Positions 1-38,386 of a stretch of 38,386 bases of DNA are shown piece by piece. This stretch comes from Fidelibacterota bacterium. Lineage in GTDB: Bacteria; Fidelibacterota; UBA8477. The translations under genes were made by a program, and so were the position numbers. Positions within the stretch are counted from its first letter, which is position 1. Every line of letters starts with the position of its first letter. Under the pieces are notes generated by a model that was not told the DNA's origin, made no database searches, and saw only the letters and a program-made list of their open reading frames with translations. Where the stretch lies: assembly GCA_021734045.1 (NCBI GenBank), contig JAIPJR010000015.1:1-38386 (forward strand). The letters are read 5' to 3'.

Positions 1-201
1 GATTTTATACGGGTAATGCCGGGCTCACCCAAAGCAAATGTGCAGTCGCGTGTTATCATGACGCCCAGCCACACCAAAGCGCTGTTAATGGCCCTCAAGT
101 CCAACATTGAAAAATATGAAGCCCAGCATGGGGAAATTCGGATGCAGGATCAGCAAATGCCGGGATTTCCCGGTGGTGTTGGTCCTAAAATGCCCAATTG
201 A
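1..201 (+). CDS. DUF3467-family protein, 3' end only (5' end outside the window)
   Basis: Frame is open from base 1: DFIRVMPGSPKANVQSRVIMTPSHTKALLMALKSNIEKYEAQHGEI resembles the DUF3467 C-terminus. Confidence 0.7.
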   Translation, partial: DFIRVMPGSPKANVQSRVIMTPSHTKALLMALKSNIEKYEAQHGEIRMQDQQMPGFPGGVGPKMPN

Positions 202-247
202 TTTAGATAACCGGGGAAATAAAAATAACTGCCTTTGTAAATAATTG

Positions 248-276
248 TTGACAGTCGTGATGTATTAAGATAAAAT
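248..276 (+). promoter_or_regulatory. sigma70-type promoter, TTGACA-N17-TAAAAT
   Basis: TTGACA at 248-253, 17 bp spacer, TAAAAT at 271-276. Confidence 0.6.
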
Positions 277-282
277 TGGTCA

Positions 283-352
283 CGAATTTTCTGCAGGGAC
301 ATATATCTGGTTGTCTCCCCCGCTTCCAGGTAAACATTGTCCCTGTTTTTTT
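283..352 (+). ncRNA. Candidate ~70-nt small RNA ending in an intrinsic terminator
   Basis: Outer stem CAGGGAC (294-300)/GTCCCTG (339-345), inner stem TATCTGG (304-310)/CCAGGTA (326-332), C-rich loop TTGTCTCCCCCGCTT, then T7. Begins about 7 nt after the -10 of the promoter at 248-276. Confidence 0.45.
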
Positions 353-360
353 ATATCAAA

Positions 361-387
361 CAGGCCACCAAGGTGGCCTGTCTTTTT
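361..387 (+). terminator. Rho-independent terminator
   Basis: CAGGCCACC-AA-GGTGGCCTG followed by TCTTTTT. Confidence 0.75.
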
Positions 388-427
388 ATACCAGGGTATT
401 AATAATTGGTGATGCGCGGTAGGGTGC

Positions 428-775
428 TCAGGCCACCGCAGTCAAGGCAGCGGTCTCGGTCTCCACTACCTCGAAGATATTTTCCAGCTTTGAAATTTTT
501 AGCAATGACAGGATTCGGGATTTGGGATTTACCAGAAAGCATTTACCACCGCGAATATCCGTCTGCCGTTTCGCGAAGAGTAAACCACCTAGCCCGGTGC
601 TGTCAACCATCCTGACATTTTCAAGATTTACTATAATATTTTTAAAATCAGACTCACTGATTGCGAGGAACATGTCCCGTTTAAATTGCTTCACGCCGCG
701 TGCATCAAAGGTCGTGTCTTTCACCCGTATGATCAGCGTCTCGTCCTTAACCTCATTCTCGAACTTCATTTTCAA
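428..775 (-). CDS. STAS-domain protein (anti-sigma factor antagonist-like)
   Basis: 115 aa; VNLENVRMVDSTGLGGLLFAKRQ carries the DSTGLG STAS motif. Confidence 0.85.
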   Translation of the reverse strand: MKMKFENEVKDETLIIRVKDTTFDARGVKQFKRDMFLAISESDFKNIIVNLENVRMVDSTGLGGLLFAKRQTDIRGGKCFLVNPKSRILSLLKISKLENIFEVVETETAALTAVA

Positions 776-975
776 CCTCTTTTAGCAAATTCGCCCGTTT
801 TACACGCCATCTGAATGGAAGTTTCCATTTTCTATCGTTAACTGGCGCGGAACCAATTGTTCAGGTGCGGAAATCAAATATATTCGGGTGGTCGAACGTC
901 GGCAAGGAGATTTATGGTGGTGATGATTGATTATCAAGTGAGTGACAACCCGAGAAAATCAGGCAGTGATCTGCT

Positions 976-2637
976 ATGTTGATGGTACCTAAAATTGCGG
1001 CTCAAATTATCCGTAATACCCTGATATGGCTAGGTATACCCATGATCCTGGTTGCTTTTGGCGACCAGGTGATGGCGCCTTTATTGCCGACGAGTGAACC
1101 ACTACAGTTCCGTTGGGTAGGGAATGGCTTGATGCTCCTGGCATTCATCTGGGGATTACGATCACACTTGTTACTCCTCCAATTCAGTGATCCGGAAGGG
1201 ATGTGGCGGCTAAAGCCCAGACGACTTATTCGAATGGGATATTATGCCCGCAATCGCCACCCCCAATGGTGGTCGCTCCAAATCTGGATATTGGGCGCTT
1301 TGCTCACCGCTGGATTGCCCACTTTTGTCGTGTTCTTGTTGCTTGTCATTTCTTTATCAGTGGGTAGTCTGTATCTGTTACGTATCGAAGAACCGTTACT
1401 CGCCAGGCAGTTTGGGGATCAGTATCGTGATTATCGGGAGCATACTCCTTTCTGGGGAATCAAGCCGCGTGACCCGGCAGCAAAAGAGCCGACCTGGGTT
1501 TACCAAATTGCCTGGATTTTAGGTCATGTATTATTCCGGTGGAACTACCGGATTACCGCCGATGGTCTGGAGCACATTCCCCTGGAGCAGTCATTTATTA
1601 TTGTGGCCCGCCACGCCAGTTACCTGGATCCGTTCCTGTTTGGCATCTTTATTCCTTTCCCTGTACACTTCGTGACCACGGCAGATGCCTACACGCACCC
1701 GGTCAAACAGTGGTTTATGGATCAGTTGTACACCTTTCCGATCCGCCGGCATGTGCAGGATCTAGCAGCATTGCGGAACATCATCAAGCTTACTGCTGCA
1801 GGGAAGACCGTAGGCATTTTTCCGGAAGGTGAACGCTCGATGGATGGCAGTCCGGGTGAAATTGTTCCTGAAACCGTACGCGTTTTACAGCGCTGTAAGG
1901 TGCCGATCCTTCCGGTAGAGATAGATGGGGCATTTGAGATCTGGCCACGGTGGAGTAATGTCCGCCGAAAGGGCAAAGTGCATGTGCGATTTAAGCCTGT
2001 GATTCCTGTCTCCGAGACAGCAAATGGGGAAAAATTCACGCAACGGATTCGAGCGACTATTTTCCCCAATGAAGTGACCTACCATCCTGTCCGGACCAAA
2101 CGCATGGCAAAAGGAGTAGAGAAATTACTCTGGGGGTGTATCCACTGTGGTGCTACTGACACAATCCGTGAGGTGGGAGCGGATCGGGTGGCGTGCGAGG
2201 CCTGCGGGCGTGTCTTTACGCTGCTGAGGAATTATCATCTGCAGGACCGGGATGGTGAACAAATTGCATTGAACGAATGGATGCAACGCCTGCGGCATCT
2301 GATTACGCCATTGCAGGACCCCACCGGACCGATACTCCCTGAGGGTGAAGTGATTTACCTTCAGGCAATTCTGGAGCAGTATCGCGGTCCGCAGAATGAA
2401 GTCGGGCAGTATAGGGGTGCGGAATTAATACTGTCTGATCGAGCCTTCACCATCCGCCAGGACGGTCGGGAAGCGGTGCGCTGGCTGTATCCGCAAATCA
2501 CCGTCTGCACCGTGGACACCAAAGATGAATTTTCCCTCGGCATTAGTGGGAAGCGCCACATTTTTCGTCTGGCTGCCCCTGAACATCCGTTGAAGTGGAA
2601 CAATTATTTTAAGCATTTAACTTCACGGACTAATTAA
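976..2637 (+). CDS. Multidomain lysophospholipid acyltransferase (PlsC): N-terminal isoprenylcysteine/phospholipid methyltransferase-like membrane domain, acyltransferase, zinc ribbon, PH/GRAM-like tail
   Basis: YARNRHPQWW and FGDQYRDYREHTPFWGI (ICMT/PEMT-like); HASYLD (HX4D) and FPEGERS (PlsC); CIHCG...CEACG (zinc ribbon). Confidence 0.8.
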   Translation: MLMVPKIAAQIIRNTLIWLGIPMILVAFGDQVMAPLLPTSEPLQFRWVGNGLMLLAFIWGLRSHLLLLQFSDPEGMWRLKPRRLIRMGYYARNRHPQWWSLQIWILGALLTAGLPTFVVFLLLVISLSVGSLYLLRIEEPLLARQFGDQYRDYREHTPFWGIKPRDPAAKEPTWVYQIAWILGHVLFRWNYRITADGLEHIPLEQSFIIVARHASYLDPFLFGIFIPFPVHFVTTADAYTHPVKQWFMDQLYTFPIRRHVQDLAALRNIIKLTAAGKTVGIFPEGERSMDGSPGEIVPETVRVLQRCKVPILPVEIDGAFEIWPRWSNVRRKGKVHVRFKPVIPVSETANGEKFTQRIRATIFPNEVTYHPVRTKRMAKGVEKLLWGCIHCGATDTIREVGADRVACEACGRVFTLLRNYHLQDRDGEQIALNEWMQRLRHLITPLQDPTGPILPEGEVIYLQAILEQYRGPQNEVGQYRGAELILSDRAFTIRQDGREAVRWLYPQITVCTVDTKDEFSLGISGKRHIFRLAAPEHPLKWNNYFKHLTSRTN

Positions 2638-2644
2638 TGGCGCA

Positions 2645-2701
2645 CTGGTTGCATAGAATTCACCCAGGTGGAGGAAATTTGATGCGTAACCAGCTTTTTT
2701 T
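2645..2701 (+). terminator. Long-arm hairpin plus T7, terminator or attenuator just before the next gene
   Basis: CTGGTT GCAT (2645-2654) pairs with ATGC-GT-AACCAG (2682-2693); inner CACC-CA-GGTG; then C and T7. Confidence 0.5.
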
Positions 2702-2723
2702 ATTGGAGAATCATGGCAGATAA
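2682..2723 (+). CDS. Possible 13-aa leader ORF (MRNQLFLLENHGR)
   Basis: GGAGG about 7 nt upstream of the ATG; stop codon overlaps the start of the next gene in a different frame. Confidence 0.25.
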   Translation: MRNQLFLLENHGR

Positions 2724-3648
2724 ACTTGAACAATTGATGTTCGCTAATCAGAAGGTCCAAATGCCGGGCGAGCTGATGAATCGCGTGGCGATTGTAGGTG
2801 GCGGACAAATGGGGCGGGGCCTGGCACAATTGATAGCCGGGAAAGGCCGTGAGGTGGTTTTGATTGAAAAGGATGATGCCACCGCAGAAATGGCGAAACA
2901 AAAACTTTCGGTGGAAATGGACCAGGAGATTGAGCGTTGGGGCATGACTAGCGGTGAAAAACGGGGGGTATTATCCCGGATTGTTTTTACGAGCGATCTG
3001 TCGAGCGTGTCCGAATGTGAACTGGTCATTGAGGCAATTCCTGAAAATCTTGAGATGAAACAGGCACTTTTTCAGCGGCTGGATCAGCTTTGTGATGTGG
3101 AAACCATTTTCGTGACCAATACGTCCACCCTGAGTATCACAGAAATTGCCACCACAACGGTTGAATACCGGCAGGAATTGATCATTGGACTCCATTTTCT
3201 GCACCCGGTTCCCAAGATCCCGGTCGTGGAGATAATCCGTGGTTTGCGGACATCAGATAAGACCTACGAGAAAATCCGTGATTTTTCCCGTTCCCTGGGT
3301 AAGACTGACGTTGAGGTATACGAATATCCGGGGTATGTGACGACACGAGTCATTCTGCCCATGTTGAATGAAGCGATGTACACTTTGATGGAAGGTATCG
3401 CCACGGCAGAGGGTATTGACACGGCTATGAAATTGGGATTTAACATGCCCAAAGGACCTTTGGCGCTGGCGGATGAAATTGGTTTGGATGAAGTGCTTTA
3501 CTGGATGGAATCGTTGTTTAAAGAATTAGGCGATTTGAAATACCGTCCCTGTCCGATTTTGAAAAAAATGGTGCGCGCCGGACATTTGGGACGGAAGGTC
3601 GGGCGCGGGTTTTTTGAATATGCCAAACCACAGGGGTACACCGCATGA
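2713..3648 (+). CDS. 3-hydroxyacyl-CoA (3-hydroxybutyryl-CoA) dehydrogenase; start may be ATG 2776
   Basis: VAIVGGGQMGRGLAQLIAGKGREVVLIE Rossmann motif; LHFLHPVPKIPVVEIIRG; C-terminal HLGRKVGRGFFEY. Confidence 0.9.
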   Translation: MADKLEQLMFANQKVQMPGELMNRVAIVGGGQMGRGLAQLIAGKGREVVLIEKDDATAEMAKQKLSVEMDQEIERWGMTSGEKRGVLSRIVFTSDLSSVSECELVIEAIPENLEMKQALFQRLDQLCDVETIFVTNTSTLSITEIATTTVEYRQELIIGLHFLHPVPKIPVVEIIRGLRTSDKTYEKIRDFSRSLGKTDVEVYEYPGYVTTRVILPMLNEAMYTLMEGIATAEGIDTAMKLGFNMPKGPLALADEIGLDEVLYWMESLFKELGDLKYRPCPILKKMVRAGHLGRKVGRGFFEYAKPQGYTA

Positions 3649-4847
3649 AAGTTCTGGTTCTAAATTCCGGCAGTTCAAGCATTAAATATCAGTTATTCGA
3701 CACGGAGAAGCAGGCAGCCCTTGCAAGGGGAGTTGCCGAACGAATTGGTCTCCGCGGTGCCATGTTATCTCAAACCGATGAGCAGGGTGAGCGGGCGACG
3801 CTTTCCGGTGAAATCATTGATCACCAGCAGGCGATTCAGTATATCATTGCGTTATTAATCGACCCGGACCGGGGTGTCATCAAAGATATTCAGGAGGTGG
3901 ACGCAATTGGTCACCGAGTCGTACACGGCGGTGAGAAATTTTCAAAATCGGCTGCCGTGGACGATGAGATTCTCAATGAACTCCATGCCTGTGTTGATTT
4001 AGCGCCATTACACAATCCCCACAATATCAAGGGCATTGAAGCCTGCCGGGCGCTGCTGCCAGGGAAACCGAATGTGGCGGTTTTTGATACAGCGTTCCAC
4101 CTCACCATGCCAAAATCGGCATATATTTATGGCATTCCCTACATTCTCTATAAGCGCCACGGTGTCCGCCGATATGGATTCCATGGCACCTCACATTATT
4201 ATGTCTCCCGTCGTGCCCGGGACCTGATGGCGGTGGAAATTGAGGATGTGAATATGATTACCTGCCATTTGGGAAATGGTAGTTCCATTACCGCGATTCA
4301 GGGTGGAAAATCCATTGATACATCTATGGGATTTACGCCCACTGAGGGTTTAATCATGGGAACCCGTTCCGGTGATGTAGATACGGCGGCCATGCTGCAT
4401 GTGATGCGGCGGGAGGACCTGGACTCACGGGAAGCCACAACTTTGCTTAATAAGCACAGCGGTCTGGTTGGGATTTCGGGGATTTCTTCTGACATGCGTG
4501 AGCTGGAATCTGAGGCCGCGGAGGGGAACAGCAGGGCTCTACTGGCGATTGATGTAATGACCTATCGTTTGAAAAAATATATCGCAGCTTACACCGGCGC
4601 GCTTGGTACAGTGGACGCCTTGATCTTCACGGGCGGAATTGGTGAAAATAGCAGTTTGGTACGGGAAAAAGCTTTGTCAGGCCTGGAGAATCTGGGGTTC
4701 AAACTGGATGCCACCGCAAATGAAAAAGGTGATCCGGAACGTTTAATTAGTGCAGACGATTCACCGGCAAAAATATTTATCATCCCCACAAACGAAGAAC
4801 TGGTTATTGCATTTGACACTGAACGCGTGGTGAATGGCGAGCTATAG
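3645..4847 (+). CDS. ackA: Acetate kinase
   Basis: MKVLVLNSGSSSIKYQLF, HRVVHGGEKF, CHLGNGSSITAI, FTGGIGENS. Confidence 0.96.
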   Translation: MKVLVLNSGSSSIKYQLFDTEKQAALARGVAERIGLRGAMLSQTDEQGERATLSGEIIDHQQAIQYIIALLIDPDRGVIKDIQEVDAIGHRVVHGGEKFSKSAAVDDEILNELHACVDLAPLHNPHNIKGIEACRALLPGKPNVAVFDTAFHLTMPKSAYIYGIPYILYKRHGVRRYGFHGTSHYYVSRRARDLMAVEIEDVNMITCHLGNGSSITAIQGGKSIDTSMGFTPTEGLIMGTRSGDVDTAAMLHVMRREDLDSREATTLLNKHSGLVGISGISSDMRELESEAAEGNSRALLAIDVMTYRLKKYIAAYTGALGTVDALIFTGGIGENSSLVREKALSGLENLGFKLDATANEKGDPERLISADDSPAKIFIIPTNEELVIAFDTERVVNGEL

Positions 4848-5427
4848 TCAACGATTCGCAGAAATCATTTCTGTTCTGTTGCACCCCTTCCTCATGGCAG
4901 GATTTATCTGGATTTACATCCCTTCCCAGACGGGATTAACCGGTTGGCCACTTGGACGTGCTGTTTTTTTGGGGTGGTTATTTTGCATTTTTCTTCCACT
5001 GGTTTACCTGCTGATTCAAAAAAAACGGGGCAGCATTGATGATTTAGATATTCGTCAACGGGAGCGTCGCAACCGGCATTTCGCAGTGTTTATCGTTTTT
5101 TATCTGCTACAATTATTCATCTTTTCCCTGTTGGATACTCCCCGTTATCTCCTGGCACTTGCCTTTGCCTATTTTTTCAACACCCTGATTTATGCGATTA
5201 TCAACCGGTATTGGAAAATATCCATTCACGGAGCGGGTGTGGGTGGACCGGTGGGAGCGCTGTTATTTTTAAGTCAGAGTGTATGGTAGTGGTTGCTTCT
5301 TCTGTTCCCTTTTCTCGCCTGGTCCCGGGTAAAACTGAAACATCATACCCCTGCCCAAACCGCCGTGGGTTTGGGACTTGGGATGGTCCTGGTCTATACC
5401 GAATTCTATCTATTTACCCTGCGCTAA
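4834..5427 (+). pseudogene. PAP2-like small integral membrane protein interrupted by an in-frame TAG at 5287-5289
   Basis: ORF ends ...LLFLSQSVW-TAG, and the same frame continues WLLLFPFLAWSRVKLKHHTPAQTAVGLGLGMVLVYTEFYLFTLR-TAA (5425-5427). Confidence 0.65.
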
Positions 5428-5655
5428 TGGGGTGACTATGCCCACCTGGTGGGTGTAATTCTGATTGGATTTCCTTAGGGCAGGCCGTTAAAATCCTGCA
5501 ATATTTTTCATGTAACGATTTTCGGAATGCACGGTGGTGTGCATTTCAGCCACTCGGGCGGGAGATATTTTTCAACCATGCAACCGGAAAGAAATTCCCC
5601 ATGAAAAAGTTCAACTCCCTGGCAACGCTGACAATTCATCTGAGTCTAAAAGGCG

Positions 5656-6234
5656 GTGAATGAAGTGGTCATGAAGGATGAGATAAGACAGCTTATCGAG
5701 CGGGCTCAGAAAGGTGAAACCCGTGCTTTTAATGAAGTTATCAAGCTCTATGAGGACCGTGTGATGAGTGTGATATTAGGTATCACGCGGGACCGCACCG
5801 AAGCGGAAGATCTCTTTCAAGAGGTCTTTATTAAGCTGTTTACGAAAATTCGCCATTTCCGGTTTGAGAGTGATTTTTACACGTACCTCTACCGCATGAC
5901 AGTAAATATGTGCTTTAATGCCCATCGCCGGAAAAAACGCCACCATAACCTGTTCGCGGAAACCAGCGAAGATTTTTGGAAAGTGGCGGCAGCACCGGAA
6001 GAGGAGCCGGAGCCGGTGGATCGGGACGCGGAAATCGCCGCTGCCATCCAGCGTCACTACAAAGAATTACCTCCTCAACAACAAACGGTTTTTGGATTGA
6101 AATACTACGAGAATAAAAAAGTGAGCGAAATTTCAGAAATCCTGGGTGTGGGGGAAGGAACTATCAAACGGTACCTGTTCCGCGCCCGGGAGACCTTGCA
6201 GAAGGCTCTTGTTCAGGAAGGAATTACTCCATGA
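5656..6234 (+). CDS. ECF-type RNA polymerase sigma factor (start GTG 5656 or ATG 5671)
   Basis: DRTEAEDLFQEVFIKLF (region 2) and LPPQQQTVFGLKYYENKKVSEISEILGVGEGTIKRYLFRARETLQ (region 4). Confidence 0.93.
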   Translation: MNEVVMKDEIRQLIERAQKGETRAFNEVIKLYEDRVMSVILGITRDRTEAEDLFQEVFIKLFTKIRHFRFESDFYTYLYRMTVNMCFNAHRRKKRHHNLFAETSEDFWKVAAAPEEEPEPVDRDAEIAAAIQRHYKELPPQQQTVFGLKYYENKKVSEISEILGVGEGTIKRYLFRARETLQKALVQEGITP

Positions 6235-7226
6235 ATAAAATGACGACAAAAGAAATTCGGGAGTGGATTGTCCTCTATCTGGGTGATGAATTGTCATCTG
6301 AAAAACAGCAGTGGGTCGAAAAAATGATGCTGGAAGATGAGTCCTGGCGGTCTGCGTATCAGGCACAACAGAAGCTTGACAGCCTCTTTTCAATGGTGGA
6401 AAAGCCGGAGGTCGAGGACACCCCTTTTCCAGAGTTGCGGCGTGAAATATTGGGTCGTATCAGCCATCAGCGCAGGCCAGTGCTGCTGATTCTGAACTTC
6501 GTTAAGAATCAGTGGGCAACGTTGAAAGACCACGGCGTTCACCCGGTACTGGCTGGTGGGCTGGCGACCCTTGCCCTGGTCATTGGACTCGTTATCAATG
6601 GTTTACCGCAGGCTGGAACACCGCTGACGCAACAAGGTGCTGCTGATCCGTCATTACCACCTGAATCCCGGCTGTTCAACAGTCTCGTGGAAAAGGGCAC
6701 CGATTACCAAATGAAGCGAATGAAAGCCGATGAAAATGATCCGGGCAAAGTGAGCTTTGATTTTGAAGCCCCATCCGAAGATATGGAAATGATTGTTTCG
6801 CCGGATAATGCTGTTGTCCAGGACTACCTGATTCATCTGTTGAAAAACAGCAAAAATCCAAATCATCGCAGAAAATCCCTGAAAATTCTGGAAAACTACC
6901 AGGAAGTAGACCAGGTAGAAGAAGCCTTAATCACCACCATGCTCACAGACATGGACGATGGTGTTCGACTGAAAGCAATGCAGGCATTGAAGGATAATAA
7001 AATTACTCATAACCTGCAGGAAGCTTACATCCGTGTTCTCATGTCCGATCAAAATGCACGCATGCGTACCGATGCCGCCAAGCGCTTAGGGACCATCATG
7101 GATAAAGAACTGTTACCGGTGTATGAATATCAGGTACAAGTTGAAGAAAATGCCTACGTGAGCCAGATATTGAAGCAGAATATCGCCCGGTTGCGGGCTG
7201 ACACCGGAGGAGGAAACCTCCAGTGA
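6231..7226 (+). CDS. Putative anti-sigma factor: cytoplasmic N-terminus, one TM helix, HEAT-like periplasmic domain
   Basis: Overlaps the sigma gene by 4 nt; TM segment VLAGGLATLALVIGLVINGL; helical repeats (VVQDYLIHLLKNSKNPNHRRKSLKIL..., ALITTMLTDMDDGVRLKAMQAL...). Confidence 0.75.
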   Translation: MNKMTTKEIREWIVLYLGDELSSEKQQWVEKMMLEDESWRSAYQAQQKLDSLFSMVEKPEVEDTPFPELRREILGRISHQRRPVLLILNFVKNQWATLKDHGVHPVLAGGLATLALVIGLVINGLPQAGTPLTQQGAADPSLPPESRLFNSLVEKGTDYQMKRMKADENDPGKVSFDFEAPSEDMEMIVSPDNAVVQDYLIHLLKNSKNPNHRRKSLKILENYQEVDQVEEALITTMLTDMDDGVRLKAMQALKDNKITHNLQEAYIRVLMSDQNARMRTDAAKRLGTIMDKELLPVYEYQVQVEENAYVSQILKQNIARLRADTGGGNLQ

Positions 7227-8386
7227 AACGACTCATTCTGACCGGACTCGGTGTCATTTTTTCGACGATTTCGCTCGTCCGTGGCGCTGAAAAAGTCTTG
7301 CTGGATCAGGCTTTCAGTACCGGGGGCCAATTACACCTGATGCATGTGGTGGGTGAAGTGACCATCACCGGGTCGGAAGCAGACCATGTGAAAATCATAG
7401 AAGAGGTTTCTGATTTTTCACCTCGCTCCCGTGATGCGGAATTTTCCTCAGTTGAAATTGAGGGAAGCAGGATTGTGGTTTCTGCGCGACCCGGTTCGGG
7501 AACATATCGGGAAATCAGAGCCGAAGTACCTGCCTATTTCAGCGTAGCGGTTGGGGGCGCTGGTGGCGATATCTCAGTAAAAAATCTCACTGGTGAAGTG
7601 TTGATTCATATTTCTGGCGGTGATACGGAATTAGAGAATATCCGCGGGAAAGTGACAGTCCAGACCAAGGCAGGTGATGTGTATATGCGGGATATCCAGG
7701 GGCGCGTTTCCGTCACAACTCAGGGTGGAGATCTGGACCTCAGACAATTTCAGGGGAATGTGAGTCTGGAGAACAATGCCGGTGATGTGAGCATCACTGA
7801 TGGTACCGGCAATGTCAACATCCACTCTGGCAGTGGCGACCTGTTCGTAGGAGAGTTATCCGGTGATAGTCTGCAAGTCAATTTGAGAGCCGGGGATCTT
7901 CAGCTTGAAAATTTTCAGGGTCGGGGCATTTTTGTTCTCAAATATGGTGATGTGGATATTGAGAAGATGGCGGGTCCGCTTGATGTGGAGTTGGACATGG
8001 GCAGCCTGGCAATCCAGCGCTTGTTGGGTAGTCTGGATGCGCGGTTGAAAATCGGTGATTTGGAGGTCGAGGAACATTCTGGCAGTGGTCGAATCCGAAT
8101 TGACCGGGGGGATGTGGAGTATAGTTGGGAGATGCCGTCAACCGGCGGTGATGACAGTCTGTCAATTAACACGAAATTAGGTTCTGTTGCACTACGGCTG
8201 CCCGCTCAACTCAATCCATCATTATTCCTGGAGTCTTCTGAAGAGGCTGAGGGTTTGGAGAGATTTCGCGACGAGATGTCCAGGCAACAGCAGGGCATCA
8301 ATCGTTATGTTTACAGATACTCTGGTGACAATGGGACGGTAAAGATTACCACGAAAGTGGGAAAAATTCGAATTTACGAACGATAG
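7223..8386 (+). CDS. Secreted DUF4097-type (toastrack) beta-repeat protein
   Basis: Signal peptide; repeated GD.xx.....G.v strands (AGDVYMRDIQGRVSVTTQGGDLDLRQFQGNVSLENNAGDVSITDGTG). Confidence 0.8.
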   Translation: MKRLILTGLGVIFSTISLVRGAEKVLLDQAFSTGGQLHLMHVVGEVTITGSEADHVKIIEEVSDFSPRSRDAEFSSVEIEGSRIVVSARPGSGTYREIRAEVPAYFSVAVGGAGGDISVKNLTGEVLIHISGGDTELENIRGKVTVQTKAGDVYMRDIQGRVSVTTQGGDLDLRQFQGNVSLENNAGDVSITDGTGNVNIHSGSGDLFVGELSGDSLQVNLRAGDLQLENFQGRGIFVLKYGDVDIEKMAGPLDVELDMGSLAIQRLLGSLDARLKIGDLEVEEHSGSGRIRIDRGDVEYSWEMPSTGGDDSLSINTKLGSVALRLPAQLNPSLFLESSEEAEGLERFRDEMSRQQQGINRYVYRYSGDNGTVKITTKVGKIRIYER

Positions 8387-8397
8387 GAAGGTCTATT

Positions 8398-10119
8398 ATG
8401 GAACGCGTATCCAAAATCTTACTGACGGTGACTCTCATGAGTTCTATAAGCTGGGGACAGGGCGTGGTGAATACTGACTCGCTCAGCCAGGTTGTGGATT
8501 CATTATTGACCTTCTCGAAAGAAAAAGCGGTGAAAGTGGAGTCTGCAGATGAGGACGCTGGAGAAAAACACAAAGAGAGCAAAACCTCTCATTCTTCAAA
8601 GCGGGATTCGGAATTCCCAATTTTCGATAATTTCAAATCAAAACTGACCATCGGAAAATCCGATACACTCACCGAAGACAAAACCATCATTGCCGGCGAT
8701 GTGTTAATTGAAGGTGTTTTGTCCGCGAATATTAAGGTGTATGGTGGCAATGTGTGGATAAAGAGCAGCGGTGAGGTTTCCGGAAATATCCTGGTGAGCG
8801 GCGGACAAATCCGCGTTGACCCGGGTGCAAAAGTGACCGGCAGCCTGACGGAGATAAGCCTGGGTGGTATTGACGTTAAAAAGTCGCCTCTTGTGGATAA
8901 ATGGTTCGAGGAGGATGAATCGGAACCATCCTGGGATGAGGATGAGGATGTGTATGACGATGAGGAATCATGGGAATGGGAGCATAAGAATAAACGCGAA
9001 CTGACCCTAAGCACTTCCTTTGGTGAATCTGTGACTAATCCACAGAATCCTACCGTTCGTTACAATCGTCAGGAAGGGTTATTCCTGCCGTTGCGTACCG
9101 ATTTTACACTGGAGATAGGCGCCAAATTCCGGGGCTACCTGGGATATGGATTCGGGAATAAGAAAATGCGTTATGGCGCAGGTCTCACCATCCCGGTTTT
9201 CACGCCAAAAGTATTAGTGGACTTGAGTGTTTATGACCGCACAACCACACCTGACAGTTGGCGACTTTCGGAAACGGAAAATTCGCTGGTGGCCTTCCTT
9301 TTCGGGGAAGATTATCTGGATTATTACGAAGCGCAAGGTGTAGGTGGTAATCTTTTGATTCGCCCGCTGAAACACGGCATGGCATTCCGCCTGGGGGGCT
9401 ACTCTGAAGACCACACCTCCATGCCCAATGTGACGCAGTGGGGACTTTTCGCGAAGGATCGTTTTCGGCCGGGCTTCACCGTTTTCGAAGGTAACATCAC
9501 CGCGGCTACCGCTCATTTGGAATTGGGTGTGAATCCCTGGCGGAATTGGGGTGATTGGAACACCTATCTTCGCGACAAAGCTGATGCGTATCTTGGTAGC
9601 GGTATTTCAGTGAATCTGGATGCGGAAAAAACGCTGGCGGATTATTCGGATACCAATTTCGTTCGCCTGCGGGGTACCCTAAATCTGGGGTTAGCATTCT
9701 CCCGTGACTTCATCCTATACAATCGAACCATGTTTGCCACCTCGGATCAAAGTCTGATTGGCCAGCGGAATAATGATTTGGGTGGCTATGGAACGCTGCG
9801 TGGATTGCGTTATCGGGAAATGCCCGGTGATCAGAGTGTCTTGAATAACCTGGAGTTATGGATTGGTAGCCGGGAGTCCTTCCTGATTGATCCCTACCTG
9901 GTGCTGTTTCTGGATAGCGGTTTTGCCCGACAGTGGGTGGGAGCACCTACGGATGAACAGTGGCAGAATTTCCAAGGCATTCGCATCAGCGATCTGCGCC
10001 ACTCAGCGGGGGTAAGTGTCATGGATGAGGATGGCAGTTGGCGGTTATCCGTAGCGCGAGAATTGCAGAATTCTAATGCGGATTGGCGATTTGAACTCAG
10101 ACTCCAGGCGAGGTTATGA
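8398..10119 (+). CDS. Bactofilin-like polymer-forming segment fused to an Omp85-like outer-membrane barrel
   Basis: Signal peptide; TIIAGDVLIEGVLSANIKVYGGNVWIKSSGEVSGNILVSGGQIRVDPGAKVTGSL; acidic linker; GGYGTLRGLRYREMPGDQSVLNNLELWIGSR resembles the Omp85 L6 region. Confidence 0.7.
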   Translation: MERVSKILLTVTLMSSISWGQGVVNTDSLSQVVDSLLTFSKEKAVKVESADEDAGEKHKESKTSHSSKRDSEFPIFDNFKSKLTIGKSDTLTEDKTIIAGDVLIEGVLSANIKVYGGNVWIKSSGEVSGNILVSGGQIRVDPGAKVTGSLTEISLGGIDVKKSPLVDKWFEEDESEPSWDEDEDVYDDEESWEWEHKNKRELTLSTSFGESVTNPQNPTVRYNRQEGLFLPLRTDFTLEIGAKFRGYLGYGFGNKKMRYGAGLTIPVFTPKVLVDLSVYDRTTTPDSWRLSETENSLVAFLFGEDYLDYYEAQGVGGNLLIRPLKHGMAFRLGGYSEDHTSMPNVTQWGLFAKDRFRPGFTVFEGNITAATAHLELGVNPWRNWGDWNTYLRDKADAYLGSGISVNLDAEKTLADYSDTNFVRLRGTLNLGLAFSRDFILYNRTMFATSDQSLIGQRNNDLGGYGTLRGLRYREMPGDQSVLNNLELWIGSRESFLIDPYLVLFLDSGFARQWVGAPTDEQWQNFQGIRISDLRHSAGVSVMDEDGSWRLSVARELQNSNADWRFELRLQARL

Positions 10120-11042
10120 TGAAGAGCTTACAATTCAGGATAGCGTTGCTGTTGATGGTGGGTATGGTGTATGGCCAGCAGGGAACGGATGCCGGTGATG
10201 TAATGGCTTTGCAGCGGGAGTTTTACCTGAAGACGGCAAAAGCCGTGAAGGTGGAGATTGAGTGCCCGCTGGGCGAACTGGATGTGAAAAGCCAGCAGCA
10301 GGGACCGTTGGCGGTATTGGATCTGAAGAACAGTTTGCAGCATTTTGAATACCGGGTTTCCTACACCGAATCCAATAAAAGGGGCGAGTTAAAGGTCGGC
10401 GGCAGCGGCGAAAGTTCGGTGGACATGGATTTCACATCGATCAGTGACTACAAGAAGATTTTCGGGTTGGGTGAATCGCTGGAGCGTGAAAACCGGTGGC
10501 GGATCATGTTGAAGGAAGCTGATAATCTGCCCTATGATCTGGATATAGAAATTGGTCTTGGTGATGCTGATGTAGATCTGGGTAAGATGGCTATTGAACA
10601 ACTCAAGTTTAATTGCGGCCTCTCTGATGCGACCCTTGAGCTCAATGATCCCAATCCGATACGAATGCGGCGTCTGGAAGTGGATAACGGGATGGGTGCT
10701 TTTGAAGGGGTGATGCTTGGGAATGGCAATTTTGAACAGATGAAGGTGAGTGTGGGCATGGGGTCTGCCGACCTGGATTTGCGGGGAAAATATACCGACG
10801 ATGCGGATATTAAAGTGGATGTGGGCATGGGCAGTATCACGCTCAAAGTTCCCAATGACATGGATATTCGGGTTACTGTGAATGCCTCACCATTTTCCTC
10901 AGTTTCACTAGACGGTTTGGACAAGGAAGGAAAAACTTCCTACCGCTCGAAGAATTTTGGTGCCGGGAAACATACCCTGGATTTCAACATCAATGTGGGT
11001 ATGGGCAGTGTCGAAATGGAATTGGTTGACGACGCGCGCTAA
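10116..11042 (+). CDS. LiaF/toastrack-type periplasmic protein
   Basis: Signal peptide; repeated GMGSADLDL / [10 protein letters not shown] / GMGSVEMEL strands typical of LiaF-like C-terminal domains. Confidence 0.7.
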
Positions 11043-11069
11043 ACAACAGTTTCGACTATTCCACCGATG

Positions 11070-11100
11070 AGCCCTCATTCCTGAAATGGGGGCTTTTTTT
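11070..11100 (+). terminator. Rho-independent terminator ending the sigma/toastrack operon
   Basis: AGCCCTCATT-CCTGA-AATGGGGGCT then T7. Confidence 0.85.
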
Positions 11101-11167
11101 ATGTTTAAATGGTCATTATCAGGCTTTCCCCTTTCACCCCATCTTCACCCCGGTTATCTTTCGAGTC

Positions 11168-12529
11168 ATGACTTGGCAAATAGACGAAATCCTTGAAATT
11201 TTACGCATGACGGAGGTGGAGCATCTGGATATCCGCACCACCACGCTGGGGATTTCACTGCGGGATTGCATATCGGATTCAATGGATCGAACGAAACAGG
11301 CTATTTATGAAAAAATCACGCGCCGGGCCGAGAAACTCATTTCGGTAGCCACGCGTGTGGAGCAGGAGCTGGGTATTGCCATCGTGAATAAGCGGATTGC
11401 CATCACGCCACTGGCGATCGTAGCAGACCGGTTTGATCGCGATGGATTTGTTCAGTTGGCACAGACACTCGATCAGGCTGCCGCTGCGGTGGGTGTGGAT
11501 TATTTAGCGGGATATGGCGCATTGGTACAAAAGGGCTGTACACCGGGTGATCTGGCACTGATACACGCGATTCCGGAAGCATTGAGCCAGACGAAACACA
11601 TCACCGGTTTCGTTAATGTCGCTTCCACAAAAGCGGGAATTAACATGGATATGGTTGCCCAGATGGGGCGGACCATAAAAGATTTGGCGCAGGCGACTGC
11701 GGACACCGGCGGATTGGGGTGCGCAAAATTCGTGGTTTTTGCCAACGCGGTTGAGGATAACCCCTTTGTAGCCGGTGCATTCCACGGTGTCAGCGAACCG
11801 GAAGCGGTTATCAATGTGGGTATCAGCGGCCCTGGTGTCGTTCTGGATACCGTGAAAGCCATGTCCGGTGCCAATCTGCAGGAGTTGGGTGAAGGCATTA
11901 AGCGCACAGCCTTCAAAATTACGCGGGCTGGTGATTTGATAGGTCGAACGGTGGCTAATCGTCTGGGTGTTCCTTTCGGGATTGTGGATCTTTCGCTGGC
12001 ACCGACTCCTGCAGAAGGCGACAGTGTGGCAGATATTCTGAAAGCCATGGGGCTGGAAGATGTGGGTGGACCAGGCAGTACAGCAGCCCTGGCATTGTTA
12101 AATGACGCGGTGAAAAAGGGTGGTGCAATGGCTTCCCGCTCCGTGGGCGGTTTATCGGGTGCATTCATACCGGTCAGTGAGGACCAGGGAATGATTCGCG
12201 CTGTCCAGGCCGGTCATATGTCATTGGAAAAATTGGAAGCCATGACGGCGGTGTGTTCCGTGGGGCTGGATATGATTGCTGTTCCGGGTGATACACCGGC
12301 GGAAACCCTGGCGGCATTAATCGCCGATGAATGCGCAATCGGGATGATCAACAGCAAAACAACAGCTGTACGCGTCATACCCGTGCCAGGTATGCAGGCG
12401 GGTGAAATTGTGCATTACGGCGGTTTGTTGGGCTCGGCGCCGGTTATGCCCGTGAGTCGATTGAGTGCAAAGATATTTATAGGTCGCGGTGGTCGGATTC
12501 AGGCACCGCTTCAAAGCTTGTCCAATTAA
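11168..12529 (+). CDS. PFL family protein (UPF0210/DUF711)
   Basis: [73 protein letters not shown]. Confidence 0.92.
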
Positions 12530-12541
12530 CAATTGCTTTTG

Positions 12542-12573
12542 ATTTGAACATATAGATTGGTTCGAATTTTTTT
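12542..12573 (+). terminator. AU-rich terminator-like hairpin
   Basis: ATTTGAAC...GTTCGAAT (one G-U) then a T run. Confidence 0.35.
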
Positions 12574-12607
12574 GATAGTTGGTAACACCCCACAGATGAG
12601 GTGAAAA

Positions 12608-13603
12608 TTGACACAATCGAAAATTAAAATCGCGATTCAGGCCACCAGTCGCCAGGAGCGATTTGATCAGATGGTCCGGACGATCCGGCGTGTAGTTCCG
12701 GATGATCAAATCACCTACAGTTTTTGCCCAAACCAGAAAGTTTTGGCCAAAGAAATTGTGGATGCGGATATCGTCGTCTGCTTTTCAATTTCCCCTGAGG
12801 TATTTAGTAAAGCGCAAAAGCTGGCCTGGCTCCATATTGGTTCGGATGGGATTGATCACACCTGGTTTCATGGTTTACAAGTGAGTGATGTCCTTATTAC
12901 CCATGCCGAGAATATCACCACAATTCCGGTGGCCGAGTCGGTGTTTGCCCACTTATTGTATCTCAACAAACAGTTTAATCAGGTTCAGAAATTCCGCCAA
13001 TCCAGAGAATGGATGCAGTGGCAGATCGCCGCCAACATCCGGATCTTGCATGGCCAGATTCTGGGAATCATCGGGACCGGACAAATTGGAGGACAGGTTG
13101 CCAGGCTGGCAGAGGCGTTTGGTATGCAGGTGATTGGATTACGCCGTCAGGTATCGTCAAAAGACGCGGCCATACCCCATTTTCACCGAGTGTATCCGCG
13201 CAGCCGGTTACATCAGTTACTGAGTGAGTCGGATAATGTGGTTCTTGCTGTCCCGGCGACTGATGAGACCCGTGGAATGATTGGAAGACGGGAGTTTAAG
13301 GCCATGAAGTCCAGTGCCTATCTCATCAATGTGGCGCGGGGCAGTATCGTGGAGGAAGCGGCGTTAATCCATGCACTGGAGCATAAAATAATTGCCGGCG
13401 CGGCTCTGGATGTGTACGCCTCAGAGCCCTTATCTCCCGGGTCAGCGCTATTTAATTTACCCAATCTTTTCATGACACCACACACCGCCGGTAATTACCC
13501 CGGTTATGTGGAAGCAGCAACACTGGACTTCGCGGAAAAATTAAAAGGGTTTTTATTGGGGCATCCGCTGACGGGAATCATCGATAAATCCCGTGGTTAT
13601 TAA
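12608..13603 (+). CDS. D-isomer-specific 2-hydroxyacid dehydrogenase (TTG start)
   Basis: LGIIGTGQIGGQVARLAEAFGMQVIGL; LINVARGSIVEEAALIHAL; ALDVYASEPLSPGSALFNLPNLFMTPHTAG. Confidence 0.92.
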   Translation: MTQSKIKIAIQATSRQERFDQMVRTIRRVVPDDQITYSFCPNQKVLAKEIVDADIVVCFSISPEVFSKAQKLAWLHIGSDGIDHTWFHGLQVSDVLITHAENITTIPVAESVFAHLLYLNKQFNQVQKFRQSREWMQWQIAANIRILHGQILGIIGTGQIGGQVARLAEAFGMQVIGLRRQVSSKDAAIPHFHRVYPRSRLHQLLSESDNVVLAVPATDETRGMIGRREFKAMKSSAYLINVARGSIVEEAALIHALEHKIIAGAALDVYASEPLSPGSALFNLPNLFMTPHTAGNYPGYVEAATLDFAEKLKGFLLGHPLTGIIDKSRGY

Positions 13604-13606
13604 GGT

Positions 13607-13635
13607 TTGACAACCGAAAAGGCGCCCGTTATATT
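13607..13635 (+). promoter_or_regulatory. sigma70-type promoter for secDF, TTGACA-N17-TATATT
   Basis: TTGACA at 13607-13612, 17 bp spacer, TATATT at 13630-13635. Confidence 0.6.
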
Positions 13636-13706
13636 GGCGCGCTTTTGTCCACCTTAGGCTGAAGCGGATTAGACTTGACAATGAATTTCGGAGGATAAAA
13701 CCTAGC

Positions 13707-15620
13707 ATGTCTGGTAAATTGTGGACACGTGTATCGTTGGTCGTACTGCTCATTTTGATTGCGGCGTACGTCCTGTATCCCTCTATCAAGTATTACGGGC
13801 TCACCAGTAGTGAGAAAACGGAGCTTGCAGAAGCGGGAAAGCTGAATGACCTGGAAAAGAAGATTTTACACCCCGGGTTGGACCTGCAGGGCGGAATGCA
13901 CGTGGTGCTGGAAGTGGATCTAGAAAAGCTTCTGAAATCCCGTGTTCGCCAGGGCGGACTGGATGACAAGATTGTCAATCTTATTGATGCTTCGCTGGCG
14001 GAAGCTCGTGAGAATGATGCGGATTTTTTCAATGTGTTCAGCCGTCGTGCCAATGCTCAGGGCGTTCGGCTGGCGTTGTATTTTCCTGCTTACGAAAAAG
14101 GGCCCAATGATGATGTGGTCGCGGCCCTGGAAGCGGACGCCAAAGATGCGGTAGATCGGGCAGAAGAAATCATCCGTAACCGCGTGGACCAGTTTGGTGT
14201 TTCCGAACCCAATATCCAGCGCCAGGGGCAATGGCGGGTAATTGTGGAGTTAGCCGGTGTTACTGATCAGGCACAGGCCAGAGGACTTATCCAGGCCACT
14301 GCTTTGCTGGAATTTGTATTGGTTCGGGAAGATCCACAGCTCTTACAGGACGTTATTTCAAAAATTGACAAAGCCTGGGTCGAAGTGGAAAACCTGAAAA
14401 AATCCTCTTCCAGCCAAGCTGAGGCGAATGCTGCTTCCGATGAAATGACCAGTAACCAGGATAGGTCAACACCGGACGCTGCGCCTGCGGAAGATGAAGT
14501 AACCAGTCTGGAACAACTTCTGGGTGAAGAGGGGAGTGATACCCTGAGCGTACAGGGAGAAGGGGATGTGAATCGTCCATTTTCCTCCCTGATTAGTGTG
14601 GGCAATAATGTCATCTGGGTCCCGGCAAAAAATTACCGCATGATTCAGCGCTATCTGGAAAAACCGGTTATCCGGGAAGCCATTCCTTTTGATAGTCGCC
14701 TGACTTGGGGAGCTGAAACGCGGGATATTCAGGGGAATGGTCAGGAATATTACCCCCTTTATCTCATGAAAAAAGAGGCTGAACTCACCGGTGATGTGAT
14801 TACTGATGCCAAAGAGTCCATGGGTGGATTTTCCGGTGCCGAGTTTGTGGTGCATCTGACCATGAACGGCGAGGGCGCCAAGAAGTGGGCGGAGATCACC
14901 GCTGCCAACATTGACAAACGGGTGGCGATTGTTTTGGACGATAAGGTTCAAATGGCGCCGGTTATCCGGTCGAAAATTGCCGATGGTCGAACCCAGATTG
15001 AAGGACTTAACGATATTACCGAAGCCAAACACATGGCGATTGTTCTGCGGGCAGGTGCATTACCTGCTCCCATGCAAATCGAAGAGGAACGCTCCATTGG
15101 TGCATCCCTGGGTGCGGACTCGGTTCGTCAGGGTACTAACGCTGTGATCCTTGGATTTATCTTGGTGGTTGTTTTCATGGTGGTTTATTACCGGGGTGCC
15201 GGATTAATCGCGGATATGGCGCTGATTCTCAACCTACTGTTCACGCTATCAGTTCTCGCCGGTCTGGGTGCAACCTTGACGCTGCCGGGAATCGCGGGAT
15301 TGATTCTTACGGTGGGTATGTCAGTGGATGCTAATGTGCTGATATTTGAGCGTATCCGGGAAGAATTACGACGCGGTAAGACCGTTCGGGCTGCCATTGA
15401 CACCGGCTACAGCAAGGCTATTACCACGATTTTGGATGCTAATATCACGACTGTTTTGGCTGCTCTGGTTCTGTGGCAGTTTGGTACAGGAACCGTGAAG
15501 GGCTTTGCCACAGTATTATTTTGGGGAATTCTATCCTCAATGGTTACTGCTATCTTCGTGTCGCGAACGGTATTCAATATATTCACCGAACGCCGTACGC
15601 TAACCAAGCTGAGTATTTAA
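13707..15620 (+). CDS. secD: Protein translocase subunit SecD
   Basis: HPGLDLQGGMHVVLEVD; AEEIIRNRVDQFGVSEPNIQRQG; GIAGLILTVGMSVDANVLIFERIREELRRGKTVRAAIDTGYSKA. Confidence 0.97.
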   Translation: MSGKLWTRVSLVVLLILIAAYVLYPSIKYYGLTSSEKTELAEAGKLNDLEKKILHPGLDLQGGMHVVLEVDLEKLLKSRVRQGGLDDKIVNLIDASLAEARENDADFFNVFSRRANAQGVRLALYFPAYEKGPNDDVVAALEADAKDAVDRAEEIIRNRVDQFGVSEPNIQRQGQWRVIVELAGVTDQAQARGLIQATALLEFVLVREDPQLLQDVISKIDKAWVEVENLKKSSSSQAEANAASDEMTSNQDRSTPDAAPAEDEVTSLEQLLGEEGSDTLSVQGEGDVNRPFSSLISVGNNVIWVPAKNYRMIQRYLEKPVIREAIPFDSRLTWGAETRDIQGNGQEYYPLYLMKKEAELTGDVITDAKESMGGFSGAEFVVHLTMNGEGAKKWAEITAANIDKRVAIVLDDKVQMAPVIRSKIADGRTQIEGLNDITEAKHMAIVLRAGALPAPMQIEEERSIGASLGADSVRQGTNAVILGFILVVVFMVVYYRGAGLIADMALILNLLFTLSVLAGLGATLTLPGIAGLILTVGMSVDANVLIFERIREELRRGKTVRAAIDTGYSKAITTILDANITTVLAALVLWQFGTGTVKGFATVLFWGILSSMVTAIFVSRTVFNIFTERRTLTKLSI

Positions 15621-15633
15621 GGAGTCGGCAGCG

Positions 15634-16536
15634 ATGCTAGAGATTATTAAAAATTCGAATATTGATTTCGTTGGTAAACGCAAAATTGCTCTCATCATTT
15701 CGGCGATACTCATCCTGTTTGGTATTTTCAGTCTCATTTTCCGTGGTGGTATTCATTATAGCATCGACTTTGAGGGTGGTTCACTAATCCAGGTTCGGTT
15801 TAATTCCGATGTGCAGGTGGCGCAGTTGCGGGATGCCATGACCACAATCAACAAGGGTGATGCAATTATTCAGCGCTTTGGGGATGACAATGAATTTCTC
15901 ATTCGTATTAAGAGTGTTGAAAATGCCGAGGAAACTACCGTGGCCATTCGGTCGGCTCTTTCTGGAATTAATGGGGAAGACGGATATGAAATCCGCCGGC
16001 TGGAGACAGTGGGTCCGAAAATCGGTAAGGAGCTACGCGGTGATGCACTCAGTGCCATCCTCATCGCCATGTTGGGCATTGTCATCTACATCTCTATCCG
16101 GTTCCAGTTCATGTATGCCATCGGTGCATTGGTGGCGCTGGTTCATGATGTGCTGATTGTGTTGGGGACATTTTCCGAACTCAACATGGAAATCAGCCTC
16201 ACGGTTATCGCAGCTTTTTTAACCATTGTCGGGTACTCACTGAATGACACGATTGTGGTTTTCGACCGGATTCGTGAAAATGTGAATACCATGCGCCGGG
16301 AGACCTACAAAAATGTGGTGAATATCAGTATCAATGAGACGCTGAACCGTACGCTGATTACCTCCGGAACCACAATGCTGGCTGTGATTACCCTCTATGC
16401 CATCGGTGGTGAGGTGATTCGTCCCTTTGCTTTTGCGCTGATCATCGGTGTCCTTATCGGAACCTATTCCTCCATCTTTATTGCCAGCCCGATTCTGATT
16501 GCGTGGCAGGGACGTCAGGCAAAAAAAGCTAAATAG
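15634..16536 (+). CDS. secF: Protein translocase subunit SecF
   Basis: YSIDFEGGSLIQVRF; TIVGYSLNDTIVVFDRIRENV; INETLNRTLITSGTTMLAV. Confidence 0.97.
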   Translation: MLEIIKNSNIDFVGKRKIALIISAILILFGIFSLIFRGGIHYSIDFEGGSLIQVRFNSDVQVAQLRDAMTTINKGDAIIQRFGDDNEFLIRIKSVENAEETTVAIRSALSGINGEDGYEIRRLETVGPKIGKELRGDALSAILIAMLGIVIYISIRFQFMYAIGALVALVHDVLIVLGTFSELNMEISLTVIAAFLTIVGYSLNDTIVVFDRIRENVNTMRRETYKNVVNISINETLNRTLITSGTTMLAVITLYAIGGEVIRPFAFALIIGVLIGTYSSIFIASPILIAWQGRQAKKAK

Positions 16537-16586
16537 ATATGGATAATGGGTCTGTGTGATCGCCCATACGCCATGATGAATTACAT

Positions 16587-16614
16587 AAAAACCCCGCCCT
16601 TGGACGGGGTTTTT
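16587..16614 (+). terminator. Terminator after secF, possibly bidirectional
   Basis: AAAAACCCCG-CCCTTGGA-CGGGGTTTTT. Confidence 0.85.
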
Positions 16615-16688
16615 CAATTTATTCCGATTCAAATGCGGCTCTGACCAGCGCGTGAGAAGCGGATGAACAACGGGGGTGATGGACAACC

Positions 16689-17600
16689 TTGAACACATTC
16701 AAACTAAAGCAGTGCAGCCCGTTTGATTTTCAGCGTGCATTTCGGGATGTGACCCGGGCACCGTTTCAGCTAACCGAAATTGTGCGGAAGAATCTCATGT
16801 CAGGTGTTTTCCCCGTGGGATCAGCATTGGTCGGTGCGGCTATCCACGCTGGCGGTGATGTGGATACCCCGGAAATATCCATTGAATATGAAATTCTAGA
16901 GGGTGAGGTAAACCCGGACGTCGTCACCACATATTTCCATGAACTGTTCCAGACACAGGTGGATTTGCGAAAATTCTATCAACATGTATCTGAAGACCCG
17001 GTGATGGCGTCACTTACCGAACGACTCTACGGGTTCACATTCATCCGAAAGCACTCATTTTTTGAAGCCATGGCTACGGCCATCATTGACCAGCAACTCA
17101 ATGTGGCCTTTGCAACAACACTCAGGGAGCGCTTCATCCGGCAATATGGCCGTCAGATTCGGTGGCGGGGAAGTGATTACACCATTTTCCCCCAACCGGA
17201 GGATTTAACCAGTGTGACACCTGAAGATTTACGGCCGCTGCAGTTCAGTCAGCGCAAAGCGGAATATATTTTGGATATCGCTTCGGCGCTTCAGAGCAGA
17301 CGATTAAATCCTGATGAATTAGGGCGCCTGGAGGATGACGCTTTGCTGAACGAACTCTGTTCACTCCGGGGTGTTGGCCGTTGGACAGCGGAGTATGTGG
17401 GGATGATGGCGTTCGGGCGCGTGGATTATTTGCCGGCAGCGGATATCGGACTCCAACGGGCGGTACAGCAGTTGTACCATTTATCGAAGCGACCAACGGA
17501 GCAGGAAGTGCGTCAACGCGGGGAAGCATGGAAACCCTACCGGGGGCTGGCTACATTTTACCTTTGGCATGCTTCAGAAGCAGCAACCGATGGGGGATAA
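16689..17600 (+). CDS. DNA-3-methyladenine glycosylase II (AlkA-like HhH-GPD)
   Basis: FFEAMATAIIDQQLNVAFATTLRERFI; LCSLRGVGRWTAEYVGMMAFGRVDYLPAADIGLQRA. Confidence 0.9.
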   Translation: MNTFKLKQCSPFDFQRAFRDVTRAPFQLTEIVRKNLMSGVFPVGSALVGAAIHAGGDVDTPEISIEYEILEGEVNPDVVTTYFHELFQTQVDLRKFYQHVSEDPVMASLTERLYGFTFIRKHSFFEAMATAIIDQQLNVAFATTLRERFIRQYGRQIRWRGSDYTIFPQPEDLTSVTPEDLRPLQFSQRKAEYILDIASALQSRRLNPDELGRLEDDALLNELCSLRGVGRWTAEYVGMMAFGRVDYLPAADIGLQRAVQQLYHLSKRPTEQEVRQRGEAWKPYRGLATFYLWHASEAATDGG

Positions 17601-17625
17601 ATGGGTAAACTTTCGTTTAACGCGG

Positions 17626-18144
17626 CTATTTTATTAAGCGACGATACTCATCGGCCAGCTGCAGGTAATGATCACAACCTTCCTGCATGCGGGCAAACAT
17701 TTCATCAGAAACTTCACCATGCTGCCTGGCCGGAATACCGGCCCACAGTGTGCGTGCCGGGATGCCGACACGCTCTTTAATCAATGCATTGGCGGCAATC
17801 AGGCTGCCTTCACCCAGCTTCGCCCAACTCAATACGGTAGCACCCATGCCGATGAGGGCATTATCACCCACCACGCAGCCATGCACAATCGCCGCATGGC
17901 CAATTGTGACCCGCCCGCCGATGAGACAGGGACCATTATCCGATTCCACATGGATGATCGTGCCGTCTTGCACATTGGTCTCCGCCCCAATCACAATTCG
18001 GTTCAAATCGCCGCGAATGACCACATTGTACCAGATATTGACCTGCGGACCAATTTCCACATCACCAATGATAACCGCGTTTTCCGCAATCCAGGCGGAG
18101 GGGTGGATTTTAGGCGTTTTCGCCTGATAGGACTGAATAATCAT
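17626..18144 (-). CDS. Gamma-carbonic anhydrase family protein
   Basis: Left-handed beta-helix hexapeptides: ENAVIIGDVEIGPQVNIWYNVVIRGDLNRIVIGAETNVQDGTIIHVE, TIGHAAIVHGCVVGDNALIGMGATVL. Confidence 0.92.
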   Translation of the reverse strand: MIIQSYQAKTPKIHPSAWIAENAVIIGDVEIGPQVNIWYNVVIRGDLNRIVIGAETNVQDGTIIHVESDNGPCLIGGRVTIGHAAIVHGCVVGDNALIGMGATVLSWAKLGEGSLIAANALIKERVGIPARTLWAGIPARQHGEVSDEMFARMQEGCDHYLQLADEYRRLIK

Positions 18145-19481
18145 CTCACCTCCACGACGCTTTCAGTGGCGAGTGACCCTTGGAAATTTCCGCGGACAGA
18201 ATGATTGAGCGTGACAGGTAAAATGGATTGACTGATGTCGTCGGTGACCGGCACCTGTACCCGCAGATAGTTCCGGGTATAACCACTGGCCATACCGTTT
18301 TGAAACTGATCGAACAAGACATTAAGAACTTGACCTGAGAAATTTTCAGCGTACGCCGATTTCAATTTTTGCCCCACTTCGTGTAATACAGCACTGCGGC
18401 GTTTGATTTCATGAAAGGGGACCGGGTCTTCCAGCTTCGCGGCCACCGTACCTTCACGAGGGCTGTAGCGAAAAATGTGGAGATAGGTGAAGGGTTGCTC
18501 CTGAATGAAGGCCATGGTCCTTTCGAAATGTTCTTCCGTTTCGCCCGGGAATCCTACAATCACATCGGTTCCCAGCGCAGCATCAGGTAGAATTGATCGA
18601 AACCGCGCCATCAAGCGGGTATAATCATCCAAGTGATATTTCCGGTTCATAGCACTAAGTTGATCATCATTTGCCGATTGCAGCGGAATATGCAGATGGT
18701 GACAAATGACTTTTGATTCTGCCATCAGGTGGAGCAAATCGTCCGTCACCGTATTGGGCTCAATGGAGCTGACACGCACCCGGTCCAGCCCTTCGAGCCG
18801 CTCCAAAGCCGCCAGCAGTTCCGTGAGATTCTGCATGGTATCGGGCGCTTGGTATGTACCGATATTAATACCAGTGAGAACAATTTCCCGGTACCCCTGA
18901 TCCACCAGTTTACGGGCTTCATCTATGGTCTCTTGAAAGGGTCGGCTGCGGGCTTTTCCCCGGGCAAAGGGGATAATGCAATAGCTGCAATAGTAGTCAC
19001 AGCCTTCCTGGATTTTCAAGAATGCCCGGGTGCGAGATGTGGCGGATATAAAGCCATCCTCAGAAACGGAAGCAAAATCACCCTCGTCATTCACGATGAT
19101 CAGCGGTTCTTCCAGCTTCCTTTGTTTCAGCTTATCCAGGTGGTCAAAAATGTGGTATTTCTCATCATTACCCAGAATCAAATCCACGCCCTGGATTGCC
19201 TGAATATCCTCGGGTTTGACCTGGGCGTAGCAGCCGGTCACCACCACACGCCCGCCTGGTGAATTCCGGATTGCCCGGCGAATGGTAGCCCGGCTTTTGG
19301 AATCGGCGTCGTTTGTAACCGTGCAGGTATTGATGATGGTTAAATCTACCTCTTCACCGAATGGCTGCACATCATAAGCGTGTTCTTTAAACTTGGCCAT
19401 AATGGCATCGGTTTCAGATTGGTTCAATTTACAACCCAGGGTTTTGAAGCTCACTGATTTGATGTGTCTGTCACGATCCAT
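18141..19481 (-). CDS. mtaB: tRNA (t6A37)-C2 methylthiotransferase MtaB; start MDRDRHIKS rather than the longer ORF start at 19565
   Basis: TLGCKLNQSETDAI; NTCTVTNDADSKSR; radical SAM EGCDYYCSYCIIPFARG; ATG start at 19481. Confidence 0.9.
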   Translation of the reverse strand: MDRDRHIKSVSFKTLGCKLNQSETDAIMAKFKEHAYDVQPFGEEVDLTIINTCTVTNDADSKSRATIRRAIRNSPGGRVVVTGCYAQVKPEDIQAIQGVDLILGNDEKYHIFDHLDKLKQRKLEEPLIIVNDEGDFASVSEDGFISATSRTRAFLKIQEGCDYYCSYCIIPFARGKARSRPFQETIDEARKLVDQGYREIVLTGINIGTYQAPDTMQNLTELLAALERLEGLDRVRVSSIEPNTVTDDLLHLMAESKVICHHLHIPLQSANDDQLSAMNRKYHLDDYTRLMARFRSILPDAALGTDVIVGFPGETEEHFERTMAFIQEQPFTYLHIFRYSPREGTVAAKLEDPVPFHEIKRRSAVLHEVGQKLKSAYAENFSGQVLNVLFDQFQNGMASGYTRNYLRVQVPVTDDISQSILPVTLNHSVRGNFQGSLATESVVEVR

Positions 19482-19549
19482 GGGCCAATGATATTTGCCG
19501 GAGGCAGATAAAGCAAAGAGAGAATCGTCTGTGAGTAAGCGTGTGAGCA

Positions 19550-19615
19550 AAATTCCAAATCGCAAGCATCAAATCTCAAACAAATTCAAAATATCAACCC
19601 CAATGACCCAAACGG
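19550..19615. repeat. Dispersed intergenic repeat type A (CAAAT/AATTC-rich phrases)
   Basis: aattccaaatcgcaagcatcaaatctcaaacaaattcaaaatatcaaccccaatgaccc: short phrase repetition, non-coding. Confidence 0.5.
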
Positions 19616-19814
19616 AATGTCGGCGATGCAATTATTTAGGGGGTGAAGTCCAGCCTCCTTTTTGGGGTTATTACCCACGAACTGAAGCGGGTGGCGACGG
19701 AGATTCTTTCGTTGGAATAAATATCAGCCAAGATCGCTCATGCCCAATGACCTACTCAGAGTGATAGTCACGGAGTTTTGCAGGTATAATGACGGTCGAG
19801 GTGAACCCCAAAAT

Positions 19815-19936
19815 TCTGCGGACTCTGCGTCATTTGCGGATCAATAAATACATTTGTGTTTGTCTGTGTTTATCTGTGGCAAAAAACATTCAATCCGTGT
19901 CGATCCGTTTCATCTGTTAGATCCGTGTTCTATTGG
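19815..19936. repeat. Dispersed intergenic repeat type B (tctgcg / tctgtgttt / atccgtg phrases)
   Basis: tctgcggactctgcgtcatttgcgga...tttgtctgtgtttatctgtggc...aatccgtgtcgatccgtttcatctgttagatccgtgttctattgg. Confidence 0.6.
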
Positions 19937-19949
19937 TTTTTAGCAAAAC

Positions 19950-20020
19950 GAGATCCCTCCGCTCTGCTGCGATTCCGCCGTCGCAGGGCTATGGTGTGAT
20001 AAGACGGCTGGGATGACAGG
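19950..20020. repeat. Dispersed intergenic repeat type C (gagatccctccgc...gggatgacag)
   Basis: gagatccctccgctctgctgcgattccgccgtcgcaggg...gacggctgggatgacagg. Confidence 0.5.
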
Positions 20021-20026
20021 CCCAAA

Positions 20027-20056
20027 TGGCGCTTTCGGCGAAACCGCCCTACCATA
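20027..20056. repeat. Inverted-repeat element type D (GGCG-CTTTCG-G-CGAAAC-CGCC)
   Basis: ggcgctttcggcgaaaccgccctaccataa, imperfect palindrome. Confidence 0.4.
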
Positions 20057-20077
20057 ATAACGTGGGATGCTTGGTTC

Positions 20078-20096
20078 GTGCTCGTACGCGTACGCG
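20078..20096. repeat. cgtgctcgtacgcgtacgcg repeat with a 12-bp perfect palindrome CGTACGCGTACG (20083-20094)
   Basis: Direct reading of the sequence. Confidence 0.5.
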
Positions 20097-20182
20097 TTTT
20101 TGTACCCGATTCCTGATTTGCTTTCCCCATCCAATCCACTATGTTTTCCCTCACCGCGCAACGAAATGAAAGGAACGTCACC

Positions 20183-21208
20183 ATGCCCATGCTCAAGCCG
20201 GATATCCCCCACGGCATTGTAAAAACAGTCTGGCTGGAATCGGAAGTCCTAAAGGGCAATCCCTGGGATGATCCTAACCGTCGGCGGATTGATGTCTATC
20301 TCCCCCCGGGGTTTGATGAAAATTCCCACGAACGACTTCCGGTCGTGTTTGACCTGGTCGGGTTCACCTCCGGTGGTCCGGCACATACCGCCTACCGGGC
20401 GTTTGGCGAGTCTCTCCCGGAACAGATGGATCGGTTAATCGCTACCGGCCAGACCAAACCGGCGGTTCTCGTATTTCCAGATTGCTTCACCAAATTGGGT
20501 GGTAACCAGTATATCAATAGTCCCGGTGTGGGACGTTGGGCTGATTTTATCCACCATGAAGTCATTCCCTTCATTGAATCGGTCTCACCGATTTTGCCCG
20601 GGAGAGACCACCGCGGGGTGTTCGGAAAATCTTCCGGGGGTTATGGTGCTATTAATTATGCACTGCGGTACAGTGAATACTGGAACGCCGTGGCGTGTCA
20701 TTCCGGCGATATGTATTTTGAATTCGGATACTTCACCGATTTCCCAAAAACTTTGAATGTCTTGGCACAGCACGGCTACAGTATTCCCCGATTCTTAGAC
20801 TATTTTCATCAGGCAGATAAGTTGGGTGGTGATGATTTTCATTGCCTTATGACGCTGGCTATGGCCGCCACTTACGATCCTGATACGGAAAATCCGCAGA
20901 ATATCCGCCTACCGATTGATTTGAAAACAGGTGCACTGGACCCGGCGCGCTGGGCGGTATGGCTGAAGCATGACCCGGTGCGGTTGGTGGACAAGTATCA
21001 CGAAAATTTGAAAGCTCTCAGCCTGCTTTTCATTGATTGCGGCGACCGGGATCAGTATCACCTGGTGTATGGGGCGCGGCAATTTCACAATAAGCTGGAG
21101 CACTACCGAATTGACCATATCTATGAGGAATTCCCCGATAATCACAGTAGTGTGAACTACCGCTTTGACCGGTCGCTACCCTTGATTATTGATGCTTTGA
21201 CGACATAA
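20183..21208 (+). CDS. Alpha/beta-hydrolase esterase (esterase D-like)
   Basis: RRIDVYLPPGFDEN; GVFGKSSGGYGAINYALRY (GXSXG); ...EEFPDNHSSVNYRFDRSLP. Confidence 0.85.
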   Translation: MPMLKPDIPHGIVKTVWLESEVLKGNPWDDPNRRRIDVYLPPGFDENSHERLPVVFDLVGFTSGGPAHTAYRAFGESLPEQMDRLIATGQTKPAVLVFPDCFTKLGGNQYINSPGVGRWADFIHHEVIPFIESVSPILPGRDHRGVFGKSSGGYGAINYALRYSEYWNAVACHSGDMYFEFGYFTDFPKTLNVLAQHGYSIPRFLDYFHQADKLGGDDFHCLMTLAMAATYDPDTENPQNIRLPIDLKTGALDPARWAVWLKHDPVRLVDKYHENLKALSLLFIDCGDRDQYHLVYGARQFHNKLEHYRIDHIYEEFPDNHSSVNYRFDRSLPLIIDALTT

Positions 21209-21299
21209 TTCTTATAATCATTGTCCCGGGACGAAGCGGAGCAGGACAGAAGCAGTCGTAATCTGATTATTTGCCATTAAAAAGAATTTGAATGACATT

Positions 21300-22475
21300 A
21301 TGAGCATGAAAAAATCAATTCTATCTCAAATCATAATTGCTGTCGGTTGTTTGTTCATTTTCGCTGGATCTGCCTCAGCATGTACGGTGGGTGTGGTGAG
21401 TGGGAATGCCACCGACGACGGGCGTCCCCTGTTGTGGAAAAATCGTGATTCGGGTTTCCGTGATAACGAGGTCCTCCATTTTAAGGGACCACAATATGAG
21501 TTTATGGGAGTAATCAATACCGGTGACGATACCCAGGTTTGGATGGGGTTGAACAGCGCTGGCCTGGCCATTATGAATTCAGAGTCCAAAGACTTGCCAG
21601 GCGACCGGTACGACGATGAAGGCCGGTTTATGAGGCATGTGCTGGGGAGCTTTGCCACGGTGGCTGAGGTGGCACAATATCTGGAAGAGACAAACGAGAG
21701 TGGTCGGGCGGTTACCAGTAATTTTGGTGTGATTGACGGGGATGGTGGTGCCGGGTTTTTTGAAACAGGGAACCATACTTACACATTTTTTGATGCCAAC
21801 ACCGCACCGGATGGTTATCTGGTAAGGGCTAACTTCGCCGAGACCGGAAATGGCGATGGCTACGGCTATTTTCGTTGCGACCGGGCGAGAGCGCTTATTC
21901 AAACCATGGCTCAGAAGAAACAGGTGACCCACCGGTACTTACTGCAGACGGTGAGCCGTGATATTCAGGCTGCCGGCTGTGATCCCTACCCATTGGAATC
22001 GACCACGCTGGATACAGTACCCACCCGGGGAACTGTGAATCGGCATCGCACCGTCTCGGTTGCGGTTTTCCATGGTGTTCGAAAAGGCGAAAATCCATAC
22101 TTCGCCACCATGTGGACAATCCTGGGTGAACCGGTAGCGGGAATGGCTATTCCACTCTGGGTGGCTACGGGTGATCCGGGAGAATTACTCAATGGCCGTG
22201 ACGGCGCTCCGATGAATCGCGCTATTCACCGCATTGAGAGCCAGATTTACACCAATGCCGCTGACCCCACGCTGATTAATCCCCAGGCAGTGACGCAGGT
22301 GACAGCCGGGTTTCACCAAATTGAAGACGGGTTTTTCCGAATGACCGACCAGGCCTTGCGGGAATGGCGTCTCAGGTACGATTACCCCCGGGGAATGCGT
22401 CGTTTGCAGCAATTGCTGCAGCAAACTGCTTACGACTTTCTCATCTACCGCTCCCAGGCGATAGACGCTCAGTAG
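21300..22475 (+). CDS. Secreted N-terminal-nucleophile hydrolase (C45/acyltransferase-like); start 21300 or 21306
   Basis: Signal peptide ending SASA, then CTVGVVSGNATDDGRPLLWKNRDSG, Cys nucleophile with NRD motif. Confidence 0.75.
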   Translation: MSMKKSILSQIIIAVGCLFIFAGSASACTVGVVSGNATDDGRPLLWKNRDSGFRDNEVLHFKGPQYEFMGVINTGDDTQVWMGLNSAGLAIMNSESKDLPGDRYDDEGRFMRHVLGSFATVAEVAQYLEETNESGRAVTSNFGVIDGDGGAGFFETGNHTYTFFDANTAPDGYLVRANFAETGNGDGYGYFRCDRARALIQTMAQKKQVTHRYLLQTVSRDIQAAGCDPYPLESTTLDTVPTRGTVNRHRTVSVAVFHGVRKGENPYFATMWTILGEPVAGMAIPLWVATGDPGELLNGRDGAPMNRAIHRIESQIYTNAADPTLINPQAVTQVTAGFHQIEDGFFRMTDQALREWRLRYDYPRGMRRLQQLLQQTAYDFLIYRSQAIDAQ

Positions 22476-22540
22476 CCTGATTCAAAAGATCATTTCATAA
22501 CAAAATAATCGTTTAATAAGGGCGCTCGCAGGACCGTCTT

Positions 22541-22574
22541 AATACAGGACAAGAATTGTCTTGTATTGATTTTT
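22541..22574 (+). terminator. Rho-independent terminator
   Basis: AATACAGGACAA-GAA-TTGTCTTGTATT (12 bp, one G-U) then GATTTTT. Confidence 0.75.
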
Positions 22575-22627
22575 CCTTTCAACCATTTTATTCGCCAAAA
22601 TTCTGAAATGAAAGGGAGGTTGGTCAA

Positions 22628-23617
22628 ATGAATATCATTTGGAAAATACTCATTGGCATCGTCAGTGTCCTGATTGTTGTCATTCTGGGTGGTCTCATTT
22701 ACCTGAATACGGCATTCCCGGATGTAGGACCGCCGCCGGAAATCACGGTAGAGGAAACACCGGAACAGATCGCCCGAGGTGCGTATCTGGCTAATCATGT
22801 GTCGGTTTGCATGGATTGTCACTCAGAGCGAGATTGGACAAAATTTGCCGGTCCACCCAAAGCCGGGACCTGGGGTAAGGGTGGAGATGTGTTTGATGAG
22901 AAAATTGGTCTGCCTGGCGTGATTTACAGTCGCAATATCACCCCGGTCGGGCTGGGAGATTGGACTGATGGTGAGATCTATCATGCCATCACCACCGGTG
23001 TGCGCAAAAATGGTGAACCACTGTTCCCTATCATGCCTTACCCGGCTTATGGCTACATGGATCCACGGGATGTGAAGGCGATAATCGCATATCTCCGTAC
23101 ACTGGAACCCTTAGAGGGCGAATATCCGGACCATGAATTGAATTTTCCCCTTAATCTGATTGTACGCACGATTCCCGAACCGGCTCAACCCATGACCCGT
23201 CCGGATCGGTCGGATGTGGTTGCTTATGGTGAGTATATGATGAAAATCGCAGGTTGTACGGATTGCCATACACCGGTGGAAAAGGGCACACCCATACCCG
23301 GCAAGTTTCTGGCTGGTGGTACGGAATACCACCTACCCGGCATTGGAATCATTCGCAGCTCCAATCTCACACCAGATAAGATGACAGGACTGGGTAATTG
23401 GACTGAAGAGATGTTTGTAGAAAAATTCAAAAGCATGGCCACCGAGGAAGCCCAAAACATTCCGGTGGAAAAGGGCGCTTTCAATACAATTATGCCCTGG
23501 GGAATGTATGGCGGCATGGAAGAGAGCGATTTACGAGCCATGTATGCGTATCTTAGAACCATCCAACCCATACCCAACCAGGTGATTAAGTATACGCCGG
23601 CAGCGGAATTAAATTAA
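22628..23617 (+). CDS. Membrane-anchored diheme cytochrome c
   Basis: N-terminal TM helix; two CXXCH motifs (CMDCH, CTDCH). Confidence 0.9.
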   Translation: MNIIWKILIGIVSVLIVVILGGLIYLNTAFPDVGPPPEITVEETPEQIARGAYLANHVSVCMDCHSERDWTKFAGPPKAGTWGKGGDVFDEKIGLPGVIYSRNITPVGLGDWTDGEIYHAITTGVRKNGEPLFPIMPYPAYGYMDPRDVKAIIAYLRTLEPLEGEYPDHELNFPLNLIVRTIPEPAQPMTRPDRSDVVAYGEYMMKIAGCTDCHTPVEKGTPIPGKFLAGGTEYHLPGIGIIRSSNLTPDKMTGLGNWTEEMFVEKFKSMATEEAQNIPVEKGAFNTIMPWGMYGGMEESDLRAMYAYLRTIQPIPNQVIKYTPAAELN

Positions 23618-23648
23618 GCTGTGCACATACTTCCGTTTTAAACATACC

Positions 23649-23679
23649 AAAAGTGGCAGGTTTCCGCCTGCCACTTTTT
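23649..23679. terminator. Bidirectional terminator between convergent genes
   Basis: AAAAGTGGCAGG-TTTCCG-CCTGCCACTTTTT. Confidence 0.9.
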
Positions 23680-23709
23680 ATTTATATCCCGTGTATCGCG
23701 GTGGTTAAC

Positions 23710-25617
23710 TCATTCCGCAATGGTCTCGAAGCCGCGTGATTTCAAGTCAAAATAGATAGTGGCAGCCGCGATCGCTCCCAGTATCAGGTAACCCAGTGCT
23801 ACCAGGTATTCTGCAAATAGTAACTTCCCGATGCCGAATAATGAAGCATACACCAGCACCACGCCCGCAGCCCAATCCAGGAAGAGGCGACCAAAACCGG
23901 AATCGGATTTGATGTCCGGATACCTGGCAGCCAGTGCCCGCCATCCGATTCCACCGGGATGGGTCTGGCGGTAGAACTTTTCCAGCGTTTTTTCATCGGT
24001 CGGTCGGGTCAGGTAGGTGACCACAAGCCAGATGATAGTTGTTCCAATGACAATCGGGTAAAGCGTAATCGGCGACTGCATCCCAAAACCATAGCGGGCG
24101 ATGGGGTAAATGATGAGGGGTGCAATCATGGCGCTGATCTCCGACCAGGCATTGATTCGCCACCACCACCAGCGCAGAATCAGTACAGCACCGATGCCGG
24201 CAGAGGCATTAATGATGAATTCCCAAGCACCGGAAATGGTGGTGAGAAAGTACCGGGTAATGAATAGCGAAAAGACCACCATGAGCAGCATTCCCACGCG
24301 AGAGGCGAGAACATAATGACGTTCGTTGGCACCCCGCTTCACAAAGCGCCGGTAGAAGTCATTGATAAGATACGATGTACCCCAATTCAACTGGGAAGCG
24401 ATGGTGGACATATAAGCCGCCAGAAAAACAGCGATGAGTAATCCCAGTAATCCCGTAGGGAGGTACCTGAGCATGAGTTTGGGATACATAACACCCGGAT
24501 CCACGGTGTTCTCGTATTTCTCATAAAACGCCTGGAATTCCGGTGTTTGATATTCAGGATTTCCACCGCGTAACAGACTTTGATTCTGATAAACCGTCAC
24601 CACCTGCTCAAAAAGCGCCGGATTTTCCTGCTGTAACACCGTTTCATCTTTTGCCCGGGGAAGAATAACCAGAGCCGCCAATGCCACAATGATCCATGGC
24701 CAGGGACGCAGTGTATAGTGAGCGATGGTGAACCACAAGGTGGCGAACAGGCTGTGCTTTTCGTCTTTGGCGGACATCATACGCTGGGCAATGTAGCCGC
24801 CACCACCGGGGTCGGCACCTGGGTACCAGGAGCTCCACCACTGCAACCCGATATGAGCGATAAATGCCCCAACGGACAGCGCCAATACACCACCCGTAAT
24901 GCCGCTGGCTGAGATATCACCCACTTTTGGGAAGAAATCCAGCACCTGAGGCGCCAGCTTTTCCTTCAAACTTACCATACCACCTACCTGGGGAATCTGA
25001 ACGACGATAATGGCCAGGATGATACAGCCCACCATGGCAAAAACGAATTGCAGACTATCTGTTCGGGCCGTCCCCAGCAATCCTGAAGCCGACGCATAAA
25101 CAGCGATAATGAGTGCTACGATGGTCACCAGCAGGAAGGGTTCAACACCAGGAATCGTCACATGAAAAATCTTTTCCATGGCTTTGTTCACCCAACCCAT
25201 GACAATGGCATTGGCGAAAAGTCCCAGGTAAATGGCACGAAAACCCCGCAGAACGGCGGCCGGTTTCCCCGAATAACGGAGTTCGATGAACTCCACATCA
25301 GTCATGACACCGGACCGGCGCCACAACCGTGCGAAAAAGAACACGGTCAACATGGCGCCAATGAGCATGTTCCACCATAGCCAATTTCCCGCAATACCAT
25401 TTTTCGCGACCAGTTCGGTAACTGCCAGGGGCGTATCTGCGGCGAAGGTCGTGGCCACCATGGCGGTACCGGCTACCCACCAGGGGAGATTTCGTCCGGA
25501 TAGGAAGAAATTCTGCGTGTCCTCGCCAGCCCGGCGCGAGTAGTACGCGGCCATACCGAAAATTACCAGAAAGAAGAGAACGATTACTGTGATATCAAGC
25601 CAATGAAAAGCGTGCAT
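23710..25617 (-). CDS. Sodium:solute symporter (SSS family)
   Basis: 635 aa, about 13 TM; FFLSGRNLPWWVAGTAMVATTFAADTPLAVTELV; QLNWGTSYLINDFYRRF. Confidence 0.93.
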   Translation of the reverse strand: MHAFHWLDITVIVLFFLVIFGMAAYYSRRAGEDTQNFFLSGRNLPWWVAGTAMVATTFAADTPLAVTELVAKNGIAGNWLWWNMLIGAMLTVFFFARLWRRSGVMTDVEFIELRYSGKPAAVLRGFRAIYLGLFANAIVMGWVNKAMEKIFHVTIPGVEPFLLVTIVALIIAVYASASGLLGTARTDSLQFVFAMVGCIILAIIVVQIPQVGGMVSLKEKLAPQVLDFFPKVGDISASGITGGVLALSVGAFIAHIGLQWWSSWYPGADPGGGGYIAQRMMSAKDEKHSLFATLWFTIAHYTLRPWPWIIVALAALVILPRAKDETVLQQENPALFEQVVTVYQNQSLLRGGNPEYQTPEFQAFYEKYENTVDPGVMYPKLMLRYLPTGLLGLLIAVFLAAYMSTIASQLNWGTSYLINDFYRRFVKRGANERHYVLASRVGMLLMVVFSLFITRYFLTTISGAWEFIINASAGIGAVLILRWWWWRINAWSEISAMIAPLIIYPIARYGFGMQSPITLYPIVIGTTIIWLVVTYLTRPTDEKTLEKFYRQTHPGGIGWRALAARYPDIKSDSGFGRLFLDWAAGVVLVYASLFGIGKLLFAEYLVALGYLILGAIAAATIYFDLKSRGFETIAE

Positions 25618-25734
25618 AGTACTCCCGTTTCCTCGGTAACCGGATTACACCGGTCAGATTCAACTTGGTTTTGGATTCAGGCAAGTTTAGTCCATGAACG
25701 GCAGGAAATGAAAATTAAACCTGCAGGTAATAAA

Positions 25735-26592
25735 CTATTTTTCCAGTGAGTGCTGGTGAATACAGAGCGCTGCTGCACCCAGAATAGCGATATGCTCCTC
25801 AGTGGAGCAGGTGATTTGGAGCCGGGTGAGCGTGCGGGGGAAAACCAGTGAATTCAGTACATTGAACATGCTTCCCTTGAACAGGGGGTAGGACTTGCTC
25901 ACTGAACCGCCCAGGATGATTAAGTGAGGATCAATCGCGTACACAATCATTTTCAGCGCGTTTCCCAGATGTCGTCCAAATTCTTCAAAGAGTTGCCGCG
26001 CGGACGAATCGCCCTTTCGGAAGAGTTGAGCCGCCTCCTGCCCTGAAATATCCGCCTTGCGGTGGAAAAACTTTCCACTACAATACTCTTCCAAAATGCC
26101 TTCCCGGTAGGGCAGCATACCAAATTCACCAGCTCCACCATTGGAGCCGGTGTAGAGGTGCCCATTCATGAGAATGCCTGATCCCAATCCCGTCCCCAGA
26201 ATCAATCCTACCACATTATTATAATCCCGCGCCTGACCAAAATATTTTTCCCCAATGACAAAAGCATTGGCATCATTATTAATCTCTGCCGGGCGATCGA
26301 ATTCTTTTTCCAACAGCATTTTCAAGGGCACTTCATGCCAACTGGGGATATTCTGGAGATTATAAACAATACCCCGCTGGTGGTCCACCGCACCGGGTAC
26401 CGCCACGCCGATACCCTTCACATCATCGGTAATAACCTCACGAATCAGCTCCACCAGTGTTTTGTAAACCTGACGACTTTCGTTGGTTTTTGGGACTGTA
26501 CGATTTTTGACTGCTTGTAATGTGTGTTTTTGAACCAACCCTACCCGCAGGTTGGTTCCTCCCAGGTCAACCCCCAACCAGCTCTCCGTCAT
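25735..26592 (-). CDS. ROK family sugar kinase
   Basis: LGVDLGGTNLRVGLV; GIGVAVPGAVD; NNDANAFVIGEKYFGQ; GLILGTGLGSGIL. Confidence 0.92.
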   Translation of the reverse strand: MTESWLGVDLGGTNLRVGLVQKHTLQAVKNRTVPKTNESRQVYKTLVELIREVITDDVKGIGVAVPGAVDHQRGIVYNLQNIPSWHEVPLKMLLEKEFDRPAEINNDANAFVIGEKYFGQARDYNNVVGLILGTGLGSGILMNGHLYTGSNGGAGEFGMLPYREGILEEYCSGKFFHRKADISGQEAAQLFRKGDSSARQLFEEFGRHLGNALKMIVYAIDPHLIILGGSVSKSYPLFKGSMFNVLNSLVFPRTLTRLQITCSTEEHIAILGAAALCIHQHSLEK

Positions 26593-26730
26593 GAATCAAC
26601 TCCATCCATATTATTTCCACCCGATGACTGGGCAAAGAATACGCCAAGCGCCGGATGGTTATCAAGCACAATTACGCACCGGTTCAGTTAAGAATTACAC
26701 CAGGGCTGCAAATATTTCTTGCATGTATCA

Positions 26731-26780
26731 AACGAATACGGTATTATCTGAACGAATATGGAACAAGAAAACGAATATCG
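26731..26780. promoter_or_regulatory. Three phased direct repeats (AACGAATA) upstream of the TetR gene, putative operator
   Basis: AACGAATA at 26731, 26751 and 26770 (19-20 bp spacing); the third copy reads ACGA-ATA-TCGT, a perfect inverted repeat. Confidence 0.45.
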
Positions 26781-26794
26781 TAAATAAGAGCCCT

Positions 26795-27406
26795 ATGGAA
26801 TCAATACTTCCCCCACGAAAAAACAAGAAACCACGCTCCAAGCATGATCAACTTTTAGCGTCCGCCAGAGAGCTCGTGAGTCGGCACGGCGTGCGGCGGG
26901 TAACCGTGGAAGAAATTTGTCGCAAAGCCAATGTGAGCAAGGTGACCTTCTACAAGTATTATCCCAATAAACAGGCGATTGTGTGGCGAATCCTGGACGA
27001 TATGGTGGAATACGGGGTTGCCAAGTTTAATGAGATTATCGACATGGATATCTCTTTCGAAGAAAAACTACGACTCATTATTCAGGTGAAGATGGAGGAG
27101 AGCGCCAAGTACAGTGAGGACTTCCTGGACGAGCTCATCCATGCTGATCCGGATTTGATGCAGCATTTTTGGGAAAAAGCCATTGCTGCCCAGAATTTGA
27201 CCATGGATTTTTTCAAAAAAGCACAGCAAAATGGCGAGCTGCGTACTGATATGAATCTGGACTTCCTCCAATTCATGCTGGACCATGTGCAGGATTTGAT
27301 TCAGGATCCACGCTTGAACAAATTGATTCCCTCGAAACTGGATTTAATTCGGGAGCTCATCAATTTTTGGTTCTACGGACTGTTACCTCAGGGAGGTTCC
27401 CGGTAA
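26795..27406 (+). CDS. TetR family transcriptional regulator (internal start preferred over ORF start 26552)
   Basis: ARELVSRHGVRRVTVEEICRKANVSKVTFYKYYPNKQAIVWRIL HTH; the upstream extension overlaps the divergent ROK gene. Confidence 0.9.
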   Translation: MESILPPRKNKKPRSKHDQLLASARELVSRHGVRRVTVEEICRKANVSKVTFYKYYPNKQAIVWRILDDMVEYGVAKFNEIIDMDISFEEKLRLIIQVKMEESAKYSEDFLDELIHADPDLMQHFWEKAIAAQNLTMDFFKKAQQNGELRTDMNLDFLQFMLDHVQDLIQDPRLNKLIPSKLDLIRELINFWFYGLLPQGGSR

Positions 27407-27408
27407 CC

Positions 27409-28497
27409 ATGGTGCACGCCAATTCTTCAATTTTGAAATTGCTGATAATTTGGACTGCACTTGCCCAACTGGCATTCGCCGGCGATTTCACCATTAAAAT
27501 GAGTCAGGACACCCGCGTGAATGATGCCTCCGGTTCTCCTCACATCTCGGTGCGGTTTTTACCGGAATATTTCGGACCGTTGGGAATGCTGAGTGGCGGA
27601 CAGCTGGAGATGGATGTGGCGGCTGACCTCTACTTCAACCTCACCACCGGCGCCCAGAGTATCCAATCGCCTTTGGATGAACTGCTCTACCGGTCGTGGC
27701 TACGCTGGTCAACCCATCAATTTGAGGTGCGGCTTGGAAAACAGGAGTTGAATTTTGGGCCGGCGCGACTGCTGCGATCGCTGCGCTGGTTTGATGCCCG
27801 TAATCCACTGGATCCTCTGGGGCTGACGCAGGGGGTCTGGGCATTTACAGGTCGCTATTACTGGCTGGACAACAAGAATTTATGGGCATGGACGATTTTC
27901 AATCCGAGAGATCTGGCCATGGGCATTGATCTCTACCCGGCTGAACGACGTACCTTTCAGCTGGGCGGGCGTCTTCAAATTCCAATGGGATTGGGCAATC
28001 TGGCAGTGACCATTCATGAGAAGGTGTTGGCGGGTAGCGAGACACCGGAATGGCGCATCGGTCTGGATGGCCAATGGGATGTTGGTGTGGGACTGTGGTT
28101 CGAAGCGGTGCGGGTGATGGAACCCAAATCCAGTACTATAGCATGGATGAACCTTGTCACGCTGGGCGGCGATTACACGTTTGGTATTGGAAATGGATTA
28201 TATGCCGTAACGGAATACCAGAATATTCACAATTCAGCGCTGGATCAACCCAGTCAGACATTTGCTGCGCAACTCAACTATCCCATCGGGTTCATGGATC
28301 AGCTCTTTTTGCTCACGCTGTACAATGATAATCTCCATTTTTCCGGTTATTATGCCGGATGGCAGCGCCAGTATGACCGGTTGAGCTGGCAGATTCTGGC
28401 CGGTTATATGGATAAAGAATTAACTTGGCAGGCGTCATCCTCCATTGCATTCATGGCGCAGAAAAGCCTGCAGTTAACCCTGATGTACACCATTTGA
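27409..28497 (+). CDS. Outer-membrane beta-barrel protein (porin-like)
   Basis: Signal peptide; alternating hydrophobic strands; FEVRLGKQELNFGPARLLRSLRWFDARNPLDPLGLTQG; C-terminal strand QLTLMYTI. Confidence 0.7.
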   Translation: MVHANSSILKLLIIWTALAQLAFAGDFTIKMSQDTRVNDASGSPHISVRFLPEYFGPLGMLSGGQLEMDVAADLYFNLTTGAQSIQSPLDELLYRSWLRWSTHQFEVRLGKQELNFGPARLLRSLRWFDARNPLDPLGLTQGVWAFTGRYYWLDNKNLWAWTIFNPRDLAMGIDLYPAERRTFQLGGRLQIPMGLGNLAVTIHEKVLAGSETPEWRIGLDGQWDVGVGLWFEAVRVMEPKSSTIAWMNLVTLGGDYTFGIGNGLYAVTEYQNIHNSALDQPSQTFAAQLNYPIGFMDQLFLLTLYNDNLHFSGYYAGWQRQYDRLSWQILAGYMDKELTWQASSSIAFMAQKSLQLTLMYTI

Positions 28498-28586
28498 GCA
28501 GAAAATTTTAAGATGCATACTAATCTGGCAAACAACTGTAACCCCCACTCCACCGCTTTCAGCGGTTGGAAGGGCAGGAGCGACGG

Positions 28587-29300
28587 ATGAAATCAACGAC
28601 CCAACCTTTGATTGAGCTAAAAAATGTGGTCAAACGCTATCCCATGGGTACCACCTGGTTTACGGCGCTGGAGGCGATTGATCTAACCGTGGAAAAAGGT
28701 GAATTTACCGGCATTGTAGGACCCAGTGGATCGGGGAAAACAACCCTGTTGAACATCATTGGCTCGTTGGATTCACCAACCGAGGGTTCTGCGCAGGTAC
28801 TGGGACATTTTATCGAGAAGCTCTCTCACAAGGAGGCCGCCCGCCTGCGCAATCATCATTTGGGATTCATTTTTCAGACCTACAATCTGCTTCCGGTTTA
28901 TACGGTGTACGAGAATGTGGAATTCCCGCTCCTGCTGCTGGGGCTCAGTAACGACGAGCGAAAGAAGATGGTCCTGGATGCCCTGGAGTGGGTGGGGTTG
29001 ACGGACAAGATGAAAAGCCGTCCCGCGCAATTATCCGGTGGCGAATCCCAACGGGTGGCCATCGCCCGGGCAGTGGTGAAAAAGCCGGAACTGGTGTTAG
29101 CGGACGAGCCCACTGCCAATCTGGATGCGGAAAATTCGCATCATATTTTAAAGGCCATGGTGCGGCTGAATCAGGAATTGGGAACCACGTACCTGTTCTC
29201 CACCCATGACGAAAAGGTGATTCAATACCTGCGGCGTAAGATCACGCTATTCGACGGGAAAATCGCTTCCGATGACGTGATGACACCGCAAGGAGGTTAG
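28587..29300 (+). CDS. ABC transporter ATP-binding protein (LolD/MacB type)
   Basis: GPSGSGKTTLLNIIGSLDSPTEG; LSGGESQRVAIARAVVKKPELVLADEPTANLD; SD GGCAGGAG before ATG 28587. Confidence 0.95.
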   Translation: MKSTTQPLIELKNVVKRYPMGTTWFTALEAIDLTVEKGEFTGIVGPSGSGKTTLLNIIGSLDSPTEGSAQVLGHFIEKLSHKEAARLRNHHLGFIFQTYNLLPVYTVYENVEFPLLLLGLSNDERKKMVLDALEWVGLTDKMKSRPAQLSGGESQRVAIARAVVKKPELVLADEPTANLDAENSHHILKAMVRLNQELGTTYLFSTHDEKVIQYLRRKITLFDGKIASDDVMTPQGG

Positions 29301-30478
29301 TGATTATGCTGCTCTTTAAGTTGGCTTTTCGTAATGTAATTGGGGCGGGATTGCGGACCTGGCTCAATGTGGTGGTTTTGTCGCTTTCATTTGTCACCAT
29401 TATCGGTATGCAGGGTTTATACAAGGGTATGCAGTACCAATCGGAGGATGCCATGATCCGGGTTGAATATGCCGGTGGACAGTATTGGCATCCCAAATAT
29501 GATCCCTACGATCCCTTCACGCTGGAGGAGAGTCATCAGCCTGTAACCGGTGCTGCCCGGCGGGCCGTGGAGGCCGGTGACGCCATCCCTATCCTGATTA
29601 CGCAAGCCACGATTTATCCTCAGGGGCGGGTTTCGTCGGCATTGCTGAAGGGTATCCCTCCCGAGCAGGAGATCATGGAATTTCCCAGTGAACAGCTTCT
29701 GCGGACAGATCACGCGATTCCGGCGCTCATCGGCACCAGAATGGCCAAGGCAAATCGTTTGGCTGTAGGCGATTACCTCACGGTACGCTGGCGGGATGCC
29801 AATGGCACCTTCGATGCCCAGGATGTGCAGATTGTACATATTTTTTCCACCATCGTCGGCAGTGTAGATGGCGGCCAAATCTGGGTGCCATTGCAGCACT
29901 TACAGTCCATGTTGAAAATGCCCGGTGAAGCCACGCTGATTACATTGAAACAAGAGATTTCCGAACCGCCGGTACTCCCGGGATGGGATTATAAGGGCAT
30001 GGATATTCTCATGGCGGATCTCCGTGAGATGGTGGCCAGTAAGCAGGTCGGTGGATCAATCATGTATTTTCTGCTGCTATTTCTGGCGTTATTAGCCATT
30101 TTTGACACGCAGGTACTTTCTATTTGGCGGCGCAAGAAGGAGATGGGGACGCTCATGGCACTGGGGTTAACGCGGCGTCAGCTCATTGGGCTGTTTACTA
30201 TAGAAGGCGGGATGTACGGTATTCTGGCAGCTTTACTGGGGGCGATTTATGGTACACCGCTCATCGTCTGGTTTGCCACGCATGGTTGGGAGATGCCGGA
30301 AATGGTTGACGATTTTGGGTTTGCCATGGGCAGTAAACTGGTACCCAGTTACTCCTTTTTCCTGGTACTGGGGTCCACCCTGTTGGTGCTCCTGACCGTT
30401 ACAATTGTGAGTTTCCTACCTACCCGCAGAATTGCCAAACTTGAACCTACCGATGCATTGCGGGGGAAGCTCACATGA
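29300..30478 (+). CDS. FtsX/MacB-type ABC transporter permease (ATG 29306 is an alternative start)
   Basis: N-terminal TM, periplasmic domain, three C-terminal TM; KKEMGTLMALGLTRRQLIGLFTIEGGMYGILAALLGAIYG. Confidence 0.9.
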   Translation: MIMLLFKLAFRNVIGAGLRTWLNVVVLSLSFVTIIGMQGLYKGMQYQSEDAMIRVEYAGGQYWHPKYDPYDPFTLEESHQPVTGAARRAVEAGDAIPILITQATIYPQGRVSSALLKGIPPEQEIMEFPSEQLLRTDHAIPALIGTRMAKANRLAVGDYLTVRWRDANGTFDAQDVQIVHIFSTIVGSVDGGQIWVPLQHLQSMLKMPGEATLITLKQEISEPPVLPGWDYKGMDILMADLREMVASKQVGGSIMYFLLLFLALLAIFDTQVLSIWRRKKEMGTLMALGLTRRQLIGLFTIEGGMYGILAALLGAIYGTPLIVWFATHGWEMPEMVDDFGFAMGSKLVPSYSFFLVLGSTLLVLLTVTIVSFLPTRRIAKLEPTDALRGKLT

Positions 30479-31749
30479 TACGATTCCTATTGAAAGGTTT
30501 GTTACGGGATCGCTCCCGCAGTCTGTTCCCGATTCTCACTGTCACCGCCGGTGTCATGGCCACATCCCTGGGGCATTCCTGGTTCAATGGAGCGCTGGGA
30601 GGAATGATTACCACCACGGCCAATTTTCAAACCGGCTATGTGAAGGTTATGTCGCGGGCTTATGCAGAATTGTCAGACGAAATGCCCAATGATCTGGCAT
30701 TGGTGGAAGTGGAAGCCTTGCTGGATGAGTTAGAAAATGCCTATCCGGAATGGCAGTTCACTCCCCGGATTCATTTCGGTGGACTCCTGGATATTCCCGA
30801 TGAACATGGTGAAACCCGCTCCCAGGCACCGACGATGGGGTTTGCCGTGGATTTGTTAAATCCTGATGCCGGCGAGCTGAAGCGATTAAAAATCAACGAA
30901 TCCATCGTACGGGGCAGGGCGCCCCAACAGCCCAATGAGATTCTGGTGGCTGATGAGTTGGCACGCAAACTGGAAGTGGAGCCGGGTCAGGTGGCCACAA
31001 TTATCAGCAGTACCATGAATGGGAGCATGGCATTTTTTAATTTCACGGTTTCGGGTACGGTGAATTTTGGCATTCTCGCGCTGGACCGGGGTAGTATCAT
31101 TGCAGATATCAGGGGGGCACGCCGGGCACTGGATATGGAGGATGCTGCCGGTGAAATTGTGGGTTTTATGCCGGGTGATAATTACCGCGATGAGACCGCC
31201 CAGGCATTAGCTGACGATTTCAACGCTCGATATTCCTATACCGAAGACCAGTTTTCACCCACCATGGTTACCCTTGCGGATCAAAACGGAAATCGCTGGA
31301 TTCTGGATATGGTAGGTGCCATGGGATCGATACTGGTAACGATATTTATTATCGTGATGTCATTGGTTCTGTGGAATTCCGGGCTGATGGGCAGTTTGCG
31401 ACGCTATGGCGAAATCGGTGTTCGGTTGGCGATTGGCGAATCCCACGGGCAGATTTATCGCGCCATGCTGTTGGAATCGGTACTGATTGGGATCATGGGC
31501 TCCATCATTGGTACGGCCATCGGGGTATCACTGGGATTGTGGATTCAGTCTCATGGAATTGATATTGGTTCCATGATGAAGGAGAGCAGCATTATGATGG
31601 ACAATGTCATCCGCACCAAGGTCACCACCACCACCTGGTACATTGGCTTTATCCCCGGACTGCTGGCCACCTTCATCGGTACCGCCTTCGCCGGAATCGG
31701 GATATACCGGCGCCAAACCGCATCGCTATTTAAAGAATTGGAGGTTTGA
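30475..31749 (+). CDS. FtsX/MacB-type ABC transporter permease
   Basis: RYGEIGVRLAIGESHGQIYRAMLLESVLIGIMGSIIGTAIG; overlaps the previous permease by 4 nt. Confidence 0.9.
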   Translation: MIRFLLKGLLRDRSRSLFPILTVTAGVMATSLGHSWFNGALGGMITTTANFQTGYVKVMSRAYAELSDEMPNDLALVEVEALLDELENAYPEWQFTPRIHFGGLLDIPDEHGETRSQAPTMGFAVDLLNPDAGELKRLKINESIVRGRAPQQPNEILVADELARKLEVEPGQVATIISSTMNGSMAFFNFTVSGTVNFGILALDRGSIIADIRGARRALDMEDAAGEIVGFMPGDNYRDETAQALADDFNARYSYTEDQFSPTMVTLADQNGNRWILDMVGAMGSILVTIFIIVMSLVLWNSGLMGSLRRYGEIGVRLAIGESHGQIYRAMLLESVLIGIMGSIIGTAIGVSLGLWIQSHGIDIGSMMKESSIMMDNVIRTKVTTTTWYIGFIPGLLATFIGTAFAGIGIYRRQTASLFKELEV

Positions 31750-31751
31750 GC

Positions 31752-32522
31752 ATGATTGGCGTCACTAGTATGAATCGAATTGGTCGCGCTATTTTCGTAC
31801 TCATGGTGTCTCAGTTAACACCACTTCTGAATGGGCAGCAGCAACCCACTGCGAAGGAATTACTACAAGCGCTGGATGACAACATGGTGGCGGAGAACCG
31901 GGTGACGGTTTCCACCATGATTATTCACGGCCGGCGTGGTAGTCGCTCCATTCAATCCAAATCCTGGACTCAGGGCAGCGAAAAAGCCTATACTGAATAT
32001 CTGGCACCGGCACGAGAGCGGGGTACCAAAATGCTGAAGGTGGGTGACCAGCTCTGGACCTATTCACCTGCCACAGACCGCATCATTCAGATTGCCGGTC
32101 ACATGTTGCGGCAATCGGTCATGGGGTCCGACCTGAGTTATGAAGACATGATGGAAGATCAGACATTATCGGAAATGTATTCCCCGGAAATTGTGGGGAG
32201 TGAACCCGTTGACGGGCGTGACTGCTGGATTCTGGAACTCACGGCCAAAAATCCCGGCATCACCTATCATTCCCGCCGGGTTTGGATTGACAAGGAGCGG
32301 AATATTGCGCTGAAGGAAACCCGTTATGCCGCCAGCGGGAAATTATTGAAAGAAGCTTTGGTCAAAGAGGTTTTTCAAGTGGAAGGACGCTGGTACCCCA
32401 AACACATGACCTTCAAAGATATGCTTTCGACGGGTGAAGGAACCGAGTTTATCGTGGACTCCATAGACTTCAACGCAGAAATACCGGATTATATTTTTAC
32501 GAAAGCAGTATTAAGAAGGTAG
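31752..32522 (+). CDS. LolA-like outer membrane lipoprotein-sorting protein
   Basis: Signal peptide; AYTEYLAPARERGTKMLKVGDQLWTYSPATDRIIQIAGHMLRQSVMGSDLSYEDMM; VWIDKERNIALKETRYAASGKLLKE. Confidence 0.88.
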   Translation: MIGVTSMNRIGRAIFVLMVSQLTPLLNGQQQPTAKELLQALDDNMVAENRVTVSTMIIHGRRGSRSIQSKSWTQGSEKAYTEYLAPARERGTKMLKVGDQLWTYSPATDRIIQIAGHMLRQSVMGSDLSYEDMMEDQTLSEMYSPEIVGSEPVDGRDCWILELTAKNPGITYHSRRVWIDKERNIALKETRYAASGKLLKEALVKEVFQVEGRWYPKHMTFKDMLSTGEGTEFIVDSIDFNAEIPDYIFTKAVLRR

Positions 32523-32723
32523 ATATCGCTCACCATAAATCCCGTTTGTTTTCCTCGAAACGGATCCTTTTGGGGATGAACTTAATCAATCATGGTGAAC
32601 TTGTTTCAGCATCTTCCTGCCGTCGATCGTAGACCTTGAAATTTATTCCGTGTGACGAGCAAGCGCGGTTCTCTTTGAGACTGCATTAATAAAAAACAGG
32701 GGTGGAAAATCATCTCTGAAAAA

Positions 32724-34184
32724 TCAGCCTGTCTCCAGAACCTCCCATTCCAGATTCCAGTCCCATTGGTCAAAATAGAGATTGCCACCGCGCCATTCCA
32801 CCTCGCCGCGTTGTGAATCGATGGTCTCTGAGCGCGGGAAGGTTTTTGCCGGGAAAAAGGGTTGGCTAATCGCATCATTAAAAATCAGCCGATAGCTGTC
32901 CATCCCGGAAAGATAAAACCACTGCAAATCCCGCTCTTTGGTTTTACGGAGTCCGTAGGTCACATCCATGGGCACCCAACCATAGGGCTCAAAATAAATC
33001 ATGCCCCAGTCATGCATACTGTCATCCGGGGGCTGGAATTCCCACCCCGATTGCCACCGGGCTGGGATGCCGTTCATGCGACACAATGTGATGAAAAGCA
33101 GGGTCTGAATGCCGCAGTCGCCATGACCATTTTCATAAGCATAGGTACAGATTTCACCAATGGTCGAGTACTCCCGTGCTGACGCCCAGGGGATATTATT
33201 ATCCACCCATTCGAATAAAATCCGGGCTTTCCGATACGGATTTTGTTCTCCCTGCAGGAGCCGTTCGGATAATTTTCGAAGTTCCGGTGTGAAGACAATA
33301 TGTGGCGGCTCTTCCGCCAGGTAAGGCGCGAATTTTTCCCCTGCCCGGAGCGGTTCAACCGATTCGGCAATGACTGGTGCATAAAGACCATAACTGGTGT
33401 ACTCGTAGCTCACCTCAAAATGAGTCGGTTCGTCTTTCAGTGCCGGTGCCTGAAAATAAATGGTGCGTTGTAATGCGGTACTGTTGGGGGCGATGATGTA
33501 CTGAGCAGGGGTCGTTTTTTTCAGTGAAATGTCCACCTGACGATCGCGGATGAGGCGGGGATAGGGAATCCAGGCGCGAATCATTTCACCTGCAGGTACG
33601 ACACCCGGTTCCACATCGATGCGCTGGGTTACACGCATCCGGACTGGCTTCACATAACGCCGACCGGTAGTCTCCACCTCGCGCATAATTTGGGCATTAT
33701 GCTTATCCAGTTCCAACTTGGCACCGGAGCCGGAGGTCATTTCCTGTTCCGGGTGTTTTTCTTCCCAAATGGCTTTAGCGGTGGGATCAATCCGAAAAAG
33801 ATTGCGGGCAGCCCGGTTAAAATAGCGCTTCTCGCCATCAATGATGCGGAATTCCAGAGCTTTACTTTCCTCCCAGCGGCGAATATCCTCATTGGAGACA
33901 TCCGGTATGGTTTCCTTGATCTCGGCCACCACCGCTTTTCGCGTTTTGGTGAAGTCCTTCTCGATCCGACTCATGCGTTCCAGCAAAAATTCCATATCCA
34001 GGCGCTGTACGGGATCCATGTCCTCCGCAGTGGCAAAAATATGGGCAATTGATGCACGGGCTTTGGTGAATTCACCCGCGTCAAATAGTTCCTGGTAATT
34101 ATTCCCTGGTGTGGATTCGCAGCTCATGAATACTCCTGCGCTGATGAGCAAACTGATTAACAAATATTTTTTACCTAACTTCAT
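32724..34184 (-). CDS. Transglutaminase-like domain protein, probable lipoprotein
   Basis: LLISAGVFMSCES lipobox-like; GHGDCGIQTLLFITLCRMNGIPARWQSGWEFQPPDDSMHDWGMIYFEPYGWVPMDVTYGL (Cys-His-Asp core). Confidence 0.88.
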   Translation of the reverse strand: MKLGKKYLLISLLISAGVFMSCESTPGNNYQELFDAGEFTKARASIAHIFATAEDMDPVQRLDMEFLLERMSRIEKDFTKTRKAVVAEIKETIPDVSNEDIRRWEESKALEFRIIDGEKRYFNRAARNLFRIDPTAKAIWEEKHPEQEMTSGSGAKLELDKHNAQIMREVETTGRRYVKPVRMRVTQRIDVEPGVVPAGEMIRAWIPYPRLIRDRQVDISLKKTTPAQYIIAPNSTALQRTIYFQAPALKDEPTHFEVSYEYTSYGLYAPVIAESVEPLRAGEKFAPYLAEEPPHIVFTPELRKLSERLLQGEQNPYRKARILFEWVDNNIPWASAREYSTIGEICTYAYENGHGDCGIQTLLFITLCRMNGIPARWQSGWEFQPPDDSMHDWGMIYFEPYGWVPMDVTYGLRKTKERDLQWFYLSGMDSYRLIFNDAISQPFFPAKTFPRSETIDSQRGEVEWRGGNLYFDQWDWNLEWEVLETG

Positions 34185-34453
34185 CCTACCTTGTCCCATT
34201 TAATCCCCCTGTGGAATCACAACACCAGCCGTCTGGATTGTGACCCGGTGTCTCCTCTGATGTAACTCTGTAAGCTTAATCTAATGTCAGATTGAAATTG
34301 GCCAATGCTTTAATCTGGTTGAGATGGGAGCTGGCGCTTGAAAAAGTATAAGCCGTGAATTTTACCAACACGCTGCTAAATGAGAATGCTTGCCTGTTGG
34401 ATGAAATGATTAATTCCCCGATAATCGGACTGGTTTTTAATTCTCATAACGCC

Positions 34454-34518
34454 AGGGTGAAAGTATGCGCAATGATTTCCGGTTTCACCCTAAAAACCTT
34501 GTAAAGCTGTCAAACAGC
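34454..34518 (+). promoter_or_regulatory. Two hairpins in the glpD leader
   Basis: AGGGTGAAA (34454-34462)/TTTCACCCT (34483-34491), 9 bp perfect; GCTGT-CAA-ACAGC (34506-34518). Confidence 0.35.
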
Positions 34519-34566
34519 CGGAATCCCTGTTTAACTTTTAACCTCCCAGGTTACATTTAGCCTCAG

Positions 34567-36207
34567 ATGAAGTCCGATAAATTATTTGATCTGATTGTGG
34601 TGGGCGGCGGCATCAATGGTGCCGGAATCGCCCTGGAAGCTGCGTTGCGGGGGCTTTCTACGCTGCTGGTGGAAAAAGTGGATATTGGTCATGCCACCTC
34701 CACATGGAACACACGCCTGATCCATGGCGGTTTGCGATACCTGGAATATTATGAATTCAGTCTGGTGCGTGAATCGCTGCGGGAGCGGGAACGCTTGCTG
34801 CATAACGCCCCTCATCTGGTACATCCCATGACCTTTCGCCTGCCCCTGTATGATCACAGCAAACGGGGTCCGCTGCTCATCAAAGCCGGTATGGTGCTCT
34901 ACGATTTGCTTTCTTATGATAAATCTCTACCCAATCATGCCATGAATTATCGTAGCAAGACCATCCTACGGGAAAATCCCTACCTGCGACCGGATGATCT
35001 GCGGGGGATGGCTACCTATCACGATTGCCAGGTTCCCTGGCCTGAGCGTTTGTGCCTTGAGCTGGCCCTCACCGCCAAAGTCCATGGCGCGACCCTTTTG
35101 ACCCACACTGAATTGACAGCCTTGAATGACATTTCATCCGACGGCGTATCCATTGAAATAACGGACACCATCACCGGACAAACCCGGGAGGTTTCCGGTC
35201 GGTACCTGGTGAATGCAGCGGGTCCCTGGGTAGATGAAGTCCTGGGCGTGGTGGATGATAATGTCAACCGGAGAATGGGCGTCACAAAAGGTAGTCACTT
35301 GGTGATTCAGCGCTTCCCTGGCGGGCCGCGGGACGCATTTTACATGGAAGCCCGCTCTGACGGACGACCTTTTTTCCTCATTCCCTGGCGCGATTATTAT
35401 CTTGTGGGAACCACCGATATTTTCTTTGATGGTGATTTGAATGACATTGCCATTGGTGACGCGGAAATCGAATACCTGCTGAATGAACTCAATTTCTTTT
35501 TTCCCGTGCACCAGTTCAGCCATAAAGATATTCTCTATACCTACAGTGGTGTTCGTCCACTACCGTATGAACCTGAAGCGAAAAAAGCAAGCCAGGTAAC
35601 GCGTCGGCACATCATTTTTGAGCACACGCGTGGGGGTGGGCACCGTAACATGCTTTCTATTATCGGGGGGAAGTTGACCACCTACCGGAATCTGGCGGAA
35701 GAGACGGTGGATGTTATCCAAAAACGGTTGGGGCAGACTGTTCGACATTCGCCGACACGGGAGAAACCCCTGCGGGGAGCTGAGGGGATTGGGGATTGGC
35801 CCATCTATTTTGAGCAGCATTCTCGCATTCTAGCAAATCGTTACAATCTACCGCTCCCGGTGGCACAGCATCTGGTTCATTTTTACGGCAGCCGGGCGGG
35901 AAGCGTCACGGCATTAACTGAAAATCATACCGATCTGGCCCGACAGATTCATCCCAATTACCCGGATATTGCAGCGCAGGTCATTTATGCCGTTCAAAAT
36001 GAAGGCGCGCGAACCCTGGCCGATATCATGTTACGTCGTACCAGTTTGGGAACACACGCGGGACTGGGTTTGGAGTGTCTGGACGCAGTAGTCACTTTGG
36101 CGGCACCTTTGCTGGAGTGGGACCCGGAAGAACAAGCGCATCAGAAACGTGTTTATGAAAAATGGGTGGAAAACCACCATTTAATCGGTAATCTTGTACG
36201 GACTTAG
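34567..36207 (+). CDS. glpD: Glycerol-3-phosphate dehydrogenase, FAD-dependent
   Basis: DLIVVGGGINGAGIALEAALRGLSTLLVEKVDIGHATSTWNTRLIHGGLRYLEYYEFSLVRESLRER; NAAGPWVDEV; GGKLTTYRNLAE. Confidence 0.95.
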   Translation: MKSDKLFDLIVVGGGINGAGIALEAALRGLSTLLVEKVDIGHATSTWNTRLIHGGLRYLEYYEFSLVRESLRERERLLHNAPHLVHPMTFRLPLYDHSKRGPLLIKAGMVLYDLLSYDKSLPNHAMNYRSKTILRENPYLRPDDLRGMATYHDCQVPWPERLCLELALTAKVHGATLLTHTELTALNDISSDGVSIEITDTITGQTREVSGRYLVNAAGPWVDEVLGVVDDNVNRRMGVTKGSHLVIQRFPGGPRDAFYMEARSDGRPFFLIPWRDYYLVGTTDIFFDGDLNDIAIGDAEIEYLLNELNFFFPVHQFSHKDILYTYSGVRPLPYEPEAKKASQVTRRHIIFEHTRGGGHRNMLSIIGGKLTTYRNLAEETVDVIQKRLGQTVRHSPTREKPLRGAEGIGDWPIYFEQHSRILANRYNLPLPVAQHLVHFYGSRAGSVTALTENHTDLARQIHPNYPDIAAQVIYAVQNEGARTLADIMLRRTSLGTHAGLGLECLDAVVTLAAPLLEWDPEEQAHQKRVYEKWVENHHLIGNLVRT

Positions 36208-36221
36208 ACGGTGAATGCATA

Positions 36222-37061
36222 ATGGAAGAAGAAAAAACGCAGATAGAAGACAGAGAAGCAGCGATAAGAAAAGCATTTTCCCGGGTTAAAGCCCTCATTC
36301 TTGACCTGGACGGTACTCTCTATCTGGGCGATGAACTGTTTGAATATACGCCAGACTTTCTGAAGGGGCTGACGAAACGCAATCTGCGGTACATTTTCGT
36401 CTCCAACAATTCTTCTAAAACAGCCCAGGACTATGCTCGCAAACTCAATCGTATGGGACTAAGTGTCACCGATGAGATGGTGTACACCTCCACGGAAGCC
36501 ACGATTGAATATCTGAACCGGCTGAAACCCAATGCCAACATCTATCTTATTGGAACACCCGCGCTGGAATCACAATTCCGGGCCGCCGGCTATATAGTGG
36601 ACGATGAAAATCCCGATTTCGTTGTGCTGGGATTTGATACGACCTTTCATTATGGAAAATTCCATCGCGGCTGTTATTGGTTACGCCGGGGCGTACCCTT
36701 TATCGCTACCCATCCCGATCTGAATTGCCCCGTCACGGATGGCGAATCCATGCCCGACGCAGGTGCCCTGGCTGCCGCTTTTACGGCCGCTACCGGTGTC
36801 CACCCCAAATATATCGGCAAACCCTACCGGGAAATGCTCCATGGCATTACCACCCGGATGAAGTTAAAAATCCAGGACTTTGCGGTGGTGGGTGACCGGC
36901 TTTCCACGGACATTTCCATGGGCTTTCATAATCACATACCCACAGCGCTGGTACAGTCAGGGGGCAATTCACTTCAATTCAGTGATCACTCGGATGTCCA
37001 ACCCACCGTCGTCGTGGACCGCGTTGTGGATCTTTTGCCCTATTTACCGCCGATAGAATAG
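36222..37061 (+). CDS. HAD superfamily IIA (NagD-like) phosphatase
   Basis: ALILDLDGTLYLGDEL; FVSNNSSKTAQDYARKLNRMGL; GKPYREMLHGI; VVGDRLSTDISMG. Confidence 0.92.
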   Translation: MEEEKTQIEDREAAIRKAFSRVKALILDLDGTLYLGDELFEYTPDFLKGLTKRNLRYIFVSNNSSKTAQDYARKLNRMGLSVTDEMVYTSTEATIEYLNRLKPNANIYLIGTPALESQFRAAGYIVDDENPDFVVLGFDTTFHYGKFHRGCYWLRRGVPFIATHPDLNCPVTDGESMPDAGALAAAFTAATGVHPKYIGKPYREMLHGITTRMKLKIQDFAVVGDRLSTDISMGFHNHIPTALVQSGGNSLQFSDHSDVQPTVVVDRVVDLLPYLPPIE

Positions 37062-37207
37062 TTTTCTCAATTTCTTACAATGAAATTCAGGTATTGGGAT
37101 AATCTTACGGGTGAACAGTTCGCCTGCTCGTGCTCGTTATGACATCAAATGGCAGGAGATAAATTTTGGCCCGGGTAAATCAGTGGCATGATTGGGCTCG
37201 GATTAAA

Positions 37208-38131
37208 TTAGCGTTGGAACGAGCTGATTTCGTTTGCGATACGGGCGCCCAGGCGGATGTTGTTTAATGCCAGTTGAACATTGGTTTTCAGGCTGCGACC
37301 AGCCGTGAGATCCACGATTTTGCTCAGCAGGTAGGGGGTAACGTCCTTACCATGGATTCCCTGGCCATCGCATTCTGAGAGTGCCTGTTCAATGACAGGA
37401 TTCAATTCTTCGGCTGGAATTTCATGCTTTTGCGGGACGGGATTCGCCACCAGAATGCCGGTATGAAGTCGCAAGTTGGACTGCTCCCGGTACACTGCGG
37501 CCACCTCGTGGGGTGAATTAACCCGCCACGGGAGGGGTAAACCCGATTTTCGGGAATAAAAAGCTGGAAATTCGTCAGTCTCATAGCCCAATACAGGCAC
37601 GCCCATGGTTTCCAGATACTCCAGCGTGCGGGGCAGGTCCAGAATGGCCTTAGCACCCGCTGAAACCACCACAACCGGTGTTTCGCCCAGCTCCTTCAGG
37701 TCGAGAGAAATATCACCGGTTTCATTCACACCACGATGGACACCACCAATGCCACCGGTGGCGAAGACTTTGATCCCCGCCAGGTTAGCCAGCCGCATCG
37801 TCGCTGAAACAGTAGTGGCACCACTTTTTCGGCGGGAAAGCACCAAGCCCAAATCTCGCGTGGACACTTTTTCAACACCTTTACCCCGGGCCAATTTTTC
37901 CAGCATTGCACCATCCAGTCCAACATGTACCAATCCGTCGAGAATGGCGATAGTCGCCGGAACAGCGCCGTGCTGGTAGCACTCCTGTTCAGCCTGGCGG
38001 GCAAACTCCAAATTTTCCGGATAAGGCATACCGTGACTAATGATGGTGGATTCCAGCGCCAAAACCGGTCGCTGCTCCATGAGTGCATCCTGAACCCGTT
38101 GGTGAAATATAAATTTTTCGGGTGCTGCCAT
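37208..38131 (-). CDS. psuG: Pseudouridine-5'-phosphate glycosidase
   Basis: ALESTIISHGMPYPENLEFARQAEQECYQHGAVPATIAILDG; SGATTVSATMRLANLAGIKVFATGGIGGVHRG; VVSAGAKAILDLPRTLEYLETMGVPVLGY. Confidence 0.95.
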   Translation of the reverse strand: MAAPEKFIFHQRVQDALMEQRPVLALESTIISHGMPYPENLEFARQAEQECYQHGAVPATIAILDGLVHVGLDGAMLEKLARGKGVEKVSTRDLGLVLSRRKSGATTVSATMRLANLAGIKVFATGGIGGVHRGVNETGDISLDLKELGETPVVVVSAGAKAILDLPRTLEYLETMGVPVLGYETDEFPAFYSRKSGLPLPWRVNSPHEVAAVYREQSNLRLHTGILVANPVPQKHEIPAEELNPVIEQALSECDGQGIHGKDVTPYLLSKIVDLTAGRSLKTNVQLALNNIRLGARIANEISSFQR

Positions 38132-38262
38132 ATTGGGGGCAAGTTTACATCCCGCACGGGATACACCCAATAAAAATGGTACTGTTTCCGGCTGAAAAAC
38201 ACTTTCGCAATCGTGCTTCTAAAACCTTGTTCTTCTATTATATTGGTTTGCTTCTTGGCAAT

Positions 38263-38386
38263 GGGGGTGACTTGGTTTCGACGGGATGTGGAAGACCGCT
38301 GGTTGCATGTGGTGGTTCGCGTGAAATCACCTAAAAAATCGCGCAAAACCAAATACATGGCGAAACTAACTACGCCATGGCCGCTT
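38263..38386 (+). ncRNA. ssrA: tmRNA, 5' portion (3' end outside the window)
   Basis: GGGGGTGACTTGGTTTCGACGGG 5' signature; tag frame GGC GAA ACT AAC TAC GCC ATG GCC GCT (GETNYAMAA) at 38359-38385. Confidence 0.95.

Follow-up and report, generated by a model that had tools for sequence, protein, structure and literature searches.

The window (the whole analysed stretch of 38,386 nucleotides from a Fidelibacterota bacterium, contig JAIPJR010000015.1) contains five ORFs on the forward strand which encode, in order, an ECF sigma factor, a membrane protein with a HEAT domain and a putative anti-sigma domain, a DUF4097 toastrack protein (TR1), a fusion of a beta-solenoid to an outer-membrane barrel (BAR) and a LiaF-type toastrack protein (TR2). 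As the first-pass annotation had stated, these genes are co-directional and tightly packed, with three overlaps of 4 nt and a single gap of 11 nt (-4, -4, +11 and -4 nt in order), and a terminator-like hairpin ends the unit near position 11070, this being the best among 7 terminator matches, a number that shuffled sequence likewise gives on average (7.0). The families proposed there for genes 1, 2, 3 and 5 (sigma, HEAT, DUF4097 and LiaF-like) were recovered as Pfam matches above the cut-off, and hydropathy, AlphaFold2 (AF2) and Foldseek agree with the distribution of the products over cytoplasm, inner membrane, periplasm and outer membrane. As expected for an ECF (group IV) sigma-70 factor, the first protein has region 2 (PF04542) and region 4 (PF08281), both above cut-off, and no other sigma region, and it matches TIGR02937 at 116.6 bits against 42.9. 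Its start is more likely the ATG at 5671 than the GTG at 5656, because this puts the conserved promoter described below ∼50 nt before it, the distance seen in relatives.

Table 1. Features of the sigma factor operon and its borders (positions in the window).
Feature	Position	Strand	Evidence
Predicted ECF-type operon promoter, TGGCAAC-N17-GTCTAA	5620-5649 (-35 5620-5626, -10 5644-5649)	+	Motif common to the operons of relatives
ECF sigma factor	5671-6234 (ORF open from GTG 5656)	+	Sigma70_r2 2e-15, r4_2 4e-14 (Pfam); TIGR02937 8e-34
Putative membrane anti-sigma with periplasmic HEAT domain, 331 aa	6231-7226	+	AF2, profile matches, Pfam, Foldseek
Anti-sigma domain, aa 6-79	6246-6467	+	Four helices (AF2); profile matches
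TM helix, aa 105-124	6543-6602	+	Single membrane helix
HEAT domain, aa 194-326	6810-7208	+	Pfam HEAT_2; Foldseek alphaRep
Toastrack TR1 (DUF4097), predicted exported	7223-8386	+	Pfam DUF4097 2.2e-18; signal-like N-terminus
Beta-solenoid/Omp85-barrel fusion (BAR)	8398-10119	+	AF2, Foldseek, profile matches
BAR signal peptide		+	AF2
BAR bactofilin-like solenoid, aa 82-162	8641-8883	+	AF2
BAR acidic linker		+	AF2
BAR barrel, aa 221-573	9058-10116	+	AF2
Toastrack TR2 (LiaF-like_C, Toast_rack_N), predicted exported	10116-11042	+	Pfam LiaF-like_C 4.1e-10; signal-like N-terminus
Rho-independent terminator	11069-11095	+	11-bp hairpin, then TTTTTATG (T-run)

Both toastrack assignments are well above the Pfam cut-offs (67.0 bits against 22.9 for DUF4097 in TR1 and 40.0 against 29 for LiaF-like_C in TR2), and no PDB relative of TR1 was found at the sequence level. 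The two proteins are predicted to be exported, since a signal-like N-terminal segment is present in 62 of 64 TR1 homologues and 48 of 49 TR2 homologues. In the case of BAR, the first-pass annotation had called it a bactofilin-barrel fusion, of which the barrel has been confirmed and the bactofilin label has not. All top Foldseek matches of the barrel in the PDB are BamA or TamA barrels (best E 1.7e-12, BamA; TMt 0.70 with the TamA barrel 8us4), and profile matches point to the barrel of a POTRA protein (9ccg, 1.5e-8) and also to BamA and TamA. Together with a GGxGTLRG-like loop motif this places BAR, on its modelled fold, among the Omp85 barrels of the BamA/TamA type, although Pfam Omp85 itself is below cut-off. 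No POTRA match was found in BAR by Pfam or AF2, its N-terminus being a beta-solenoid. Non-POTRA N-termini are known among the ten subfamilies of the Omp85/TpsB superfamily (WD40, patatin, metallo, noNterm; PMC4104836), but a bactofilin-like beta-solenoid in place of POTRA falls outside the ten in the text of that work, and with this fusion a central protein family gains a further domain architecture. The solenoid resembles bactofilins in being short, with a right-handed pattern and regular GG turns, and weakly matches 6ria and 2n3d. However, the Pfam matches of BAR were all sub-threshold (Bactofilin, 22.3 against 27.9, and DUF5686), so we use the term bactofilin-like; membership of the solenoid in PF04519 was rejected with 26.5 at best against the gathering score of 27.9. 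Furthermore, bactofilin is cytosolic, whereas this solenoid is predicted to be exported and is fused to an outer-membrane barrel.

The first-pass annotation had named beforehand the lack of a conserved neighbourhood in related genomes as a result that would speak against its proposal. In fact, the order sigma, HEAT protein, TR1, (BAR), (TR2) is kept in no fewer than 20 families of Candidatus Neomarinimicrobiota (SAR406). Of 175 genomes of this phylum, 77 have the HEAT protein, and among 65 mapped loci from 20 families the sigma is adjacent to it in 61 and a DUF4097 toastrack likewise in 61, all five genes being found in the window order in 32 loci of 12 families. Pairwise distance matrices of the five proteins are correlated (r = 0.89-0.96). 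BAR is missing in families f3, f5, f9, f12 and f13, in which the genes for sigma, HEAT protein and TR1 persist, f10 retains TR1-BAR without the first two genes, and a single-contig genome (G036) carries the four-gene version; as some families lack BAR and some lack TR2, neither can be essential to the sensor. Malate dehydrogenase is encoded upstream of many of these operons, yet it is absent from this position in several families and was therefore judged a housekeeping neighbour and rejected as a member of the system. A search with a subfamily alignment in 84,980 species, whose query represented the NRNEG/QDFYDRW subgroup only, recovered Neomarinimicrobiota records only (two of them titled 'FCB group bacterium'). 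The circuit is so far known from this phylum only, and more distant relatives may occur in others.

An ECF-type promoter, TGACAACC-N16/17-GTCWAA, lies upstream of nearly every operon, including that of the window, where the site scores 17.5 against 15.0 for the 0.1% null. In 50 of 63 operons the strict pattern was found about 35 to 55 nt upstream of the sigma start (mean of 0.55 in dinucleotide shuffles), and most of the operons that it missed score well after start-codon correction; four of the five operons with initially low scores (L060, L061, L066 and L077) owed them to a mis-called sigma start. Genome-wide, the 77 sigma-bearing genomes contain 116 sites against 42 for the reversed-pattern control, and the 98 genomes without the sigma contain 18 against 55 (Fisher p = 1.4e-9 after removal of 25 own-operon sites, for a contrast that is phylogenetically clustered), so that away from its own operon the promoter is enriched only in genomes with the sigma. 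The recurrent predicted targets are a YIP1-TolC-MacAB export operon, further toastracks, PspC (in f22 only), PmbA/TldD, M1 and S46 peptidases and DUF5916 proteins, annotations which correspond to envelope functions. The motif precedes YIP1 in 30 of 54 upstream regions in sigma-bearing genomes and in 1 of 16 in those without it (p = 4e-4), and most YIP1 genes of f6, f29 and f3 have no site. In the genome of the window the pattern shows no excess (8 matches against 9 for the reversed control), and support there comes from sites that it has in common with its two genus-mates. Other ECF sigmas of these genomes could share this promoter.

Since three of the five products are exported beta-rich proteins and TR1-BAR is retained in f10, the operon could be mainly a module for outer-membrane assembly or scaffolding, built of the Omp85 barrel, the solenoid and the beta-helical toastracks, with its own sigma for dosage and few or no other targets. 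We find this rather unlikely, as the sigma, the HEAT protein and TR1 remain together where BAR is missing and promoter sites are enriched outside the operon.

According to its domains, the HEAT protein would be a class I anti-sigma that binds and inhibits the adjacent sigma. In the AF2 model its N-terminal domain forms the four helices of this class (aa 6-17, 23-35, 37-55 and 66-79); its profile matches are 3hug_B, the only one with E <0.001, and the weaker RsrA and RsiW. HEAT_2 scores 35.4 bits against a cut-off of 27.7. The Hx3Cx2C zinc motif, an optional feature of class I, is absent from the window copy, and helices 1-3 are missing in f29/f15, which might indicate a structural membrane protein, the sigma being controlled transcriptionally or by another factor. 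This is quite improbable, as the motif is kept by relatives in f5, f6, f9, f12 and f13 and zf-HC2 exceeds the Pfam cut-off in the relative L063, profile and fold resemble class I anti-sigmas, the protein adjoins the sigma in nearly all loci, and the motif occurs in only ∼56% of the class I family, many members lacking it (PMC7406223). Judging from these relatives, the window copy has lost a zinc finger that they retain.

The least probable alternative is FecI/FecR-type cell-surface signalling, in which the barrel would act as a transport receptor and, when occupied, signal to the anti-sigma so that uptake is induced. This would explain why a single operon encodes a sigma, a membrane anti-sigma and an outer-membrane protein, and why a TonB gene has a promoter-like site in each of the three members of the genus. 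However, neither a FecR domain nor a TonB plug was found in the operon (Pfam), the barrel is of the Omp85 type, and the targets that recur are export pumps, toastracks and proteases, not TonB receptors.

All these data suggest, with a probability of about 0.74, that the operon encodes an autoregulated ECF sigma/anti-sigma circuit for envelope stress in Neomarinimicrobiota, with a small envelope regulon. The first-pass annotation had proposed envelope-stress or assembly surveillance, which the conserved neighbourhood and the compartments support, and the promoter and the predicted regulon go beyond that proposal. In such a circuit, the cytosolic N-terminal domain of the HEAT protein would hold the sigma and would be connected through its single membrane helix to the periplasmic HEAT domain, the predicted envelope sensor, which would read the exported partners: TR1, which few loci lack, the solenoid-Omp85 protein of the outer membrane, and TR2. 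Envelope damage or failed outer-membrane assembly would then shift the state of a partner or of the HEAT domain and free the sigma, which would transcribe its own operon from the promoter described above and the envelope regulon, including the YIP1-TolC-MacAB-like exporter. The operon, its conservation, the domain identities, the promoter and its enrichment in genomes with the sigma are computational results, to which we add by inference sigma binding, the signal, the contact between HEAT domain and toastracks and the roles of barrel and solenoid. More tentatively, and with doubt, the beta-solenoid of the POTRA-less barrel might report the assembly status of the outer membrane through the exported toastracks to the HEAT anti-sigma, forming a direct line from outer membrane to cytoplasm. 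If so, envelope stress would be sensed here in a third way, besides those of RseA/RseB and Lia/PSP, and this line would be central to how the SAR406 phylum maintains its envelope.

SAR406/Neomarinimicrobiota is a little-known phylum, mostly uncultured. It is also widespread; a single species in culture, Fidelibacter multiformis, underlies its formal description, and this species depends for its cell wall on other bacteria (PMC11652737). In the literature searched we found nothing on envelope monitoring in this phylum, nor was the system described in that on toastrack-sigma, HEAT-anti-sigma and bactofilin-Omp85 links. A circuit, a promoter and a likely regulon, with predicted targets, can now be named for it. 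As in the PSP/Lia systems (LiaFSR, VraTSR), toastracks (DUF4097, LiaF-like, DUF2807) and PspC are linked here to a transcriptional stress output, and a sigma factor operonically linked in a DUF2089 four-gene context is among the toastrack contexts already described (Ravi et al. 2024, PMC11237479). However, PspA, LiaI-LiaF-TM and two-component genes were not found among the five genes (Pfam), the toastracks have signal-like N-termini whereas an intracellular toastrack is inferred in that work, and a HEAT anti-sigma and an Omp85 fusion are not described there. RpoE/RseA(/RseB) and SigW/RsiW share with this operon a sigma adjoining an anti-sigma that has one TM helix and a four-helix domain at its N-terminus and, as predicted here, an autoregulated promoter and an envelope-type regulon, but differ on the sensor side, here formed by a HEAT domain, toastracks and a solenoid-Omp85 protein, and in the zinc motif lost from the window anti-sigma. 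We read the sigma/anti-sigma plan as known and the HEAT sensor and the Omp85 architecture as new. RseB (MucB_RseB) was not found among the five genes by Pfam, and elsewhere in the window a LolA-like protein gave a weak match to RseB.

The five genes studied form a tightly coupled unit, as the first-pass annotation had proposed, because the ORFs are joined by 4-nt overlaps and a single 11-nt gap and a hairpin closes the operon. The compartments assigned at that stage also held in hydropathy analysis of all homologues: sigma is placed in the cytosol, the HEAT protein has one membrane helix in 61/65, and a signal-like N-terminus is present in the first toastrack (TR1; 62/64), the barrel protein (42/46) and the second toastrack (TR2; 48/49). 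A DUF711 protein (window 11168-12529, 606 bits) lies directly 3' of the terminator, and an ORF of equal length also follows the operon in the genus-mate G001.

Coordinates of the operon features in the window
Feature	Position	Strand	Source
Predicted operon promoter, window copy	5620-5649		
ECF sigma ORF	5656-6234	+	Pfam, NCBIfam
HEAT protein (anti-sigma) ORF	6231-7226	+	Pfam, NCBIfam
DUF4097 toastrack (TR1) ORF	7223-8386	+	Pfam, NCBIfam
Weak Bactofilin and weak DUF5686/Omp85 protein (barrel) ORF	8398-10119	+	Pfam, NCBIfam
LiaF-like_C toastrack (TR2) ORF	10116-11042	+	Pfam, NCBIfam
Hairpin closing the operon	11069-11095		

The co-occurrence search that had been suggested for these families showed a conserved neighbourhood. 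Among 65 mapped anti-sigma loci (20 families), sigma is immediately 5' of the anti-sigma in 61 and a DUF4097 toastrack immediately 3' in 61, and 32 loci from 12 families keep the complete five-gene order. Of the four sigma-less loci, three reflect a contig end or a truncated sigma ORF, and in the fourth (L073) sigma is present and the anti-sigma start had been called too far upstream. The sigma, anti-sigma and TR1 core is accompanied by TR2 without the barrel in families f5, f9, f12 and f13, by the barrel without TR2 in f6, and stands alone in f3. Across the 32 complete operons, where mean identities of the five proteins are 32-49%, their distance matrices correlate with r = 0.89-0.96, as expected for joint inheritance. 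Strong anti-sigma matches (E below 1e-18) were found in 77/175 genomes of Neomarinimicrobiota (SAR406, the phylum now named Fidelibacterota), the window being contig C83 of a 2.54-Mb draft; the profile scan found no strong full-length match in family f2 of the same order or in the streamlined family f7 (0.7-1.0 Mb). The barrel profile matched 67 of the 175 genomes, some of them barrel-only, and in the named genome collection the barrel subfamily profile gave 38 loci, all titled Candidatus Neomarinimicrobiota, Marinimicrobia or 'FCB group bacterium'. Three loci (L048 and L053 in f10, L057 in f11) retain TR1 and the barrel, or the barrel alone, 3' of a malate dehydrogenase-sized gene and have no sigma or anti-sigma genes; here the regulator was apparently lost and the exported parts kept.

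Homology and fold identify the sigma/anti-sigma pair. Against solved structures, a profile of 59 homologues matched 3hug_B (E 8e-4, aa 11-58), which we take to be the M. tuberculosis SigL anti-sigma, and RsrA and RsiW weakly. The AlphaFold2 model (mean pLDDT 82.8) has the four helices of a class I domain, then a membrane helix (105-124), a small element of three strands and a solenoid of the HEAT type, and its best Foldseek matches are HEAT-like alphaRep proteins. An N-terminal Hx3Cx2C motif is present in f5, f6, f9, f12 and f13, and the L063 protein exceeds the Pfam zf-HC2 cut-off; the cysteines have been lost from the window protein and many other copies, which is common among class I anti-sigmas (PMC7406223). 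In f29 and f15 (L106-L114) the first three helices of the sigma-binding domain are gone and only the fourth (WLxxQRxxLxGAI) is kept; in characterised complexes this is the helix that touches region 2 of sigma (PMC7406223).

The operon has its own promoter: the strict pattern GACAAC-N17/18-GTC precedes the sigma gene in 50/63 operons versus 0.55 in dinucleotide shuffles, and others show close variants or a site that emerges after start-codon correction. With the full -35 it reads TGACAACC-N16/17-GTCWAA. Genome-wide, TGACAAC-N17/18-GTCWAA has 116 sites in the 77 sigma-bearing genomes (reversed-pattern control, 42) and 18 in 98 sigma-free genomes (control, 55); with 25 own-operon sites excluded, this enrichment has a Fisher p = 1.4e-9, which is indicative because genomes within a clade are not independent. 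Furthermore, a PWM trained solely on operon promoters placed a site 5' of YIP1 genes in 30/54 cases in sigma-bearing genomes and 1/16 in sigma-free ones, the lone exception being G099, which has a barrel gene. The site in the window's genome (G000:C59:13203) precedes YIP1-TolC-HlyD-ABC ATPase-MacB-MacB (names beyond YIP1 read from the gene sequences), and the same order follows the site in genome G102. Other genes that recur behind such sites encode DUF2807 and DUF4097 toastracks, PspC, PmbA/TldD and DUF5916/CBM9 proteins, M1 and S46 peptidases and a BamE-like lipoprotein that scores below threshold, and TonB also has a site in all three genus members. The predicted target list is envelope-type. 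Elsewhere in the window's genome (L281, G000:C2, 961-4881), two tandem DUF2807-type genes are followed by an M61-like peptidase gene, with a promoter-like site, common to G001, ahead of the second.

The fourth product had been described as a bactofilin-barrel fusion, of which the barrel part stands: among the structure matches listed, the top PDB entries are BamA or TamA without exception, and at sequence level a profile hits a POTRA protein in its barrel (1.5e-8). No POTRA domain was found in the protein itself. The other part is better called bactofilin-like, since the solenoid resembles this family yet scores under its cut-off. AlphaFold2 places the beta-solenoid at aa 82-162, followed by a disordered acidic linker and the barrel from aa 221. 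The ten Omp85 subfamilies include WD40, patatin, metallo and no-N-terminus variants (PMC4104836), but a solenoid N-terminus like this one is not listed. In f22 (L305-L313; G073 and G074) the operon has only sigma, anti-sigma and TR2, but each genome has 6-8 promoter sites, some of them ahead of genes for DUF2807 toastracks, PspC, S46/M1 peptidases and bactofilin-like proteins that are secreted separately from any barrel; the role of the barrel's solenoid may thus be filled in trans there.

What the computation shows is one operon under a promoter of its own, with three products that are exported and a regulon tied to that promoter. We propose that the anti-sigma would retain sigma until its periplasmic HEAT domain signals envelope damage, and that this domain may contact the toastracks and perhaps also the outer-membrane solenoid. 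TR1 is the best candidate for a direct HEAT partner because it is the most constant one (61/65), and the barrel and TR2, variable among loci, may tune or execute the response. RpoE/RseA/RseB and Lia/PSP have a similar working; however, neither RseB, which defines the first, nor PspA or two-component genes, which define the second, were found in the operon, and we therefore assign it to neither. The sigma/anti-sigma plan is already known, and a sigma-linked toastrack context has been mentioned (PMC11237479). The literature searched yielded no account of an anti-sigma that combines a HEAT domain with toastrack partners, of an Omp85 barrel fused to a solenoid, or of the promoter and regulon reported here; this absence is weak evidence because only open-licence papers were covered.

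Finally, the window holds a second co-directional cluster (26552-32522) encoding a TetR-type regulator, a possible barrel protein that Pfam does not recognise, an ABC ATPase, two permeases, of which the one searched matches FtsX, and a LolA-like protein for lipoprotein sorting that also matches MucB_RseB weakly; we read it as a Lol/Mac-type export cluster.
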